Of a stretch of DNA of 64,000 bases, positions 1 through 64,000 are shown in pieces. The stretch's first letter is position 1, and every line of letters begins with the position of its first letter. Made by a program: the position numbers and the translations under genes. Origin of the DNA: Candidatus Saccharimonadota bacterium (GTDB lineage Bacteria > Patescibacteriota > Saccharimonadia > Saccharimonadales > Saccharimonadaceae); NCBI GenBank assembly GCA_027492635.1, contig JAPUEH010000007.1, positions 62,001 through 126,000 on the forward strand, in the 5' to 3' direction. Under the pieces are notes generated by a model. The model did no database searches, was not told the origin of the DNA, and worked only from the letters and a program-made list of their open reading frames with translations.

Positions 1-317
1 AGACATCAAAAGGTAACGCAACATTCGAGGTAGATGTGCGCACCTATGCTTCCAAATCTGATCTCACCAAGGCAAATGTATTTGTCGGTGCAGAAGAAGA
101 AAAAGTCGAAGGAGTGGGCGAAGAAGCACATTATCTCGTACCAGCTCAGCAAGGCATGCTCAAAGAGCAGCAGGTCGCGTTACTGACAGTAAAAGGCAAG
201 ACCTCCTACAAATTTGCCGTCGTCCAGCAGTCGGACGCTATCGCCTATACTACCGATGAGGCAAAGGCTATTGTGCTTGAAATCGCCAAAAAAGCCAATC
301 TAAACGAAGTAAAATAG
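1..317 (+). CDS. C-terminal part of an unrecognised protein (5' end outside window)
   Basis: The reading frame is open from base 3 to the TAG at 315-317, so only the last 104 residues are visible. A GTG at 36 lies inside the open frame and is probably not the true start. The segment is soluble-looking, with alternating short strands, a GVGEEAHY stretch, and a Lys/Ala-rich helix at the end (AKAIVLEIAKKANLNEVK). The GVGxxAY pattern followed by two strands and a final helix resembles small exported or lipoprotein domains such as the DUF3558 type, but this is only a visual likeness. It lies 67 nt upstream of dnaJ and ends before the CIRCE inverted repeat, so it is probably a separate unit. No function is assigned. 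Confidence 0.6.
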   Translation, partial: TSKGNATFEVDVRTYASKSDLTKANVFVGAEEEKVEGVGEEAHYLVPAQQGMLKEQQVALLTVKGKTSYKFAVVQQSDAIAYTTDEAKAIVLEIAKKANLNEVK

Positions 318-335
318 CAAACAAGACATCTGGAT

Positions 336-376
336 AACTAGCACTCTTTACATTTGAGTGCTAGTTTTTGTATACT
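336..376 (+). promoter_or_regulatory. CIRCE operator and promoter of dnaJ
   Basis: CTAGCACTC at 338-346, a 9-nt spacer, then GAGTGCTAG at 356-364 is a near-perfect match to the HrcA-binding CIRCE element (TTAGCACTC-N9-GAGTGCTAA). The repeat extends to 11 bp per arm (336-366). A TATACT -10 box lies at 371-376, and TTTACA at 347-352 in the CIRCE spacer is a plausible -35 at 18 nt, so repressor binding would cover the promoter. The dnaJ ATG follows the -10 by 8 nt. The hairpin plus the T run at 365-369 could also terminate the upstream gene. Confidence 0.85.
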
Positions 377-384
377 AGATAGTA

Positions 385-1494
385 ATGAGTAAGCGAGATT
401 ATTACGAAGTACTAGGGGTAGCCAAAGACGCCAGCGCCGACGAGATCAAAAAGGCGTTTCGCAAGGCAGCCGTCAAGCACCACCCGGATAAAGAAGGTGG
501 CGACGAGACAAAGTTCAAAGAGATCAACGAAGCCTACGAAGTGCTCAAAGATCAGCAAAAACGCCAGCGTTATGACCAGTTTGGCCATGCGGGCGTTGGT
601 GGTGCAGCTGGCGGCGGTGCGGGTTATAGTGGCAATCCGTTTGAAGGTTTTGGCGGATTTGACGGCCAAAATATCCATTTTGATTTTGGCGATGGTGGCC
701 TTGGTGATATTTTTGGACAGTTTTTTGGTGGCAACGCGGGCGGTGGACGGCGGGCTCAGCGAGGCAATGACGTTGAAACGCGCATTACCCTCGATTTTGA
801 AGAAGCCGTTTTTGGCGTCGAAAAAACACTTAAACTTGATATGCAAGACCAGTGTTCGCACTGTCATGGCGACGGTGCGGAGCCAGGCTATGGCGTGAAA
901 ACGTGCGACACCTGCAAAGGCTCCGGCCAGATTCCAAAAGTTATGAACACGATGTTTGGACAAATCCAGCAATCTGTCGTATGCCAGACATGCGAGGGCA
1001 GGGGTAAAGTACCAGAAAAAGTTTGTACTGTGTGCAAAGGCCGCGGTACCGAGCGCCGCACTCAGGAGCTCACCATCAAGATTCCGGCAGGTATCGACGA
1101 CGGTGCGACGATTCGTCTGCGTGAGCGCGGCGAGGCTATTATGGGCGGGGCAAAGGGTGATTTGTATGTACATATTCGTGTCAAAGCACACAAAAAATTC
1201 ACACGCGAAGGTGACTTGGTGCTGAGCGAAGAGCATATAGATATGGTGGATGCGGCGCTCGGTACAGAAATAGACGTCGATACGGTAGACGGTGCGGTGC
1301 GTATGAAAGTGCCTGCTGGCACACAGAGCGGCACGGACTTCAAGTTGAGCGGCCATGGTGTACCTCACGGTAATGGTCGCGGATCGCACATCGTCAGCAT
1401 TGTTGTCGATACGCCGACCAAGCTAACGAAGAAGCAGCGTGACGCACTTGAACAGTTTAAGTCTTCTGGCAAAAAACGCTCGCTGTTTTCATAG
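385..1494 (+). CDS. dnaJ: Chaperone protein DnaJ (Hsp40)
   Basis: DnaJ is the co-chaperone that delivers unfolded clients to DnaK and stimulates its ATPase in the cytoplasm. The 369-residue protein has all parts of a type I DnaJ in order: J domain (about 1-70) with HPD at 33-35; a Gly/Phe-rich linker (about 70-125); a zinc-binding region with four CxxCxGxG-type motifs ([32 protein letters not shown]); and the C-terminal substrate-binding domain. Length is typical of the family. The ATG at 385 lies 8 nt after a TATACT box and has no Shine-Dalgarno, which suggests a leaderless transcript. Regulation by HrcA is likely because a CIRCE operator overlaps the promoter. dnaK and grpE are not next to it. 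Confidence 0.97.
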
Positions 1495-1607
1495 TTTCTG
1501 GACTTAAGCATAAAAATTATATCTTATACTATACTATTGTATATATAGCAAAACAAGCGTATAGTAGTATATGTTCTAGTCATTATGTGTTAATCTTAGC
1601 CATAACC

Positions 1608-1636
1608 TTGACTTAATTGCTAAAATATGCTAGTAT
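1608..1636 (+). promoter_or_regulatory. Sigma70-type promoter of the VirB6-like gene
   Basis: TTGACT at 1608-1613 and TAGTAT at 1631-1636 are 17 nt apart. The -10 ends 9 nt before the ATG at 1646, so the transcript would have almost no leader. No Shine-Dalgarno is visible. Confidence 0.6.
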
Positions 1637-1645
1637 AAAAGAGAT

Positions 1646-4285
1646 ATGTGGGTTGACACCTTGAGACCGCATTTGGGGGGTGTGTCGCTGACGCGATATG
1701 CCCTGAACTTTTTGGCCGTGCTCTGCGCTGCCTTGTTCTGGACAATTCTTTTTTCTCAACATGCTCACGCCGCTGATGCAAGCTGGCAGGGCGGTAGCCT
1801 TGTCTACAATGACAAATCGTATCAGGGGCCGACGAAAGCCGATCGAGCTGCAGCGCAGCGTCTCGGTATTCCAGAAAACTCGCAATACTTTGAGTATATT
1901 GATACGACGAGCGACCCAAAGAAGTCACAAATTATCTACTTTAGTCCAGGCGAAGACCTCAAGGATGCTAGCTCCGCGCAGCTCGCTGAATATACCTATG
2001 ATGACAGAGGTACAGAAGATAAATATACCAAGCTCGGTAGCCCCCAGAATGTATCTGTCAAAAAAGACACATACGAAAGCGGCGGCACCAAGGAAGAAAC
2101 GTCGTGTGCCATTAGTGGTATCGGCTACGTCATCTGTCCGATTATGTCATTTCTTGCCGATGCCATGGACAAAATGTATGACATATTGAAGCGTTTTCTC
2201 GAGGTGAAGCCTCTCTCGACAGATCGTGAGTCTGGTCTCTACAAGGCGTGGTCTATTATGCTGTCGATCGCCAATGTGCTCTTTATTATTGGGTTTTTGG
2301 TCATCATCTATTCGTATGTTACCAATCAAGGTGTCAAGCAGTACGATCTGCGAAATGTTATCCCGAGGCTTATCATAGCGGCTATCCTCATCAACGTGTC
2401 GTACTATATTTGCGCGATAGCAGTTGATGCATCAAACATTATTGGTGCGAGTTTGCAGGATGTGTTTAATAATATTCGCAAAGATGTGATGGGTAATAGT
2501 GTTGCTGATCCGTCAGCTTGGATGTGGGCAAATGTGACGACATATATTTTGTCGGCAGGCACGATCGGGGCTGGTGTTATCTCGCTTGGTGTGTACGGTA
2601 CAGCTGCACTGCATCTATTGACCCCGGTGCTTGTTACGGCTGGTTTTGCTATTTTGGTGGCGCTTGTCATATTGGCCGCCCGTCAGGCACTTATTACGGT
2701 GCTCATCGTTGTGGCACCACTTGCGTTTGCAGCTTTTATCTTGCCAAGCACACAGAAGTACTTTGACAAATGGAAAGATTTGTTTATGACCATGCTCATG
2801 GTATATCCTATGTTTGCAATGCTCTTTGGTGGCTCGCAGCTTGCGGCAACGCTCATTGCGCAAAATGCCTCTAGTGCTATCGTCATACTTTTTGCGATGT
2901 TTATCCAGGTTGTGCCGCTTGTTATTACGCCATTTCTCATCAAGTTTAGCGGCAGTCTACTCGGTAGACTTGCCGGCGTTGTTAATAACCCTGCCAAGGG
3001 ACTAGGTGATCGCATGAAAAATGCGAGCAAGGATCGTCTAGATGCTGCAAAAGATCGCCGTCTCAGCGAGCAGAATCGTGGTTGGAAGCGCACACCTGGT
3101 CTCGCGATGACGCAAAAGCTCGATAAGAGTAAGCGTAATCGCGAGAGTAAACGCAAAACACACCAGGCTATTCGTAATGCGCAATATGCCGCCCAAAGCG
3201 AGCAATTGCATATTGATCAGAAGCGAGCCGAAGCGCGCGCTGCAGCTGCCGAGCAGAATAACGACGCAGCATATGAGGTGCAGAAACTTACCAATGCATC
3301 AGTTAAGCGTGAAGCTGTCCAAAACCAGATGGCCGAACGACGCCTGCATAATCAAAAGTCACACTTTGAAAACTACATGCATGAGCTGGAATCCAACAAA
3401 GGCGCTGCGCTACACGCTCGCAACGGAGATGATGTCGCTGCCGCACTTGGGCACGATGTTCATTCGCTTGCTCAAGACCATTTAGTACAAGAGTCGCGCA
3501 AGTCGTTTGCTGACTCGGTGCATCGTCAGGAAATAGCGAAGGCGCTTGACGATTCTAACTTGACAGGCGATGCACTGAAAGCGGCTCAACAACTACAGGC
3601 GGAATCAGCTGGTATTGCTGGTCGAGATGGTGTCGTGAAGGTCAAAGCCAAGGCTATGTCCGATATTATCAATGCTGAAGCTGAAGCCGTGAAAGCGGTA
3701 ACAACAGCATCTCCTGTGAAGGCGGGTGATGCCATGGCGGCAGGCAAGATGCTGCAAGAGGCAATTGATAATAAGGATCTTACATCTATGCGAGCATATA
3801 CAGATATGCTGGCATCAAGTGCCAATGTTGGTGTCGCAGAGTTGAGGAGGGTGCTTACTAATAATCATAGTATGCTGGAAAACTTTGAGGGGCTTGACAC
3901 CTTTAAGCACCATATCAACTCTAACGCATCACTAAATGCATCGGCGGAAGATATTGGCACATGGAGTCGTAAGACAGATCCGAAGACGAGCCTAAGGGAT
4001 GTGACTAATAATCCTGATACATGGGGTGTGTTGTCTGCTGAAGCATTTTCTGGCATGAAGAAGTCTTCACAGTGGCTTGCGCTAGGGTACGACTTTGTGG
4101 AGACTACTGGTTCAGATGGTAAGACTGAAATGGTGCGTACGACTACGCCAGTGCGCGCACCGGGTATTTCAAAAGAAGTCGCAGAATCGATCGTCAGATC
4201 ACCGGCCACATACGCCAAACTCAAAGACGAAATACGTGCCGAAATCGACAAGTATACGGGTACTATGCGTATACCAAGGTCATAG
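1646..4285 (+). CDS. VirB6/TrbL-like polytopic membrane protein with long cytoplasmic tail
   Basis: The 879-residue protein has a signal-like N terminus ending in HAHA-A (about 25-42), an extracellular segment, then several hydrophobic helices between about residues 155 and 450, and a long charged, Ala/Gln/Lys-rich, probably helical tail. The membrane core, including the short Cys motif (CAISGIGYVICP), the VTNQGVKQYDLRNVIPR loop and the following helices, matches the protein at 43214-45214 (CAYENLGWILCP, VTGQGVSNYNLKRMAPR), so the two are paralogs. This layout is like VirB6/TrbL pore proteins of type IV secretion; the assignment is by topology and loops, not a search. It stands alone between dnaJ and a perfect hairpin. 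The C-terminal half (about 560-879) has no family I recognise. Confidence 0.75.
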   Translation: MWVDTLRPHLGGVSLTRYALNFLAVLCAALFWTILFSQHAHAADASWQGGSLVYNDKSYQGPTKADRAAAQRLGIPENSQYFEYIDTTSDPKKSQIIYFSPGEDLKDASSAQLAEYTYDDRGTEDKYTKLGSPQNVSVKKDTYESGGTKEETSCAISGIGYVICPIMSFLADAMDKMYDILKRFLEVKPLSTDRESGLYKAWSIMLSIANVLFIIGFLVIIYSYVTNQGVKQYDLRNVIPRLIIAAILINVSYYICAIAVDASNIIGASLQDVFNNIRKDVMGNSVADPSAWMWANVTTYILSAGTIGAGVISLGVYGTAALHLLTPVLVTAGFAILVALVILAARQALITVLIVVAPLAFAAFILPSTQKYFDKWKDLFMTMLMVYPMFAMLFGGSQLAATLIAQNASSAIVILFAMFIQVVPLVITPFLIKFSGSLLGRLAGVVNNPAKGLGDRMKNASKDRLDAAKDRRLSEQNRGWKRTPGLAMTQKLDKSKRNRESKRKTHQAIRNAQYAAQSEQLHIDQKRAEARAAAAEQNNDAAYEVQKLTNASVKREAVQNQMAERRLHNQKSHFENYMHELESNKGAALHARNGDDVAAALGHDVHSLAQDHLVQESRKSFADSVHRQEIAKALDDSNLTGDALKAAQQLQAESAGIAGRDGVVKVKAKAMSDIINAEAEAVKAVTTASPVKAGDAMAAGKMLQEAIDNKDLTSMRAYTDMLASSANVGVAELRRVLTNNHSMLENFEGLDTFKHHINSNASLNASAEDIGTWSRKTDPKTSLRDVTNNPDTWGVLSAEAFSGMKKSSQWLALGYDFVETTGSDGKTEMVRTTTPVRAPGISKEVAESIVRSPATYAKLKDEIRAEIDKYTGTMRIPRS

Positions 4286-4297
4286 AGGTTCTGTTTA

Positions 4298-4339
4298 CGA
4301 GCAAAATACCCGCCCTTCACGGAGCGGGTATTTTGCTCG
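4298..4339. terminator. Perfect 16-bp hairpin between convergent genes
   Basis: Arms 4298-4313 and 4324-4339 are exact inverted repeats with a 10-nt loop. The right arm contains TATTTTG rather than being followed by a free T tract. Its position between the VirB6-like gene and the convergent gene ending at 4354 suggests a shared terminator. Confidence 0.7.
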
Positions 4340-4353
4340 ACGTGATGGGCGGG

Positions 4354-4842
4354 CTAGGTGATCGGCGGGGAGTATGTGACAGTTGCCGATATATCGAAAT
4401 AATACGGCTGGCTGTATTCATCTTCCGGGGGAACGAAGTGATGGCTGATGACACTAAGCGCGAATGCAGGGTAGCTGCCACCCCTGGCGGAGTAGTAGGC
4501 GCGCTCGTGGTGCCGATTAGTCCCGTCGACTTCATGGTCAAACATCTCGAAAGCTGCTTGCCACTCATTCTCTAGATATTTGCGGATTGTCTCCAGGTCG
4601 CACTCGGTGATTGAGTGATCGAGCCGAACCGTATGCCTAGGCCGAAAGATATCAATCTCTCCTTTGGCGACGAACGCCTTATGTGCCTCGTCCTTGAGGA
4701 TTGCGAGCAACCGATGGCGGTAGTTGAGCCCGATTTCATCGCGAATAATACGGCGCGAAATCTCTATGAGTCGTTGCTGTTCAGCGACCTGACGCGTGAC
4801 TGCTTGTGCTCGATTCTGACGCATGTCATCCAGAAAAGACAT
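4354..4842 (-). CDS. Unrecognised soluble protein, divergent partner of 4999-5463
   Basis: This 162-residue protein has a charged helical N terminus (about 1-75, rich in Arg, Glu, Gln), followed by a mixed domain with aromatic and His residues (FRPRHTVRLDHSITECD, YYSARGGSYPAF, PYYFDISATVTYSPP). No signal peptide or membrane helix is visible and I do not recognise the family. Translation probably starts at 4842, where AAGGTGA sits a few bases upstream on the minus strand. It diverges from the membrane protein at 4999-5463 across a palindromic operator, so the two are probably co-regulated. It is unlike most first genes in this window in having a leader and a Shine-Dalgarno. Confidence 0.7.
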   Translation of the reverse strand: MSFLDDMRQNRAQAVTRQVAEQQRLIEISRRIIRDEIGLNYRHRLLAILKDEAHKAFVAKGEIDIFRPRHTVRLDHSITECDLETIRKYLENEWQAAFEMFDHEVDGTNRHHERAYYSARGGSYPAFALSVISHHFVPPEDEYSQPYYFDISATVTYSPPIT

Positions 4843-4892
4843 TGCACTTCACCTTTCACTGTAGGGATAGTCTCGATCTGAGACTGTCTTCA

Positions 4893-4959
4893 TCATAAAC
4901 AACTTTATATCTCTATGTCAAGATATAAAGTTGACAATATTAATAATTATAATTATAAT
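4893..4959. promoter_or_regulatory. Divergent promoters with shared 12-bp palindromic operator
   Basis: AACTTTATATCT at 4901-4912 and AGATATAAAGTT at 4921-4932 form a perfect inverted repeat with an 8-nt spacer. For the plus strand, TTGACA (4931-4936) and TATAAT (4954-4959) are 17 nt apart, a full consensus sigma70 promoter. For the minus strand, TTGACA (4921 to 4916) and TTATGA (4898 to 4893) are also 17 nt apart. The palindrome overlaps both -35 boxes, so one dimeric regulator could control both genes. Confidence 0.75.
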
Positions 4960-4998
4960 AGTATCTATCTCGTACTCGACAATACTAGGAGGTGGGCT

Positions 4999-5463
4999 AT
5001 GAGTCACGAGACTGAATTGGGACATGTACAGGCGCATAGCGGAGATGTAGAGCCACGATGGGTTGATCGTCACCATAGTAAGATCGCTATCACTGTGGCT
5101 TTCACGTTCGCTGGATTGTTGCTGGCTTGCTTTTTTCTGGGCAAGTTTATCCTGTTTGTGCAGGTGCTCTTGCTCGGCCTGGTGGTCGGTACGATTGTCT
5201 TCGTCTTTCGCTGGTGGGTGCTATCGAGTGCCGCGGCTCGTCGAGTCGCTCGTACTGCAAGCCAGAACGCTTCGTTCAATGCCAGCATGCCGTCGATGTT
5301 TTTCGACGATAAGCAGGTGGCAGCCCGCGCTGCACAGTGGCGGGCAGAGGATGAGGCTAAGCACAAGAAGGAAGCGGAGCCGAAGACTGATTTTCGTGCT
5401 CGTCGCCAAGCAGTCAGGGACGAGCTGCTTCCGAAATCCAACAAGCTGGAGTCGGATCAGTAG
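4999..5463 (+). CDS. Small two-helix membrane protein of unknown function
   Basis: The 154-residue protein has a polar His/Glu-rich N terminus (about 1-28), two adjacent transmembrane helices (about 29-75), and a basic, charged C-terminal tail (about 76-154) predicted to lie in the cytoplasm. I do not recognise the family. The frame is open upstream to an ATG at 4915, but that codon lies before the -35 box. The start at 4999 has AGGAGG at 4987-4992 with ideal spacing, and the consensus promoter at 4931-4959 gives a leader of about 35 nt. It is divergent to the gene at 4354-4842 and is followed by a hairpin terminator. Confidence 0.8.
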   Translation: MSHETELGHVQAHSGDVEPRWVDRHHSKIAITVAFTFAGLLLACFFLGKFILFVQVLLLGLVVGTIVFVFRWWVLSSAAARRVARTASQNASFNASMPSMFFDDKQVAARAAQWRAEDEAKHKKEAEPKTDFRARRQAVRDELLPKSNKLESDQ

Positions 5464-5487
5464 CTCGTTGCCCGTTCCTAACAGATT

Positions 5488-5532
5488 ACGCCCCGCTTTA
5501 CTGACTTAATTGTTAGTAAGGTGGGGCGTTTA
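5488..5532 (+). terminator. Terminator after the small membrane protein
   Basis: ACGCCCC...TTTACTGAC at 5488-5505 pairs imperfectly with GTTAGTAAGGTGGGGCGT at 5512-5529, followed by TTTA. Confidence 0.65.
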
Positions 5533-5801
5533 CTCTAGGTAGCAATAAAAAATATCCAAGGATTGTATACGCACAAACAAATCCCCTTCGCGAACACGTA
5601 TAGGAGATTTTTACTGCCTTGGTACGTTTTGGATGTAAGGTTTGTGTATATGAATAGATATGAGTAGCCCCCTGTTGTAAAACAGAGGGCTAACTGGCCA
5701 TCCATTTTTTACGCAGTATTAATTTAGCACGTTAATCAAGTCTGTTTGGATACAATAATTTTGTAATCTCACCTAATATAGATATACTGTCTCGTAGTAA
5801 T
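5533..5801 (+). other. Non-coding stretch with several complementary segments, upstream of the peptidase/ATP-grasp operon
   Basis: No credible gene is seen here. CCAAGG (5556-5561) can pair with CCTTGG (5617-5622), and TATACGCACAAAC (5566-5578) with GTTTGTGTATA (5640-5650). The two pairings cross, so they would form a pseudoknot or be alternatives. A further hairpin lies at 5666-5691 (AGCCCCCTGTT/AACAGAGGGCT), followed at distance by T6. TATACT at 5783-5788 is the likely -10 for the gene at 5802. A structured RNA or leader is possible but not proven. Confidence 0.35.
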
Positions 5802-6881
5802 ATGACGTCACATCCTACAGCATCGCATAGCTATTTTACTATCATAAATCGCCGTCAGCAAAAAGATGATTTTTTGGCTGGGACTGTTGAGGAGCCTCAT
5901 TTTGTGTATGGCGAGTTGTATAGGCGGGATGTCGTGACTCGGCGTATAGCGACAGCTGTATCTCAAAAAGAAAAAGATAATTTATTGCTCGTAGAGGCAA
6001 GTCTTGTTATTAATGAATCGGATGTAATGGATAATAACCTCCTGCATTTTCGTGCCGAGAATAAACGGGTTTTTGGGGAACCGCGGTATGACTATCTGTG
6101 TGCGATCCTTGGTCGTATTGGAGAAAAGTCTGGCGTGCATACTGAGTTGTGGCAATATATACAAACACACGTCGACTATCATGACGAAAGTGCAAGCTTT
6201 GCGCCAAGTCACGAAACGTTTCTTTGGTATAAAAATCTTTTTGCGCAGTACTTCTACATGCCAGTTGGCGCGCATATTTCGCTTGTTGAGGCGCTGCGCA
6301 TCGGTGTAGAGACGACGGGGCTTGCAAAAAAAGGATGGCAGGTGAGTGAGCGTAGTGATGCGAGCCACGCACGCGTCAATCACGCGACGAAGAAAATATT
6401 TGTAGGGAGAGAGTATGTGCCGCGTCGGCGCTTATCCATAAATATGATTGTCGCACATGAGGTGTATGGACACGCGGTGCGTGGTGTGCGTGAGTCTATG
6501 GCCGAGAGTGAAGGGTTTGCAATTGTACTTGAGCAGTTACTAGCGCCACGATTTGCATATCGGCGGACTTTTCGCTACGTGGCGGCGGCGCTAGGTTGGG
6601 GTGTGGATGGCAGGCCGCGCACATTTCGGCAAGTGTATGAAATCATATGGCGGCTTATGGTGGTTGTTGGCAGGTATGATGAGGCGACTGCCAAGAGTCA
6701 TGCATTTGATGAGTGCGCGCGAGTTTTTCGTGGAGGCCGGCCAGATGTACCTGGCGCTGTGTATCTCAAAGATATGGTGTATTTTGCTGCGAATGTGGAA
6801 ATCTGGCAGCAGCTTGATAAGCGTAGATTATCGTATAATGAGTTTATAACTTTTATAGAAGGAAAGGGGGTCTTGGGATGA
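5802..6881 (+). CDS. DUF1704/MATCAP-type HExxxH metallo-carboxypeptidase homolog
   Basis: The 359-residue protein carries HEVYGH (H219, E220, H224), an HExxxH zinc site, followed about 15 residues later by an ESEGFA segment matching the QEGLA-type motif of the DUF1704 family. That family includes eukaryotic tubulin-tail carypeptidases of the MATCAP/TMCP group; bacterial members are uncharacterised as far as I know. No signal peptide is visible, so it should act in the cytoplasm. TATACT at 5783-5788 precedes the ATG by 13 nt and there is no Shine-Dalgarno. Its TGA overlaps the next ATG (6878-6881), so it is translationally coupled to an ATP-grasp ligase and co-operonic with a RimK-type ligase. 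Removal of residues added by these ligases is an inference from context. Confidence 0.8.
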   Translation: MTSHPTASHSYFTIINRRQQKDDFLAGTVEEPHFVYGELYRRDVVTRRIATAVSQKEKDNLLLVEASLVINESDVMDNNLLHFRAENKRVFGEPRYDYLCAILGRIGEKSGVHTELWQYIQTHVDYHDESASFAPSHETFLWYKNLFAQYFYMPVGAHISLVEALRIGVETTGLAKKGWQVSERSDASHARVNHATKKIFVGREYVPRRRLSINMIVAHEVYGHAVRGVRESMAESEGFAIVLEQLLAPRFAYRRTFRYVAAALGWGVDGRPRTFRQVYEIIWRLMVVVGRYDEATAKSHAFDECARVFRGGRPDVPGAVYLKDMVYFAANVEIWQQLDKRRLSYNEFITFIEGKGVLG

Positions 6882-7762
6882 AGGTGTTACTTGTGGGCTC
6901 TCGACATGTAGGGACAAAAAATGATCCGAGCAGTATCTATCAAGGGATTGTTGATGCTGGCGGCAACGCTGAGTTGATATATTGGGAAGATTTGCAGCTG
7001 CATGCAAAAACAGGAGAAGCGACTGCTTGCGTTGATAGACGCGACGTATTGAGCGATGTTCAAAAAGTGTTGCTGTTTGGCTGGTACAAGAGTGGGCGTG
7101 ATAGTATTTACCGCGACGTTGCATATGCGTTTTCGTTGATAGCGGCGCACAAACAAATCGAGGTATGGAATAGCGAGGCGCTTGCACAACGGTCTACAAC
7201 GAAACTCTCATGTATGGTGCAGCTTGCAATAGAAGGTGTGCAGATTCCTGAGACGTGGTTCTCGCTTGGTGATACGGTGCTGGTGCACCAGCGTACATTC
7301 CCATATATTGCCAAAGCAATATCAGCAAGTAGAGGGCGTGATAATTACTTGATACAAGATGATGTTATGCGTGCGGACGTCACCGCACTACATCATGAAA
7401 AACGCTTTATGGTGCAAGAATACCTCGAGAATGATCATGATCTTCGGGTAGTATGCTTTGGGGGTCGACCAAAACTTGTCCTGCGGCGGTCGCGTTCGGA
7501 TACGAAAACACATCTCAATAACACTTCACAGGGTGCTGTCGGAGAGTGGCTTGATATCGATACATTGCCGTCGCAACTATTGACAGAGTGTAGCAATATT
7601 TGTATAATCACAAAAAGAGAAATGGCTGGGATAGATTTTATTCCTGCACGCACGTCGCCATATGGATATAGCTGTCTAGAGGTCAACGCAATCCCGCAGC
7701 TTACGAGTGGTTTCGGCGTAGACAAAAAAATGGCTACTCTTATAGAAACAATCCTAAAATAA
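6878..7762 (+). CDS. ATP-grasp ligase, RimK/glutathione-synthetase-like
   Basis: The 294-residue protein has an N-terminal pre-ATP-grasp segment (about 1-100), then ATP-grasp features: NSEALAQRSTTKLSCM (start of the domain, like N-S...R..K), KAISASRGRDNY (ATP-binding Lys and loop), FMVQEYLENDHDLRVVCFGGR (central strand with acidic and Arg residues), and GIDFIP...CLEVNAIPQL (metal-binding E-x-N). Such enzymes activate a carboxylate by ATP and join it to an amine, often as amino-acid ligases. It overlaps the DUF1704 peptidase by 4 nt (ATGA) and is followed 19 nt later by a clear RimK. The glycine-rich loop is less canonical than in the RimK downstream, so substrate specificity probably differs. 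The actual substrate is unknown. Confidence 0.85.
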   Translation: MKVLLVGSRHVGTKNDPSSIYQGIVDAGGNAELIYWEDLQLHAKTGEATACVDRRDVLSDVQKVLLFGWYKSGRDSIYRDVAYAFSLIAAHKQIEVWNSEALAQRSTTKLSCMVQLAIEGVQIPETWFSLGDTVLVHQRTFPYIAKAISASRGRDNYLIQDDVMRADVTALHHEKRFMVQEYLENDHDLRVVCFGGRPKLVLRRSRSDTKTHLNNTSQGAVGEWLDIDTLPSQLLTECSNICIITKREMAGIDFIPARTSPYGYSCLEVNAIPQLTSGFGVDKKMATLIETILK

Positions 7763-7781
7763 CAAGGAGTGACCGGAAGCG

Positions 7782-8681
7782 ATGAAGATAGGTATCATAA
7801 CACGAGTACCCGGCTATACTGTGCGGCGTCTACGTGAAGAAGCGCGAAAGCGTGGTCATGAGGTCGTGACAATTAAGTATCCGGAATGCTATGTGGAAAT
7901 CGAGCAAGATCGACCGACAGTTTTTTATCGTGGCAATGAGCTCAACGACTTTGATGCGGTAGTGCCACGAATTTTGCCAGGTATGACAGCCTACGGCGCT
8001 GCGATTATTCGTCAGTTTGAGATGATGGGCGTCTATACGCCAGTTCGGTCTATTGCCATCACTCGCTCGCGTGATAAGCTGCGTTCACTGCAGCTACTAA
8101 GCAAGGCGCAGGTTGGTATTCCAAAGACGATCTTCTCGCGCGAAACAGATGCGGTGGACGATTTGGTTGATCGAGTGGGCACCCCTTCGATTATTAAGCT
8201 TACATCAAGTACCCAGGGCAATGGCGTGGTGCTTGCGGAGACAAAAAAGGCGGCGAAGTCTGTGATTCAGGCATTTTATGTGAACGATACCAGCTTTTTG
8301 ATACAAGAGTTCGTCAAAGAATCTGCTGGTATAGACATTCGAGTGTTTGTAGTGGGTAGCCAGGTGGTCGCAAGTATGCAGCGCCAGAGTTTAGACGACG
8401 ACTTTCGATCCAATATACATCAAGGTGGTACAGGCAAAGTCATCAAGCTTACCGAAGATGAGCGCAAGACTGCGCTGCGAGCCGCAAAAGCTATGGGGCT
8501 TTCTATATGCGGGGTTGATTTAATGCGAAGTGATCGCGGGCCGCTTGTACTTGAGGTGAATTCTGCACCCGGACTAGAAGGTATTGAGGCGGTTACTGGA
8601 CGCAATGTGGCGGGCAAGATTGTGGAGTATATTGAGCGCAATGCCAAGCGTCGCGTGAAAAAAGACAAAGTTGGTGCATAG
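7782..8681 (+). CDS. rimK: RimK-type alpha-L-glutamate ligase (ATP-grasp)
   Basis: At 299 residues it is the size of E. coli RimK and shows the same order of features: MKIGIITR Rossmann-like start, RSRDKLRSLQLLSKAQVGIPKT at the start of ATP-grasp, IIKLTSSTQGNGVVLAE ATP loop, FLIQEFVKESAGIDIRVFVVG, the RSNIHQGGTG loop, and GVDLMRSDRGPLVLEVNSAPGLEGIE with the metal-binding E-x-N. RimK adds glutamates to the C terminus of ribosomal protein S6 in proteobacteria; other homologs modify other acceptors, so the target here is open. AAGGAGTG lies upstream of the ATG at 7782, giving efficient re-initiation. It is the third gene after the DUF1704 peptidase and the other ATP-grasp enzyme. Confidence 0.9.
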   Translation: MKIGIITRVPGYTVRRLREEARKRGHEVVTIKYPECYVEIEQDRPTVFYRGNELNDFDAVVPRILPGMTAYGAAIIRQFEMMGVYTPVRSIAITRSRDKLRSLQLLSKAQVGIPKTIFSRETDAVDDLVDRVGTPSIIKLTSSTQGNGVVLAETKKAAKSVIQAFYVNDTSFLIQEFVKESAGIDIRVFVVGSQVVASMQRQSLDDDFRSNIHQGGTGKVIKLTEDERKTALRAAKAMGLSICGVDLMRSDRGPLVLEVNSAPGLEGIEAVTGRNVAGKIVEYIERNAKRRVKKDKVGA

Positions 8682-8701
8682 CGCTCGGCTGTCTGGTCGG
8701 G

Positions 8702-8707
8702 TATAAT
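8702..8707 (+). promoter_or_regulatory. -10 box giving a leaderless transcript of the DUF192 gene
   Basis: TATAAT at 8702-8707 ends 7 nt before the ATG at 8715. No Shine-Dalgarno is present. Transcription would start at or next to the start codon. Confidence 0.55.
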
Positions 8708-8714
8708 AGCCCAT

Positions 8715-9194
8715 ATGGAATATGGTGGACGTAGCAACGCCGAGCACAATCTCGTGTGGGTAGGAATTATCGGCATTTTCGGTCTACTTGTGTTGTTTGT
8801 GGCGTATACATTTTGGCCAAATGGTGGCGCAACCTCCGTATCGATTGGCCCAAAGACGTTCTATGCTGATGTAGCAGATACCGACGAAACTCGCGAAATA
8901 GGACTGACGCAGCACGCCACCCTTAAGGAAAATCAAGCCCTATTGATGATTTATGATCATGATGCAGTGCGTCCAATGATGACAAAAGGCATGCAGTTCC
9001 CCGTGGATATTGTGTGGCTTGATAGCAACAAAAGAGTTGCGTTTGTGGCTCGAAATGCAAAACCATCCGAGACAAATGTATTTCGACCGTCCGGCAAGAC
9101 GCGCTACGTGATGATGTTTCCTGCTGGTTCTGCGGCGAAATACAATATTTCTGTGGGGCAAAGTGTCGATTTTTCTTATACGGGGGATATGTAG
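8715..9194 (+). CDS. DUF192-family protein with N-terminal membrane anchor
   Basis: The 159-residue protein has one hydrophobic helix near the N terminus (about 14-33, LVWVGIIGIFGLLVLFVAYTF) and a DUF192 domain outside the membrane. Family marks are the TREIGLTQHATLKENQALLMIYD segment (the R..GL..R..L...LF pattern), FPVDIVWLD (the PLDI.. pattern), and RYVMMFPAG near the end (the YVLE..AG pattern). DUF192 proteins are small beta domains of unknown biochemical role. It begins its own transcription unit from TATAAT at 8702. Its stop overlaps the start of the next gene by one base (9194), so both are probably translated together. Confidence 0.85.
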   Translation: MEYGGRSNAEHNLVWVGIIGIFGLLVLFVAYTFWPNGGATSVSIGPKTFYADVADTDETREIGLTQHATLKENQALLMIYDHDAVRPMMTKGMQFPVDIVWLDSNKRVAFVARNAKPSETNVFRPSGKTRYVMMFPAGSAAKYNISVGQSVDFSYTGDM

Positions 9195-9679
9195 TGGAGG
9201 TTGTAATTCTGATAAGCGTGGTAGCGCTCGTGTTGTTTGCGACTGCGTTTGCCACTAAGCGGAGATTTGGAGTGCTTGGTCTGGCGCTGGCTGCTGGATA
9301 TGTGTTAAGCCAGTTGTGGGAGCAGGTGATTCCAGAGGCTATCGACTCGCTGGGTATAGAGTTTGATGTTGTGTCTCCTGTGACGCTTGCGACGTTGCTC
9401 GTTATTCTGCTGCCATCGGTGGTGTTGTTTTTTGGTGGTCCCACTTGCAAGACAGCGCGTGGCCGCTTGGCGGGATCGTTGCTGTATGCGGTGCTCGCGG
9501 TAGTGTTTAGTCTTGGTGCGTTTGAGCATACCCTCGTGCTTATGGGGCCAGGCAAAGTAGTATTTGATGCACTCATAGAGTTTCGGCCATATATATTGAC
9601 GATTGCCTTGGCTTTGTCGATTGTGGATGTGCTACATGCGCATACCAGCGGTGGCGAAAAACATCCCAAGAAACATTGA
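9194..9679 (+). CDS. Polytopic membrane protein of unknown function
   Basis: The 161-residue protein is almost entirely hydrophobic, with about four to five helices (VVILISVVALVLFATAFA; LGLALAAGYVLSQLW; TLATLLVILLPSVVLFF; LLYAVLAVVFSLGAF; ILTIALALSIVDVLHA) and a basic His-rich C terminus. The size and short loops recall CvpA-like proteins, but I do not see enough to assign it. The start is the GTG at 9194, which overlaps the TAG of the DUF192 gene by one base. No terminator is obvious between it and tRNA-Lys 48 nt downstream. Confidence 0.75.
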   Translation: MEVVILISVVALVLFATAFATKRRFGVLGLALAAGYVLSQLWEQVIPEAIDSLGIEFDVVSPVTLATLLVILLPSVVLFFGGPTCKTARGRLAGSLLYAVLAVVFSLGAFEHTLVLMGPGKVVFDALIEFRPYILTIALALSIVDVLHAHTSGGEKHPKKH

Positions 9680-9726
9680 CAATCATCAGGGGTGTGTGGT
9701 ACTATCTATGAGGTAATTGGCCGTGT

Positions 9727-9803
9727 GGAACCATAGCTCAGCTGGTTAGAGCACCTGCCTTTTAAGCAGGGTGTCCTGGGTTCAAGCCCCAGTGGTTCCT
9801 CCA
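9727..9803 (+). tRNA. tRNA-Lys (anticodon TTT)
   Basis: The cloverleaf is complete: acceptor GGAACCA/TGGTTCC, D arm GCTC-AGCTGGTTA-GAGC, anticodon stem CCTGC/GCAGG with loop CTTTTAA (anticodon 9761-9763), and T arm CTGGG-TTCAAGC-CCCAG. CCA is encoded at 9801-9803. The last 17 bases are repeated at 9972-9988. Confidence 0.95.
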
Positions 9804-9988
9804 TAGAAAAATCGTCTACCTCCGGGTAGGCGATTTTTCTATTGGCTTCGGAGCCACAGGGCGCACAGAACCCAGATCTTTTGCGGAGCAAAAGTGGGTG
9901 CATGGAGCGAATGAAATGAAAATGTGTTTACATATTTTCGTGAATGAGCGGAAGAGCGAGCGTGCGAGCGACCCCAGTGGTTCCTCCA
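9787..9988 (+). repeat. 17-bp direct repeat of the tRNA-Lys 3' end (possible att remnant)
   Basis: CCCCAGTGGTTCCTCCA occurs at 9787-9803 as the 3' end of tRNA-Lys and again at 9972-9988. The second copy is followed by its own terminator-like hairpin at 9991-10026. About 170 bp without a credible gene lie between. This is the footprint expected when an element integrates at a tRNA 3' end and later decays, or of a local duplication. Confidence 0.75.
9804..9845 (+). terminator. Terminator abutting tRNA-Lys
   Basis: TAGAAAAATCGTCTACC (9804-9820) pairs with GGTAGGCGATTTTTCTA (9825-9841) around a 4-nt loop. TGG at 9843-9845 can also pair with the tRNA CCA across a one-base bulge. Confidence 0.85.
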
Positions 9989-9990
9989 AT

Positions 9991-10026
9991 AAAACAACCC
10001 GCTCGATATTATGGGCGGGTTGTTTT
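9991..10026. terminator. Hairpin between the tRNA-Lys repeat and the convergent LPKTG gene
   Basis: AAAACAACCCGC (9991-10002) and GCGGGTTGTTTT (10015-10026) form a perfect 12-bp stem ending in T4 on the plus strand and, symmetrically, on the minus strand. It can terminate from both sides. Confidence 0.8.
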
Positions 10027-10045
10027 GGTAGCTAGGCTAGCGCTG

Positions 10046-11344
10046 CTATCGGCGGCGGCTCGCAAGGTAGTAGTGAGCGGCAAGACCCATGGCGGCGAAT
10101 CCTACACCACTTGCGAGGAAGTCGGCTGGACCTGTCTTTGGCAACTCTACTGGTGTTGCACATTCAGGGCTAATAGCTGGCAGGTGTTCAAAGCCTGGAA
10201 TCGGACACTTAGCTTCACAGTCTTTGAGGTCTTTGCTGTGCTTGGTAGCGTCAAACTGTTCTTCGGTGATTGTGATTGCCTGCTTGCTTGTGAGATCACA
10301 TACGATGATGTTGTCGGGAGTTTTGCAATCGTCGAAGTTTTTGCTGTGTTTGGTGGCATCAAAGCCTGTTTCGCGGATGGTGGCAATTTCTTTTGTCTTG
10401 AGAACACAGACTTGGATTTTGCTACAGTCTTTGAGGTCTTTGCTATGTTTTTTGCTGTCGAACTGGTCTTCATTGATCTTGATGATCGCGTTAGTGTCTA
10501 GGTCACATACTTCTATTTTTACGCAATCTTTGACGTTTTTGCTGTGCTTTTTGCTATCAAATTCTTTTTCGTCAATCTTGATAACACTTTGAGTTGTCAG
10601 GTCGCACACTTCGATGATAACAACTTTACAGTCTTCCAGGTTTTTGCTGTGAGCAGCAGGGTTAAACTGATCTTCTTTGATAGTAATGATTTTTTTGGTC
10701 GCGATTTCACATACTTGGATATCTTTCACGACTGGCTTTGGAGGTTTCGGTGGATTGTTTGGTGTTGCATAGATTGGGTTGCCGCAATCTTTGACAAGCG
10801 CGTATTTGAAGTTGCCGTCTTTGTCGAGTACGACAAGCGTTGCAAGCGAAGCATTTGGATTGGCAAATGCACGTCCGCCGACATGTGATGTTTGGTAGTA
10901 TGTTTTGCCTTTGATAGAGATTGGACGGCTGTTTTTGATGGCGTGACGACCAATACTTTCGGCATTTTTGGCAACGACACGACCGTTGGCAACGACTTCA
11001 CCGCGGTTGTTGGCTTGACCGCTATAGACTTTGTCGCCGGCAGTAAGGTGCGGCTTGATCCAGTAGTGATCATAAATGGCGCGGAAGTCTCCGCATGTGT
11101 TGGCATTGTGATGACGTGTGATGTCTGCTTGGCTGCGAATGCCACTTGCGACAATATCATTGGTATTACATTCGTTTGAGGCATTGGTGGCAGGCTGGTT
11201 GAATTGGTAGATGCCTACGCCCATAAAGACGACAGCGAGTGCAAAGAAGCTGCTGACAAGATAGCTACTGCTTTTGATGTGGTGCAGGTGGGTCGCTGCA
11301 CTGCGGAGCGTCTTTTTAATGTTGGTGGTTTTTGTGTGGTGCAT
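10046..11344 (-). CDS. Sortase-type (LPKTG) surface protein with five Cys-containing repeats
   Basis: The 432-residue protein has an N-terminal hydrophobic helix (about 27-48), a globular region (about 55-195), a Pro/Lys linker (PNNPPKPPKPVVKD), and five tandem repeats of about 35-40 residues. Each repeat follows the pattern V-C-x-L-x-(T/S)...I-x-I-x-E...(H)-S-K-(N/D)-x-x-D-C, giving a conserved Cys pair. The end is a classic cell-wall sorting signal: LPKTG, a hydrophobic stretch, then RRR. The repeats look like extracellular stalk modules; partner and ligand are unknown, and no sortase gene is in the window. The promoter is TTGACA (11415 to 11410) and TAATAT (11392 to 11387) with 17-nt spacing, leaving a leader of about 35 nt without an obvious Shine-Dalgarno. 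Confidence 0.88.
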   Translation of the reverse strand: MHHTKTTNIKKTLRSAATHLHHIKSSSYLVSSFFALAVVFMGVGIYQFNQPATNASNECNTNDIVASGIRSQADITRHHNANTCGDFRAIYDHYWIKPHLTAGDKVYSGQANNRGEVVANGRVVAKNAESIGRHAIKNSRPISIKGKTYYQTSHVGGRAFANPNASLATLVVLDKDGNFKYALVKDCGNPIYATPNNPPKPPKPVVKDIQVCEIATKKIITIKEDQFNPAAHSKNLEDCKVVIIEVCDLTTQSVIKIDEKEFDSKKHSKNVKDCVKIEVCDLDTNAIIKINEDQFDSKKHSKDLKDCSKIQVCVLKTKEIATIRETGFDATKHSKNFDDCKTPDNIIVCDLTSKQAITITEEQFDATKHSKDLKDCEAKCPIPGFEHLPAISPECATPVELPKTGPADFLASGVGFAAMGLAAHYYLASRRR

Positions 11345-11386
11345 GGTGTGTGATTCCGTTTTTTATTTTTATCAAATTATGTATCC

Positions 11387-11415
11387 ATATTAGCATAAAC
11401 ATTACATATTGTCAA
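11387..11415 (-). promoter_or_regulatory. Promoter of the LPKTG surface protein gene
   Basis: On the minus strand TTGACA (11415-11410) and TAATAT (11392-11387) are separated by 17 nt. The gene starts at 11344. Confidence 0.65.
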
Positions 11416-11469
11416 TATCATTGTAATCATCATAATATTGCCCATACGTCGGCATGCTACACTGGCTGT

Positions 11470-12930
11470 ATGTATTATTGGCTGTCGCGGCGGGTGCACA
11501 GTGTGTATTTGGTGGTTGGTTTGGCGATTGGTATATTGGCGGGCGCGCTGTTGGCGTACTATGTGCCGAGTGAGTGGTTTACGGCGTGGCCATGGTGGCT
11601 GGTGTGGCTGTCTCTTGGAGGTATGGCTATTCATAGGTCGCAGCGCTGGACGATAGGGGTGATGATAGTTGTGGGGTGTATGGTTGGCTATGGCCGCGGA
11701 GCGGAGGAGTTGGCGTCTTGGGTGGATGTTTCGTACGTGGCTGAAAAAACAGTGGTACTGCGCGGAGTGGTACGCGAGGATCCGGATCAGGGTGGTGGCA
11801 GTGAGAGGCGGCTTCGGGTTGGTGATGTGTATATCAACGATGTTGCCCACGGCGGCGTGTATTGGGTGACGGTGACAGGCAAACGCGCAGAGGCGATTGA
11901 ACGAAGTGACAGGGTGACACTGAGAGGAAAAATGCAGGCGGGTTTTGGCACGTTTGCCGGGGTGATGTATCGAGCTGAGGTTATGAGTCTAGAAAAAGCC
12001 GTGCGGTTTGATCCGATGCTTGGTATACGCAATGCATTTGCGGAGCGGATTCGCAGTATGATTCCGAATCCGGAGGCGGCGCTCGGGATTGGCTATATTT
12101 TGGGACAAAAGCGCGCGTTGCCGCCAGATTTTGAGGAAGCGTTGCTGGCTGTTGGCTTGACGCATGTCGTCGTGGCAAGCGGGTATAATCTTACGATTTT
12201 GGTGCGGCTGTGCCGACGGCTTTTTGCGCGGGTGTCGCGGTATGCGGCTGCTGCAACAAGCGGGGGATTGGTGCTCGCATTTGTTGGCGTAACGGGGATG
12301 AGTCCAAGTATGAGTAGGGCGGGTATTGTAGCAGGGCTTAGCCTGCTTGCATGGTATTATGGTCGGACGATTCATCCTGCGGTACTCCTTGTTGTGGCGG
12401 CTGCGATAACGGTCATGGTGCAGCCAAGTTATATATGGGGCGACGTAGGGTGGATGCTGAGCTTTGCGTCGTTTGCTGGCGTGATGTTTCTTGCTCCGCT
12501 GCTCCAGGCGTATTTTTATGGTGATAAAAAACCAGGAATTTTACGACAAGTACTTGGCGAGACTTTTTCTGCGCAACTTGTGACGTTGCCGATTATTCTT
12601 GTCACATTTGGCGTCATGTCGAATGTGGCGCTGCTGGCAAATGTATTGGTGCTGCCACTTGTGCCGCTCGCGATGCTGCTCACATTTGTTTCGGGGCTAG
12701 CGGGGTTTTTGCTGCCCGGTGTGGCGGAGCTTGTGGCTATGCCAACACACTGGCTGCTCGGCTATATGACATGGGTGATTATGGCTTTGGCCGAGTTGCC
12801 ATGGGCGAGTATGGAGGTGCAGGTGAGCGCGATGGCGGGGATTGCTATGGCGATTGGTATCATTTTGGCAATGGTGTGGTTGTGGCGGCGAACGCGGCTG
12901 ATTTTTCGGAAGGTTAACTTAGTTGAGTGA
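11470..12930 (+). CDS. comEC: ComEC/Rec2-type DNA uptake channel, membrane part only
   Basis: ComEC forms the inner-membrane channel for single-stranded DNA in natural transformation. This 486-residue version has two to three N-terminal helices, a DUF4131-like soluble region (about 80-175), then the Competence domain: LPPDFEEALLAVGLTHVVVASGYNL (the family's L..GL.H..A.SG.N pattern) and a series of helices to the end. The C-terminal metallo-beta-lactamase-like domain found in many ComEC proteins is absent. The frame is open up to an ATG at 11332, but that region is AT-rich intergenic DNA and overlaps the divergent gene. ATG 11470 lies 6 nt after TACACT (11458-11463). Type IV pilus genes at 21462-29946 are likely partners. 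Confidence 0.88.
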   Translation: MYYWLSRRVHSVYLVVGLAIGILAGALLAYYVPSEWFTAWPWWLVWLSLGGMAIHRSQRWTIGVMIVVGCMVGYGRGAEELASWVDVSYVAEKTVVLRGVVREDPDQGGGSERRLRVGDVYINDVAHGGVYWVTVTGKRAEAIERSDRVTLRGKMQAGFGTFAGVMYRAEVMSLEKAVRFDPMLGIRNAFAERIRSMIPNPEAALGIGYILGQKRALPPDFEEALLAVGLTHVVVASGYNLTILVRLCRRLFARVSRYAAAATSGGLVLAFVGVTGMSPSMSRAGIVAGLSLLAWYYGRTIHPAVLLVVAAAITVMVQPSYIWGDVGWMLSFASFAGVMFLAPLLQAYFYGDKKPGILRQVLGETFSAQLVTLPIILVTFGVMSNVALLANVLVLPLVPLAMLLTFVSGLAGFLLPGVAELVAMPTHWLLGYMTWVIMALAELPWASMEVQVSAMAGIAMAIGIILAMVWLWRRTRLIFRKVNLVE

Positions 12931-12940
12931 CGAATTGTTG

Positions 12941-13071
12941 CGACCGAATCTCTGCAATCCCCTTCTTCACCTACCGTTTCGCGCCTAGCCTTTCTCGGAT
13001 AGTGGCCGGGAAAGGCTAGGGCTGCACTTCGCTTTTAGTGGGTTCTGAAGGGGGTTGCAGAGATTTGGTCG
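12941..13071. repeat. Structured repeat element, copy 1 (upstream of yebC)
   Basis: Outer arms (about 12941-12966 and 13046-13071) form a stem of about 24 bp with two mismatches. Inside lies a second hairpin, CTAGCCTTTCTCGG/CCGGGAAAGGCTAG (about 12986-13019). Between the stems are two segments, ACCGTTTCGCGCCT (12973-12986) and GCTGCACTTCGCTTTTAG (13021-13038), that recur exactly in copy 2 at 13853-13976, whereas both stems differ in sequence. The -35 box of yebC sits in the right outer arm. It may be a structured RNA or a small mobile repeat. Confidence 0.8.
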
Positions 13072-13093
13072 AAAAAATATGGTAAAATATAGT
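13065..13093 (+). promoter_or_regulatory. Promoter of yebC
   Basis: TTGGTC at 13065-13070 and TATAGT at 13088-13093 are 17 nt apart. The -35 is part of the outer stem of the structured element. Confidence 0.5.
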
Positions 13094-13129
13094 TAATTGA
13101 CACTAGCAACTAATGACGGAGAATTCGAT

Positions 13130-13840
13130 ATGTCTGGACATAGTAAATGGGAAACAATTAAGCGCCAAAAGGGTGCGAATGATGCCAAGCGTGGGGCAGT
13201 TTTTACAAAAATCGGCAATCAAATTGCGATTGCGGCGCGCGCCGGTACTGATCCAAGTATGAACTCTGCTCTTGCGCTAGCTATCGAAAAAGCAAAAGCA
13301 GCCAACATGCCAAACGCTAATATTCAGCGGGCAATTGATCGCGTGAATGATAAAAACGCAGCGGCGCTAGAAGAGATTACCTATGAGGGTTATGGCCCGG
13401 GTGGTATTGGGTTGGTGATTGAGACGGCGACGGATAATCGTAACCGCACATTGCCTGAAGTAAAAACGGCGCTTGTCAAAAACGGCGGTCGAATCGCCGA
13501 TGCGGGTAGCGTGATGTTTCAGTTTACGCGCAAAGGTGTGATTCGAGTGGCAGCGAGCGGCGAGGACGCATTGCTTGTAGTACTTGATGCTGGTGCTGAA
13601 GATGCTGTTGAAAATGATGGTGAGCTAACAGTCTATACTGAGCAGAAAGATTTGGCGAAGGTGCGCCAGGCGATTATTGATGCTGGACTGGAAGTAAAGG
13701 ATGCCGAGCTTTTGTATGTGCCAAATAGCGAAATTGACATTAGCGATGAAGAGACTGCCGGCAAGGTCATGAAAGTGATGGACGCACTAGATGACGTGGC
13801 CGATGTGGTGAATGTGCATACCAACGCGAATATTCTTTAG
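13130..13840 (+). CDS. yebC: YebC/PmpR/TACO1-family protein
   Basis: The 236-residue protein matches the family from its first residues (MSGHSKWETIKRQKGANDAKRGAVFTKI, then IAIAARAG and EGYGPGGIGLVIE) through to the end. Members were long annotated as transcriptional regulators and some are now tied to translation of difficult proline stretches; which applies here cannot be told from sequence. The frame extends to 13097, but the conserved MSGHSKW start at 13130 has GGAGA upstream. In many bacteria yebC precedes ruvCAB, and here ruvC follows after one surface-protein gene. The gene is flanked on both sides by copies of the same structured intergenic element. Confidence 0.95.
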   Translation: MSGHSKWETIKRQKGANDAKRGAVFTKIGNQIAIAARAGTDPSMNSALALAIEKAKAANMPNANIQRAIDRVNDKNAAALEEITYEGYGPGGIGLVIETATDNRNRTLPEVKTALVKNGGRIADAGSVMFQFTRKGVIRVAASGEDALLVVLDAGAEDAVENDGELTVYTEQKDLAKVRQAIIDAGLEVKDAELLYVPNSEIDISDEETAGKVMKVMDALDDVADVVNVHTNANIL

Positions 13841-13852
13841 ACTTAGTTTTTT

Positions 13853-13976
13853 AACCTGAATCTCAAAACCTCCCTCTCTCGACCGTTTCGCGCCTGTTAT
13901 TTTTGCTTCTGGCTAAAAATAAGCAGGGCTGCACTTCGCTTTTAGTTTTCGAGATGGAGGTTTTGAGATTCAGGTT
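13853..13976. repeat. Structured repeat element, copy 2 (downstream of yebC)
   Basis: Outer arms (about 13853-13879 and 13950-13976) pair over about 25 bp with one mismatch. The inner hairpin is CCTGTTATTTTT/AAAAATAAGCAGG (about 13893-13927). The two inter-stem segments, at 13882-13895 and 13929-13946, are identical to copy 1. T6 follows at 13975-13980, so this copy could also terminate yebC transcripts. Confidence 0.8.
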
Positions 13977-13985
13977 TTTTGAGGT

Positions 13986-14014
13986 TTGACAGCCTACTTT
14001 CAGCTTGATATAAC
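13986..14014 (+). promoter_or_regulatory. Promoter of the lamin-tail surface protein
   Basis: TTGACA (13986-13991) and TATAAC (14009-14014) are 17 nt apart. The ATG at 14021 begins 6 nt after the -10, so transcription should start on the start codon itself. This is the clearest leaderless case in the window. Confidence 0.75.
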
Positions 14015-14020
14015 ATAAGC

Positions 14021-15829
14021 ATGATACGTCGCATGCTTGTTGGCTGGGTACATTATGGCATACGAGTTTTTCTTGCGGCAACACTTGTGTTTTCGGTGAT
14101 GTTGCAGCCTGTTGCTGCGTTGGAGGTGCCGACTGAGGATATGCCTGTAAAAGAAGAGTCTGCCATGGCTAATCCTGTTGTTTTAGAGCAGCAGGATAGT
14201 CAAGAAGAGTTGGCAATTGCGGAAGATGTGCCCGTGGTCGTCATGCAGGAGGAGGAGTCGGATATAGCACCGTCAGAGCATGTCGAAACTTCGACGGTAG
14301 TTGCTGCGGAGGTCGAGCCATCAGACCTACCGCCTATTGGGAATGAGAGTCAATTAGTAATTTCTGAAGTGCGGCTTGGCGGTGCGAATCTTGTTGATGT
14401 CGGAGGACGTACGGCTAAAGAATATGTGACACTTGCAAATATATCTTCCGAGGATATTGTACTACAAAAATGGCAACTACATTACGCCAAGGCCTCGATG
14501 GCGGCAGTCTCTTGTGTGGCAAGTAAATGGTCGTCGGCAGAAGAATTGAGCGGTGTGATAGAAGCCGGAAAAACAATGTCGGTGGAGATAAGTTTGACGG
14601 ATCGGGCTGCGGGCTCGGTGCGGATTGTGGATGCGGCGAATGTAGTGCACGATATGGTGGGATGGGGTGCAGCACCATGTTTCGAGACGGCATCTTTTGG
14701 CGCGATTCCTGCCCAGGATGAAAGCTTGCTGCGCTTGGCAAATTGCGACGGGAAATATGATGGTGTTGATACGAATAATAATGCACATGATTTTGTTGTT
14801 GGAACATCGCTCTCTGTGCGGCTGCTGCCAGAATGTATGCCGCCAGAGCCAGAAGCTCCTGGCTCGGAAGAGCCGCCGCTTGTGCCAACTATAAACCAAT
14901 GCGAGGGGCTGCGACTTTCCGAAATTGGCGCCAATTTAACTCGACAGTTTGTCGAGTTGCGTACCACATTAGATGAGCCGTTGGATGTGACGGGTTGCCG
15001 GGTGATGACGAATCGTTCCGCGAGCAAATACTACGCGTTGCCGAATCTGACAATTAATCCAGGTGAGCGCGTGGCGGTATATATTGCCGATACACCGTTG
15101 ACATTAACAAAGACGACGACCGGTACGGTATATCTTTTGAATGCGGACGGTAGTATTGAAATAGAGAGCCAGAGTTATGCAAATCTTGCGGCCGAGACGG
15201 CGTGGGCCTGGTTTGCGGAAGGCTGGCAACAGACATTTACACCTACTCCTGGTGAGGTAAATGTTACGATGAAATACTTGCCGTGCGATACGGGGTATGA
15301 GCGTAATGAAGAGACGGGGCGCTGCAAGAAAGTAGCTGCGGTGACAGAGTTGGCAGATTGTGGCGAGGGCAAATATCGTAGTGAAGAAACGGGAAGATGC
15401 CGCAATATCACGGTTGAGTCGGCACTGGCGGCGTGTGTGGCGAATCAGTATCGCTCGCCAGAAACAAATCGTTGTCGTAACATTGCAACGGCATCAGCTT
15501 CGCTGACGCCATGCAAGGCGGGACAAGAGCGAAATCCGGATACAAACCGTTGTCGTGCTGTGGCAACGACAGCATCGGCAAGTCTGAAGCCGTGTGCGGC
15601 GGGTCAAGAGCGCAACCCTGCGACCAATCGCTGTCGCAAAGTGGTGCAGGGTGATGGCAGCGCAGGATTTAAGGTGGTAGATCAAGGAAACACAGCCGAC
15701 CATATGGCGTCATGGCTCGCACTGGGTGGCGTGGGTTCGATGGCGCTTGGCTACGGCGCATGGGAGTGGCGACGAGAAATGTGGGGAGCGCTTGGGAAAG
15801 TGTTTGGCGCGCTGCCGTTTGTAAAATAG
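14021..15829 (+). CDS. Surface protein with two lamin-tail-like domains and Cys-rich repeats
   Basis: The 602-residue protein has a signal peptide (about 1-34, ending PVAAL), an acidic Val/Glu-rich linker, and two LTD-like beta domains. Domain 1 (about 110-255) begins LVISEVRLGG and includes GRTAKEYVTLANIS; domain 2 (about 297-415) begins LRLSEIGANLTRQFVELR. Five short repeats follow (about 420-550) of the type C-x-x-G-x-E-R-N-x-x-T-N-R-C-R-x-V, each with a Cys pair. A transmembrane helix lies near the end (MASWLALGGVGSMALGYGAW) with a short basic tail. The layout indicates an outward-facing anchored protein, perhaps for adhesion; no enzymatic motif is seen. It sits between yebC and ruvC but has its own leaderless promoter. 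Confidence 0.85.
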   Translation: MIRRMLVGWVHYGIRVFLAATLVFSVMLQPVAALEVPTEDMPVKEESAMANPVVLEQQDSQEELAIAEDVPVVVMQEEESDIAPSEHVETSTVVAAEVEPSDLPPIGNESQLVISEVRLGGANLVDVGGRTAKEYVTLANISSEDIVLQKWQLHYAKASMAAVSCVASKWSSAEELSGVIEAGKTMSVEISLTDRAAGSVRIVDAANVVHDMVGWGAAPCFETASFGAIPAQDESLLRLANCDGKYDGVDTNNNAHDFVVGTSLSVRLLPECMPPEPEAPGSEEPPLVPTINQCEGLRLSEIGANLTRQFVELRTTLDEPLDVTGCRVMTNRSASKYYALPNLTINPGERVAVYIADTPLTLTKTTTGTVYLLNADGSIEIESQSYANLAAETAWAWFAEGWQQTFTPTPGEVNVTMKYLPCDTGYERNEETGRCKKVAAVTELADCGEGKYRSEETGRCRNITVESALAACVANQYRSPETNRCRNIATASASLTPCKAGQERNPDTNRCRAVATTASASLKPCAAGQERNPATNRCRKVVQGDGSAGFKVVDQGNTADHMASWLALGGVGSMALGYGAWEWRREMWGALGKVFGALPFVK

Positions 15830-15844
15830 TGCTAGACTGGAAAG

Positions 15845-16321
15845 ATGAGAATTATTGGTATTGATCCTGGCACTGGTATTCTAGGGTTTGGCGTTATTGA
15901 TGTTGCGAAGGGTAATAAGGTTAAGATGGTGACGGCTGGCGTGATTACAACTCCCGCACATACGCCGCTTGATGAGCGACTAGAAGAAATTTTTGACGGT
16001 TTGACGGAGATTATCGCCGAAACAAAGCCCGATGTAATGTCGATAGAAAAATTGTTTTTTGCGCAAAATGTGACGACGGCCATGAGCGTATCCCACGCAC
16101 GCGGTGTGGCAATGTTAACGGGTCGCAAGGCGCGTATGCCGATAGCCGAGTATACGCCGCTGCAGATCAAGCAGACCCTGACTGGCTATGGCAAGGCAGG
16201 CAAAAAGCAGGTGCAAGAAATGGTACGAATTCATTTGAGCCTAAGAGAGGTACCAAAACCCGATGACTGTGCAGATGCCTTGGCGGCAGCTATAACGCAC
16301 AGTATGATGTCTCGCCTATAA
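15845..16321 (+). CDS. ruvC: Holliday junction resolvase RuvC
   Basis: RuvC is the endonuclease that cuts Holliday junctions moved by RuvAB. At 158 residues it has normal length and the four acidic catalytic positions: D7 (RIIGIDPG), E68 (MSIEKLFF), and D141/D144 in the C-terminal KPDDCADALAAA segment. FFAQN and RGVA motifs are in place. The ATG at 15845 lies 6 nt after TAGACT (15833-15838) and no Shine-Dalgarno is present. ruvA and ruvB are on the same strand downstream but separated by the PBP gene and a decayed cyclase. Confidence 0.95.
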   Translation: MRIIGIDPGTGILGFGVIDVAKGNKVKMVTAGVITTPAHTPLDERLEEIFDGLTEIIAETKPDVMSIEKLFFAQNVTTAMSVSHARGVAMLTGRKARMPIAEYTPLQIKQTLTGYGKAGKKQVQEMVRIHLSLREVPKPDDCADALAAAITHSMMSRL

Positions 16322-16339
16322 AATGGTATAATCAATATA

Positions 16340-18604
16340 ATGCGAAGAGTAGGCAGATATACTAAACAGCGAAAAGTTCGTGGCGCATGGTTTGCGACGA
16401 ATAAGTATATTTTGTGGTTTCGTAACCTAAAACGTTGGCAGAAGATCACACTTATCGTAGGTCCGATTCTTGCGATTATGATTTTGATACCGTTGCTTAC
16501 CTATCTCTATTTCGCGCGCGACATATCTGATAAGGAACGCCTCATGAATCGCAATAATACTGGCGTTGTCATGACAGATATCCACGGAACAGAGATCTAT
16601 CAGAGTGGACGTGCGAAGCACCGTGACATGGTGCCGTTGAGTACGATCAACGAAACGACAAAACAGGCGCTACTTGCAAGCGAGGATAAGGATTTTTATA
16701 AACATGATGGTTTTTCGGTACTTAGTACGTTGCGTGCGGTGTATGGATATGTACTGAGTCGTGGAAGTGGTTTTGGAGGCTCGACGTTGACACAGCAGCT
16801 TGCCAAGATTACGGTGCTTTCCAGTAATCGTAGCTTTCTCCGTCAGTATCAGGCTTTTTCTGTAGCAGTGGCAATCGAAAACACCTATAGCAAAGACGAA
16901 ATACTTGAAATGTATCTAAACTCGGCGTTTTTTGGCGGTAACGCGTTCGGAATAGAAGATGCTGCACAGTCGTTTTTTAATAAGTCACCCAAAGATTTGA
17001 CCCTTGCCGAAAGCGCGATGATTATCGGCGTTTTGCCAGCACCGAATGTGTACTCGCCTATTTATGGCGATATGAAATATGCCAAAGAGCGACAGGCGAC
17101 AGTACTGAGTCGCATGGTAAAAAACGGTTACATCACCCAGGCGCAAAAAGATGAAGCAACTGCACAGGAGCTTGCATTTGCTGCGCCAGAATCACTGGCA
17201 GATAGTAGTCCGGCACCGCACTTTGTGGAGATGGTTATGGCTGACCTCAATAAGAAATATGGCGAAGAAAAAGTAGCACGTTCGGGTTATCAGGTAAAAA
17301 CAACACTCGATCTCAATGTGCAAAATAAATTGCAGGAAAGTATCAACAACAACATGCAGTCTATTCGCTATAGTAGCGGCTCAAACGCAGCAGCCATAGC
17401 AATTGATCCAAAGACTGGCGCGGTGAGGGCGTTGATTGGTAGCTATGACTGGAATGATGAAAAGGATGGCAAGGTGAATATGGTGACAGCTAAGCGTCAA
17501 CCTGGTAGTAGCTTCAAGCCGATTTACTATGCGGCGGCTATGGCAGATGGCGTCATCAATCCAGCGACTATTTTGGCAGATGAGCCAACGGATTTCGGTG
17601 GTGGCTATAAGCCTCAAAATGCCCTTCGTACGTTTAATGGCGATGTAACTGTACGCAAAGCACTTAACTGGTCGCTCAATATCCCGGCCATCAAAGTAAT
17701 GCAACGGTATGGTATTGATAAATCTGTGGATGCAGCAAATCGTATGGGGATTGATACCATCGACAAGAAAAAAGACTACGGCCTATCTCTTGCACTTGGC
17801 GCAGCAGAGGCACGATTGATTGATATGACACATGCCTATGCTGGATTTGCCAATGCTGGTGATCAAAAAGAGGTTGCCTACACGGAGGATATAAAGAGTA
17901 AGTATGACGAAGTGGTATATGCGGCACCAGAAAAGTCCAAGCGCATTATTAGCGAAGCAGGGGCGTTTCTTATTTCGGATGTATTATCAGATAATCAGGC
18001 GCGGGCTGGTATGTTTGGTTCGTCACTGAGTCTCAGTGGTGGTAAAAAGGCTGCTGTAAAAACAGGTACAACGGATGATAATCGGGATGCATGGACAATA
18101 GGTTATACGCCTTCACTTGCGGTAGGCGTATGGGTGGGGAACAATGATAATACTCCAATGTCGAGCGGTGGGGGTACGCTTGCGGGGCCTATTTGGCGTA
18201 CTGCTATGAATCAATTGGTGCAGAGTGAACAGTTTGCAAAGCCGCGCGATGTGGTGCAGCGCGATGTTTGCTATGGTACTGGTAAGCTTGCAGAGCGTGC
18301 AGGGAGTAATACCTATCAGGAATATTTCCTCTCTTCGGCACTTCCGGCATATGGCTGTAGTGTACAGGCAGAGAAGCGCGAAGAAGAGAATAAGCCTGAG
18401 GAAAAGCCACAAACGACTACCCCTGCACAGCCAACAACTCCAGCTACACCTACAGCACCACCGCCTACTTCGGACGATGAAGATGACGATGGTGACACGG
18501 ATACGACACCGCCAACAGATCCGACCACCCCTACGACCCCAACAAACCCTACGAATCCGACGACCCCAACGACACCGACAACTCCTACCACACCAGGTGG
18601 ATAG
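16340..18604 (+). CDS. Class A penicillin-binding protein (glycosyltransferase/transpeptidase)
   Basis: This bifunctional enzyme polymerises and cross-links peptidoglycan outside the membrane. The 754-residue protein has a basic cytoplasmic start, one membrane helix (about 36-58), a GT51 domain (about 75-250) with EDKDFYKHDG (E115 catalytic) and GGSTLTQQLAK, and a transpeptidase domain with SSFK (S390 nucleophile, K393), the SLN motif in LNWSLNIPAIK, and KTGTT. The tail (about 695-754) is a Thr/Pro-rich low-complexity segment with an acidic patch (DDEDDDGD), probably a wall-spanning stalk. TATAAT at 16327-16332 ends 7 nt before the ATG. A serine PBP of this type is expected to be beta-lactam sensitive; that is family knowledge. 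Confidence 0.95.
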   Translation: MRRVGRYTKQRKVRGAWFATNKYILWFRNLKRWQKITLIVGPILAIMILIPLLTYLYFARDISDKERLMNRNNTGVVMTDIHGTEIYQSGRAKHRDMVPLSTINETTKQALLASEDKDFYKHDGFSVLSTLRAVYGYVLSRGSGFGGSTLTQQLAKITVLSSNRSFLRQYQAFSVAVAIENTYSKDEILEMYLNSAFFGGNAFGIEDAAQSFFNKSPKDLTLAESAMIIGVLPAPNVYSPIYGDMKYAKERQATVLSRMVKNGYITQAQKDEATAQELAFAAPESLADSSPAPHFVEMVMADLNKKYGEEKVARSGYQVKTTLDLNVQNKLQESINNNMQSIRYSSGSNAAAIAIDPKTGAVRALIGSYDWNDEKDGKVNMVTAKRQPGSSFKPIYYAAAMADGVINPATILADEPTDFGGGYKPQNALRTFNGDVTVRKALNWSLNIPAIKVMQRYGIDKSVDAANRMGIDTIDKKKDYGLSLALGAAEARLIDMTHAYAGFANAGDQKEVAYTEDIKSKYDEVVYAAPEKSKRIISEAGAFLISDVLSDNQARAGMFGSSLSLSGGKKAAVKTGTTDDNRDAWTIGYTPSLAVGVWVGNNDNTPMSSGGGTLAGPIWRTAMNQLVQSEQFAKPRDVVQRDVCYGTGKLAERAGSNTYQEYFLSSALPAYGCSVQAEKREEENKPEEKPQTTTPAQPTTPATPTAPPPTSDDEDDDGDTDTTPPTDPTTPTTPTNPTNPTTPTTPTTPTTPGG

Positions 18605-18654
18605 GCTACATATAGATAATAGAGTTTGATAGCATAGAAAGAAATAGGAATAAT

Positions 18655-19233
18655 ATGATTGCACATGTACGAGGCACGGTAGCAGAAAAGTTTAATAATT
18701 CAGTGATTGTGGACGTGAACGGCGTGGGCTACGAGGTACAGACGGCGCTTGGCGATTATGAGCAGTCGTTGCTTGGGGAAGAAGTTAAATTGTATACCTA
18801 CCATCATATTCGTGAGCAGTCGCAGGATTTATTTGGCTTTTCGAGTCTGGCTGCTAAGAAACTATTTGAACTACTCATTACCGTACAGGGTGTGGGGCCA
18901 AAGGCTGCGCTGGCGATACTTAGTCTTGCTGATAGCGAAGTGGTGCGTAATGCGATCGCCAATGAAGACACGACATTCGTGACAAAAGCAAGTGGTATTG
19001 GCAAGAAAACAGCCGAGCGCGTCGTCGTTGATCTCAAAGATAAGGTTGGTATGCCGCTACGCTATGACAACAATACGCTGACGGGCGAATCTGCTGTGCT
19101 TTCTCATACGGATGAGGCACTGGAGGCGTTGATGGCGCTTGGCTACAATTTGGCCGATGCGAGCAAGGCACTCGAAGGTGTGTCGACCGAGCTTTCGACG
19201 GCGGAGCGGGTGACACAGGCGTTGAAAGGGTAG
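18655..19233 (+). CDS. ruvA: Holliday junction branch-migration protein RuvA
   Basis: RuvA is the tetrameric DNA-binding subunit that places RuvB on Holliday junctions. The 192-residue protein shows the OB-fold start (MIAHVRGTVAEK, VDVNGVGYEV), the HhH region (VQGVGPKAALAILS, ASGIGKKTAERVVVDLKDK), and the C-terminal UBA-like domain that contacts RuvB (EALMALGYNLADASKALEGV). AGGA lies 5 nt before the ATG. The gene follows the PBP by 50 nt and is only 6 nt from the decayed cyclase. Confidence 0.96.
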   Translation: MIAHVRGTVAEKFNNSVIVDVNGVGYEVQTALGDYEQSLLGEEVKLYTYHHIREQSQDLFGFSSLAAKKLFELLITVQGVGPKAALAILSLADSEVVRNAIANEDTTFVTKASGIGKKTAERVVVDLKDKVGMPLRYDNNTLTGESAVLSHTDEALEALMALGYNLADASKALEGVSTELSTAERVTQALKG

Positions 19234-19239
19234 ACTGCG

Positions 19240-19614
19240 GTGTTGTATGATATATCGCTGCCGCTTGATGGTACAACGCCGACATATCCTGGCGACCCAG
19301 AGCTACGGTTGGAATCGTATACTAAGCCAAGCGGCACGCAATTGACAAAAATAGCGATGGGTAGCCACACAGGTACGCACATCGATGCGCCGAGCCACTC
19401 TATTGCAAATGCCGAATCTATTGGTGGCTTTGTCCTGGAGGATTTTTATGGGGCAGCTCGAGTGATAGATGTACCCGCTCGTATTGATGTGGAGTCTTTG
19501 GAGTAGCACGCTATTCGGCCAGGCGAGCGCATTTTGTCTAAAACCACCAATTCGCAGCGTGGATACGATACATTTTACGATACATGGACGGCGCGCCTGC
19601 GCGAGCAATATTAA
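19240..19614 (+). pseudogene. Decayed cyclase/kynurenine-formamidase-like gene with in-frame TAG
   Basis: From GTG 19240 the first 88 residues match the N-terminal half of the cyclase family (PF04199 type): YDISLPLDG, TYPGDP, and the metal-site motif HTGTHIDAPSH. A TAG at 19504-19506 ends this frame, but translation beyond it in the same frame gives AIRPGERILSKTTNSQRGYD, which fits the family's next block, to a TAA at 19612-19614. The family is normally over 200 residues, so the gene has both an internal stop and a missing C-terminal half. It is probably dead; a sequencing error could explain the TAG but not the missing half. Confidence 0.75.
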
Positions 19615-19648
19615 TTGATTGATACATCTATGGCATAATGGATAGTAT

Positions 19649-20659
19649 ATGGCGATAGATAGAATTGTAGATACCAGTCCGCACGACGAAGATTCCGACG
19701 AGCAAGTGATAGAAGTGACGCTGCGTCCGCAGAGTTTTGATGAGTATATTGGACAAGAACGACTCAAAAAGAATTTGAAGCTGGCGATTGATGCAGCAAA
19801 AAAGCGCGGTGAGCCAATTGACCATGTGCTGCTCTATGGGCCGCCAGGACTCGGCAAAACAACGATGGCGACGGTAATTGCTAACGAGATGAATACCAAT
19901 ATTCGGGTGACAGCCGGGCCAGCGATTGAGCGGGCAGGCGATTTGGCAAGTATCCTCACGAATCTGCAAGACGGCGATGTGCTATTTATTGACGAAATCC
20001 ACCGTCTAAGCCGAGCGGTTGAAGAGGTGCTGTATAGTGCGATGGAGGATTACAAGCTTGATATCGTGATTGGCAAGGGTCCAGCGGCGCGAAGTGTGCG
20101 ACTTGATCTACCGAAGTTTACAGTGATTGGCGCAACGACACGGACAGGTAGTCTCGCGGCGCCGCTACGCGATCGTTTTGGGCTGATTCACCGGTTAGAA
20201 TTTTACACTTCAGAAGAGATTGAGCAAATCATCACGCGAGCGGCAACTATCTTGGAGAGCAAGATCGACCATGCAGCGGCCAAAGATTTGTCGACACGCG
20301 CCCGGCTGACGCCACGTATTGCGAATAGGTTGCTCAAGCGCGTACGGGACTATGCGGATGTAAATGGCGACGGTATCATCGATTCGCTGACGACCAAAAA
20401 GGCGTTAGCGCTGCTCGAAGTTGATGAACTGGGGCTAGATCCGGCCGATCGCCAGCTATTGATGAGTATGATAGAAAATTATGGTGATAACCCTGTCGGT
20501 TTGACGACGCTAGCTGCGTTGACGGGCGACGAAGCCAGCACGATCGAAGATTTTTACGAACCGTATCTCTTGCAGATTGGATTTATCGAGCGCACGCCGC
20601 GCGGTCGTAGAGTGACGCACAAAGCTCGCAGGCATTTGGGTGCAGACGCGTCAGCGTAG
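19649..20659 (+). CDS. ruvB: Holliday junction branch-migration helicase RuvB
   Basis: RuvB is the hexameric AAA+ motor that drives branch migration with RuvA. The 336-residue protein has [13 protein letters not shown] at the start, Walker [10 protein letters not shown] (about residues 64-72), Walker B LFIDEIHR, sensor segment VIGATTRTG, and a winged-helix C terminus ([11 protein letters not shown]). Length is typical. A CATAAT box (19634-19639) precedes the ATG by 9 nt. Its TAG stop (20657-20659) directly abuts the -10 box of the next gene. Confidence 0.97.
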
Positions 20660-20673
20660 TACAATATAAGCAG

Positions 20674-21453
20674 ATGAATAACGACGAGCAACAATCCGAG
20701 ACACCAGCCGTGCCGCCAATGAGCGGGCAGGCAATCACTAGTTCGCATGTGACGAACTTGCCACCTTCGATAGAGGGGCAAAACTACAATCCACAACTCC
20801 GCGCTCAGATGGCAAATGAGCCTGGCGTCACTCATGTGGGTCGGCCTATCGAGCCAGCATCTATGGAGATTAGCGATGATTTACAGCAGAAGCACGAAGA
20901 ATCGAAGCGGCTTTTCCCGGATCTCAATCTGTCAAAGGGTGAATATGTACTTATGAAGCTCCAGCGCCACCCACTTGGGCTGTTGCCTTCTGTGGGTATT
21001 ACGACTTTTTTGTTGTGTCTTTTGGTGGCTGTATGGATTATGTACCCGGTGATACTGGAGAATGATACGACTGGGCAACTACCCAATATAGGAACAGCAA
21101 GTGTCATGATTATGTGTTTAGGGGCGCTTGTAGGTATCTTTGGCTATATTGCCGTGTGGATATATCAGCGTAATACCTTTTTTCTTACAAACGAGAGTGT
21201 GATTCAAGAAATACAGCACAGTCTTTTTTCAAAGCATGAACAAACAGTGAGCTTGGGAAGTATCGAGGATGTAAGTTTTCGCCAGACTGGCCTGATGCAA
21301 ACAATGTTTAACTACGGAACTATTCGCCTCAGTACTGAAGGCGAAGAAACGACATATAGGTTTCACTATGTGGCTAACCCGAAGCATCAAGTGGCGATTC
21401 TAAATAATGCGGTCGAAGACTTTAAGAACGGTCGGCCAGTAACTGGCGAATAA
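20674..21453 (+). CDS. Membrane protein with bacterial PH-like domain
   Basis: The 259-residue protein has a disordered Gln/Pro-rich N terminus (about 1-85), two transmembrane helices (about 110-130 and 145-170), and a C-terminal domain starting NTFFLTNESVIQEIQHSLFSKHEQTVSLGSIEDVSFRQTG, the signature pattern of bPH_2/DUF304 domains (a strand, ...I.L..I..V...Q). Such proteins are common in Gram-positive and CPR genomes and of unclear role. TACAAT at 20660-20665 begins on the base after the ruvB stop and ends 8 nt before the ATG, so the gene has its own leaderless start. It is convergent with the pilin-like gene at 21462, 8 nt away. Confidence 0.85.
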   Translation: MNNDEQQSETPAVPPMSGQAITSSHVTNLPPSIEGQNYNPQLRAQMANEPGVTHVGRPIEPASMEISDDLQQKHEESKRLFPDLNLSKGEYVLMKLQRHPLGLLPSVGITTFLLCLLVAVWIMYPVILENDTTGQLPNIGTASVMIMCLGALVGIFGYIAVWIYQRNTFFLTNESVIQEIQHSLFSKHEQTVSLGSIEDVSFRQTGLMQTMFNYGTIRLSTEGEETTYRFHYVANPKHQVAILNNAVEDFKNGRPVTGE

Positions 21454-21461
21454 TTTGTAGA

Positions 21462-21893
21462 TTATTTTTTTGCAGTCGTTGATTTGCGTATGTAATCGGC
21501 TTCTTTTTCAAGAGTCGCGCGTAGCGTATAGCCTTTGCACTGGTTGTTTTTGCAGCCTGTTGGCTCATATGTATACGATGAGTATTGTGTAAGACCAAGT
21601 AGCTCGTTTTCTATACGCAGCTCGTTTACCGCGATGCCGTCTGGGTCTTTGAATGTGTCTGGCTGGACTCCGGGGAGCGTTTTGCTGTTGAGTGCGTCTG
21701 GGTAGGCTTTGTGCTCGGTGAAGTAGACTTTTTCAAGATTGTGATAGAGTGTGTTGATATCGGCTTTGCGGCGGTCATCGCGTGCCACGGCTTCAATAGT
21801 GCTTTTTTGGTAGAGAAACAGTCCGCACATTGATAAAAAAAGCACCACGACAACAAATAGTTCGATTATAGTGAATCCCGCAGATTTTCTCAT
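21462..21893 (-). CDS. Type IV pilin-like protein
   Basis: The 143-residue protein has a class III prepilin leader MRKSAG followed by FTIIELFVVVVLF, the prepilin-peptidase site with Glu at +5. The N-terminal helix is followed by a soluble domain with two Cys (C-K-N-N-Q-C) that could form a disulfide. It is a pilin or pseudopilin exported through the PilBCMNO machinery encoded at 24334-29946. TACAAT on the minus strand (21907 to 21902) ends 8 nt before the ATG. A single isolated pilin gene next to recA suggests a minor pilin rather than the main subunit; this is inference. Confidence 0.88.
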   Translation of the reverse strand: MRKSAGFTIIELFVVVVLFLSMCGLFLYQKSTIEAVARDDRRKADINTLYHNLEKVYFTEHKAYPDALNSKTLPGVQPDTFKDPDGIAVNELRIENELLGLTQYSSYTYEPTGCKNNQCKGYTLRATLEKEADYIRKSTTAKK

Positions 21894-21973
21894 ATGTATT
21901 TATTGTATCACACTAGGCGCTTTTCATCTGATACCTTGTGGTACAATAAGTGTATAGATAATACGGAGGGTAT

Positions 21974-23005
21974 ATGGCAAAAAAGGCAGATACGACAGAG
22001 GCGACAGACAAAAAAGACAGCGGCAAATTAGCAGCACTCAATCTCGCGATGGACCAGATTACCAAGCAATTTGGCGACGGCTCTATCATGAAGCTTGGCG
22101 AGGCAAAAAAAGTAGATGTAGAGCTGCTTCCGAGTGGCGCACTGAGTCTTGACCTTGCGCTTGGTGGTGGCTACCCAAAAGGCCGTATCATCGAGATTTA
22201 TGGTCCAGAATCAAGCGGTAAAACCACACTGACGCTCCACGCGATTGCCGAGATTCAAAAACAGGGCGGTACTGCAGCTTTCATTGATGCTGAGCATGCG
22301 CTCGACCCAAGCTACGCCCGTAAGTTGGGCGTTGACACGGATAATCTACTCGTGAGCCAGCCGGATAATGGCGAGCAGGCACTTGAAATCGCCGAGACAT
22401 TGGTACGTTCAAACGCCGTCGATCTCGTTGTCGTGGACTCTGTGGCGGCACTGGTACCGCAGGCTGAGATTGATGGTGATATGGGCGATAGTCACATGGG
22501 ACTTCAAGCACGACTGATGAGCCAGGCTCTCCGCAAGCTCACAGGTATTATCAACAAGTCAAAGACGACAGTCATTTTCATCAACCAAATCCGCATGAAG
22601 ATTGGCGTGATGTTTGGTAATCCAGAGACGACGACAGGCGGTAATGCGCTTAAGTTCTACGCGAGTGTGCGCATGGATATTCGCCGCACGGGCCAAATCA
22701 AAGTGGGCGACGACATTATTGGCAACCGTACCAAAGTGAAGATCGTGAAGAACAAGATCGCGCCGCCATTCCGTATTGCCGAGTTCGATATTATGTACAA
22801 CGAAGGTATTTCGACGGCTGGCGATATCCTTGATTTGGCGGTGCAGCACGGTATCGTCGGGAAATCTGGTGCGTGGTTTGACTACAACGATGAGAAGATT
22901 GGCCAAGGTCGCGACAAGACTAAAGAGTTTTTGAAGTCGAAGCCAGAACTACTCGCGGAGATAGACGAGAAGGTGCGCGCAAAGGTGGCTGAGGAGGACT
23001 CGTAG
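21974..23005 (+). CDS. recA: Recombinase RecA
   Basis: RecA forms the ATP-driven filament for strand exchange and handles DNA taken up by transformation. The 343-residue protein has Walker A GPESSGKT (residues 77-84), [11 protein letters not shown] (Walker B), the L1/L2 loop regions including [19 protein letters not shown], and [12 protein letters not shown]. Length is typical. GGAGGG sits directly upstream of the ATG. TTGTGG (21936-21941) and TAATAC (21959-21964), 17 nt apart, could be the promoter; TACAAT at 21942-21947 is an alternative -10. recX follows 14 nt later. I see no clear LexA box. Confidence 0.98.
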
Positions 23006-23019
23006 GTCGCCCCAGGCAC

Positions 23020-23673
23020 ATGAAGATTACCGCTCTTACTGCTCAACAGAGAGATCCGAACCGCATCAATGTCATGATCGACGGGAATTACCGATTTAGT
23101 TTGGATATCCCGCAGATTGTAACACTTAGCATAAAAGTTGGCAAAGAGTATAGCGAAGAAGAACTGGCGGAAATAGAAGGCGAGAGTCAGTTTGGCAAGC
23201 TCTACGCACGGGCATTGGAGTATTGTTTGATGCGACCGCATAGCTCCCGCGAAGTGCAAGATTATCTGTGGCGCAAAACGCGTGCGACGAAGTATAAATC
23301 GCGAAAAACAGGTGAGCTAAAAGAGCGGGCGGGCGTGGCGCCAGAGCTCGCCGAACGTGTATTGGAAAAACTCATCAAAAAAGGCTATATTGACGATGAA
23401 AAATTCGCGCGTTACTGGGTAGAGAACCGCAATCTTACCAAGGGCGCGAGCCGCCGTAAGCTTGAAGCCGAACTTCGCGCCAAAGGCGTAGCGAGCGACA
23501 TTATCTCTGAGCAGTTCGTTGCGACTGAACGTACTGATGATGATGAACTCCAAAAGATCCTCGCCAAAAAACGTAGTAAATATCCGGATGAGCAAAAACT
23601 CATTGCCTACCTGGCTCGGCAAGGATTTAGCTATGATGATATCAAGCGAGCGCTTGCTAGCGATCAGATTTAG
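23020..23673 (+). CDS. recX: RecA regulatory protein RecX
   Basis: RecX binds inside the RecA filament and tunes its activity. The 217-residue protein shows the three-repeat helical layout: SREVQDYLWRK in repeat 1, LEKLIKKGYIDDEKFARYWVENR with the typical GY-x-DD-x-x-(F/Y)A motif in repeat 2, and IAYLARQGFSYDDIKRAL in repeat 3. A beta N-terminal extension (about 1-60) is as in Firmicute-type RecX. The start follows recA by 14 nt, so it is in the same operon. Its last 17 bases overlap the 3' end of the convergent gene at 23657. Confidence 0.93.
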   Translation: MKITALTAQQRDPNRINVMIDGNYRFSLDIPQIVTLSIKVGKEYSEEELAEIEGESQFGKLYARALEYCLMRPHSSREVQDYLWRKTRATKYKSRKTGELKERAGVAPELAERVLEKLIKKGYIDDEKFARYWVENRNLTKGASRRKLEAELRAKGVASDIISEQFVATERTDDDELQKILAKKRSKYPDEQKLIAYLARQGFSYDDIKRALASDQI

Positions 23674-24241
23674 CTGATTCAGCTTGAGGCGGATGAGCGC
23701 CACGGAATGGATTTATAAGGGGCTGTTTTTCTAATTTTACAGTTTGCTTGACGCCCTCTCTTGGGCTGCGAACAACAATTTTATTGTCAGAAATATCGAT
23801 GATTTGTCGCCTGTCGATCAGTAGTTCTGTTTCTGCGATGCTTTTAAGAAAAGGACGCCTAATGCTAAGCTGTTCAATACGAAATGTATCCGTGCTCATC
23901 GTCGTGTGCTCAACCTTGCCGAGTTTCGTGCCTTGATCGTCTACTACTTTCATACCTTCGATTTTTGGAGGCTGCTCATAGTACTCTCTATCAATCACAA
24001 GGTCATCAAGTGTTGTCAGACTGTCGCTTGAGTCGACAATAAATCCCATGTCACTGAGCTCGCGTATGTCTTCTATGCGAATAAAGGCGGGTTTTTCATC
24101 CAGCTTTGCGCCATCTAGTTCGTAGGCCAGGATGTGAAGATTACGAGGGTTGATGATTGCGGTGACTGTATGAGCAATCTCTCCGCCTGTCTGGAGACTC
24201 ATAATGGGTAACCCTAGTAGTTCTAACGTATTGAGTAGCAT
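23657..24241 (-). CDS. PRC-barrel-like protein
   Basis: The 194-residue protein is soluble and contains two similar beta-rich halves: LGLPIMSLQTGGEIAHTVTAIINPRNLHILAYEL and GMKVVDDQGTKLGKVEHTTMSTDTFRIEQLSI. Both follow the PRC-barrel pattern (G..V....G..LG.V...). PRC-barrel proteins often bind RNA or other proteins; the role here is unknown. TATACT on the minus strand (24257 to 24252) ends 10 nt before the ATG. The 3' end overlaps recX by 17 bp. It lies downstream of the pilus operon but has its own promoter. Confidence 0.75.
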   Translation of the reverse strand: MLLNTLELLGLPIMSLQTGGEIAHTVTAIINPRNLHILAYELDGAKLDEKPAFIRIEDIRELSDMGFIVDSSDSLTTLDDLVIDREYYEQPPKIEGMKVVDDQGTKLGKVEHTTMSTDTFRIEQLSIRRPFLKSIAETELLIDRRQIIDISDNKIVVRSPREGVKQTVKLEKQPLINPFRGAHPPQAESAKSDR

Positions 24242-24333
24242 CTTATATATTAGTATATCATTGATATTTCTGGGGTGTATTTCTGGAATAACATGAGGGA
24301 TGTAGCGTGGTGCACTAAGCTAACTTTTTGTGA

Positions 24334-24609
24334 CTATTCGGAAAACGGATCAATACGTCCTTCGGGTGTTTGCGTTGAGATGTTTTGATCGTTGCTTTCG
24401 TGAAGAGTATTGATCTTTTCTCGAGTGGTTTTATCAAAAGTACTTGGTACTGTGCTTTTGATCTCTGCGTTACTGGGATCGCTTGAGGCGAGGAATGTCA
24501 TCGATGCGAGATAGATTGCGACACTCAGGGTCGCGGCGCTAATAACAACGAGTACGACAAAGTTGTAGCGTATGAGAAATGACTCGGCTGGATTGATGGG
24601 CTTGCTCAT
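24334..24609 (-). CDS. Small pilus-operon protein (PilP-position), one membrane helix
   Basis: The 91-residue protein has a short cytoplasmic start, one transmembrane helix (about 15-40, YNFVVLVVISAATLSVAIYLASM), and a polar, low-complexity tail ending RIDPFSE. Its start overlaps the end of the PilO-like gene by 4 nt, so it is the last gene of the pilBCMNO operon and sits where PilP is found in other bacteria. It is too short and lacks a lipobox, so I do not call it PilP. A role as a small partner of PilO is plausible by position only. Confidence 0.7.
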   Translation of the reverse strand: MSKPINPAESFLIRYNFVVLVVISAATLSVAIYLASMTFLASSDPSNAEIKSTVPSTFDKTTREKINTLHESNDQNISTQTPEGRIDPFSE

Positions 24610-25259
24610 TTTCGTGTATATACCTGTATGGTTAATGTTGATAGCGGAACACCGCCGGGGGCATTATCAGTTTTTTCAGCAGGTCGAGAAAGATTGAGTC
24701 CCTGTACCTCCATACGAAGAAGATTACCCTCAAGTAACTGAAGAAAAGTATACAGCGACTTGTAGGTTATACCAGGAGCAAGGCTGACGGTAACGGTGAC
24801 AGGGGTGACGCCTGATGGTGCTGCGGCTCCTTTGCTGGCTGCTTTTGTAGTGGCGCTTGTACTAGCGGCTGTCCCTGTAGCTGGGGTTGTTTCATCTGAA
24901 AAAGCCCAGCCTGTAATATTGATGCCAGATTTTTGGCCGTAACTAGCTAAATCTTGAATAATTTTGTTTTGATACGCGTAAGTGTTGGAGTTGTCGGCTG
25001 TGATACCCTGTGCTTTTTTGACTGTTTTGGTGTCTGCTTGTAGGATTTTATTGACATTTTCTAGGTCTTGGAGCGTTTTTTCGTCTGAGCTTGAGACCGA
25101 CACAGCAGATGCGACTTGGTGGCTGTAGCCAGTGAGGAGGTGTTGGCTGAGTACGATGAGGCCAATCTGTAGTAAAATAATGATGGCCAAGCTTGCGAGG
25201 AGAACGAGCCGTAGCGACGTGGCGGTGAGCTTGAAGGAGAGTTTTTTAGGCATTGTCAT
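24606..25259 (-). CDS. pilO: Type IV pilus assembly protein PilO-like
   Basis: The 217-residue protein has one N-terminal membrane helix (about 16-40), a coiled-coil segment (about 50-85), and a C-terminal ferredoxin-like domain split by an Ala/Thr/Ser-rich insertion (about 125-148); GITYKSLYTFLQLLEGNLLRMEVQGLNL is the PilO-type core strand-helix-strand. PilO pairs with PilN in the inner membrane to link PilM to the pilus. It overlaps pilN by 14 nt and the next gene by 4 nt. A second ATG two codons in is an equally possible start. Confidence 0.85.
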   Translation of the reverse strand: MTMPKKLSFKLTATSLRLVLLASLAIIILLQIGLIVLSQHLLTGYSHQVASAVSVSSSDEKTLQDLENVNKILQADTKTVKKAQGITADNSNTYAYQNKIIQDLASYGQKSGINITGWAFSDETTPATGTAASTSATTKAASKGAAAPSGVTPVTVTVSLAPGITYKSLYTFLQLLEGNLLRMEVQGLNLSRPAEKTDNAPGGVPLSTLTIQVYTRK

Positions 25260-25839
25260 CTCCTGGAGTGAATATTGATTTGCTGAATGTAAGATTGAGG
25301 CTGATCTGGATAGGGTAGTCGCCAGATGTCTGGCCTTGTGCGGCTTGCTCTTCCTGTAGGCTGGATATTGTGATATTGGACGCGACCTTTGCCTTTTCGA
25401 GAGATTCTTTTACAGATAGAGCGATGTCTTTATTTTTTGCTGACACGGCAAGAGAGACCGGCGCACTAATGGTAGCAGGATTGAGATCAAGTGCTTCAAC
25501 GACTGAGCCTTGGGGTAATGCGCCTGCGATTTTATGAAGCGCTGTGGTGTACGAAAGTTCACTACTAAAAATACTTTTTGCAATTTTGAGATCTTCTGTA
25601 TAAGATTTTGCGCGTGCCTCGGTATCTTTAAAGCGTGCAATTTTTTGTTTGCTCTCCGTAGAAGCAGATAGGCTTTGAAGCTCGGTGCGTTTCATGAGTA
25701 TAAAAGTGATAGTGTAGACGGTAAGCGTGAGGCCTAACGCGACTCCCATGCCTATGAGGTAGCGCAAGAGTACGGTGTTGTGGCGCGAAGCTCGCAGTTG
25801 CTTGGCGGCTACAGGAGGAAGGAGATTTATCATTGCCAT
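25246..25839 (-). CDS. pilN: Type IV pilus assembly protein PilN-like
   Basis: The 197-residue protein begins MAMINLLPP, the INLLP motif by which PilN N termini bind the groove of PilM. One membrane helix (about 25-48) is followed by a coiled coil (about 50-90) and a small alpha/beta domain. Length matches the family. Its start overlaps pilM by 10 nt and its end overlaps pilO by 14 nt, so the three are translated together. Confidence 0.92.
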   Translation of the reverse strand: MAMINLLPPVAAKQLRASRHNTVLLRYLIGMGVALGLTLTVYTITFILMKRTELQSLSASTESKQKIARFKDTEARAKSYTEDLKIAKSIFSSELSYTTALHKIAGALPQGSVVEALDLNPATISAPVSLAVSAKNKDIALSVKESLEKAKVASNITISSLQEEQAAQGQTSGDYPIQISLNLTFSKSIFTPGDDNA

Positions 25840-26882
25840 ACCTCTTCCTGCGTAAGACTTGCAAGGCCGGCAACGGTAATGTAGCGCGGGCGAAATTGCT
25901 TAGTAGGCTCTGCTAGAGCGCCAAAATCAAGCTTCTGCCATGGGCTTGCGACACGCGACGGCATAAGCAAGTCGTTGGTGAAGTATTCTCCAATACCGGG
26001 CATATTGCTGCCGCCACCTACGATAAGGAGCTGTTCAAGCTTACGGTCACCTGAAATACGCTCGTTGTAGTAGCGGATAACTCGACGTGTCTCTGAAGTG
26101 ATACGCTGGAGGCTTGGTTCGACGGCAGAAGTAATTTTTTTCTGCCTGGGGCCGGGATTGAGACCATTGATGACTTTTAGCTGATGGGCATTTTCGAGAG
26201 CCACACCAAGCTTTTTGGCGATATCGAGCGTAAAAGTGTTGCCCCCAACAGTGGTACCGCCCGTGACGCGGATTGATCCATCAAGTACGGCAATGTCTGT
26301 GTTGGCCGGCCCAATGTCAACGATAAGTGTTGGCAAGTCACCTTCTTCTGTTGTTCGCAGGAGACGCGCGATGGAGTTGATGCCAGGTTCAATGGCATTG
26401 ACAGTAAAGCCAAGCGAGTCGATGGCGGCAAGTACATTGTCTACCATGATCTGTGGGACTGCGGACATAATGACTGTAAGCGAGTCTTTGCTGCGCTCAA
26501 CGACCTCGTAGTCAACATAGAGCAAGGCAAGGGGTATTGGTATGTATTGACCTGCTTCTAGCTCGACGGCCTCGCGGAGGTTTTTTTCGGCAGCTTTCGG
26601 TACTGTAAAAGTACGTGAGTAGGTTTTTGATGTAGGCAGACTCACGACAAGTTGTTCACTTGCGATTGAGCCAATAATTTTTTCCGAAAAAAGTACTTTT
26701 AGCTGCTGTTCCAGGTAGGGGTCGCCCTTTTCAAAGACTTTTTTCATTTTGGCAGCGTCAACATCAACGGCACCGTAGCCGCGTACGAGCCATTTCTCGG
26801 CATCAACCGACATAACTTTGATTTCGGTTGTGCTTATATCGAGGCCGATGAGTGCTTTGTCTTTATAAAATTTTTTCGCCAT
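25830..26882 (-). CDS. pilM: Type IV pilus assembly protein PilM (actin-like ATPase fold)
   Basis: PilM is the cytoplasmic FtsA-like protein that binds the PilN tail. The 350-residue protein has IGLDISTTEIKVM (phosphate-1 loop), VDIGPANTDIAVLDG (phosphate-2), and LLIVGGGSNMPGIGEYF (adenosine motif). Length is typical. TATAGT on the minus strand (26912 to 26907) with an extended TG lies 24 nt upstream of the ATG, so pilMNO may be transcribed separately from pilBC as well as from the operon promoter. The 58-nt gap to pilC is the largest inside the operon. Confidence 0.94.
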   Translation of the reverse strand: MAKKFYKDKALIGLDISTTEIKVMSVDAEKWLVRGYGAVDVDAAKMKKVFEKGDPYLEQQLKVLFSEKIIGSIASEQLVVSLPTSKTYSRTFTVPKAAEKNLREAVELEAGQYIPIPLALLYVDYEVVERSKDSLTVIMSAVPQIMVDNVLAAIDSLGFTVNAIEPGINSIARLLRTTEEGDLPTLIVDIGPANTDIAVLDGSIRVTGGTTVGGNTFTLDIAKKLGVALENAHQLKVINGLNPGPRQKKITSAVEPSLQRITSETRRVIRYYNERISGDRKLEQLLIVGGGSNMPGIGEYFTNDLLMPSRVASPWQKLDFGALAEPTKQFRPRYITVAGLASLTQEEVWQ

Positions 26883-26940
26883 TACTGCCCACGTTCGTCT
26901 GCTACTACTATATCACAACGCTTATGTTTGTGACTAGCAC

Positions 26941-28164
26941 TTACCCTTGAATGTTTTGAGAAATACTTGCAATAGGTCCCATGACACTTGCGGCGATAAG
27001 CCCCACCATTGATCCCATCATGACGATCATGACTGGCTCGATGATTGAGCTGATGCCATCAATTGCGACGTCAACTTCCTCTTCATAGAAGTCGGCGACT
27101 TTGATAAGTACTTGATCGGTTTGACCCGTCTCTTCGCCAACGGAAAGCATCTGCGCAAGTATAGAGGGGAAGAGATCTTCGCGTTTTTCTACGAGCGTCG
27201 AAAGCGGCTCGCCGTTCTGCACGCCGTCTGCAGCTTTCATGAGTGCATCTTCATAGACAGTGTTGCCTATCGCGCGCCCGGTAACGTTGATTGCTTCAAT
27301 GACAGATACACCTGCGCCGATAAGCGAGGAGTAAGTGCGTGCAAAACGTGCGACAGCAACCTTTTTGACAATGCCGTTGATAGGCGGGAGTTTGATAATG
27401 AGTTTGTGGAAATTGCGCTTGCCGGCAGGAGTACGAATATAGTGAATTGTGCCATATACCCCGCCTATGAGTGCTGGTATCCAGATAAACCAGTAGCTAA
27501 GAAGGAAAGAGCTGATGCCTAGCATGATTTGCGTGAGGAGCGGCAGTTTGGCATCCGGGCCACCAAGGTCGGTGATAATCTTACCAATTTGCGGAATCAC
27601 GAAAATCATGAGCCCAAAAAAGGCACCGATAGTAATGAAGACAAGCACCATCGGGTACGACATGGCACTTTTGACCTTTTTGCGGATGGTTGCGTTTTTT
27701 TCTTGCTGTGTAGCAAGGCGTTTAAGGATGTCGTCGAGAATACCAGCAGTTTCGCCGGCACGCACCATATTGATGTATACATCACTAAATGCTCGCGGGT
27801 GTTTAGCGAGCGCATCGCCAAATCCACTACCTCCTTGTATGTCGGTAATTACTGTATTGAGGATTTTTCGAAAATTTGGATTTTCGGCATGTTCGGCGAG
27901 TGAGTTAAGAGAGCGAAGAAGCGGCACACCGGCGCTAATCATGGCGCTGAGCTGGCGCGTGAAAATTACAAGCTCGTCAGATTTAACTCCGCTACCCCCG
28001 AGACTAAAACTAAATCCAGACTTAGTCTCTTTGACAGTAATTGGTGTTAGTTTTTGCCTGCTGAGTGATGCAATGACATCTTCACGTGAGGCGGCTTCAA
28101 TCTTACCCGATATGGTTTTGCCGGGTGCATTTGCAGACGAAGCGGTATAGGTAAACGATGCCAT
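26941..28164 (-). CDS. pilC: Type IV pilus inner-membrane platform protein PilC
   Basis: The 407-residue protein contains two T2SSF domains (about 70-190 and 270-395) with three membrane helices. Family marks are FTRQLSAMISAGVPLLRSL in the first domain, FARTYSSLIGAGVSVIEAI in the second, and VGEETGQTDQVLIKVADFYEEEVD. PilC is the platform on which PilB acts. The gene begins 3 nt after pilB. The short N-terminal beta segment (about 1-55) is normal for the family. Confidence 0.95.
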   Translation of the reverse strand: MASFTYTASSANAPGKTISGKIEAASREDVIASLSRQKLTPITVKETKSGFSFSLGGSGVKSDELVIFTRQLSAMISAGVPLLRSLNSLAEHAENPNFRKILNTVITDIQGGSGFGDALAKHPRAFSDVYINMVRAGETAGILDDILKRLATQQEKNATIRKKVKSAMSYPMVLVFITIGAFFGLMIFVIPQIGKIITDLGGPDAKLPLLTQIMLGISSFLLSYWFIWIPALIGGVYGTIHYIRTPAGKRNFHKLIIKLPPINGIVKKVAVARFARTYSSLIGAGVSVIEAINVTGRAIGNTVYEDALMKAADGVQNGEPLSTLVEKREDLFPSILAQMLSVGEETGQTDQVLIKVADFYEEEVDVAIDGISSIIEPVMIVMMGSMVGLIAASVMGPIASISQNIQG

Positions 28165-28167
28165 TGT

Positions 28168-29946
28168 TTACTCCTTTGTGACCCTTAGTACTTCTTCTAT
28201 GGTTGTTTCTCCTCGCAATGCTTTGATGAGCCCATCGGATTGCATAGTGACCATACCTTCGTCGATGGCAAGGTCTTGGATGTCGTTGCTAGTGGAGTTA
28301 CCGGTGATGAGCTTTTGAATGGGTACAGAAATACCTAGAACTTCATAAATACCGACGCGACCTTTGTAACCGTTATGCGCGCCATCTTCGTTGTCGTCGT
28401 CTTTTGCGCGCCAGAGTTTTTTGATACCGTGTTCATCGGTGGCAAGTGGCGCATCACCGCCAATACCCATGGCGGCAGCTTGTTTTTCTAGCTCGTGAAT
28501 ACGTGCAAATGTCTGGCCTTCGCGAAGATGAAACAGCTTTGTCACGTAATCTTTCTCTTCTTGAGTGGGTTCGTACTGCTCGCGTGTTTGGTAGCGCAAA
28601 CGACGCACCAGGCGCTGTCCTACGACAGCCTTGACGGTGCTGGCGATGAGGAATGGCTCGATACCCATATCCAGAAGGCGCGGGAGGCAGGTGGCGGCAT
28701 TGTTGGTGTGTAGTGTACTAAACACCAAGTGCCCTGTAAGTGCTGCTTGTACGCCCAGGTTGGCTGTTTCTCCGTCACGAATCTCACCGACCATGATGAT
28801 GTTTGGGTCTTGGCGAAGTAGCGCGCGTAGCCCACTGGCAAATGTCATGCCAGCCTTGGCGTTCGTTTGGGTTTGATTGACGCCAGGAATTTTGTATTCC
28901 ACAGGATCCTCAATGGTGGAGATGTTGACATCCGGTGTATTCATGCGACTCAGAACGCTGAAAAGGCTCGTTGACTTACCAGAGCCTGTCGGTCCTGTGA
29001 CGAGGATCATACCGTTCGGCTCTTCAAGTGCAGTATTGATTGTTTCGAGCGCTTTGCCCCAGTAACCTAGTTTTTCTAGCGGGAGAGCTTCGTTGGATTC
29101 GTTGAGTACACGCATGACAATCTTTTCACCGTCGGTGATCGGCAGTGTGCTGACACGAAAGGCGAATTGTCTGCCGCCAAGTTTGATCTTGAAACGACCA
29201 TCTTGCGGGACACGACGCTCATCGATCTTGAGATTAGAGAGGATTTTGACACGACTGACAAGCGCGTTGGAGATGTTTTTTGGGAGGCGGTTGACTTCTT
29301 TGAGGACGCCGTCGACGCGGTAGCGCACCTGAATGTAGCCTTCTCGCGGCTCGATATGGATATCGGACGCACCGGAGCGGATCGCATATTCAAGGAGCAG
29401 GTTGACCGTCTTGGCGATTGGCGAGTCCTCTGCGACATCTTCGTCTCGTACAGCTTCGTTCTTCTGCTCTTCTGACTGGATACTGATAACCTCGCCGAGC
29501 TCTTTGTCGACATCGGTGCGGTAGGCATCAAGCGCGTTGATGATTGACTCATGGGGCGAGACATAGATCTTTGTGTTGGTGCCGATTTGTTTTTGCAGGA
29601 AACTGATTGCTTCGACATCGTCGGGGTCTTCCATCGCAAGATGGATCAACCCATCATCGTCTATCTGAAAAATAATAGCATTGTATTGGTGGGCAATATG
29701 TTCGGGGATTTTTTTCAGTGCCTCGTCGGGGATTTTTTTCGGATCAATCTCAACATAGGGGATTTTGGTGTAGTCGGCAAAAAGCTTGACGATCGCTTCG
29801 TCGGTGAGGAGTTCATGCTTTGATACCAGAGTTTGAATGGGCATGTGTGATGTTTCGCTCTCTTTTTTGAGCGACTCAATCTCCTCACTGGTGAGCGCAT
29901 TATTCATACCCACCATAGCCAGAAATGTATTATCTGAAATACGCAT
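28168..29946 (-). CDS. pilB: Type IV pilus extension ATPase PilB
   Basis: The 592-residue protein has N-terminal MshEN-like region (about 1-165), NLLLEYAIRSGASDIHIEPRE, Walker A GPTGSGKST (about 316-324), the Asp box, Walker B IIMVGEIRDGETA, and LVFSTLHTNNA with the His box. It powers pilus assembly. The four-Cys zinc motif usual between the His box and the C terminus (CxxC...CxxC before TGYKGR) is missing: here the segment of about 80 residues before YKGRVGIYEVL contains no Cys. TATACT on the minus strand (29965 to 29960) lies 13 nt before the ATG. A retraction ATPase is not in the window. Confidence 0.96.
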   Translation of the reverse strand: MRISDNTFLAMVGMNNALTSEEIESLKKESETSHMPIQTLVSKHELLTDEAIVKLFADYTKIPYVEIDPKKIPDEALKKIPEHIAHQYNAIIFQIDDDGLIHLAMEDPDDVEAISFLQKQIGTNTKIYVSPHESIINALDAYRTDVDKELGEVISIQSEEQKNEAVRDEDVAEDSPIAKTVNLLLEYAIRSGASDIHIEPREGYIQVRYRVDGVLKEVNRLPKNISNALVSRVKILSNLKIDERRVPQDGRFKIKLGGRQFAFRVSTLPITDGEKIVMRVLNESNEALPLEKLGYWGKALETINTALEEPNGMILVTGPTGSGKSTSLFSVLSRMNTPDVNISTIEDPVEYKIPGVNQTQTNAKAGMTFASGLRALLRQDPNIIMVGEIRDGETANLGVQAALTGHLVFSTLHTNNAATCLPRLLDMGIEPFLIASTVKAVVGQRLVRRLRYQTREQYEPTQEEKDYVTKLFHLREGQTFARIHELEKQAAAMGIGGDAPLATDEHGIKKLWRAKDDDNEDGAHNGYKGRVGIYEVLGISVPIQKLITGNSTSNDIQDLAIDEGMVTMQSDGLIKALRGETTIEEVLRVTKE

Positions 29947-29982
29947 AATGCTTACGCCTAGTATACAAGAGTTGCCAGTGTT

Positions 29983-30012
29983 TTGACTAGAGCCTAATTA
30001 CATCTGTATACT
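29983..30012 (+). promoter_or_regulatory. Promoter of tsaE-tsaB
   Basis: TTGACT (29983-29988) and TATACT (30007-30012) are 18 nt apart. The ATG at 30021 is 8 nt after the -10. Confidence 0.6.
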
Positions 30013-30020
30013 GGAGCATA

Positions 30021-30488
30021 ATGAGAGTTGATTCACTTGACGAAATGCTTGCATTTGGCGCACAAATCGGTGCGCGGCTTCGTGGTGGCGAAGTGGTTGA
30101 GCTTATAGGTGATGTGGGCGCGGGCAAAACATCGTTTACAAAAGGTCTCGCGCGCGGTATGGGGATTACTGACGCTATTCAGAGCCCTACGTTTACGATT
30201 AGCCGTGAGTATGACGCAGGCAGCGGTTTGCGGCTGGTGCACTACGACTTTTATCGCCTCGGTGAAGCCGGTATCATGGCGGATGAGTTGGCGGAGTCGC
30301 TCGCCGACGCTACAGTGGTGACTGTCGTGGAGTGGGCGGAAACGGTGGCTGCAGTGCTGCCAGAAGATCGTATGATTATAACACTAAGTCTAGTGGCGGA
30401 TGACGAAAATGCACGTGTTATTTCGTGGCAAACTGGCGGCGAGCGGTCGGCACGAATTATGGAGGATAAAGATGATACTACTGCTTGA
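30021..30488 (+). CDS. tsaE: tRNA t6A-modification ATPase TsaE
   Basis: TsaE is the P-loop subunit that recycles the TsaB-TsaD complex making N6-threonylcarbamoyl-adenosine at A37 of ANN-decoding tRNAs. The 155-residue protein has Walker A IGDVGAGKTSF (about 34-44), the SPTFTISREYD switch segment, and HYDFYRLGEAG, all family-typical. A leaderless start is indicated. tsaB overlaps its 3' end by 17 nt. tsaD is not in the window. Confidence 0.95.
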   Translation: MRVDSLDEMLAFGAQIGARLRGGEVVELIGDVGAGKTSFTKGLARGMGITDAIQSPTFTISREYDAGSGLRLVHYDFYRLGEAGIMADELAESLADATVVTVVEWAETVAAVLPEDRMIITLSLVADDENARVISWQTGGERSARIMEDKDDTTA

Positions 30489-30858
30489 TACGTCGACATC
30501 GGAGTGTCGCCTGATATTGGTTCATGGCGGCAAATCCGAAGAATATACTTGGCAAGCAGACCGCGAATTGGCAAAAGGGCTGCTGAAGTTTATTGTCGAG
30601 ACGCTTGCGACGCGGGATATGAATATTGCATCGCTCGAAGGACTGGGCGTGTTTCGCGGCCCCGGCAGTTTTACTGGTTTGCGTATCGGTATCACGACGC
30701 TCAATACGATCGCGGACAGCGAGGGGATTGCAATTGTTGGCACGGACGGTGACGACTGGCAGCAAGCAGCTGTGCGACGACTCGCGCGCGGCGAAAATGA
30801 TCGGATTGTCCTGCCCGAGTATGGCCGTGATGCGCGCATCACAAAACCGCGCAAATAG
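30472..30858 (+). CDS. tsaB: t6A-modification protein TsaB, short form
   Basis: The 128-residue protein begins MILLLDTSTSECRLILV and has the family motif GVFRGPGSFTGLRIGITTLN. Only the N-terminal ASKHA lobe is present; many TsaB proteins are over 200 residues. That lobe provides the TsaD interface, so a short form may still serve as scaffold. The frame extends to 30400, but ATG 30472 gives the conserved start and has GGAGG within the end of tsaE. The 17-nt overlap supports coupled translation with TsaE. Confidence 0.88.
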   Translation: MILLLDTSTSECRLILVHGGKSEEYTWQADRELAKGLLKFIVETLATRDMNIASLEGLGVFRGPGSFTGLRIGITTLNTIADSEGIAIVGTDGDDWQQAAVRRLARGENDRIVLPEYGRDARITKPRK

Positions 30859-30884
30859 TAGCTTGCGCTTTTGTGGATAGGCGG

Positions 30885-30906
30885 GCTACAATAAAAGTAG
30901 CTTTTT
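30885..30906 (+). terminator. Weak terminator after tsaB
   Basis: GCTAC (30885-30889) and GTAGC (30897-30901) form a 5-bp stem followed by TTTTTATTTATTTTT. Confidence 0.55.
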
Positions 30907-30946
30907 ATTTATTTTTGAAGCCATTGATTTACTGAATAACTGATTT

Positions 30947-30974
30947 TTGCATTTCTTTACCCCGCGGGTATAAT
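30947..30974 (+). promoter_or_regulatory. Promoter of rny
   Basis: TTGCAT (30947-30952) and TATAAT (30969-30974) are 16 nt apart. The transcript has a leader of about 55 nt and the gene has a strong Shine-Dalgarno. Confidence 0.55.
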
Positions 30975-31033
30975 TTCCGGTTTTTTACCACTACGCTTGC
31001 GTCGCAAAGAGGTTGCAGAGAAAGGAAGGATAT

Positions 31034-32542
31034 ATGATAGAAATTCTTGCCGCAGTGGTAGGGGCTCTTTTGGGCGCAGGCGGCGCAGTGGGTTATGAGC
31101 GCAGTCAAAAGGCAAATGCCAAGCGCAAAGGTGAACATGCAATCGCCGATGCCGAGAAAAAAGCCAACGACATCGTGCTCAAGGCGCAAGACAAGGCAAT
31201 CGAAATCACTGACGATGCCAAAAAAGAGGAAGCGCTTGCTCGCAAAGAGCTCAAAAAGACCGAAGAGCGCTTGCTCGACCGCGAAACAAATCTTGACCGC
31301 AAGCTTGATGAGCTTGATCGTCGCGCCGAAAAACTTCGTGCAAGCGAAGATGAAATTGAGAAACTCAAAAATGAGATTCGTGAAATTCGCAGTCGCCAAC
31401 AGGAAAAACTAGAAAAGATCGCCAAGCTCAAAAAAGAAGATGCCGCCGAAAAACTCATGGAGATGACCGAGCGTGACATTAGAAATGATCTTATCGGCCT
31501 CGTCAATAAGCTTCAGGGTGATGCACAGGAAGACGCCGAAGAGCGTGCGCAAACGATCTTGCTCACCGCTATGGAGCGTATGAGCAGTGAAGTGACGGCC
31601 GAACGTACGGTGACGGCACTGAAGCTCACAGATGATGAGATGAAAGGCCGTATCATTGGAAAAGAAGGTCGTAATATCCAGGCAATTCAGCGCGAGACGG
31701 GCGTCGATGTGTTGGTCGACGACACGCCAGGTATGGTGGTGCTCTCGAGCTTTGATCCTATCCGCCGCCAGGTTGCGCGCGTGACAATGGAAATGCTGAT
31801 GAAAGACGGACGTATCCACCCGGGCCGTATCGAAGAAGTGGTAGCAAAGGCACAAAAACAAATCGACAAAGAAATCAAACAAGCCGGAGAAGATGCAGCA
31901 CGAGAAGTTGGGGTGGTTGGTATACCAAAAGAAATGCTGCGTTTGCTCGGCGAGCTGAAGTTCCGCACCAGCTATGGCCAGAATGTATTGAAGCATAGTA
32001 CAGAGATGGCGCAGATCGCTGGCATGATTGCCGATGAAGTTGGCGCCGATGTCCGTACGGTCAAGATTGCAACATTGCTCCATGATGTCGGTAAAGCGGT
32101 AACGCACAAGGTAGAAGGCAAGCATCATCATATCGGGGCGGAGTTGGCGCGTAAATATGGCATGAAGGAAGAGATTGCTCACGCAATTGAGGCGCATCAT
32201 GATGATGTCGAGGCCACAACTCCTGAAGCGCTTGTAGTGCGCGTTGTGGATGCGGCGAGTGCGGCACGGCCAGGGGCTCGCAACATTAGTGCAGAAAACT
32301 TCGCTGAGCGTATGCGAGAACTCGAAAATGTTGCGACAAGTTTCAAGGGCATCGACAAAGCCTATGCTATTTCGGCGGGTCGTGAGGTCCGTGTGATTGT
32401 GAGTCCTAAGACAGTCGATGACCTCAGCGCTATCAAACTTGCGCGTGATATTGCAACAAAGATTGAAAGCACGATGCAATACCCGGGCACAATCAAAGTC
32501 AATGTAATCCGTGAGACACGTGCCATTGAGTTCGCAAAATAA
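31034..32542 (+). CDS. rny: Ribonuclease Y
   Basis: RNase Y is the membrane-bound endoribonuclease that starts mRNA decay in many bacteria without RNase E. The 502-residue protein has an N-terminal membrane helix (about 1-20, Gly/Ala-rich), a long charged coiled coil (about 25-190), a KH domain (MKGRIIGKEGRNIQAIQRETGVDVLVDDTP), and an HD domain (ATLLHDVGKAVTHK with the HD pair; EAHHDDVE). The frame continues upstream to 31013, but ATG 31034 starts the conserved MIEILAAVVGALLGAGGA helix and has AGGAAGGA just before it. The next gene overlaps its end. Confidence 0.95.
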   Translation: MIEILAAVVGALLGAGGAVGYERSQKANAKRKGEHAIADAEKKANDIVLKAQDKAIEITDDAKKEEALARKELKKTEERLLDRETNLDRKLDELDRRAEKLRASEDEIEKLKNEIREIRSRQQEKLEKIAKLKKEDAAEKLMEMTERDIRNDLIGLVNKLQGDAQEDAEERAQTILLTAMERMSSEVTAERTVTALKLTDDEMKGRIIGKEGRNIQAIQRETGVDVLVDDTPGMVVLSSFDPIRRQVARVTMEMLMKDGRIHPGRIEEVVAKAQKQIDKEIKQAGEDAAREVGVVGIPKEMLRLLGELKFRTSYGQNVLKHSTEMAQIAGMIADEVGADVRTVKIATLLHDVGKAVTHKVEGKHHHIGAELARKYGMKEEIAHAIEAHHDDVEATTPEALVVRVVDAASAARPGARNISAENFAERMRELENVATSFKGIDKAYAISAGREVRVIVSPKTVDDLSAIKLARDIATKIESTMQYPGTIKVNVIRETRAIEFAK

Positions 32543-33020
32543 CAGCCCGCTGTATGAGCGCGACAACGTTAAGAATTTTCTCGCCACGCGTGTGGCGAGG
32601 CCGTCGAGCGCGGGTGTTATTATCGAGAACGTATCGGGCGAAGCGTTGGTGCTGAAGGCGCACTACAAACCCTACTGGTCGTTTCCTGGCGGCTGGGTAG
32701 AAGATGCGCAGACTCCAGCAGAAGCAGCGTTGCGCGAACTTCAAGAGGAGACTGGCATTCAGCTTGAAGCTCGGGATATCACGTTTGCCTTTATGGTCGA
32801 TCGTATAAGCGATCTTATGCATACCTATCAATTTATGTTTCGTGCTCACCCACTGCTTGATGATGCGCTTGCTGCGCGTATTGCACTTCAGGCTGACGAG
32901 ATTGCCGAGTGGCGTGTTGTGTCAAAAGCGGCGGTGTTGGAAGATGCGCGTAATTATGGCGGTGCAGTGATAAGCTGGGCAAGCGCCGAGCAGTTAGGTT
33001 ATTTTGAGCAAACTATCTAG
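32511..33020 (+). CDS. Nudix hydrolase
   Basis: The 169-residue protein has a complete Nudix box GGWVEDAQTPAEAALRELQEETGI (pattern G-x5-E-x7-R-E-x-x-E-E-x-G), preceded by SAGVIIENVSGEALVLKAHYKPYWSFP. Nudix enzymes hydrolyse nucleoside diphosphates linked to another group; substrate cannot be told. The start is uncertain: GTG 32511, GTG 32520 and TTG 32526 all lie inside the end of rny, and no ATG fits, so translation is coupled to rny. Its TAG shares bases with the TAG of the convergent gene at 33017 (CTAG). Confidence 0.88.
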   Translation: MRHVPLSSQNNSPLYERDNVKNFLATRVARPSSAGVIIENVSGEALVLKAHYKPYWSFPGGWVEDAQTPAEAALRELQEETGIQLEARDITFAFMVDRISDLMHTYQFMFRAHPLLDDALAARIALQADEIAEWRVVSKAAVLEDARNYGGAVISWASAEQLGYFEQTI

Positions 33021-33661
33021 CTGCCGAGAATACCGACGGATCGCGCTACCACGAGCGCAAGGATAAAAATACTGATAATTGCCTGCAAGGCCATGAGCAT
33101 TTTGGCTTGTTTTGTGAGTGCCTGCGCACCGGTATTCGCGCCGTTGAGCGAATTAATGATTGATATATAGAGATAGTCGATAAACTCTGGTTTCCAGCCA
33201 TGAAATTCATGGACAAGATTTTGCTGTGTAAACTGAAAATCTTTGTCGCTTTTTGTCCAGCGCCGATTTGTGAGGCCGGGGCTGTCTATCTCCCAGTACC
33301 ATAGCGCAAACACGATCACGTTGGTAAAAAATATCGCGAGTGCTGAGCCAAGCAGTGCAACTCCATCGTTTACGTGACCGGTAATGAGCGCGTAGACGAC
33401 TACCGAGAGAGAGGCGAAATTGGCGACGGTAATGACACTGATAAGGATTGTGGCAGCGCTATGATGAAGTGTGCGGCCATGGATGTTTTTTGTTCCCACG
33501 GTGACACCGAGAAGAAGGAGAAGTATCGCTTCGACGATGATAATAATGTATTGAAAGTCAGAAAACATGCCATGGTTGATACGCCATACGACGATCTGGA
33601 GTATGATGGCAAACAAAAGGGCAGCTTGCGCTTGGAGGATTTCGGTTTTTGTAAGTGTCAT
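33017..33661 (-). CDS. Six-helix membrane protein with channel-like C terminus
   Basis: The 214-residue protein has about five to six helices. After the fourth comes a soluble loop with Asp/Lys/His, then DYLYISIINSLNGANTGAQALTKQAKMLMALQAIISIFILALVVARSV. This last block resembles DUF1345/two-TM ion-channel ends (DYLY.S..N...AFSPTD..PL...AK.LM..Q), with the selectivity-like segment altered. I treat it as an uncharacterised membrane protein, possibly channel-related. TACACT on the minus strand (33674 to 33669) ends 7 nt before the ATG. It shares a CTAG stop tetranucleotide with the Nudix gene. Confidence 0.72.
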   Translation of the reverse strand: MTLTKTEILQAQAALLFAIILQIVVWRINHGMFSDFQYIIIIVEAILLLLLGVTVGTKNIHGRTLHHSAATILISVITVANFASLSVVVYALITGHVNDGVALLGSALAIFFTNVIVFALWYWEIDSPGLTNRRWTKSDKDFQFTQQNLVHEFHGWKPEFIDYLYISIINSLNGANTGAQALTKQAKMLMALQAIISIFILALVVARSVGILGS

Positions 33662-33680
33662 ATTGTTTAGTGTAGCACAG

Positions 33681-33718
33681 ACGAAACCCCTGTGCTTTGT
33701 TGTGCATGGGGGTTTCGT
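33681..33718 (-). terminator. Hairpin downstream of the LysM-CHAP gene
   Basis: ACGAAACCCC (33681-33690) pairs with GGGGTTTCGT (33709-33718), with a further partial stem inside. It lies just after the end of the minus-strand gene at 33740 and carries no long T tract. Confidence 0.55.
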
Positions 33719-33739
33719 GAGTGTATATCCTGCGAGCGG

Positions 33740-34459
33740 CTAGTAGATGTACTGATATTGACTTGCCGGTACGGTACGTGTGCCGACGTTGCCGAATCCT
33801 GCTGCGCCATTCATATCAGAAATAGTGATCGTGCCATCGCCATTAACTGCCTCGACATAGGTTACGTGGCCAGCTGTTTCTGCGATAGCGCCAACGCGTG
33901 GTTCGGAGCCTGTGGCGTAGCCCTGTGCAGATGCATTGGCAACCCACTGCCCGCCATTGCCTAGCATATTTGGCAGGTCGGGACGTCGTTCTTTGGCGTA
34001 CCATGTGCAGTAGCCTTTAAAGTACGTGTTGCCATTGCTGTCGGTCGCGTAGACAGCCTGCGCTCCAGGAGTGTATGTTTGTGAATACACGGGTTCATAA
34101 CTCGCTGTCGAAGCGGCGGTATAGGTTGCCGCAGCAGCTTGTGCGGCTGCTGCTTGTGCGGCAAATTCACTATAGCGATCGGGTAGTTGCTCATCGGCTG
34201 CGGGAATGCGAATCTCGTTGCCGATATCGATGGCGTCTGGACTAGCGAGTGACTCGTTGGCATTAAAAAGCTGCACGTACGTTGTTTGATGCGCGTCTGC
34301 GATGCTTGTGAGCGTATCGCCAGCTTGCACAACGACCTTTGTTTGCTTGGGTTCTTCTTTTTTGTCGGACTTTTTTTCTTCGGCATGGACGCCAGGCGCC
34401 AGCAAAAGCACGACCGAAAAAGCTACGGCGATCGCCGTGATACTTTGTTTGATTGTCAT
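33740..34459 (-). CDS. Secreted LysM-CHAP peptidoglycan hydrolase
   Basis: The 239-residue protein has a signal peptide (about 1-26, ending GVHA-E), a LysM domain (about 42-87, VVVQAGDTLTSIADAHQTTYVQLFNANES, NEIRIP), an Ala/Thr/Tyr linker, and a CHAP amidase/endopeptidase domain (about 140-239) with catalytic Cys in FKGYCTWYAKE and His in AGHVTYVEAVNGDGTI. It would bind and cut peptidoglycan of its own wall or of a partner cell. The start has AGGAGA upstream, and TTGTGG/TATAAT boxes further upstream leave a leader of about 70 nt with a hairpin (34491-34506). This contrasts with the leaderless majority and suggests controlled or strong translation. Confidence 0.92.
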   Translation of the reverse strand: MTIKQSITAIAVAFSVVLLLAPGVHAEEKKSDKKEEPKQTKVVVQAGDTLTSIADAHQTTYVQLFNANESLASPDAIDIGNEIRIPAADEQLPDRYSEFAAQAAAAQAAAATYTAASTASYEPVYSQTYTPGAQAVYATDSNGNTYFKGYCTWYAKERRPDLPNMLGNGGQWVANASAQGYATGSEPRVGAIAETAGHVTYVEAVNGDGTITISDMNGAAGFGNVGTRTVPASQYQYIY

Positions 34460-34490
34460 TATAATTCTCCTTGATTAGTTTTGTGCCATG

Positions 34491-34506
34491 CAATAGACAG
34501 CTATTG
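34491..34506 (-). promoter_or_regulatory. Small hairpin in the 5' leader of the LysM-CHAP gene
   Basis: CAATAG (34491-34496) and CTATTG (34501-34506) form a 6-bp hairpin in the leader between the putative TATAAT and the Shine-Dalgarno. The remaining 34507-34673 is AT-rich intergenic DNA where I see only the promoter. Confidence 0.4.
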
Positions 34507-34673
34507 ACACAAAATATATTATATTTTGCAGTATTATTTCCACAAAACACAAGAACAAGCGTAAGCGATAATCTAGTGTGTGTCAACACAAACGCGGCGC
34601 TATATGTGTATAACAGGGGAGTATAAGTGTTGTTTTATATACATCTATTGTTCATATGTGCACATTCAAAAAC

Positions 34674-35297
34674 TTATCTCGCATGAATAAAACGTATTGC
34701 TTGGCGTACTTGTTCGGGATCAAGAAGTGCTTTGTTGAGCCCGTCGTGTGAATAGTAGCTAGCACTCGGATCGCTACCCGTGACGTGCGGCAGCGCCGCC
34801 CATTCTTTGCTAAGTTCGGCTGCAAATTGATCAAGTGTAAGGCGTCCGTTGATATATGCGATACTGCCGCGCCGCTCAAGTAACGCAATGGCGAGTGAGT
34901 CTTGGGTGGTTTTATCGAATTTTTGTGCGGGGTCGATCTGGTGCTGCACGACTAGCTCTTGCAATGTAGTATTGATAATCTGATAACGGCCTACCGCGCT
35001 ACTGGCGGCGCCTTGGGCGATATAGTCTGTTTGCCACGCAAGCACTTCGTTAATAGTCATGGAAGTGAAGTCAATGGTAGTATTGTGCGGATTACCGAAA
35101 TACGCATTGTAATTGGATTTACTCTCTCCTTGCGCAATGAGGTCTAGAAGGGGGCGGTAGGAGGCTGGATCTACTGTCTGTTCCTTGGTAAAGGTGCGAT
35201 ACATACTATAGCTTGCGCCAATAGCGATTAGTGCGAATATGCCTACTAAAAGGAGTGGATGCTTTTTGGTATAGCTGCGGATTAATGGATGCCTCAC
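34674..35297 (-). CDS. Lambda-R-like (GH104-type) muramidase with membrane anchor
   Basis: The 207-residue protein has one N-terminal helix (about 15-33) and then a domain with the order of motifs of the phage lambda lytic transglycosylase: LLDLIAQGESKSNYNAYFG (start with catalytic-type Glu), SSAVGRYQIINTTLQEL (lambda GAGRYQLL), KTTQDSLAIALLERRGSIAYI (lambda SQDAVALQQIKERGALPMI), and LSKEWAALPHVTG (lambda NIWASLPGAG). It should cleave glycan strands outside the membrane. The GTG start at 35297 follows TATAGT-like sequence. Whether it serves wall growth, pilus passage or attack on a host is open. It probably came from a phage-type ancestor. Confidence 0.82.
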   Translation of the reverse strand: MRHPLIRSYTKKHPLLLVGIFALIAIGASYSMYRTFTKEQTVDPASYRPLLDLIAQGESKSNYNAYFGNPHNTTIDFTSMTINEVLAWQTDYIAQGAASSAVGRYQIINTTLQELVVQHQIDPAQKFDKTTQDSLAIALLERRGSIAYINGRLTLDQFAAELSKEWAALPHVTGSDPSASYYSHDGLNKALLDPEQVRQAIRFIHAR

Positions 35298-35390
35298 AGA
35301 TATCTATACTATAGAGGAGCTGAGGAGATGTAAAATTATTGAGCTATGTACGGGGTGGTTGTAGCGAATATCCGATGTTGCTTGACACTA

Positions 35391-35420
35391 AAAAAACTTG
35401 TCGCAATGGACAAGTTTTTT
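35391..35420 (-). terminator. Terminator of tRNA-Pro
   Basis: AAAAAACTTGTC (35391-35402) and GACAAGTTTTTT (35409-35420) form a perfect 12-bp stem with a 6-nt loop, ending in T6 on the minus strand. Confidence 0.85.
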
Positions 35421-35423
35421 CTA

Positions 35424-35500
35424 TGGTCGGGGTGAAAGGACTCGAACCTTCGACCTCACGGTCCCAAACCGCGCGCGCTAGCCAACTGCGCCACACCCCG
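35424..35500 (-). tRNA. tRNA-Pro (anticodon TGG)
   Basis: Minus-strand cloverleaf: acceptor CGGGGTG/CACCCCG, D arm GCGC-AGTTGGCTA-GCGC, anticodon loop TTTGGGA with TGG (35466 to 35464), T arm AAGG-TTCGAGT-CCTT. CCA is encoded (35426 to 35424). A TATAAT box lies about 15 nt upstream. Confidence 0.95.
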
Positions 35501-35569
35501 ATAGATGCAAGGATAATTATACCAAGAAGAAATGATTTTGACTAGGGGTATTGTGGTACAATTGGCTTG

Positions 35570-36109
35570 ATGACTTTATTTCTTGCGGCGCAAATAGTGG
35601 GTGGTATTGGTGTGCTACTGTCTATCGCAGTTTTTCAGCTTACGACGCGGAAAAATATGCTACGTCTTGGTGTGGCTGCGTCGCTTTTTCACATTGCGCA
35701 GTTTTTGTTGCTGAGTGCATTTACTGGCGCATCGATGCATGTGATTGGCGCGCTCCGAACCTATGTATTTTATAAAGTAACCCCGACACGTAGTCACGTA
35801 TGGGTGTTGGTGCTGTTTATGATTATCGCAATAATAGCGACATACTTTACTTGGCAGGGATGGGTGAGTCTTTTGGCGCTTGCGGGTAATTTGTGCGGCG
35901 GCTTTGCGTCGTGGCACAAAACTGCCAAATATATACGGCGGTGGGCACTTGCCTCGCCGCCATTGTGGTTTACATATAATCTGCTAAATGGCGCCATCGC
36001 TGGTATGGTGCTTGAGGTTGTGATGCTGTCGTCGAATCTTGTTGGGCAGTATCGTCATGATATTGGACACAAGGCACACACCAAGCGTCGCTTGGCGCGA
36101 GTCGGGTAG
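35570..36109 (+). CDS. YgjV-family membrane protein
   Basis: The 179-residue protein has about five to six helices and the pattern of the Imp-YgjV family: start LAAQIVGGIGVLLSIAVFQLTTRKNMLRLGVAASLFHIAQFLLLSAFTGA, then SWHKTAKYIRRWALASPPLWFTYNLLNGAIAGMVLEVVMLSSNLVG. Function is unknown. The frame allows a TTG at 35567, but ATG 35570 sits 7 nt after TACAAT (35557-35562), matching the leaderless rule. One base separates its stop from that of the convergent OpgC-like gene. Confidence 0.85.
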   Translation: MTLFLAAQIVGGIGVLLSIAVFQLTTRKNMLRLGVAASLFHIAQFLLLSAFTGASMHVIGALRTYVFYKVTPTRSHVWVLVLFMIIAIIATYFTWQGWVSLLALAGNLCGGFASWHKTAKYIRRWALASPPLWFTYNLLNGAIAGMVLEVVMLSSNLVGQYRHDIGHKAHTKRRLARVG

Positions 36110-36110
36110 A

Positions 36111-37214
36111 CTAGACGGGTAGAATGCGTTTGATGATCGGCACCCGTAGAAGCGCCCAACAAAGTAGTACGACGCCCAGCGCAACGATAGTGTTGTAGAG
36201 CGAGTTACCAACGGGAATAGTGAGTACAATGAGCGGCAGAAGTAGCGCTTGTAAGCAGTAGGCGGAAAGCGATCTGCCGCCAAGAGGAGTTAGTAGCCAG
36301 CCGAAAAATCGCATAATCGTACGGCGGAACGTGTGCATGAACATAAAGAGCCCACCCATCCAGAGGAACGATAGTATAATGCGTCCTGGCTCCATGGGGT
36401 AACTACTAAACCATGGGTCAATGATTGCGCGTATTGCCACGTATTGATCTCGGTCCATCCAATGCCAGTTTGGATTTTCGACAAGCCCCCAGCTGAGTAC
36501 AAAGAAATAACTGAGTATCATCGTGGCGAGTGTTGTCACAACGAGCGATATCGTGGCGATACGTTTTGTGATAGGGTGCTGTCTGAGCCATATACCGATT
36601 GCTTCGAGCTTATAGCCAAGTAGCGCCGCGCCAAAGAAGAGGATTTGCCACTGCAAGGTGCCTTCGTTGATGGCAAAACCAGCAACGTAAAGGCCGAGCA
36701 TGATGATAATGAGTACGCGCTCATAGTTGTGGCGTAGCATCCAAAGAAAAAGTGGCGTGGCAGCTAGCATGATCGCGTACATACGCAGGAAATAAATCCA
36801 ATCGTTGAAAAAATTCATCGTGAATACGGCTGAAATAAATGCGAATGGATTTGCAAGCTGTGCTGCGCTCGGGAGTTTTGGTAGTAGTTCGTGTCCGCCA
36901 ACGAGCAGCGTAAGTCCTGTAACAGCAAACGTGATGCCGACACCCCATATATACAAGGTGAATGCGCGTTTGAGGAGTGTTTTTGAGATATCCCAGAGCG
37001 GTTTGTGGCGGTCTTTGTAGGCACGAATATAGCCGACAAGTAGTCCAGAGATGAGAAAGAACCCTTCGGCAGCAGATACCCAAAGCCGGCCTTCACCTGT
37101 GAGATAGCTCAGCGGACTAGGCCAAAATTGCAAATGATCTATGATAATGATGACGATGAATAGTCCACGAAGCAGATCAAATTCGTAGATTCGGCGTTTT
37201 TCTACAGGTTTCAC
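36111..37214 (-). CDS. OpgC/acyltransferase-type polytopic membrane protein
   Basis: The 367-residue protein has about ten helices and the OpgC/acyltransferase-3 opening RRIYEFDLLRGLFIVIIIIDHLQFWP with conserved Arg and DH, followed by AAEGFFLISGLLVG and, near the end, FFGWLLTPLGGRSLSAYCLQALLLP. Such enzymes transfer acyl groups to sugars across the membrane, often modifying glycans. The substrate is unknown; cell-wall or surface glycan is plausible given the neighbourhood. The GTG start at 37214 lies 8 nt after TATACT on the minus strand (37228 to 37223). Confidence 0.82.
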   Translation of the reverse strand: MKPVEKRRIYEFDLLRGLFIVIIIIDHLQFWPSPLSYLTGEGRLWVSAAEGFFLISGLLVGYIRAYKDRHKPLWDISKTLLKRAFTLYIWGVGITFAVTGLTLLVGGHELLPKLPSAAQLANPFAFISAVFTMNFFNDWIYFLRMYAIMLAATPLFLWMLRHNYERVLIIIMLGLYVAGFAINEGTLQWQILFFGAALLGYKLEAIGIWLRQHPITKRIATISLVVTTLATMILSYFFVLSWGLVENPNWHWMDRDQYVAIRAIIDPWFSSYPMEPGRIILSFLWMGGLFMFMHTFRRTIMRFFGWLLTPLGGRSLSAYCLQALLLPLIVLTIPVGNSLYNTIVALGVVLLCWALLRVPIIKRILPV

Positions 37215-37265
37215 TAGGTTATAGTATAGCTTGTTTCTGAGATTTAGGCTAAGAAGTGTGGAGTT

Positions 37266-37301
37266 GTAGAAATATTTCTACGCCGAACTGAGTGGTATAC
37301 T
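37266..37301 (+). promoter_or_regulatory. 16-bp palindrome over the -35 region plus -10 of the peroxiredoxin gene
   Basis: GTAGAAATATTTCTAC at 37266-37281 is a perfect palindrome. TATACT at 37296-37301 is the -10, 6 nt before the ATG. A repressor at the palindrome would block the -35 region. A redox or metal regulator is a guess from the target gene. Confidence 0.6.
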
Positions 37302-37307
37302 AGATAT

Positions 37308-37772
37308 ATGAAACCAGTTCCTTATGCAGCACCAGATTTTATACTCACAGATGAAAACGGTAACTCGCACAGCCTCGGCAGTTTTGCAGGGCAATGGCTT
37401 GTCTTGTATTTTTATCCAAAAGACGACACGCCAGGCTGCACGACGGAAGCCTGTAGCTTGCGCGACGCCCGCGACGAACTCACTGAGCTTGGCGCGCAAG
37501 TGGTGGGCGTGAGCAAAGACGAAGCCAGCGCGCACGAAAAATTTAAGACGAAATACAACCTCAATTTTACATTGCTGAGCGACCCGGAGGGCACTGTGAT
37601 TGACGCCTACGGTGCATGGGGCAAAAAGATGTTTGGCAAAGAAGGTATTTTGCGCAAGACGTTTATCATTGACCCAGAGGGTCAGGTTGTCAAAGCCTAT
37701 GGCCGCGTGACGCCACTTGGGCACGGTAATCAAGTGATTGCGGAGTTGAAACGGCTCCAAGGGGCATCATAG
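37308..37772 (+). CDS. bcp: Thiol peroxidase, PrxQ/Bcp-type peroxiredoxin
   Basis: The 154-residue protein has the thioredoxin fold and the motif KDDTPGCTTEACSLRD, with peroxidatic Cys in GCT and resolving Cys five residues later as in PrxQ/Bcp. FYPKDD and GVSKDEASAHEKFKTKYNLNFTLLSDPEG are also typical. It reduces hydroperoxides in the cytoplasm. The start is leaderless. The NADAR gene begins on the base after its stop, so both are co-transcribed, under the 37266-37281 palindrome. Confidence 0.95.
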   Translation: MKPVPYAAPDFILTDENGNSHSLGSFAGQWLVLYFYPKDDTPGCTTEACSLRDARDELTELGAQVVGVSKDEASAHEKFKTKYNLNFTLLSDPEGTVIDAYGAWGKKMFGKEGILRKTFIIDPEGQVVKAYGRVTPLGHGNQVIAELKRLQGAS

Positions 37773-38309
37773 GTGGCAGAATCTGCGCCAAAGCTATATT
37801 CAGAGGTGTCGGGCTGGCAGCCGGGTAGCTGGCGTGATATTCCCGAGATTGTGCATGATGAGCACAACATCAAAGGATTTTTCGGTGAGTATCGATGGCT
37901 GAGTAACTTTGGTGCTGCCAACGTACAGCTTGATGGGGTTGAGTATGCAAGTGTTGAAAAAGCATATCAAGCAGCAAAGTGGTGTCCAGAGGATAGGAGC
38001 TATTTCACGACATGCACGAACGAAGAATCGATTTTATACAATCGTGCTCATACGCCAAATGGCTATGTATCGGAAGAATGGGATGCGCGCAAATTAGACG
38101 TTATGCGTTTTTTGCTTGAGCAAAAATTCGACCCTTCGTGTAATCCGGAGAGTGCTCGCAATTTGTTGGCTACGGATGGAAGGTATATCGAAGAGACTAA
38201 TTGGTGGGGCGATACTTTTTGGGGCAAAACACTTGAAGGTGAAGGTAAAAATAATCTTGGGCAGCTTTTGATGAGCGTTCGTAGCGAGCTTGTAGCGATA
38301 CCAAATTAG
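37773..38309 (+). CDS. NADAR/YbiA-family protein
   Basis: The 178-residue protein has the NADAR motifs in order: KGFFGEYRWLSNFGAANVQLDGVEYASVEKAYQAAK, a middle region with Cys/Glu, and YIEETNWWGDTFWGKTLEGEGKNNLGQLLM. Members of this family act on ADP-ribose-type N-glycosides, including removal of ADP-ribosyl-guanine and riboflavin-pathway intermediates; which reaction applies here is not visible. The GTG start at 37773 follows the peroxiredoxin stop with no gap, so translation is coupled. The stop shares TTAG (38306-38309) with that of gatD. Confidence 0.88.
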   Translation: MAESAPKLYSEVSGWQPGSWRDIPEIVHDEHNIKGFFGEYRWLSNFGAANVQLDGVEYASVEKAYQAAKWCPEDRSYFTTCTNEESILYNRAHTPNGYVSEEWDARKLDVMRFLLEQKFDPSCNPESARNLLATDGRYIEETNWWGDTFWGKTLEGEGKNNLGQLLMSVRSELVAIPN

Positions 38310-39034
38310 CGCGGCCGTTTTATGGCAATTTCACGTGCCTGCGCGGCAAATCTATCCTCGATAACGGTTGGCGCAAATTCACCAAACTTCTTCTTGGCGG
38401 CTTGCTCAATGAGAAAGTCGGCAATAGCGGGATTTTTGGGAAGAAGCGAGCCATGTAAGTAGGTGCCGATGACATTGCGGTAGATGCAGCCCTCGGTATC
38501 GTCTTGACCGTTGTTGCCTGCGCCACGTATGATGCGGCCTAGCGGCTGCATGTCGCTATCAATAAAAGTCTGGCCGCTATGGTTTTCGTAGCCTATAATA
38601 TCTCCAAATTGGTCGTGCGAGGTGACAATATTGCCGATGAGACGCGCTGGTCCAGCGTGGGTTTCGGCATGAAAGATATTGATGCCTTCGATAATCTCCC
38701 CCTTGCTTGTTTTGAAGAATCGCCCAAACAGCTGATAAAGCCCGCAAATCATGAGCATAGGTGTGTCGTTTTTGACAAGTTCGCGGAGGCGCGGCGCAAT
38801 TTTTTGTAAATCTGCCTGCACTTTGAGCTGCCCGCTGTCTTGCCCACCGCCACCAATGACAATATCGGCCTCGGCAGGAAACGTATCTCCTATATTGTAA
38901 TTCACGAGTCTTGCTTCAAGGCCGTGCCATTTGGCGCGTTGTAGTATTGTGAGCACGTTGCCCCAATCCCCGTAGATATTCATATCGTCGGGGTAAAGTT
39001 GAACGATCGTGAGGGGATTTTGCTGTTGGGTCAT
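38306..39034 (-). CDS. gatD: Lipid II isoglutaminyl synthase, glutaminase subunit GatD
   Basis: GatD releases ammonia from glutamine for MurT, which amidates the D-Glu of lipid II. The 242-residue CobB/CobQ-type amidotransferase has LYPDDMNIYGDWGNVLTI, GGGGQDSGQ, nucleophile Cys in MLMICGLYQLFG, and catalytic His in IGTYLHGSLLPKNP. It overlaps murT by 4 nt (ATGA on the minus strand), as in known murT-gatD pairs. Stops of gatD and the convergent NADAR gene share TTAG. Confidence 0.94.
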   Translation of the reverse strand: MTQQQNPLTIVQLYPDDMNIYGDWGNVLTILQRAKWHGLEARLVNYNIGDTFPAEADIVIGGGGQDSGQLKVQADLQKIAPRLRELVKNDTPMLMICGLYQLFGRFFKTSKGEIIEGINIFHAETHAGPARLIGNIVTSHDQFGDIIGYENHSGQTFIDSDMQPLGRIIRGAGNNGQDDTEGCIYRNVIGTYLHGSLLPKNPAIADFLIEQAAKKKFGEFAPTVIEDRFAAQAREIAIKRPR

Positions 39035-40302
39035 AGTACTTTCTCCACGTTTGCCATTTTGCCGAGGAGCTCACGAAGTTTGAGCATGGCGGTGTAGGTG
39101 CAATAGATACGCTTTGGTTGGTCGGGGTGTTTTGTGTGTAGCTGAGAAAGTGCGGTCTCAAGGTCGGTGTCGACAAACGTAAGCTCTACTTCATCATACT
39201 GCAGCCTGAGCGCCATGTCATACGCGCGGATGCCGCTGACGACATCGACTCCGGCCTCTCGAAGCGAGTCAAAGTCTACGTCCCATAGCCAGCTCATGTC
39301 GCGGCCATCTGCGTAGTTGTCGTTTATGGCAATCATGGTTGCGTAGCCTTTTGGAGAAAAGGACTTGAGTGCGAGTCGAAAGCCGCTTGGGTTTTTGACA
39401 AGTACGAGTTCAACCGGCTGTCCGTCGAGCATGACTGTTTCGCCCCGGCCAAACGCTGGTTCGACATTGCCGAGTGCTTCGAGAAGAGATTTTTTGTTGT
39501 AACGTTCTGCGGCGATAGTGCGTGTAAGAGTTAGGGCTGCGGCGGCGTTGTAGATATTGTAGATACCACGGAGTTTGAGCGGAACGGCGATTTCTCTGTT
39601 GTCAAAACGAAATACGGCTCTACTGCCAGCAAAACTTTTGAGAATGACGTCGGCTTCGGGCGGTTTGACGGCTTTTGTGGTGCTGCGCATGTCATCGTCG
39701 GAAGGGAATTGTTCGCGAAGCTCACTACTGAGGCCAAAAAAATCTACATGGACTGTATCTGGCAGTGTATCGGCGATTGCTACTATGCGAGGGTCTTCTC
39801 GGTTGAGAACGACGGTACGGGTTGTGGCGTGCGCGATATGCGCGAGCATAGTGGCTGTCGTGTCAATTTCACCAAAACGATCAAGTTGGTCGCGCATGAC
39901 GTTGAGGAGTAAGCTGTAGCGCGGAGGTATGATGTCGACGAATTTAACAGCATGCGCCTCATCGAGCTCTAGTACCGCAATATCAGCATCAAGTGCACCT
40001 TTGTAGTCGATATCGGCGAGAATTGCCGCGGTAACGCCGCGTGCAAAATTGCTCCCTGTGCGGTTTGTAAAGACTTTGAACCCTTGGCTTTCGAGCAGCT
40101 CAACAGTCATTTTTGTGGTGGTGGTTTTGCCGTTTGTACCGCTGATTACCACGACGCCGTAGGGCAATGCACTTAGTACGTCGCGTGTGAAAGAAGGATC
40201 GATTTTTTCGATGACAAGTCCCGGGAATGCTGAGCCACCGCCGCGTAAACGCGTCACATGACGAATAACTTTGCCGAGAGTGGCTATATGAGGCTTGACC
40301 AT
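39031..40302 (-). CDS. murT: Lipid II isoglutaminyl synthase, Mur-ligase subunit MurT
   Basis: The 423-residue protein is a Mur-ligase-like enzyme with P-loop GVVVISGTNGKTTTTKM, LELDEAHAVKF, LLNVMRDQLDRFGEID, and the C-terminal DUF1727 region (RIYCTYTAMLKLRELL). It amidates D-Glu at position 2 of the lipid II stem using ammonia from GatD. In known MurT proteins a four-Cys ribbon interrupts the central domain; here the corresponding region (FFGLSSELREQFPSDDDM to ADVILK) has no Cys. TATACT on the minus strand (40318 to 40313) lies 10 nt before the ATG. Confidence 0.93.
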   Translation of the reverse strand: MVKPHIATLGKVIRHVTRLRGGGSAFPGLVIEKIDPSFTRDVLSALPYGVVVISGTNGKTTTTKMTVELLESQGFKVFTNRTGSNFARGVTAAILADIDYKGALDADIAVLELDEAHAVKFVDIIPPRYSLLLNVMRDQLDRFGEIDTTATMLAHIAHATTRTVVLNREDPRIVAIADTLPDTVHVDFFGLSSELREQFPSDDDMRSTTKAVKPPEADVILKSFAGSRAVFRFDNREIAVPLKLRGIYNIYNAAAALTLTRTIAAERYNKKSLLEALGNVEPAFGRGETVMLDGQPVELVLVKNPSGFRLALKSFSPKGYATMIAINDNYADGRDMSWLWDVDFDSLREAGVDVVSGIRAYDMALRLQYDEVELTFVDTDLETALSQLHTKHPDQPKRIYCTYTAMLKLRELLGKMANVEKVL

Positions 40303-40389
40303 TACTCTATCTAGTATATCGACTTTGCAGGTGAAAAAACAGCCAATTTTGTAGGTGGAATTATAGAGATACTGCGCTATAATAAGGTT

Positions 40390-40773
40390 ATGTTTATAGT
40401 GGGCCTACTGAGGTGGTGGTATACGATAGGCTGGAGCCAGCGTGCCCGTATGGTAATGGATCGGCTTGATGGTACAATGGATTTTTTCTCTGTTGGGCTG
40501 TTGCTGAGGACGATGTTTTCTCTGTTTCGCCAAGATGGCGCAGGATCTGTCGATGGACCGCTCTCAGTCAAAATGCAGGCTTTTTTTGGACGTATGATTT
40601 CTAGGGTGATTGGCGCAATGATTCGGTTTACAGTGCTTATTTTTGGGGTTGTGACAATTACATTACAGGCGTTACTTGGTATAGCGGTGCTTCTTGCATG
40701 GGCGGTAGTGCCGGTTTTGCCTATCGTTGGGTTTGTGCTTATGGCAGGAGGGTGGTTGCCATGGCGGTCTTAG
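40390..40773 (+). CDS. Small membrane protein at the head of the Clp/VirB6-like cluster
   Basis: The 127-residue protein has an amphipathic Trp/Arg-rich N terminus (LLRWWYTIGWSQRARMVMDRL), and two strong hydrophobic helices near the C terminus (about 70-120). I do not recognise the family. TATAAT (40378-40383) ends 6 nt before the ATG. Its end overlaps the start of the Clp-like gene by 13 nt, so they are translated together and probably work together. Confidence 0.75.
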   Translation: MFIVGLLRWWYTIGWSQRARMVMDRLDGTMDFFSVGLLLRTMFSLFRQDGAGSVDGPLSVKMQAFFGRMISRVIGAMIRFTVLIFGVVTITLQALLGIAVLLAWAVVPVLPIVGFVLMAGGWLPWRS

Positions 40774-43217
40774 AACTCAATTTGTCCAGTGAGCGTACCG
40801 CCAAGGCGCATATTGCAAAGCTTATGACGAGGCCGGTCGTTGCGCTTCTGACGCTTACATCGGCCATATTGGCGGTGAGTGGTGTAGGGCTACTTTTTGT
40901 TGGCATGCCGATTGGTTGGCTGGTATTTGGAGTTGCCACATTACCTGCCATGTTTGTTGAGTGGTATCATGGCGACTTAGAAAAGTTGGCCTCGGAGCCA
41001 AAGAGAGAAGCTGTGGATGCATGGCTTGAGTCGTCCGTGTTGGCTGGATTGCCGGATCATGCTACGCCGAAACAGGTTGCGGAGCTGGTGGGTAAGTCGC
41101 AGGCAGGACAGTTTATGGCGGTGCGCTTTGGGGTGACGGCAAACTTTTTGCTCAACATCTCTAGTGAGGATGTCAAGCTTACCGATGACTTATGGGTGGA
41201 TGCTCGTGCAATTCAAAAAGAAACAAGCAGCGACCTGATGCATGGCGCAGTGCTTGCGGTGGCACTCGTGCGACAGTTCCCCGACTACGATACGTTGCTT
41301 GCACAGATGCATCTAGAGCTGGACGATTTGGTGGCGGGTGTGCGCTGGTACAATCATATTCAAGATTTGATAGGGAAGCACGCAGTACGCAAGCGTACAG
41401 GGGGTATTGCACGAGATTGGTCGTTTGGATATGTACCCTTGCTGAAGCGGTTTGGTTTAAATCTCAGCGAAAGCTCGGGTGGATCATTTACTGTTGAACT
41501 AGACAGTCATATGCGCGCCCTGGGTCAACTTGTTGAGACGCTCGGAACAAATGGCAGGCAGAATGCCGCAATCGTAGGGCCAGAAGGTGTCGGCAAGACG
41601 ACGTTACTTCATGCATTTGCTGAACGGCTACTTGATGGTGATGCGGATATTCCTTCGAGCCTCAAGTTTCGCCAGGTGTTTTTGCTTGACTCCTCGGCAC
41701 TCATTTCGGCTGCCCCAGGACGCGGTGAACTGGAAGGGCTGGTCATGCGAGTGCTCACTGAAGCATATCGAGCCAAAAATATTATCATTTGTCTCGATAA
41801 CGCCCAGTTGTTTTTTGAGGAAGGTGTAGGGTCTGTCGATCTCACAAATATATTGCTTCCTATTCTCGAAGCGGGCAATCTGCGTATCATTTTGACGATG
41901 GATGAGCAGCGTCTTTTGCAAATCGCACAGCGAAATCCAGGCCTTGTCAATGCGCTTAATCGCATTACCCTATCACCCGTATCGCGCGAAGAGACGATTG
42001 CCGTGATGCAGGATCAGCTTATTATGACAGAGTACCAGCGCAAGGTTACCTATATGTACCAATCGCTTGCCGAAGCATATCGCCTGAGCGAGCGTTATGT
42101 GCATGATCTTGAGATGCCAGGTCGAGCTTTAAAGCTGCTCGAATCCGCCGCAAGTTACGGCGAAGGCGGCAAATTAGTAACAGCAAACTCTGTACAGCAA
42201 GCAATTGAGCAGACAATGAATGTCAAGGTGGGCGTCGCAAACGCGACCGAAGAACGTGAAACACTGCTCAACCTCGAAGATAAAATTCATGAACGTATGA
42301 TCAACCAGGTGCGGGCTGTGCGGGTGGTAAGTGACGCGCTGCGGCGCGCGAGGGCTGGCGTTCGGAATCAAGACAGGCCGATCGGTACGTTTCTTTTTCT
42401 AGGTCCTACAGGAGTGGGCAAAACAGAGCTCGCCAAGGCGCTTGCGGACGTGTATTTTGGCGGTGAAGACAGGATTGTGCGGCTTGACCTGAACGAATAC
42501 GTCACGTTGAACGATGTGGCGCGCCTCATCGCAGATGGCGCCGAGGACCCGAATAGCCTGACAGCGCAGGTCATGAAGCAGCCGTTTAGTGTGGTGCTGC
42601 TTGATGAAATCGAGAAAGCGCATCCAAACGTACTAACGACACTACTCCAACTGCTTGATGAGGGTATTCTGCGCGATGAGAAAAACCGTGAAGTGAGTTT
42701 TCGCGACGCGATTGTGATTGCAACGAGCAATGCGGGTGCAGATCGTATACGCGAGTATATTTCTGCCGGGCAGTCCCCTGATCAGTTTGAAGAGCAGTTT
42801 TTGGATGAGCTTATAAGTAGTAATCAGTTTAGACCCGAGTTTCTCAACCGTTTTGACGAGATTGTCACATTTACGCCGCTTGGCAAGACAGAACTTGTGC
42901 AGGTGATTGATCTGATGATTGCGGGTGTCAACAAAACACTTGCGCTGCAAAAAGTATCGGTAGATGTCGCAGAAGATGCTAAACTGTATTTAGTAGATAA
43001 AGGCTACGATCCTCGCCTAGGCGCTAGGCCAATGCGACGGGTTGTACAACGCGCTATCGAAAATACGGTCGCAAAAGAAATGTTGGGGGGCAACGTGACA
43101 CCAGGTACAGTTATGCATATCTCACTTGAGCAGGTGCAGGGTATCTTGGGTGCGGAAATTGCTGCCAATCGGATTGTCCAAGAGTCTCAGGGTATCGCCT
43201 CGGAGGAGCAGCGGTGA
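40761..43217 (+). CDS. Membrane-anchored double-AAA+ Clp-family ATPase
   Basis: The 818-residue protein resembles ClpB/ClpC but begins with two membrane helices (about 22-65). A Clp-N-like segment follows, then D1 with Walker A GPEGVGKTT (about 273-281) but an altered Walker B, IIICLDNAQLF (Asn in place of the catalytic Glu). D2 has intact Walker A GPTGVGKTE (about 548-556), Walker B VVLLDEIEKAHP, and RPEFLNRFDEI. No IGF/L ClpP-docking loop is visible before that segment, so it probably does not feed ClpP. AGGAGGG 8 nt before ATG 40761 fixes the start; the open frame to 40698 lies inside the previous gene. Its TGA overlaps the GTG of the VirB6-like gene. Remodelling of membrane or secreted proteins is inferred. 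Confidence 0.88.
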   Translation: MAVLELNLSSERTAKAHIAKLMTRPVVALLTLTSAILAVSGVGLLFVGMPIGWLVFGVATLPAMFVEWYHGDLEKLASEPKREAVDAWLESSVLAGLPDHATPKQVAELVGKSQAGQFMAVRFGVTANFLLNISSEDVKLTDDLWVDARAIQKETSSDLMHGAVLAVALVRQFPDYDTLLAQMHLELDDLVAGVRWYNHIQDLIGKHAVRKRTGGIARDWSFGYVPLLKRFGLNLSESSGGSFTVELDSHMRALGQLVETLGTNGRQNAAIVGPEGVGKTTLLHAFAERLLDGDADIPSSLKFRQVFLLDSSALISAAPGRGELEGLVMRVLTEAYRAKNIIICLDNAQLFFEEGVGSVDLTNILLPILEAGNLRIILTMDEQRLLQIAQRNPGLVNALNRITLSPVSREETIAVMQDQLIMTEYQRKVTYMYQSLAEAYRLSERYVHDLEMPGRALKLLESAASYGEGGKLVTANSVQQAIEQTMNVKVGVANATEERETLLNLEDKIHERMINQVRAVRVVSDALRRARAGVRNQDRPIGTFLFLGPTGVGKTELAKALADVYFGGEDRIVRLDLNEYVTLNDVARLIADGAEDPNSLTAQVMKQPFSVVLLDEIEKAHPNVLTTLLQLLDEGILRDEKNREVSFRDAIVIATSNAGADRIREYISAGQSPDQFEEQFLDELISSNQFRPEFLNRFDEIVTFTPLGKTELVQVIDLMIAGVNKTLALQKVSVDVAEDAKLYLVDKGYDPRLGARPMRRVVQRAIENTVAKEMLGGNVTPGTVMHISLEQVQGILGAEIAANRIVQESQGIASEEQR

Positions 43218-45214
43218 GTGTGAAATATTGGCTACTTGGTCTTGGTGTGTCACTTGCGCTTGTCGGATCGCTACTAGTAGCACTGGCGCCAAAAGCGTAT
43301 GCTGCGGATTGCGGGGCTTCGGGCGGTATACCTTCAACAGGTCTTCCTATTCCAGGTGGATCAACAGATTGTACTGTTTCTAGTTGTGCCTATGAAAATC
43401 TCGGATGGATTCTCTGTCCGGTGCTTCGTGCTTCGGCGCAGGCTGCAGACTATGCGTTTACATTTGTTAATCAAAACTTTATGAAGATAGATGTGGGTCT
43501 GACAAACCCAAGTAGTGGTGCTGCGCAAGCCGGATCGGTGATACGCAACATTGCAAATGTACTGTTTGTCATTGTAATGCTCATCATTATCTATACGTTT
43601 GTGACCGGACAGGGTGTCAGTAATTACAACCTGAAGCGTATGGCGCCAAGGTTTATTGTTGCGGTCATACTAGTACAGGCGTCATTTTTTGTCTGTCAGA
43701 TATTTGTTGATATTTCTAATATCCTTGGTGTTGGAGTGCGTCAAATACTGGTTGAGCAAGTTGCTGACAAGATTGGTCCGTCGGCAATGCCACTTGCAGA
43801 TGAGGCGGGCAAAAATGACACCGAAACGCTCTCTAAGCTGGTGTCTGGTGTTGTGGCAAAAGATGAGTTAGCTTGGCAACTGCTTGCGCCTTTAGCTGCC
43901 GTTGTGATGTCGATTGCCGTGGTATCTTCTATTATTATTATCGTACTCATAATACGCAAGACATTAGTGGTGGCGCTGGTGCTGTTGGCGCCAATCGCTT
44001 TTGTCGCCTATCTGTTGCCAAATACATCCGACTATTTTTCGAAATGGCTCAGGATGTTTATCTATACTTTGGTGTTATTTCCTGTCATATCGCTCCTCAT
44101 CGGTACTGGGCAGATTGTGAGTGCATCGATCTTGAAAGCTGGTGCAAACGATTACAAGGTGAAGGATGATACTGTCTCTGGCGTTGGCGGCACAGGAGGT
44201 AGCGCGACGCTTTATCTCGTGGCGGCGGGCGCTGCGGTGCTGCCTCTTGTTGGCACGTGGTATGCATTTAAAGTAGCGATGAGTGCGTTTGACGCAGCGG
44301 GTGCTGCGGTGACGCAGCGCGGGAGTCGTCGCACATCAAGAGAGCGCGAAGAAGACGTCAAGAAGCGCGAACAGACTGCAATGGATATGAACAAAAAGTC
44401 GATGATGATGCGCGGCGTCAATCGTCTGCAGCAGCTCAATGTTGCCAAAGATGGCGAGAGCACTTCATCAATATTTGGCCGCGTGGGCGCATACCGCGGG
44501 CGCAATAAACATCAAGCAAAATCACCCGAACAGGCCCGTTTTGATAATCAGGTGCAGCAGCGCTTGAGTGAGCTGCGTAGTAATGCGAGCGGGCGATCCC
44601 CTCAGGAGCTATATTCTCAGGCACTCCAGCGGTATCAAGACAAGATGGGCGGTGACGATGCGGGCGATGTCAATATTAATAGCTATGAAGGAATTGACCT
44701 CAAGGCATCTGAAGCGTATTTGCTAGAGAGTCTTGGTAAAGGTATGGGTGCGTCTTCGTCGTTTAATGTCGCGGTATCGGCAGCTGGCGACAAGAAAGAG
44801 GATGAAAAGAAGTCGGCGGGTATTAGTTCGCTTGATAAAGATAAAAATAAATCAACTGGTGGAGGATCGGGTGGCAATGGACAAGCCCCGCAAGATCCAT
44901 ATCGTCCTCCGCAGTCGGCGGGAGCACAAGCCGCGGCGAATTCTGGTGCGGCTGCTCAGGCGGGCGCAACGGTAATCGTGCAGCAAGTGGCACCAGGCGG
45001 CGAGGGTGCTGGTACGACAGGTAGCACCGACGCGATGGCAAACGGTACGGGCTTTGCACCTCGTCGTCCATCGCAGACAAACAACGAATTACTTGCAAAA
45101 GCACGCGCTGCAAAATACGTGGCTGACACCCAAAGTGCACTCGATCAGGCTCCGGATGTACTCGAAGAGATCGCTCAGCAAGCGCAAGATAATACAACAC
45201 CAAGAGATTCGTAA
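43214..45214 (+). CDS. VirB6/TrbL-like membrane protein (paralog of 1646-4285)
   Basis: The 666-residue protein has a signal peptide (about 1-31, ending KAYA-A), a short Cys-bearing region (CGASGG, CTVSSCAYENLGWILCP), about seven hydrophobic helices (about 105-385), and a long polar tail rich in Ala, Gly, Gln (about 390-666). Loop VTGQGVSNYNLKRMAPRF and the helices match the protein at 1646-4285. This is the VirB6/TrbL topology of type IV secretion channels, judged by eye. The GTG start overlaps the Clp-like stop by 4 nt (GTGA), and the next gene begins 3 nt after its TAA, so the four genes form one operon. Confidence 0.8.
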   Translation: MSVKYWLLGLGVSLALVGSLLVALAPKAYAADCGASGGIPSTGLPIPGGSTDCTVSSCAYENLGWILCPVLRASAQAADYAFTFVNQNFMKIDVGLTNPSSGAAQAGSVIRNIANVLFVIVMLIIIYTFVTGQGVSNYNLKRMAPRFIVAVILVQASFFVCQIFVDISNILGVGVRQILVEQVADKIGPSAMPLADEAGKNDTETLSKLVSGVVAKDELAWQLLAPLAAVVMSIAVVSSIIIIVLIIRKTLVVALVLLAPIAFVAYLLPNTSDYFSKWLRMFIYTLVLFPVISLLIGTGQIVSASILKAGANDYKVKDDTVSGVGGTGGSATLYLVAAGAAVLPLVGTWYAFKVAMSAFDAAGAAVTQRGSRRTSREREEDVKKREQTAMDMNKKSMMMRGVNRLQQLNVAKDGESTSSIFGRVGAYRGRNKHQAKSPEQARFDNQVQQRLSELRSNASGRSPQELYSQALQRYQDKMGGDDAGDVNINSYEGIDLKASEAYLLESLGKGMGASSSFNVAVSAAGDKKEDEKKSAGISSLDKDKNKSTGGGSGGNGQAPQDPYRPPQSAGAQAAANSGAAAQAGATVIVQQVAPGGEGAGTTGSTDAMANGTGFAPRRPSQTNNELLAKARAAKYVADTQSALDQAPDVLEEIAQQAQDNTTPRDS

Positions 45215-45217
45215 ATT

Positions 45218-47917
45218 ATGGCAAAAAAAGGCTCGGCCATACGAGAAAAGGATTCCAGACTTGAGGCTCCCGAGGAAGATCTGCAAGAGGCACAGCAGAC
45301 GCTCAAAAAAATGGAGGCGCAGTCTGGCGGATCAGCGCGTATAAAAGTCGATACAGACGAACAACGCAAACATCATATTGATGAGCAGGAGTATTTCAAA
45401 AACAAAGTCACCAAAGGTGGTGCTGGTTCGGTGCTATTCATCTGTACTGCTTTTTTGGTTGCGGTGATTGGACTAATGTTTGTGTCGCCAATGGTACTCC
45501 TGATCAACAACAAGGAGCAGTTGGTCAACGATCTCAATGATGGTTTCTTGGCGTACAATACTTACACCAACAAAGTACTTGGTATGCAGCTCGAAGGCGG
45601 CTGCTCGCAGGAAACGATAGAATGTAAATTCAAGACAATGAGCCCCATGCTCAAGAAACGATTTGAGAAATACGGATTTCAGGTGCTCGGCAGCGAAGTG
45701 AAGGCTACAAAACGATACAATGTTGCGACAATCGTTCATCCTACAAACCAGAAATATGCAAAACTCGCTACCGCAAAAAACGAAATGCTGCTCAAGATGG
45801 CGAGGCAAGATTCGGCAGTCAATACCGTGCTTGATAAGATCTATAGCTCCCGTACGGGTGTGTATCAAGATCAAAAATTTTATCAGCGTCTACAGGAACG
45901 TTTTGGTCTTTCCCAGGCTCACACTTTGTCGGGTGATACGGTGAGCCAATATGACGAAGAGTTTGATAAGCGTGTCAAATATGGAGATAGCTGGCGCTAT
46001 GCAGATGCAACAGACCAAGAAGAAGGTGATACGCTGGATGCAAATGGTCGTGGAACATATAGTTTGGGTAGTTTGGTGGATTTAAGTGATCGGTATACGG
46101 TCGATATCTATCGGAATCTTGCCGACAAAGCTAATACGCATTTGGCGCTCGCCTGTTCATTTGCTACTTATGGACACCTCACGGAAAATTCTCTGCGGCG
46201 CGCAAAAGAAACAACAATTGCCAGATTTGCGATGAACTATCTTTCGCTTGCAGATGCGATCAAAGCGGGTAACGACACGGGAGAATACGAAGTGGCTGTT
46301 GAGTCGCTTGCGGGCAAACTCATGCATGTCGGAAGTGACGAAAGAAACGCGATGGATGGGAGTAGTTATCGCACCCCGGCAATGGGTGAATCGCCGGACG
46401 ATAGGATGGCAATGATGCAGCAACTATCGCCTCTGTTGGCGCTTGCTATTCTTAAGCCAGGCGTGCCGTCGATGCCTGGCTCGGAATATCTCAAGGGCGC
46501 GACTTTGGCCGTTCAAAATTCAGCACCAGAAAAAACACCCGATGGCTTATGCCGTCATGGAATGGCTGGTGCGCAAAATGGTACAGAGCAAGGAGGGCTT
46601 TGCTATTCTCCTGCCTCGCTTCCGTTGGCGAGCTTCGTTGGTGCGATAGCGGCAGGAATTGTTGCGCCCTTGCAATACCCTATAGAAAGGTTTATATGCC
46701 CTGGTTCTGTTAAGGCTGTGGTTGAAATTGTCAAAAATGCATCCAGTGCAGAGATGCCGTTACTAGCGGGGCGCTTGAAGTTGCTTGCCAATAATGAGGC
46801 CAGTAAGTTTCCCGCCTCGCTGACAGGGGTCGATGCACAAAATGTCATCTTCGCAGGCGCAGGAACGATACTTGGCGATCGGGCCCAGTCGCTCGGTATG
46901 CGCCCGGCGAGCCATCTTTCATTTATCGAATACAATAAACTGGCTCAGGTGGAGCGCAGTAAACTTGAAGAGCAAGACAAAGTATTGGCACGGGCAACAC
47001 CATGGGACGCAACAAACCCGCATTCATTTTTGGGCACGATTGTGAGTAAATTTGCACCAGCTGGCTCTACGCTACCTGGGCGTTCGCTTCTCGTCAATAC
47101 GTCATCTATCTTGTCGCTGATTCCAGCATCCCTCACGACTGCCGCAGAAACAAGCGCGAGCGCACTCTATACGCAGCCAATGCATTTCAAGCCTGAGCGG
47201 CTTGGCATGGCTTCGATGTGCGGGATTGGCAATCCTGGTGAGCTTGATGGAAAAATAGCGCCAGACATAGGGTGCAATATTCGCTATTCGATGAGTCTTA
47301 TGGAGCTCAATGCAGATCTTCACCAGGTTATTGATTATATGACAAAGTCTCACTCCGACAATGCCCAAGAATCGTTGAGCCAGACAACGTCGCGGGATAC
47401 TGGGGCAGATGCAACGCGCGGCGCGACAATGAAGCAGCAGGCTCAAGAAGGCGCGAGCGCTGCCTACGTCGACAAAAAAACTGGCAAGCCAAATAACTAT
47501 ACAGAGTATGCAAAATTCTTGGAATATTGTGTTAATCGAGCCGATCCCTGGGGTGGTAAAGGCATGGTGGTGCAGCCAAAAGAAGAAGAGGCTGGCGAGA
47601 CAAACTCACTGCAAAGTAGTATATCGGCTTGGCCAGAGACGGATAAGCCGGACGAAAAAAATGTTGCCGAGAGCTATTATGCGCTTGGCTGGGGCGGCGC
47701 GACAGATCAGGATTGGTACACGGGTAAACGCTGCGTTGATGATGATCCTAGGTATGCCGAGATGCTCAAGAATTTCCGTGCCTATACGATGGCCTGTGGT
47801 ATATTGGCGGATTTGTCAGGTTCTGTAGAATGCTGGGATGAAGACAAGGATTTGGAGGGTCATGATGATTTTTATACAAGCAATAATATCATCTTTATCT
47901 CGCCAGATGCGCCTTAG
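45218..47917 (+). CDS. Large single-pass membrane protein of the Clp/VirB6-like cluster
   Basis: The 899-residue protein has a charged, Gln/Lys-rich cytoplasmic N terminus (about 1-72), one membrane helix (about 73-98, VLFICTAFLVAVIGLMFVSPMVLLI), and an extracellular part of about 800 residues with scattered Cys pairs (for example CSQETIEC, CRHGMAGAQNGTEQGGLC). There is a second hydrophobic stretch near 480-500 (LASFVGAIAAGIVAPL). I recognise no domain. Position directly after the VirB6-like gene suggests an envelope-spanning or exposed part of the same apparatus. The stop shares TTAG with the convergent gene at 47914. Confidence 0.75.
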   Translation: MAKKGSAIREKDSRLEAPEEDLQEAQQTLKKMEAQSGGSARIKVDTDEQRKHHIDEQEYFKNKVTKGGAGSVLFICTAFLVAVIGLMFVSPMVLLINNKEQLVNDLNDGFLAYNTYTNKVLGMQLEGGCSQETIECKFKTMSPMLKKRFEKYGFQVLGSEVKATKRYNVATIVHPTNQKYAKLATAKNEMLLKMARQDSAVNTVLDKIYSSRTGVYQDQKFYQRLQERFGLSQAHTLSGDTVSQYDEEFDKRVKYGDSWRYADATDQEEGDTLDANGRGTYSLGSLVDLSDRYTVDIYRNLADKANTHLALACSFATYGHLTENSLRRAKETTIARFAMNYLSLADAIKAGNDTGEYEVAVESLAGKLMHVGSDERNAMDGSSYRTPAMGESPDDRMAMMQQLSPLLALAILKPGVPSMPGSEYLKGATLAVQNSAPEKTPDGLCRHGMAGAQNGTEQGGLCYSPASLPLASFVGAIAAGIVAPLQYPIERFICPGSVKAVVEIVKNASSAEMPLLAGRLKLLANNEASKFPASLTGVDAQNVIFAGAGTILGDRAQSLGMRPASHLSFIEYNKLAQVERSKLEEQDKVLARATPWDATNPHSFLGTIVSKFAPAGSTLPGRSLLVNTSSILSLIPASLTTAAETSASALYTQPMHFKPERLGMASMCGIGNPGELDGKIAPDIGCNIRYSMSLMELNADLHQVIDYMTKSHSDNAQESLSQTTSRDTGADATRGATMKQQAQEGASAAYVDKKTGKPNNYTEYAKFLEYCVNRADPWGGKGMVVQPKEEEAGETNSLQSSISAWPETDKPDEKNVAESYYALGWGGATDQDWYTGKRCVDDDPRYAEMLKNFRAYTMACGILADLSGSVECWDEDKDLEGHDDFYTSNNIIFISPDAP

Positions 47918-49512
47918 ATAAGCTCATCTTTTTTGCTATTGAGAAACAGTGTCCATTGTCGAACAAGCCGCAAAATAGTTTTGAGTGGCAGCTCAATCAA
48001 GATATCAAGTACGGCCGCGACGATATTGACCCGACTGTAGCGATAAGAGATTTGCTGGCCAACATAGATAAATGGCATGTAAAGAATGTCCCGCATGAGT
48101 GCAAGTGAACCTTGCGAGAGATGTACGGCTTCGATCTCGCGAATTTGATTGGACAAACGAAACGCGAGAAAACTTGCTGTCGATAGGAATACAAAGAAAA
48201 TAACGCCCTGTACGATATTGAACTGGAGCTTATAGAGGATGAACGAAAGTCCTGCAAAGATCAACGCAAACATAAATGCATAGACAAAATTGAAGCCGAC
48301 AGATGGTGATGATTTTGGTATACGGATGGCATATGTTTTATGATTGCCCTCCTCATATAGCATACTGGTGATATGCTGAATGATGGCATCCGTGTTACGA
48401 CCCGTGGGTGTACTGAGTGTGAGGCGTGAAATGGCAATAAAGACCGCGGGGAAGAAAAGATTGAGCAAGAGAGGGAGCCATAGGACATGTCCTTCTACAA
48501 TAATATCGTACGGTAATTCGATACCGAGGCCAATAAGGCTTTTTGTGATGATGAGAAACGCGATGCTGCGGATAATACCTTTGTCTAGGCGCTTGTTGAG
48601 TGTGGTATATTCTTGTTCGATGTGCTGGCGGAGCTGGTAGTCGAGTGTATCCTCGGACTGTAGTGTTTTTGGACCTAACGGTGCATCTGATGCATAGAAG
48701 CCGCTATAGACCATACGGAGCGTCGCGCCATTTTTGTTGACGATACGGCTCACGTAGGCGGCTGTTTTACTTTCAAATAACACGTCAAACTTTGCATTGA
48801 ACGCTTCGAAATTATGAATCAAGCCAATATCTTGACGATAGCTATCGAGCAGTGCGGCACGTACTGACGGTGCATCTGCTTTTAAGATGGAACGTTGGAT
48901 GGCGATATAAAGGATGATAGCATAATCATTCTGGTCGACGACTTCACCTGGACGCACGAGACTGGCGATGTCGAGCTGTGGCTGCAAGTAGGTAAAAGCA
49001 AAGTGGGTAAAAGAAAGCTGACGTACGTTACTCTGGAGCGCTTGCTCGCAGCGCACGCTGAGAACGTCAAGAATCCACCCTTGGAATTTCTGGCGTTTTT
49101 TGCCGCTGGGCTCAATCTTTACATATTGCCAGTAAGCAGTGTAGTAGCGTTTGATGTGATCTGCGATTGCAGTAACTTCGCCTTTTGTCGTGTGATTGTT
49201 TGGAAGATATTCGGCCTGTGTGAGCTCGGTAACAAGCTCTTCTGCGAGCTGTGATGTTTTGATATGTTCATGAAACGAGAGCGTGCGTTTGAGGTATCGG
49301 CGGATGGCGCGTTGACGCAAGAGGTTGTCTTCGGCATATTCAGACGCATTGCGTAGCTGTTCGTAGGCGGTCGAAAGAGTGCTGCCGACAGTTGGCACAT
49401 GAATCGTCTCTTTTTCGCGAGCTGCAGCGACAGAGGACTCATAAGCGTCTATTTTTGTGAGCGAATCGACCAATTGGTGGCCTAGGCTGCTCAGCTGAGG
49501 TTGTTGGTTCAC
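47914..49512 (-). CDS. Membrane protein of unknown function
   Basis: The 532-residue protein has a long helical soluble N-terminal part (about 1-310), then four to five membrane helices (about 315-440) and an amphipathic basic tail. The second GTG (49512) is chosen as start because TATACT on the minus strand (49525 to 49520) ends 7 nt before it and is only one base from the GTG at 49518. I do not recognise the family. It is convergent to the Clp/VirB6-like operon with shared stop bases, but there is no evidence of shared function. Confidence 0.72.
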   Translation of the reverse strand: MNQQPQLSSLGHQLVDSLTKIDAYESSVAAAREKETIHVPTVGSTLSTAYEQLRNASEYAEDNLLRQRAIRRYLKRTLSFHEHIKTSQLAEELVTELTQAEYLPNNHTTKGEVTAIADHIKRYYTAYWQYVKIEPSGKKRQKFQGWILDVLSVRCEQALQSNVRQLSFTHFAFTYLQPQLDIASLVRPGEVVDQNDYAIILYIAIQRSILKADAPSVRAALLDSYRQDIGLIHNFEAFNAKFDVLFESKTAAYVSRIVNKNGATLRMVYSGFYASDAPLGPKTLQSEDTLDYQLRQHIEQEYTTLNKRLDKGIIRSIAFLIITKSLIGLGIELPYDIIVEGHVLWLPLLLNLFFPAVFIAISRLTLSTPTGRNTDAIIQHITSMLYEEGNHKTYAIRIPKSSPSVGFNFVYAFMFALIFAGLSFILYKLQFNIVQGVIFFVFLSTASFLAFRLSNQIREIEAVHLSQGSLALMRDILYMPFIYVGQQISYRYSRVNIVAAVLDILIELPLKTILRLVRQWTLFLNSKKDELI

Positions 49513-49620
49513 GTGCACCAGTATAGCATAGTAGTTGATATTTTTCTAGAATTATTATGAAGATATGTCAAGTTGAGGTGTTCACTATGTTCGTCATGAG
49601 AGTTTAATTTTCACCGAAAC

Positions 49621-49660
49621 ACCAAAGTAAAACACCCCAGTTGGGGTGTTTTACTTTGGT
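49621..49660 (-). terminator. Terminator fused to tRNA-Gly 3' end
   Basis: ACCAAAGTAAAACACCCCA (49621-49639) and TGGGGTGTTTTACTTTGGT (49642-49660) are a perfect 19-bp inverted repeat. The arm at 49657-49660 is the discriminator base plus CCA of the tRNA. Confidence 0.85.
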
Positions 49661-49731
49661 GCGGGAGGGGGGAATCGAACCCCCATCGCTTGCTTGGAAG
49701 GCAGGCATATTAGCCGTTATACGACTCCCGC
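49657..49731 (-). tRNA. tRNA-Gly (anticodon TCC)
   Basis: Minus-strand cloverleaf with acceptor GCGGGAG/CTCCCGC, anticodon loop CTTCCAA (TCC at 49698 to 49696), T arm GGGGG-TTCGATT-CCCCC, and encoded CCA. No credible gene is visible between it and the cupin apart from the cupin promoter. Confidence 0.94.
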
Positions 49732-49809
49732 ATGAATATGGATTATACCTCAAAAATGGTATAATAGGAAGAGAAAAGACGAATAAAACATAACAGGAGA
49801 TTCTCGGCC

Positions 49810-50217
49810 ATGATAGATAACGGACCAAATCCTTATGTAGTAAATATCGAAGAGGCAACAGTGCAAAATGATACATTCCGCACTGCGCTATGGACGGGTA
49901 CGCAGATGCAACTAACCGTCATGTCTATCCAGCCAGGCGATGACATCGGTCTTGAAGTTCATGATGATCATGATCAGTTTCTACGCGTAGAACAGGGTGT
50001 AGGGTTTGTCCAGATGGGTAAAAGTGCGGATAATCTAGAGTTTGAAAAAAATGTCGAAGATGACGATGCTATTTTTGTACCAGCGGGTAGCTGGCATAAT
50101 ATCACCAATACGGGCGATAGGGCACTCAAGCTATATTCTATTTATGCACCAAGCGAGCATCCGCATGGCACACTACACGCGACAAAGGCTGAGGCGGAAG
50201 CCGCGGAGCATGCATAA
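49810..50217 (+). CDS. Cupin-domain protein
   Basis: The 135-residue protein is a single cupin barrel: motif 1 GLEVHDDHDQFLRVEQGVGFVQMG (H, H, E type metal ligands) and motif 2 FVPAGSWHNITNTG with the second His. Small cupins of this type bind a metal and often a sugar or other small ligand; no substrate can be named. AGGAGA lies 12 nt before the ATG, and TATAAT at 49760-49765 gives a leader of about 40 nt, unlike the leaderless genes. The next gene follows 19 nt later with its own Shine-Dalgarno, so the two form a unit. Confidence 0.88.
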   Translation: MIDNGPNPYVVNIEEATVQNDTFRTALWTGTQMQLTVMSIQPGDDIGLEVHDDHDQFLRVEQGVGFVQMGKSADNLEFEKNVEDDDAIFVPAGSWHNITNTGDRALKLYSIYAPSEHPHGTLHATKAEAEAAEHA

Positions 50218-50236
50218 TTGATCTAAGGAGTGGGCT

Positions 50237-50824
50237 ATGACAGATGACGATACGAATATTACTAAAATACGAATGGAAGCAGAAGCGGCTGCGAACTTGA
50301 GCATCGGAGGTCGTGATGCCGAGCATACTATTGGCACCACTTCTGATGCGCGACAAAAAAGTGCTGAAAGTCTTGTCGATCGGGGGGTGCGAGGCGAGAT
50401 CCCTACGGGAGATGAAATTCGTGCTGATTTATTGCGCCGTGCCGAAGAAAAGCGGGCGCTCGCCGCAAACCTAGGAGATGGCTTAGGTTTTCTGGATTAC
50501 AAGCGGTCCGAAGTGGGCGGGATTGGTGGCAATAAGGAGATTCGTCGTGAATTAACACTTACAAGCCGTAAAGAGCGTGCCAAGCGGGAGCAGCGATTCG
50601 GTCGAGCGCACAAAGAGCGGGAGGCGGGTTCGCGTCGGCGCAAACCATCCGCAAACGACAAGCGCCAAGCTTTTAATGCAAATTCTGATAAGGTATCGGA
50701 GGGTATTATTGGAGCGAATCGCCAAGAATTCAATGTTGACAATGGGGATTCTGTGACGAGCTTTGGCGGGCATACAATTGGCTACCGCGAGCCCACTTCT
50801 AGAGGTTATGATCCCTACAGCTAA
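50237..50824 (+). CDS. Charged soluble protein of unknown function
   Basis: The 195-residue protein is rich in Arg, Lys, Glu, Asp and Gly, lacks hydrophobic segments, and has no motif I recognise. A basic middle (TSRKERAKREQRFGRAHKEREAGSRRRKPS) suggests nucleic-acid or ribosome contact, or disorder. AAGGAG is well placed before ATG 50237. It follows the cupin gene in the same unit and precedes tRNA-His. Confidence 0.65.
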   Translation: MTDDDTNITKIRMEAEAAANLSIGGRDAEHTIGTTSDARQKSAESLVDRGVRGEIPTGDEIRADLLRRAEEKRALAANLGDGLGFLDYKRSEVGGIGGNKEIRRELTLTSRKERAKREQRFGRAHKEREAGSRRRKPSANDKRQAFNANSDKVSEGIIGANRQEFNVDNGDSVTSFGGHTIGYREPTSRGYDPYS

Positions 50825-50874
50825 ACCACTAGAATAAGTGTGCCACATCTGGTATACTATCATGTGTTATCCAT

Positions 50875-50952
50875 GGCGGATGTAGCTCAGTTGGTTAGAG
50901 CGCCGGGTTGTGGTTCCGGAGGTCGAGGGTTCGATTCCCTTCATTCGCCCCA
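50875..50952 (+). tRNA. tRNA-His (anticodon GTG), with encoded G-1
   Basis: Acceptor GCGGATG (50876-50882) pairs with CATTCGC (50942-50948); the extra G at 50875 pairs with discriminator C 50949, the identity mark of bacterial tRNA-His. The anticodon loop is TTGTGGT. CCA is at 50950-50952. TATACT lies at 50853-50858. Confidence 0.95.
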
Positions 50953-50992
50953 TAGAAAAAAGTCGACACGCTAGGTCGGCTTTTTTCTATGG
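50950..50992 (+). terminator. Terminator fused to tRNA-His 3' end
   Basis: The arm from 50950 to 50967 begins with the tRNA CCA and pairs with 50975-50992, which ends TATGG (18 bp with one G-T pair). Confidence 0.85.
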
Positions 50993-51038
50993 CAACTGTG
51001 TCGTATAATACAAGAGAATACCCTATTATATTTTATGT

Positions 51039-51115
51039 GCCCCGGTAGCTCAGTTGGATAGAGCAGGAGACTTCTAAGCTTCAGGCCGTTGGTTCGAGCC
51101 CAACCCGGGGTACCA
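51039..51115 (+). tRNA. tRNA-Arg (anticodon TCT)
   Basis: Acceptor GCCCCGG/CCGGGGT (G1-U72 wobble), D arm GCTC-AGTTGGATA-GAGC, anticodon loop CTTCTAA (TCT at 51073-51075), T arm GTTGG-TTCGAGC-CCAAC, CCA encoded. The closing pair of the anticodon stem is an A-G mismatch. Confidence 0.92.
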
Positions 51116-51138
51116 TATACAGACTGCATGATAGGAAA

Positions 51139-51160
51139 GATGCCTCGCCAGGGGCATTTT
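51139..51160 (+). terminator. Terminator after tRNA-Arg(TCT)
   Basis: GATGCC and GGGCAT form a short stem around CTCGCCA..., followed by TTTTG. Just downstream, TATACT (51163-51168) starts the next gene. Confidence 0.55.
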
Positions 51161-51176
51161 GTTATACTAGAGAGCA

Positions 51177-51773
51177 ATGAGTGATCCGCAAAAAGTAGTC
51201 TTGGTGGATATGGATGGTGTCATGGCGGATTTTGACAGTGCTGCACTGGCAGCTATTCCCGAATCTATGATTGTACCGCGAACTGAATTCTATGTAGCAC
51301 AAGATTATCCACTACAGGTACGGCCGAGTATCGAGTCGACATATAATGCACCTGGTTTTTTTGAAACGTTAGAGCCTATGCCTGGCCTGCTCGATGCATG
51401 GCGGGTGATGCTTGCTCATGGCTACCATCCTAGGGTCGCCTCGGCGCCACTTTCCAGCAACAAGACGTCCATTGCGGGTAAAATGAGGTGGCTAGAGCGT
51501 ATCATGGTGCCTGAGTTTGGACTTTCTGTTGTTGAAGACGCGGTATTTGATAAGCATAAGTGGCAATACAAAGGCCTAGTGCTGATTGATGACAGACCAT
51601 ATGTGCCAAGGGGTGAGAATGGTGAGGATGTGGCAATGTGGGAGCACATACTTTTTGGCTGGCAGCATCTTGCAGAGGTTTCATCGGCGACAACGAGCCT
51701 ACGGCTGCGCAGCTGGAGTGATACAACGTCACTACTTACGCTATTGCAGCGTGTTGAACAGTCAAAGGCTTAG
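51177..51773 (+). CDS. 5'(3')-deoxyribonucleotidase-like HAD phosphatase
   Basis: The 198-residue protein starts with the HAD nucleophile motif VVLVDMDGVMADF, followed by GFFETLEPMPGLLDAWRVMLAHGYHPRVASAP (motif II region) and LVLIDDRPYVPRG (motif III/IV acidic pair). This matches the NT5C family that dephosphorylates deoxynucleotides. It would recycle nucleotides, fitting a cell with little biosynthesis. TATACT ends 8 nt before the ATG. Its stop shares TTAG (51770-51773) with the MurA fusion. Confidence 0.87.
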   Translation: MSDPQKVVLVDMDGVMADFDSAALAAIPESMIVPRTEFYVAQDYPLQVRPSIESTYNAPGFFETLEPMPGLLDAWRVMLAHGYHPRVASAPLSSNKTSIAGKMRWLERIMVPEFGLSVVEDAVFDKHKWQYKGLVLIDDRPYVPRGENGEDVAMWEHILFGWQHLAEVSSATTSLRLRSWSDTTSLLTLLQRVEQSKA

Positions 51774-53299
51774 ATCTCCCGGACAGTATCGATCTGTGCG
51801 CCAAGGCTATTCAATCGGCCGGCTAGCTCTTCGTAGCCGCGGTTGATTGAATATACATCACGAAGTGTTGAAATACCGGGCGCAGCGAGCATTGCAAGTA
51901 GTATCACTACCGAAGGACGAAGAGCCGGTGGTGCAACAACGTCTGCTGGCCGCCATTTTGTGGGGCCGGTAATATAGACACGGTGCGGGTCGACGAGTTC
52001 AATATGGGCATCGAGTTTGGAGAGCTCTGTAAAATAAATTGCCCTGTTTTCATAGCTCCAATCGTGTACGAGCGAGCGGCCTTTTGCCATCGTTGCGATA
52101 AGCCCGAGAAATGGAAGATTATCCATATTGACGCCAGGAAACGGCATACTGTGGAGCTTGTCTTTGGGCGCAGTAAGTTTGGCTCGGCGAAGTGTAATGT
52201 CGACAAGACGGGTGTGGCCATTGCGTGCAGTGTACTCGTCTGTGAGCGAGAAGTCGGCGCCCATACTGCGTAGTATTGCCAGCTCAATTTCGAGAAACTC
52301 AATAGGCGCACGCTCGATGGTAATTTCGGAATCTGTGACGATACCAGCCGCAATGAAGCTCATCGCTTCTATCGGGTCTTCGCTTGGATAGTACTCTACA
52401 TCGGTATCGATTTTGCTACGACCAGTAACGCGTAGGGTAGTGGTGCCAATCCCTTCTATTTCGACGCCAAGTTTTTGCAAGAAGAAACAAAGGTCTTGCA
52501 CCATGTAATTTGGACTGGCGTTGCGAATTGTTACCGTACCGTCGTACAGCGCGGCGGCCATCAAGACGTTTTCTGTCACGGTGTCGCCGCGTTCTGTGAG
52601 TAGAATTGTCTGTTCGACGGCTACTGGAGTAGATTTGGCGACATAGGCGCTATTTGTAGCGGTGACAGAGAGGCCAAATGGTGCGAGACCTGTCATGTGA
52701 GGCTCAACAGTACGCGTGCCGAGGTTGCAGCCACCAGCAAACGGCAGTTTGAATTCACTGTATTGATGTAGCAAGGGGCCAAGAAACATGATGATAGAGC
52801 GGGTACGCTTGGCGGCTTCTATATCGATATGCTCAAGATTGAGCTGTTTGGGGGTGGTGATCTCTAGATCATTTTCTTCGCCGATCCAGCGGGTTTTGAC
52901 GCCGATGCTCTGGAGCACTTCTATGATACGATTGACTTCTTCGATGCGCGCCACGCGGCGAAGAGTGGTTTTGCCTTGGTTGAGCAGACTGGCGCAGAGC
53001 AGAGCGACGGCAGCGTTTTTGCTTGTCTTGGTGACGATGTTGCCGCTTAGCTTGCGACCGCCATGTACCCTAAAGTTGGTTTTGCCGCTGTGATTGATAG
53101 TCATAATGTTGCTTGAGAGTACGTCGCTTATACGGGCGATCATCTCGACACTGATATTTTGCCCGCCTTTTTCGATACGGTTGATAGCAGACTGACTGGT
53201 GCCAAGTGCTTCGGCAAGCTGTGTTTGAGTAAATCCACGCGCAAGACGTGTTTCTTGGATCAAATTACCTATTTTTGTACGATATTCTTCGACACTCAT
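51770..53299 (-). CDS. murA: HTH-MurA fusion: UDP-GlcNAc 1-carboxyvinyltransferase with N-terminal Cro/C1-type HTH
   Basis: Residues about 1-65 form an HTH_3 domain (IGNLIQETRLARGFTQTQLAEALGTSQSAINRIEKG). The rest (about 75-509) is a MurA-type EPT enzyme with SKNAAVALLCASLL (the K-N catalytic pair), FAGGCNLGTRTVEPH (the GGC Cys of PEP-reacting MurA), and PFPGVNMDNLPFLG (catalytic Asp). MurA makes UDP-GlcNAc-enolpyruvate, the first committed step of peptidoglycan synthesis. ATG 53299 is chosen over 53308 because TATAAT (53312 to 53307) overlaps the upstream ATG and ends 7 nt before 53299. A palindrome lies on this promoter, suggesting self-regulation by the HTH. Alternatively the HTH may have another role. 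Confidence 0.9.
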   Translation of the reverse strand: MSVEEYRTKIGNLIQETRLARGFTQTQLAEALGTSQSAINRIEKGGQNISVEMIARISDVLSSNIMTINHSGKTNFRVHGGRKLSGNIVTKTSKNAAVALLCASLLNQGKTTLRRVARIEEVNRIIEVLQSIGVKTRWIGEENDLEITTPKQLNLEHIDIEAAKRTRSIIMFLGPLLHQYSEFKLPFAGGCNLGTRTVEPHMTGLAPFGLSVTATNSAYVAKSTPVAVEQTILLTERGDTVTENVLMAAALYDGTVTIRNASPNYMVQDLCFFLQKLGVEIEGIGTTTLRVTGRSKIDTDVEYYPSEDPIEAMSFIAAGIVTDSEITIERAPIEFLEIELAILRSMGADFSLTDEYTARNGHTRLVDITLRRAKLTAPKDKLHSMPFPGVNMDNLPFLGLIATMAKGRSLVHDWSYENRAIYFTELSKLDAHIELVDPHRVYITGPTKWRPADVVAPPALRPSVVILLAMLAAPGISTLRDVYSINRGYEELAGRLNSLGAQIDTVREI

Positions 53300-53306
53300 A
53301 ACTACC

Positions 53307-53334
53307 ATTATATCACATATGATATATTAGCAAA
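53307..53334 (-). promoter_or_regulatory. Promoter and palindromic operator of the HTH-MurA gene
   Basis: Minus-strand TATAAT (53312-53307) with TTTGCT (53334-53329) at 16 nt. ATATCA-CATA-TGATAT at 53310-53325 is a perfect inverted repeat overlapping the -10 and spacer. Confidence 0.65.
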
Positions 53335-53378
53335 CAAAATATAAATAAAGAATAATAATTACGTTTAGTGTAGACTCC

Positions 53379-53424
53379 CACGATGCGATTGTCAATGTTA
53401 TTCATCGTGAAACCTTGGTATACT
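53379..53424 (+). promoter_or_regulatory. Hairpin and -10 box upstream of glyA
   Basis: CACGATG (53379-53385) and CATCGTG (53403-53409) form an inverted repeat; TATACT at 53419-53424 is the likely -10, giving a leader of about 25 nt. The repeat may be an operator. Confidence 0.4.
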
Positions 53425-53454
53425 GGGTAGTAGTAAAAGAGAGGACGGAACAGT

Positions 53455-54732
53455 ATGGCGACAGATGATGTGGTGTTTGACTATATTGAGGCTGAAGCGA
53501 AGCGCCAGCGAGAAGGGCTGGAGCTTATACCGAGCGAGAACTATGTGTCGAGCAATGTGTTGAAGGCGCTTGGGAGTGTGCTGACCAACAAATATTCCGA
53601 AGGCTATCCGGGCAAGCGTTACTACGGCGGGCAAGAATGGACCGACAAAATAGAGCAGCTCGCCATAGATCGCGCCAAACAGCTTTTTGGCGCAGACCAT
53701 GCGAATGTGCAGCCACATAGCGGCGCGCCAGCCAACGAGGCGGTGTATAGCGCATGGCTGGAGCCAGGCGATACGGTGCTGGCTATGGACTTGAGTCATG
53801 GTGGCCATCTCACGCATGGTGCGCCTGTGACGCGTAGCGCCCAGCTGTACAACTTTGTCCGCTACAAGATGAAAGATGTATCGACGGGCGAGATAGACTA
53901 CGATGAGCTTCGCGAGCTTGCACGGGAGCATAAGCCGCGTATCGTCCTCGCGGGCTTTTCTGGCTACCCGCGTGAGCTAGACTACGCCAAATTTGCCGAG
54001 ATCGGCAATGAAGTCGGCGCGCTCCTTATGGCAGATATGGCACACGTGGCAGGACTTATCGCTGGCCGCGCGGCGGCGAATCCGTTTGACTATGGGTTTC
54101 ACGTCATCACGACGACGACACACAAGACGCTGCGTGGTCCGCGTGGTGGCTTGATTTTGAGCCGTGGCACAGTCGGCAATCCGCTCAAAAAACCAGAAAA
54201 AACCATAGAAAATATCCCAACTCTCATCGACCGTGCTATTTTCCCTGGTATGCAGGGTGGTCCGCATATGCACGTCATAGCCGCCAAGGCAGTGGCATTT
54301 GGCGAAGCATTGCAGCCAGAATTCAGGGACTATGCTGCGCAGGTGCTAGCAAACGCACGAGTACTAGCCGATGAGTTGCAAAAGCGCGGCTTTCAGTTGG
54401 TGACGGGTGGCACGAGCAATCATTTGATTCTCGCCAATGTGCAGGAGAGTTTTGGGATTCATGGCGGCATAGCCGAAGAAGCGCTCGACAAGATAGGCCT
54501 CACGCTCAATAAAAACGCCACGCCAGACGACCCAAACCCGCCATTTCATCCTAGCGGCATCCGTCTTGGTACACCGGCGCTAACGACCCGTGGACTGCGA
54601 GAAGAGCATATGGAGCAGATTGCGGAGTGGATGAAGCAGGCGATAGGCGCGCGAGAAGACGATGCTAGACTAGCGAAGCTGCACGACGAAGTTGTGGCTT
54701 TTGCCGAGCGATTCCCATTGCCAAGTAACTGA
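53455..54732 (+). CDS. glyA: Serine hydroxymethyltransferase
   Basis: This PLP enzyme converts serine and tetrahydrofolate to glycine and 5,10-methylene-THF. The 425-residue protein has ELIPSENYVS, NKYSEGYPGKRYYGG, NVQPHSGAPANEAVY, and the PLP-lysine motif VVTTTTHKTLRGPRGG (K224). Length is typical. Together with folD at 61848 it gives the one-carbon branch that this reduced genome keeps. A GGAC/GGAA-rich segment upstream of ATG is a weak Shine-Dalgarno. A perfect bidirectional terminator follows. Confidence 0.97.
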   Translation: MATDDVVFDYIEAEAKRQREGLELIPSENYVSSNVLKALGSVLTNKYSEGYPGKRYYGGQEWTDKIEQLAIDRAKQLFGADHANVQPHSGAPANEAVYSAWLEPGDTVLAMDLSHGGHLTHGAPVTRSAQLYNFVRYKMKDVSTGEIDYDELRELAREHKPRIVLAGFSGYPRELDYAKFAEIGNEVGALLMADMAHVAGLIAGRAAANPFDYGFHVITTTTHKTLRGPRGGLILSRGTVGNPLKKPEKTIENIPTLIDRAIFPGMQGGPHMHVIAAKAVAFGEALQPEFRDYAAQVLANARVLADELQKRGFQLVTGGTSNHLILANVQESFGIHGGIAEEALDKIGLTLNKNATPDDPNPPFHPSGIRLGTPALTTRGLREEHMEQIAEWMKQAIGAREDDARLAKLHDEVVAFAERFPLPSN

Positions 54733-54748
54733 GGCGGGGTACATCCGG

Positions 54749-54764
54749 ACTCCTCAATAGGAGT
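54749..54764 (+). other. Small hairpin after glyA
   Basis: ACTCCT (54749-54754) and AGGAGT (54759-54764) form a 6-bp stem with a CAAT loop. Confidence 0.35.
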
Positions 54765-54793
54765 GCTCCTGCGGGGTCTTAGGGCTTGTTGAA

Positions 54794-54830
54794 TATAAAA
54801 AATCTCGGCATCATACCGAGATTTTTTATA
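54794..54830. terminator. Bidirectional terminator between glyA and the pilin gene
   Basis: TATAAAAAATCTCGG (54794-54808) and CCGAGATTTTTTATA (54816-54830) are perfect 15-bp arms with A- and T-rich outer ends, suited to termination from both strands. Confidence 0.88.
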
Positions 54831-54841
54831 TGTAGGCTAAC

Positions 54842-55279
54842 CTAGCAAGTACCGACTGTCAGTGACTTGCCGCCAGAAGCTGCTGTTGTGAATGCACCTC
54901 CGGAGAAATCATAGTAGTGAATGTGTGCACCTGTAATAGTGCTTGCAGTTGCACTTGCTGGGCAAGGTACATAGTGTGCCGTAGTTGCACGTGCAGCGTC
55001 CGTAGGCTCTGTGAGTGACACTGCATTGCCGGTTGACAGTGCTGAATCACCTGCAAAGTCAGCTGGGGTAAGAGGGTAATGTTCGTTGATTGCGTTATAC
55101 GCCTCTGCTTTCTTCTGTACGTCAGAAGCAGCGGATTGTGATTTAGTTGTTTTGGCACGATTCTGAATACCATTGTAAGCCACAATAGTAATGGCGGCCA
55201 AAATACCGATAACCACGATTACGATCAAGAGCTCAACGATAGTGAAACCCTTTTGATTTTTTAATGTTTGAAGACTCAT
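54842..55279 (-). CDS. Type IV pilin, candidate major subunit
   Basis: The 145-residue protein has leader MSLQTLKNQKG then FTIVELLIVIVVIGILAAITIVAYNGIQNRAK, the canonical type IVa pilin N terminus with Glu at +5. The globular domain has two Cys, one in YVPCPAS and one as the last residue, fitting the C-terminal disulfide loop of pilins. Strong expression signals point to a main subunit: minus-strand TTGCGC (55347-55342) and TATGCT (55324-55319) at 17 nt, a leader of about 30 nt, AGGGGG upstream, and a strong terminator. Assembly would use PilBCMNO from 24334-29946. Confidence 0.92.
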   Translation of the reverse strand: MSLQTLKNQKGFTIVELLIVIVVIGILAAITIVAYNGIQNRAKTTKSQSAASDVQKKAEAYNAINEHYPLTPADFAGDSALSTGNAVSLTEPTDAARATTAHYVPCPASATASTITGAHIHYYDFSGGAFTTAASGGKSLTVGTC

Positions 55280-55318
55280 GTTTATGATTGCCCCCTAATT
55301 TAGTTGTTTTATGTTTGT

Positions 55319-55347
55319 AGCATACTACAGGTTTTTGCTAAGCGCAA
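55319..55347 (-). promoter_or_regulatory. Promoter of the pilin gene
   Basis: Minus-strand TTGCGC (55347-55342) and TATGCT (55324-55319) with 17-nt spacing. It lies partly beyond the start of the pilin leader and close to the end of murB. Confidence 0.5.
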
Positions 55348-55352
55348 GCATT

Positions 55353-56375
55353 TTATGCGAGTTCAAGCGGCTCTTGTTCGATGCGGATATGGAAACGGTC
55401 GTGAACCGCCTGTGTGATTTCATCGCGGGCAAGCGAGAGATCGAGGTAGCCAGTGGCGGACTCGTTGATGAGTACGAGCGCATTTGCCGGGTTGACACGC
55501 ATACCATGGAGTAGCTGGCCTTTGAACCCGCACTGTTCGATGAGCCATCCACTAGGAATCTTGTGGCGGCCTTCGCCCATTTCGTAGTGTGGCGCGTCTG
55601 GATAGTTGCCAAGGAGTTCGTCGAGCTGCCATTGCTCGATAATCGCGTTTTTGAAAAAAGAGCCGGTATTGGGTTTTTCGGCTGGGTTTGGCAGCTTTTC
55701 GTGGCGGATGGCAATCACGGCTTCGCGGATGGCTCGCGGTGTGTAGATAGTGATGTTATGTTCGTCGAAATAATCCTGCAAGGCTTTGTAAAATGGTGGC
55801 TCTGGCGCACTTTTGTAGAGCTGCAGGGTTATGGAGGTGATGATGTAGCGACCGTTTGCTTCTGTACGGAAGATACTGTCACGATAGGTGAACTTGCATT
55901 CGTCGTTTGTGAGCATGACAACTTGACCAGTGGTTGTATCATAGGCTTCTAGGTGTAGTAGTGTGTCGGCAATTTCCTGGCCGTAAGCACCGATATTTTG
56001 CACTGGCGCTGCGCCACAGTAGCTAGGGATGTCGCTCATAGCCTCTATACCGACAAGATTCATGTCAACAGTACGGGAGACGACTTCGTCCCACACCTCG
56101 CCAGCACCAAGTTTGATGGTGACGGTAGTATAATCTTCTGCAACAACTTCAAAGCCGGGGATGCGTACACGAACAACAAGACCTGTATATTCGTCATCGC
56201 GTGCGATGACGTTGCTACCACTGCCGAGTATAAAAAAGGGAAGGTTTTGTGTTTTTGCATTGGTAATTACTTGATGAAGTTCATCGATGGTTGCGACGTC
56301 TGTCATGAAACGTGTTGTGCCGCCAAGTTTCATGGAAAGATAGTTCTTGAGAGGTATGTTGGTGTGTACGTTCAT
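55353..56375 (-). CDS. murB: UDP-N-acetylenolpyruvoylglucosamine reductase
   Basis: MurB reduces the MurA product to UDP-MurNAc with NADPH and FAD. The 340-residue protein has NYLSMKLGGTTRFM and LGSGSNVIARD (FAD binding), DIPSYCGAAPVQNIGAYGQEI, TYRDSIFR (catalytic Ser region), and NTGSFFKNAII with a late Glu (the E. coli-type long form). The frame extends to 56441, but ATG 56375 gives the conserved start and lies 8 nt after minus-strand TATACT (56389 to 56384). With the HTH-MurA fusion 2 kb away, both enzymes of UDP-MurNAc synthesis are in this region. Confidence 0.95.
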   Translation of the reverse strand: MNVHTNIPLKNYLSMKLGGTTRFMTDVATIDELHQVITNAKTQNLPFFILGSGSNVIARDDEYTGLVVRVRIPGFEVVAEDYTTVTIKLGAGEVWDEVVSRTVDMNLVGIEAMSDIPSYCGAAPVQNIGAYGQEIADTLLHLEAYDTTTGQVVMLTNDECKFTYRDSIFRTEANGRYIITSITLQLYKSAPEPPFYKALQDYFDEHNITIYTPRAIREAVIAIRHEKLPNPAEKPNTGSFFKNAIIEQWQLDELLGNYPDAPHYEMGEGRHKIPSGWLIEQCGFKGQLLHGMRVNPANALVLINESATGYLDLSLARDEITQAVHDRFHIRIEQEPLELA

Positions 56376-56437
56376 ATAAGTATAGTATACCGCATCTGTG
56401 AAATTGTGATACAATATACCGTAGTTAAAACAGATGA

Positions 56438-56513
56438 GCACCCGTAGCTCAGTGGATAGAGCACTGGTCTTCGGAACCAGGTGTCGTACGTTCGAATCGT
56501 ACCGGGTGTACCA
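56438..56513 (+). tRNA. tRNA-Arg (anticodon TCG)
   Basis: Acceptor GCACCCG/CGGGTGT (G1-U72 wobble), D arm GCTC-AGTGGATA-GAGC, anticodon stem CTGGT/ACCAG with loop CTTCGGA (TCG at 56471-56473), T arm GTACG-TTCGAAT-CGTAC, encoded CCA. Confidence 0.95.
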
Positions 56514-56553
56514 AGTAAAAACGAGTAGTGTAGGCTACTCGTTTTTACTTGGT
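56510..56553 (+). terminator. Terminator fused to tRNA-Arg(TCG) 3' end
   Basis: The arm 56510-56528 starts with the discriminator base and CCA of the tRNA and pairs perfectly over 19 bp with 56535-56553 (ends TTTTTACTTGGT). Confidence 0.88.
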
Positions 56554-56588
56554 CTCCGCGGCTACGATGAGACCGCTATCGTATACTC

Positions 56589-59500
56589 TTAGTAAAATAC
56601 CGTATCACCCCAAGCTACTTCGGTAGTATTACGGGAGTAGTTGGTCGTAACGACGGGGGTGGTTTGGCTGCCTCCTGCGACACCAGTACCCAGCTGTCCC
56701 TGAGTATTGCTACCCCAGCAGAATATCTTGCCATTGGCGATGGCACAGGTATGGTCTGTACCCGCGGACACACTAAGTGGCTTATTTTGTTCGCCAAGTA
56801 GCGAAGCGCCATTTGCTTCGGTAACCGAGGCGGTGATCGAAGAGCTGCTGCTGCTTGTGCCGTTGCCAACTTTGCCGCTGGTCTGTGACCCCCAGCACTT
56901 GAGGTAGCCCGCAATCATGCCGCAGGAATGATTTGATCCAACGCTGATCGATGTCGTGTTGTTTGTTTCATCGGTGGTATTTGCTCGACGAACAATCATC
57001 GGTGTTGTTCGGTCGCTCGTACCGCCGCTACCTACACCCAGGCGATTGTCGGCTCCGGCCCCCCAGCATTTTGTAACGCCGCCCTCTACGGCACAGACGG
57101 AGCTGTCGCCTGCTTCTATGTTAGTCGTCGCACCTGTCATGCCCGATACAAGGGTTGGCGTCGTGGTGTTGCCAGATGTTGAGCCGCCATTGCCAATGCG
57201 ACCATTGCTGCGTATGCCCCAGCAGTATGGCTCTCCGTCGGCCACTGCGCAGGTGAAGTTATTGCCCGCAGTGATACTGGTGACGAGTTTGCCCGCGAGG
57301 TTGGTGGTGACTTTGACGGGGCTTGTGTAGGTGGTTGTGTTGCCTTGGCCGAGTTGACCATTGCTGTTTGATCCCCAACACCATGCATCACCGCTAGCAA
57401 TGGCACAGGTGTGGTTGGTGCCCGCAGAGATATCTGTGACGGCAAGTCCCGTGAGACCAGTAGCGGCAACCGGAAGATTGGAGGTGGTCATCGTACCATC
57501 ACCCAGCTGCCTGCTTCCATTTGCCCCCCAACAATATGCTCTATTGTCGGTGACTGAACAAGTATGGGTTGATCCCGCACTGATTTTTGATGTGTAGTTG
57601 GTGGTGAGGCCAATGACGCTTGTTGGCCTTGGCTGCTGCACATAGTTGCCTTGGCCGAGCTGACCACTTCCATTTGCCCCCCAGCAGAACGGCTGAGAGT
57701 TGATGATGGCGCAGGTATGGTTGGCGCCTGCACTTACTGCTGTGGCGGCCTCTCCTGCTGTAAGGCCTATTTCGTTGGTGGTGCGTGCCCACGGGAGGAG
57801 TGTAGAAGAGCTGCTGGTAAAGCCTCGTCCAAGCTGGCCGACAGTGTTGAAGCCTTTGCAATATACTGTCGAGTTGATGGTTACACATTGTGCGCCAGGT
57901 GTTAAGAAAAAGCCAAGTCCAGAAGATGCGTCGCTTCCTGCGCCTGTGCCAATGTCGGTAATTTTACCGCTTGGTAAACCAGGGATGGCTGATGGTGATG
58001 AATCGCCCACGACGATAGGGGTGGTGGTGCCCGGTTGGTTAAGCCCCCAGCAATAGATATTGCCACTACCGAGCATACACATAGGGCCATTTGTTTCGTC
58101 TCGTGCGGCAACAGTATTGACGAGTGCACCACCAAGATCGACGAGCTTTGGCCGGTTGCTGTTTGCGGTATTTTGTCCGCCATCACCGCGTAGACGTCCC
58201 CAGCAGTAGCCATTGCCTTCCGCTACTGCGCAGCCGGTGGCGCTACCTGCGGCGACAGAATTCGCTCGCTTGCCGCTGAGTGCGGAGCCGGTCATATCGG
58301 TTTTTTGTGTATTGGCTGCTTGTTGCGTGAGGCCGTTTGTTATTGTGTCACCACCTATGGACGCGGCGAAGTCGCCCCAACAATATACTTTGCCGCCAGT
58401 GGCGATAGCACAGGTACCTGCCATACCTGTCGATACATCAAGTGCTCGCTTACCTGCAAAGAGTGCAACACTTGTCTGCTCGCGATTGTCGCGGTTGGCA
58501 AACCCATAGACGGGTACAGGAGCTTTGCCCGGCTGGCTAGTAAGGAATGTAGTAGGCGGGGTTGTGAGGAGTCCTGCACAGAGGTACTTGCTATTTAGAC
58601 CGATCCAGTCTTTTTCTGTCCACCAGTCATTACAGCTAATACCGATACCTGCGATAGTCCCGCTGTACTTTGGTTGCCCTAGCTGGGCATAGTTATTGTT
58701 ACCCCAACAATATACTTTACCATTGGCAAGTCCGCATACGGCTACTCTGTCTGGGAATGAACCGGCTGACCATCCATAACTGATCTTGGTGACGTTGGCG
58801 CCATTTAGTGCTCCGGCGATATTGCTCGGTGCGTAGCGTGGCCCTGCAGCAAGGTCGTCAAACCCAAAGTAGAACACATCAGTAAGTCCGGCAAATGGAT
58901 TGAGCGTATTGAAAAGTTCCAGCAGGGATGTATCGCCGGTGCCAACCTGTCCGTATGAGTTTGATCCCCAGCATTGCCCTCGACCTTCTGCAACGGCACA
59001 AGCGCCGATTGAGCCTGCGGATACACTGTCGACACGTTTATTTGCTATGTGCTTGGTATTGACGCGCACGGGACTTGTTTTGTTGTCGGCACTGATGGCG
59101 CCTGTGATGCACTTCCAGCCAAGGATAGGGGTAAGGCATTCCGTGAGTCCCATTTGTCCGAGCGTGTTACTGCCCCAGCACCACAGTTCTTGATTGGCAA
59201 CAGAGCAACTAAAATGTTGACCAGACGAGATCTGCGTGACAGCGCGTCCTTGTGCGATAGGGATGTTGGATGCAGCGAGATTAAGTGGGATATTGATAAT
59301 GGTACGTTGTTCAAATGTGCGTGTGGGCGTGCTGCTGCCTGCATAGTAAAACGAGACTCTACCGATAGCAGTGATTTTTGCACCACTACTTGTAATGTCT
59401 GGATTTGCTCCACTTTTGGTTGGCGAAAGAACTTCAAACGTACTGCGGACCATACTGCTGCTCGTGCCGCTAACAAGCTGATTGCTACTCACGGTTGTTT

Positions 59501-59768
59501 GTCCGTCGCAGGCAAGGTGGGGTCTGAGGGTGCGTCCCTCCCATGCCGGCGTATCAACATTACCTGCTTGCTGAAGACAATTGTACGCCATAGCGGCACC
59601 CGCATTCGCGGCCTCTTTGGCTACGTTGTTGTAAAAAATTGTCTGAACCGAATTTGTCTGCGATGCGACATACTGCATGACGACAATGCCTAGTGACATC
59701 AAAACAAGAGAAAAGACAACCAGTGATGGAAGAATAAAACCTGATTTGCTGGAGTGGCTATAGCGCAC
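56589..59768 (-). CDS. Giant minor pilin with 14 RCC1-type repeats (putative pilus-tip adhesin)
   Basis: The 1059-residue protein starts with a prepilin-like leader MRYSHSSKSG then FILPSLVVFSLVLMSLGIVVMQYVA; Glu at +5 is replaced by Ser, as in GspK-like tip pseudopilins. After a linker come repeats with consensus S-A-G-x-x-H-T-C-A-I...Y-C-W-G-x-N-x-x-G-Q-L-G, the RCC1 pattern with an added Cys pair per repeat. I count 14, enough for two seven-bladed propellers. The disulfides fit an extracellular location. GTG 59768 overlaps the upstream pilin-like gene by 11 nt. A tip adhesin recognising a host or surface is inferred; RCC1-like folds also occur in non-adhesive roles. Confidence 0.88.
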   Translation of the reverse strand: MRYSHSSKSGFILPSLVVFSLVLMSLGIVVMQYVASQTNSVQTIFYNNVAKEAANAGAAMAYNCLQQAGNVDTPAWEGRTLRPHLACDGQTTVSSNQLVSGTSSSMVRSTFEVLSPTKSGANPDITSSGAKITAIGRVSFYYAGSSTPTRTFEQRTIINIPLNLAASNIPIAQGRAVTQISSGQHFSCSVANQELWCWGSNTLGQMGLTECLTPILGWKCITGAISADNKTSPVRVNTKHIANKRVDSVSAGSIGACAVAEGRGQCWGSNSYGQVGTGDTSLLELFNTLNPFAGLTDVFYFGFDDLAAGPRYAPSNIAGALNGANVTKISYGWSAGSFPDRVAVCGLANGKVYCWGNNNYAQLGQPKYSGTIAGIGISCNDWWTEKDWIGLNSKYLCAGLLTTPPTTFLTSQPGKAPVPVYGFANRDNREQTSVALFAGKRALDVSTGMAGTCAIATGGKVYCWGDFAASIGGDTITNGLTQQAANTQKTDMTGSALSGKRANSVAAGSATGCAVAEGNGYCWGRLRGDGGQNTANSNRPKLVDLGGALVNTVAARDETNGPMCMLGSGNIYCWGLNQPGTTTPIVVGDSSPSAIPGLPSGKITDIGTGAGSDASSGLGFFLTPGAQCVTINSTVYCKGFNTVGQLGRGFTSSSSTLLPWARTTNEIGLTAGEAATAVSAGANHTCAIINSQPFCWGANGSGQLGQGNYVQQPRPTSVIGLTTNYTSKISAGSTHTCSVTDNRAYCWGANGSRQLGDGTMTTSNLPVAATGLTGLAVTDISAGTNHTCAIASGDAWCWGSNSNGQLGQGNTTTYTSPVKVTTNLAGKLVTSITAGNNFTCAVADGEPYCWGIRSNGRIGNGGSTSGNTTTPTLVSGMTGATTNIEAGDSSVCAVEGGVTKCWGAGADNRLGVGSGGTSDRTTPMIVRRANTTDETNNTTSISVGSNHSCGMIAGYLKCWGSQTSGKVGNGTSSSSSSITASVTEANGASLLGEQNKPLSVSAGTDHTCAIANGKIFCWGSNTQGQLGTGVAGGSQTTPVVTTNYSRNTTEVAWGDTVFY

Positions 59769-60564
59769 GTGAGTTACCCTTTGTCATTTTACGATACGAA
59801 TTGAGAGCGGGCTCATCGTCCGGACTACTTGTGGTGGTTTGAATATCAACCCGGATGCTTGGTATGGACTGTGCCATACTATCTGCTGCTTCGATTGTTG
59901 AAGTGTAGATGTCATCCTGTGCAGTCTGGTCTGTTGGCTCTGCAAAATATTGTACACTGAAACGGCTTACGTTTGTAGCGATGACGACGTCACGCTCTCG
60001 GCATGTTGTGCCGTTTGGCGTGGTGCAGGTGCGTCGTTGCCCGATTGTTTGTCCGGCACAATACGGCGCAGATGGTGTTGGCTCCACGAGTATTCGTCTG
60101 TAGAGCGTAGAATTTTTGACAAAATAAATGATATTATTGGTGACTGGTCGCCGACCTATACCACCAATGGCGCATGGGCTTGGCGTCTCGTCAAAATAGA
60201 CAATGCGGCGATCGCTGTCTTGGGGTGCCGCAGTGGTCGCATACGTGCGCAAAATAAGGATACGGTGATTTTCGTCTTGGCCTTGAAGCTGCCAGCCTGC
60301 GCTGATTGGCGATGCACTTGACTCGCTGTCTGCAACACTATTTGTTGCTAGGAATGAATACGTCAGCGGAATGTCGGCCTGGATAGCCGATAGCGCGGAT
60401 TGGTTGTTGCGAATTTGCTCGGAAGTGCTAATAATCTGAGAGCTGTTGGCTGTCAGATTGACGAGAATGCCGATAATTCCCACAAGAATAATAGTAGCAA
60501 TTGCCATGGCAACGAGCAGTTCGGGTATAGTGAAGCCACGTTGTTTAGAAGACATAGGTTGCAT
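59758..60564 (-). CDS. PilW/PilJ-like minor pilin
   Basis: The 268-residue protein has leader ...SSKQRG then FTIPELLVAMAIATIILVGIIGILVNLT, with Glu at +5, followed by a large soluble domain with several Cys (PSPCAIGG, APYCAGQ, RRTCTTPNGTTCRERD). Size and order in the operon fit a PilW-type minor pilin that helps prime assembly. Two ATGs (60564, 60555) are possible; both overlap the end of the upstream pilin gene, and the next gene overlaps its 3' end by 11 nt. Confidence 0.87.
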   Translation of the reverse strand: MQPMSSKQRGFTIPELLVAMAIATIILVGIIGILVNLTANSSQIISTSEQIRNNQSALSAIQADIPLTYSFLATNSVADSESSASPISAGWQLQGQDENHRILILRTYATTAAPQDSDRRIVYFDETPSPCAIGGIGRRPVTNNIIYFVKNSTLYRRILVEPTPSAPYCAGQTIGQRRTCTTPNGTTCRERDVVIATNVSRFSVQYFAEPTDQTAQDDIYTSTIEAADSMAQSIPSIRVDIQTTTSSPDDEPALNSYRKMTKGNSRAL

Positions 60565-61018
60565 ACTCCACAGTGTTTAGTTGACCTTCAAATCCGTAGG
60601 TGACAATAGACTTGAGTTTGACTGGTTTGTGGGTGCCGCAATCTTGCGGAGAAAATGCGCGTACCTCTTGTGTGAGCGTGCCAAGATTACCTGGATCTGG
60701 CTCGCGGCTCGTGGGCGCAAGTATCTGTGTGCCTGGAGCATTGGCATTGAGTGCGAGGTTGTTGGGGTTGCCAGAGCCGACAGTGGTGCTACAGGTATAG
60801 CCTGGGCCGGGTGTATCTGTGACTGATGTTGCTGTTGGAAATTTAGCCAGATTGGAGCGCGCGATATCATTGGCTATGGATTGGCGGATAAGCGAAAGTT
60901 GTTGAGCGCTTGTGGCGCGATACATCTGAATGAAAAAGACTAGAAAAATACTTGCGAGCACGACCGTGACGAGCATCTCGACAATTGTAAAACCAGCATT
61001 ATTATATGATCCCCTCAT
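60545..61018 (-). CDS. Minor pilin (first gene of the RCC1-pilin operon)
   Basis: The 157-residue protein has leader MRGSYNNAG then FTIVEMLVTVVLASIFLVFFIQMYRA with Glu at +5, and a soluble domain with Cys at YTCSTTV and PQDCGTH. ATG 61018 is chosen because the upstream frame (to 61093) crosses a TACAAT box (minus strand, 13 nt before this ATG). It overlaps the next gene by 20 nt. Together with 59758-60564 and 56589-59768 it forms a minor-pilin set analogous to PilV-W-X plus tip protein. Confidence 0.85.
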   Translation of the reverse strand: MRGSYNNAGFTIVEMLVTVVLASIFLVFFIQMYRATSAQQLSLIRQSIANDIARSNLAKFPTATSVTDTPGPGYTCSTTVGSGNPNNLALNANAPGTQILAPTSREPDPGNLGTLTQEVRAFSPQDCGTHKPVKLKSIVTYGFEGQLNTVEYATYVF

Positions 61019-61142
61019 AGCGCTTGTGGTTATTGTAGCAGAAAATACCATAAAACAGTAGGAAAATGACACAGATTTACTTTCAGGGGTCACTTGATTT
61101 TGCGGTGAATATAGTGTAGTATGTGTGAAGCGTTGATGCTGC

Positions 61143-61219
61143 GGGCCAGTAGCTCAGCTGGTTAGAGCACCTGCCTCTTAAGCAGGGTGTCGAGGGTTCG
61201 AGCCCCTCCTGGCCCTCCA
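61143..61219 (+). tRNA. tRNA-Lys (anticodon CTT)
   Basis: Acceptor GGGCCAG/CTGGCCC, D arm GCTC-AGCTGGTTA-GAGC, anticodon stem CCTGC/GCAGG with loop CTCTTAA (CTT at 61177-61179), T arm GAGGG-TTCGAGC-CCCTC, encoded CCA. Confidence 0.95.
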
Positions 61220-61262
61220 AAGAAAAAATCACCTTGCTACTGCTGGGTGATTTTTTCTTGGA
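61216..61262. terminator. Terminator fused to tRNA-Lys(CTT) 3' end
   Basis: The arm 61216-61233 starts with T73-CCA of the tRNA and pairs with 61245-61262 (ends TTTTTTCTTGGA) apart from one bulged A. It also serves the convergent gene ending at 61273. Confidence 0.85.
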
Positions 61263-61272
61263 AAACGCCGTG

Positions 61273-61776
61273 CTATTTGTCTAAAGTATTTTTGGCAGCG
61301 GGCACAAATTCTGGTGTTGCATTGCCTGATTCTACAGGGGAGGGTATTGCGCCAGGTGCGGTCTGCTTCCAGGTAGACTTGTCAAAGCCAAGAATGAGCA
61401 TCCAGATAACAGGTACAAACAAATAGAGTACGACATACCAGCCTTCTTTGCCGAGTTTGAGGCCAATGTTGTAAGCGGCTATTGCCATGAAGACGATAGA
61501 GACGATGTTGACAAGGGGAATAAGCGCAACAAGTGCCCACCAGCCTGCCTGGTCGCCAAGTCGAAGAAAAACCCACATGTTGTAGACAGGGATGAGGGAT
61601 TTCCATCCAGCCTCGCCGGCCTTTGTAAACAGTTTCCACATTGCAATAACGCTGACAATGTATATGGCAAGGGCGACAAGCAGGAATATGCCAAAGATTG
61701 ACAAAAAGGCTGCTCCAGCCGCCGCAGAGACCGCTGTGTCGTCTGCAAATAGTTGTTCTGGCTGAGAATTGTTCAT
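61273..61776 (-). CDS. DUF5684-like membrane protein
   Basis: The 167-residue protein has three to four helices and the family-like sequence MWKLFTKAGEAGWKSLIPVYNMWVFLRLGDQAGWWALVALIPLVNIVSIVFMAIAAYNIGLKLGKEGWYVVLYLF: the K-A-G-x-x-G-W-x-x-x-I-P-x-Y-N core. These proteins are widespread and uncharacterised, sometimes next to signal peptidases. AAGGAAG lies 4 nt before the ATG and TATAGT further upstream, giving a short leader. Confidence 0.85.
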   Translation of the reverse strand: MNNSQPEQLFADDTAVSAAAGAAFLSIFGIFLLVALAIYIVSVIAMWKLFTKAGEAGWKSLIPVYNMWVFLRLGDQAGWWALVALIPLVNIVSIVFMAIAAYNIGLKLGKEGWYVVLYLFVPVIWMLILGFDKSTWKQTAPGAIPSPVESGNATPEFVPAAKNTLDK

Positions 61777-61847
61777 AGTGCTTCCTTGTGATTAGATTGG
61801 TGACTACACTATAGCACTGTGTATCGATATGCTACAATACTACAGAT

Positions 61848-62657
61848 ATGAAACTACTTTCCGGATCAGAACTTGTCGGTTTTATCAAAGAGCGGCAAGC
61901 CAAGCAGGTGCGTAATCTCAAGCAGGCACATCATGTAGCACCAGCCTTGGCGATTGTTCGTTGTAATCCGGACAATGAAGTTATCTCGACGTATATTCGA
62001 TTAAAACAGGCGTATGGCGAAGATATCGGCGTGGCTGTGGAAGTGTATTCCGAGACGAGAGAGACGATAGAGCAGCGCATTGACGAGCTCAACACTCGTG
62101 ATGATATACATGGCGTGATCGTGCAGCTGCCAGTTGTGCCAAACGACATCACGACAAGTGTACTTGAAAGGGTTGTTACGCACAAAGATGTTGACGGCTT
62201 ATCAAGTGCGACAGAGTTTGATCCTGCGACGCCTATGGCAATCCTATGGCTGCTTGCTGGCTATAACGTATCGCTCGACAAGGTGGCGGTCGTAGGGCAG
62301 GGGCGACTAGTCGGCACCCCGCTTGTGCGTATGCTCAAGGCTTCTGGTGTTGATGTTGTGGCGTATGACAAAGAGTTTGATGGCGACTTGGCGTATGAGC
62401 TGCAACAGGCGCGAGTAGTGATAACCGCAACGGGACAGCCAGGCTTGATTCGATCGGATATGCTTGCTCCAGGTACGGTAGTTGTTGATGCGGGCACGGC
62501 TAGCGAAGACGGTGTGATTGTAGGCGATTTGGCCCCAGATGTGCGCGAACGGCACGATTTAACAATGACGCCAGAGCGGGGAGGTGTAGGTCCTCTTACT
62601 GTAGCCGCATTGTTTGACAATGTGCTTCGTGCGGCATGTCAGCAGGCTACTTCTTAG
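61848..62657 (+). CDS. folD: Methylene-THF dehydrogenase/cyclohydrolase FolD
   Basis: FolD interconverts 5,10-methylene-, methenyl- and 10-formyl-THF. The 269-residue protein has STYIRLKQAYGEDIGV (catalytic Y..K), GVIVQLPVVPND, the D-G-L-S-S motif (KDVDGLSSAT), the dinucleotide loop VVGQGRLVGTPLVRML, and VVDAGT...PERGGVGPLTVAALFDNV. It continues the pathway started by GlyA at 53455. TACAAT (61833-61838) ends 9 nt before the ATG. The stop shares TTAG with the response regulator. Confidence 0.96.
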   Translation: MKLLSGSELVGFIKERQAKQVRNLKQAHHVAPALAIVRCNPDNEVISTYIRLKQAYGEDIGVAVEVYSETRETIEQRIDELNTRDDIHGVIVQLPVVPNDITTSVLERVVTHKDVDGLSSATEFDPATPMAILWLLAGYNVSLDKVAVVGQGRLVGTPLVRMLKASGVDVVAYDKEFDGDLAYELQQARVVITATGQPGLIRSDMLAPGTVVVDAGTASEDGVIVGDLAPDVRERHDLTMTPERGGVGPLTVAALFDNVLRAACQQATS

Positions 62658-63025
62658 CGCTTTGCGAGTTCTTCTTTGACACGTGCGACGACTTGTCGCG
62701 GCGTGAGGTCCGCCTTGACGATATAGCCATTAATTCCAAGCGTCTTTAGTTCTCGTGGCGACTCTTCCTCGCCAAGATTTGTCATAATCATCACAGGAAT
62801 TTGCTTACCCCAGTCATGTGACCGAATTTGCCTTAGTGCTGTGACGCCATCTACTTCTGGCATTTGTAGGTCGAGTAGTATGAGGTCTGGGCGAAATTTT
62901 TTGACAAGCTCCACGCCCGCACCGCCATCACTGGCGATCTGCACGTCAAACTGCTCTGCTTCAAACTTCATTCGATACATCTGGTTGATGGTCGGGTCGT
63001 CTTCGATAATGGCTATCTTGGTCAT
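62654..63025 (-). CDS. Single-domain (CheY-like) response regulator
   Basis: The 123-residue protein is one receiver domain: acidic pair in KIAIIEDDPTINQMY, phospho-acceptor Asp in DLILLDLQMPEVDG, the Thr in VMIMTNLGEEE, and the switch Lys in GYIVKADLTPRQV. It has no output domain, so it must act through a partner such as a kinase, phosphotransfer protein or, by analogy, pilus-control proteins. No kinase is adjacent. TACACT on the minus strand (63037 to 63032) ends 6 nt before the ATG. The stop shares TTAG with folD. Confidence 0.93.
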   Translation of the reverse strand: MTKIAIIEDDPTINQMYRMKFEAEQFDVQIASDGGAGVELVKKFRPDLILLDLQMPEVDGVTALRQIRSHDWGKQIPVMIMTNLGEEESPRELKTLGINGYIVKADLTPRQVVARVKEELAKR

Positions 63026-63118
63026 GGTATTAGTGTAGCATATGTAGAAATGAATATCGGAGTGTTTACAAAACGCAATATATATGATAAATTGCGTAAT
63101 ACTACACGGTGTCTATAG

Positions 63119-64000
63119 ATGAAAGAACGTAGAAATAGCAATTCCAACAAAAAATGTACGACCGCAGCGATTGCTGCTGGCGTCAGTACTGCTGCGCTAG
63201 GATATGTTGGGTACAAGACTGGCATAGCGCCGGATTTTTTGAATTCGACTATAGAGCCAACGCCGCCGACATTACCAGCTGTTGTTGACGGTATGGTGGC
63301 AGTGAATGAAGGCATACGAGTCGCGGCTCCTGTAGCGGCTATTGGTGCGGGTGGACTCGCGGTATATTATACTGTCGCGGGTCTGATGGACAAAAAAGCA
63401 CGCGCGCTCAATACGTTTTCGCGAGCCGACTATGCTGGCACGGACGAGGCAATGCAACCCTCATCGAGATTGTCCGGCAAACTCAATACACTCAAAAAAG
63501 GTACGGGAGTAGCCGCTCTCGCAATTGTACTAACCAGTGCAACGTCTGGCGTTGAGCACGAGGTATCTAATGGTCCGCTTCGCCCTATCGATGCGGTGAC
63601 GGATTTAGTCTCGCAGGGTGATTCCGATACTATGGCCTACGTGCTCCAGGGAAGCCACAATACCTTTATGGATGATAGCTATATTGAGAAAAAACGTCTT
63701 GATCCAGTGGTTGCCGATGCTGCGAGTCACGGTATTCCTATTATCCCTTTCAAAAAAGAGCTTCTTAATATCAATGACACGTCGGCAATTCAAATATCAC
63801 TGCCAGATGCGTTGTTTGAATCAATTATACAAACTCCTGTTGATGCGTCATGTGACACGATACCTGTCATTGTTGATGAGACGGTGAAGAAGTCTGTGGG
63901 CGATACGATCTCTATCAATGGCGTGCCAGCGCAGGTCGCGCAGGTAAAAGAGGGCATGGCGCAAATGAATCGTAGCATCGCGATCGTTGCTTCAAGTGAT
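63119..64000 (+). CDS. Membrane protein with FtsX/MacB-like extracellular segment (3' end outside window)
   Basis: The frame from ATG 63119 stays open for 294 codons to the window end. The visible part has a basic N terminus, a hydrophobic segment (about 16-33), a second and third (about 77-93 and 130-145), and then a soluble region with VGDTISINGVPAQVAQVKEG, the G-D-x-I-x-I-x-G-x-x-x-x-V pattern seen in the periplasmic domains of FtsX/MacB-type ABC permeases. The order of helices is not that of a standard permease, so the call is tentative. Confidence 0.55.
   Translation, partial: MKERRNSNSNKKCTTAAIAAGVSTAALGYVGYKTGIAPDFLNSTIEPTPPTLPAVVDGMVAVNEGIRVAAPVAAIGAGGLAVYYTVAGLMDKKARALNTFSRADYAGTDEAMQPSSRLSGKLNTLKKGTGVAALAIVLTSATSGVEHEVSNGPLRPIDAVTDLVSQGDSDTMAYVLQGSHNTFMDDSYIEKKRLDPVVADAASHGIPIIPFKKELLNINDTSAIQISLPDALFESIIQTPVDASCDTIPVIVDETVKKSVGDTISINGVPAQVAQVKEGMAQMNRSIAIVASSD

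What the first reader, a model, noticed from the sequence alone, without database searches (positions are those of the whole stretch)
5802..8681. Coupled DUF1704/MATCAP-type peptidase and two ATP-grasp ligases: a candidate protein-tailing writer/eraser
Seen: an HExxxH (H219/E220/H224) plus ESEGFA protein overlaps an ATP-grasp ligase by 4 nt, and a clear RimK-type ligase follows 19 nt later. Known: RimK adds glutamates to protein C termini; eukaryotic MATCAP/TMCP relatives of DUF1704 remove C-terminal residues (Tyr, Glu) from tubulin tails. Inference: the operon adds and removes amino acids on a protein or peptide tail, with one ligase starting and one extending, and the peptidase reversing. 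The target could be ribosomal protein S6 or an unknown peptide. I know of no described bacterial system that pairs these activities.
Basis: partly seen in the sequence, partly recalled or inferred. Interest (0 to 1): 0.82.

Follow-up and report, generated by a model that had tools for sequence, protein, structure and literature searches.

The report
Polyglutamate-tail ligase operon with swapped eraser
In this Saccharibacteria genome an enzyme that adds glutamates to the tail of a protein (RimK) shares an operon with a relative of the human enzyme that trims tubulin tails, and that relative appears to stand in for the unrelated protease (RimB) that does the trimming in most related bacteria.

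Summary
Three + strand genes lie head to tail: a divergent DUF1704/MATCAP metallopeptidase (5802-6881), a RimK-type ATP-grasp ligase (6878-7762, 4-nt overlap) and a genuine RimK (7782-8681). The peptidase model (pLDDT 94.5) has human MATCAP as its only confident PDB match; HExxxH and the third ligand are conserved. The order DUF1704-ligase-RimK recurs in seven genomes of two families. Among 198 relatives every DUF1704-bearing genome also has RimK (73 of 73), mostly at one dnaJ-to-comEC locus. Most relatives carry the retropepsin RimB beside RimK, often fused to the second ligase; all seven trio genomes lack RimB. Gene trees show the trio moved between genera into this locus. Elsewhere in the phylum DUF1704 is fused to a RimK-related ligase. 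Best reading: a RimK tail-glutamylation module whose eraser RimB was replaced by a MATCAP-type carboxypeptidase. RimK-RimB is already a described bacterial writer/eraser, so the claim of no precedent is wrong, and "one starts, one extends" is unsupported. No activity is shown. The target is unproven: this genome's S6 ends in Lys, and S6 tails do not distinguish RimK-bearing from RimK-less genomes.

The parts
5802..6881 (+). Divergent DUF1704/MATCAP-fold zinc metallopeptidase (proposed tail trimmer), 359 aa, no obvious signal peptide
6456..6473 (+). HEVYGH (H219-H224): HExxxH zinc motif
   Evidence: H219, E220, H224 invariant in 37 relatives
6510..6512 (+). E237, proposed third zinc ligand (EEG motif position of TMCP/MATCAP)
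   Evidence: motif described in PMC10499314
6878..7762 (+). RimK/LysX/ArgX-type ATP-grasp ligase, 294 aa; ATP/Mg residues kept (K109, K146, E181, D253, E268, N270), two of RimK's poly-Glu-binding arginines not kept
7782..8681 (+). RimK (ribosomal protein S6--L-glutamate ligase type), 299 aa
   Evidence: R8, R63, R187, N260 match the poly-Glu-binding residues of P. aeruginosa RimK
5761..5788 (+). Promoter-like TTGTAA-16-TATACT just upstream of the first gene (weak; number of matches in the region is at chance level)
385..1494 (+). dnaJ: conserved left edge of the variable locus
8715..9194 (+). DUF192 protein, usual neighbour downstream of rimK; part of the locus, not shown to be part of the system
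11332..12930 (+). comEC: conserved right edge of the locus

Best explanation
The three genes form a cytoplasmic protein-tail glutamylation module. RimK ligates glutamates to the C terminus of a target, by precedent ribosomal protein S6 and/or free poly-alpha-glutamate. The second ATP-grasp ligase adds to the same kind of tail but with a different acceptor or amino-acid specificity. The DUF1704 protein is a zinc carboxypeptidase that trims the tail residue by residue from the C terminus, as TMCP/MATCAP does on tubulin. It does the job that the unrelated retropepsin RimB does in most relatives: the RimB-bearing version of the locus was replaced horizontally by a DUF1704-ligase-RimK cassette. Shown here: gene content, fold and catalytic residues, conserved operon, co-occurrence with RimK, absence of RimB, horizontal replacement, and ligase-DUF1704 fusions elsewhere. 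Inferred: catalysis, direction (trimming rather than activation), the tail chemistry and the target.
For: Operon conserved in 7 genomes of 2 families with gaps of -4 to +19 nt. DUF1704 found only in RimK-bearing genomes, 73/73, none in 35 RimK-less (Fisher 2e-8; genus level 0.0036). RimB in 150 of 163 RimK-bearing genomes, absent from all six trio genomes of that sample including this one, and from a seventh, complete trio genome of another family. RimB is often fused to the second ligase in relatives, the gene that in most trio genomes overlaps DUF1704 by 4 nt. RimK tree: the five core trio rows form one clade (SH-aLRT 98) with G105 sister (84); DUF1704 tree groups all seven (89); DnaJ and ComEC trees reject the trio clade and place the window with its own genus. 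ATP-grasp(TIGR02291)-DUF1704 single polypeptides of about 770-815 aa in three other families. MATCAP fold and ligands; MATCAP relatives remove glutamates (PMC10499314). RimK poly-Glu-binding residues conserved. RimB removes RimK-added glutamates (PMC11957791).
Against: No activity measured. The RimB-trio exclusion is probably one ancestral event spread by transfer, so its p value overstates independence. Long DUF1704 paralogues coexist with RimB in many genomes, so the family is not only a RimB substitute. S6 here ends in Lys, and S6 tails do not differ between RimK+ and RimK- genomes. Several other RimK+ RimB- genomes lack the trio, though some are fragmentary. The structural match to MATCAP is at TM about 0.5.
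Confidence: 0.55

Rival explanations
1. The DUF1704 peptidase is an activator rather than an eraser: it trims genome-encoded C-terminal residues (such as the terminal Lys of S6 in this genus) to expose glutamate, which RimK then extends.
For: S6 of the window genome and its genus-mates ends in -EEK, and all four of these genomes carry a DUF1704 protein. TMCP enzymes remove a terminal Tyr or Ala before Glu (PMC10499314).
Against: Other trio genomes have S6 ending in Glu or Ala. Genus-mates with the same tail have RimB as well. Few independent lineages.
Confidence: 0.12
2. The module makes or degrades a free peptide or small molecule (poly-alpha-glutamate, a polyglutamylated cofactor, a glutathione-like compound), not a protein tail.
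For: RimK also makes free poly-alpha-glutamate, stimulated by RimB (PMC11957791). Members of the same ligase family glutamylate cofactors. The second ligase lacks two RimK poly-Glu arginines.
Against: The RimK here keeps the poly-Glu-binding residues. Nearest folds of the second ligase are mostly protein or peptide modifiers (ArgX with its carrier protein LysW, RimK with RpsF). MATCAP acts on protein tails.
Confidence: 0.2
3. A graspetide-like (RiPP) system: ligases modify a small precursor peptide and the peptidase cleaves it.
For: ATP-grasp ligases including PsnB of graspetide synthesis are among the fold matches of the second ligase.
Against: No room for a precursor gene inside the unit (gaps of -4 to +19 nt). 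The third gene is a RimK equivalog, not a macrocyclase. No known link of MATCAP-type peptidases to leader cleavage (own knowledge).
Confidence: 0.04
4. DUF1704 is a passenger of a recombination hot spot between dnaJ and comEC, without functional tie to RimK.
For: The locus is variable and carries other genes in some genomes.
Against: 4-nt overlaps recur across families, strict co-occurrence with RimK, and single-polypeptide fusions to a related ligase at other loci in other families.
Confidence: 0.07

Closest known systems
RimABK / RimK-RimB system (Pseudomonas; PMC4741518, PMC7343187, PMC11957791)
   Same: RimK ligase beside a protease gene; RimB removes RimK-added glutamates. Most relatives of this genome have RimB at this locus.
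   Different: No RimB in this genome; a zinc metallopeptidase of another fold is in its place. A second ATP-grasp ligase is present. No rimA recognised at the locus.
TMCP/MATCAP tubulin carboxypeptidases (KIAA0895L/KIAA0895; PMC10499314; PDB 7z5g)
   Same: HExxxH with a downstream Glu ligand, same fold as the best PDB match, RG...KDxxY block conserved.
   Different: About 14% identity over the structural match; bacterial; operon with ligases; substrate unknown; single-sequence Pfam score below the cut-off.
TIGR02421 QEGLA proteins (bacterial DUF1704)
   Same: Same superfamily. Full-length matches occur in other Patescibacteria, fused to or next to a RimK-related ligase.
   Different: The window protein scores only 18 bits (cut-off 339); it is a divergent clade.
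Rlo operon (RloA retropepsin, RloB inactive transglutaminase-7TM, RloC ATP-grasp; PMC12239564)
   Same: Protease plus ATP-grasp logic. In other Patescibacteria a 7TM_transglut gene precedes a TIGR02291 ligase-DUF1704 fusion.
   Different: The window locus has RimK, no 7TM_transglut neighbour and no retropepsin.

Membership tests
DUF1704/MATCAP (PF08014) | HExxxH motif plus downstream Glu zinc ligand | tested here: met
   H219, E220, H224 invariant, E237 in >=90% of 37 relatives
DUF1704/MATCAP (PF08014) | MATCAP fold | tested here: met
   7z5g is the only PDB match with E <= 0.001 (3e-4, prob 1.00, TM 0.48/0.51); profile hit 7.8e-10
DUF1704/MATCAP (PF08014) | Pfam curated score for the single sequence | tested here: not met
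   19.7 bits vs 27; relatives of its clade are near or above the cut-off (G048 29.1, G341 50.1 bits), so it is a divergent member rather than a classical one
DUF1704/MATCAP (PF08014) | Carboxypeptidase activity on protein tails | not testable with these tools
   No assay
RimK (S6--L-glutamate ligase) | NCBIfam equivalog PRK10446 cut-off | tested here: met
   331.4 vs 331 bits; E. coli RimK structure 4iwx E 7e-86
RimK (S6--L-glutamate ligase) | Poly-Glu and ATP binding residues | tested here: met
   R8, R63, R187, N260 and K99, K139, E176, D246, E258 match; S7 and S14 of P. aeruginosa RimK are Thr and S68 is Gly
RimK (S6--L-glutamate ligase) | S6 with a Glu C terminus in the genome | tested here: inconclusive
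   S6 present with acidic tail but ends ...SESEEK
RimK-RimB system | RimB retropepsin (PF05618) in the genome | tested here: not met
   No match in G000 (assembly 96% complete), so it is not a RimK-RimB system, though it may work like one
RimK family, second ligase 6878-7762 | TIGR00768 cut-off | tested here: not met
   58.2 vs 143.4 bits; ATP/Mg residues kept, two poly-Glu arginines not
Rlo operon | 7TM_transglut (RloB) neighbour | tested here: not met
   None of the neighbouring proteins scanned matches PF14402

The most novel reading that the evidence does not exclude
DUF1704/MATCAP enzymes are originally bacterial erasers of ligase-made glutamate tails, paired or fused with RimK- and RloC-type ligases across Patescibacteria, and the eukaryotic tubulin-tail trimmers are an offshoot; in trio genomes such an enzyme has displaced the retropepsin RimB by non-homologous replacement.
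Probability: 0.38. Interest if true: 0.82.

Novelty: new variant of a known kind. Interest (0 to 1): 0.66.

Why it matters
It gives a testable function to the bacterial DUF1704/QEGLA proteins, for which no paper found in the open library describes such an operon context, and links the enzymes that edit tubulin tails to a bacterial glutamate-tailing module. It would show that the eraser of protein polyglutamylation can be swapped between unrelated protease folds while the writer stays. It also points to possible regulated ribosome (or other protein) tailing in tiny, gene-poor episymbionts.

Tried and rejected
S6-tail test: compared S6 C termini of 28 RimK+ genomes and 27 lacking a strict RimK; 20/28 vs 19/27 end in Glu, so it neither confirms nor excludes S6. 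RiPP/graspetide: no room for a precursor inside the unit. Non-coding RNA: only a tRNA near the locus. Promoter and terminator scan at chance level. 'DUF1704 merely replaces RimB everywhere': rejected, since long DUF1704 coexists with RimB in many genomes. Close trio relatives in the GTDB scan: only four found, all already in the survey. Iyer et al. 2009 on ATP-grasp gene neighbourhoods is not held, so an earlier description of a DUF1704/ATP-grasp link there cannot be excluded.

Full report
Observation. Protein 1 matches Pfam MATCAP only weakly (19.7 bits, cut-off 27) and TIGR02421 QEGLA weakly. Protein 3 is a RimK: PF08443 E 4e-61, PRK10446 331.4 bits against a cut-off of 331, PDB RimK of P. 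aeruginosa 1.9e-98 and E. coli 7e-86. Protein 2 has no Pfam hit but matches TIGR00768 at 8e-16.

Is protein 1 really MATCAP-like? An alignment of 37 relatives keeps H219, E220, H224 invariant and E237 in at least 90%. A profile of it finds human MATCAP (7z5g 7.8e-10, 7z6s 1e-7) and nothing else of note. The AlphaFold2 model is confident (pLDDT 94.5, pTM 0.92), and Foldseek gives human MATCAP as the only PDB match with E <= 0.001, followed by zinc carboxypeptidases at weaker E. TMCP/MATCAP enzymes remove C-terminal Tyr, Ala and Glu from tubulin and shorten polyglutamate chains; their site is HExxxH plus a Glu in an EEG motif (PMC10499314).

Neighbourhood. I surveyed 198 genomes of the family (Saccharibacteria; named relatives). 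DUF1704 is in 73, all with RimK; none in 35 genomes lacking a strict RimK (Fisher 2e-8). Counting genera, none of the 29 DUF1704 genera falls among 8 RimK-less genera (p 0.0036). The genomes are related, so these p values overstate the evidence. In the loci examined the genes mostly sit at one place, dnaJ - variable genes - rimK - DUF192 - comEC. The variable genes include DUF1704, extra ATP-grasps, and RimB (PF05618), which often is fused to the second ATP-grasp.

RimB and the trio. RimB is found in 152 of 198 genomes, 150 of them with a strict RimK, usually directly upstream of rimK. The window genome has none. DUF1704-ligase-RimK without RimB occurs in G000 (window), G130, G129, G048, G104 and, more divergent, G105: six genera, all without RimB genome-wide. 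A seventh, G341, in another family of the order, has the same order with 4-nt overlaps and no RimB. RimK of the five core genomes is one clade (98) with G105 as sister (84); DUF1704 of all seven is one clade (89). DnaJ and ComEC put the window with its own genus (99, 100) and reject a trio clade (AU 3e-4, 4e-5), while the RimK data reject the genus clade (AU 1e-5). So a cassette with one origin was exchanged between genera at the same locus, replacing the RimB-bearing version. The exclusion of RimB is therefore few events, not many.

Wider phylum. DUF1704 occurs in 63 of 287 Patescibacteria genomes; in more than 20 it lies in an open frame of about 770-1040 aa. Three such proteins were scanned: each is a TIGR02291 (RimK-related) ATP-grasp joined to a C-terminal DUF1704 (TIGR02421 down to 2e-63). 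Two fusion proteins checked with my own profile show a weak RimB-like stretch between the two domains, which Pfam does not recognise. In one of these loci a 7TM_transglut gene precedes the fusion, as in the Rlo operon (RloABC) of P. aeruginosa (PMC12239564). In other genomes a ligase, in several cases fused to RimB, is followed directly by DUF1704. Fusion of a ligase with this peptidase is the strongest independent sign of a shared pathway.

Ligases. The RimK here keeps the residues that hold poly-Glu in P. aeruginosa RimK (R8, R64, R189, N262 there; R8, R63, R187, N260 here), with Thr for S7 and S14 and Gly for S68. The second ligase keeps the ATP/Mg residues but has Ser and Phe in place of R8 and R64, so a different acceptor or amino acid is likely. 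Its model (pLDDT 93.8) is nearest to ArgX bound to the carrier protein LysW, and RimK.

Target. S6 is present with an acidic tail ending ...SESEEK. All four genomes of this genus sampled end in EEK. S6 tails do not separate RimK+ from RimK- genomes (20/28 vs 19/27 end in Glu). S6 is thus plausible by precedent only.

Mechanism. RimK writes a glutamate tail (by precedent), a second ligase adds to it or to another acceptor, and the metallopeptidase trims it. This is how RimK-RimB works (PMC11957791, PMC7343187), with another protease fold. Membership: the third gene is a RimK; the peptidase is a divergent DUF1704/MATCAP protein; the system is not a RimK-RimB system, because RimB was tested for and is absent.

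A bacterial pairing of ligase and eraser was already described (RimK-RimB), and this genome's own relatives have it. What is new is the eraser, its apparent substitution for RimB, and the ligase fusions. No paper found in the open library links DUF1704 with ATP-grasp ligases, but a 2009 comparative study of ATP-grasp neighbourhoods could not be read.

Noticed in passing
L140:4822-7218, L153:7090-9537, L159:7273-9579: Single polypeptides of about 770-815 aa joining a TIGR02291 RimK-related ligase to a DUF1704 peptidase; in L140 preceded by an inactive-transglutaminase-7TM gene, i.e. an Rlo-like operon with an added MATCAP domain.
   Followed up: partly
G000:C9:60002-60265 (L082) and S6 of G035, G079, G100: Ribosomal protein S6 of this genus ends in -EEK, with a terminal Lys after the glutamates.
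   Followed up: partly
L066:7597, L080:1610, L069:8539, L071:6118: Other genes intercalated in the RimK locus of relatives: an unknown 441-aa protein, a sequence that looks like a Mur/folylpolyglutamate-type ligase (by eye, not scanned), an L-amino-acid-ligase-like ATP-grasp and an unknown 350-aa protein. The locus looks like a hot spot for peptide-ligase genes.
   Followed up: no
window 51770-53308 (-): Helix-turn-helix (HTH_3) domain fused to a MurA/EPSP-synthase-type enzyme.
   Followed up: no
window 56589-59768 (-): 1059-aa RCC1-repeat protein with a hydrophobic, prepilin-like N terminus.
   Followed up: no
window 10046-11344 (-): Repeat protein ending in an LPKTG-type motif plus a membrane segment, probably a sortase-anchored surface protein.
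   Followed up: no
window 14021-15829 (+): Secreted-looking protein with a Lamin Tail Domain and cysteine-rich repeats of the form C..G.ERNP.TNRCR.
   Followed up: no
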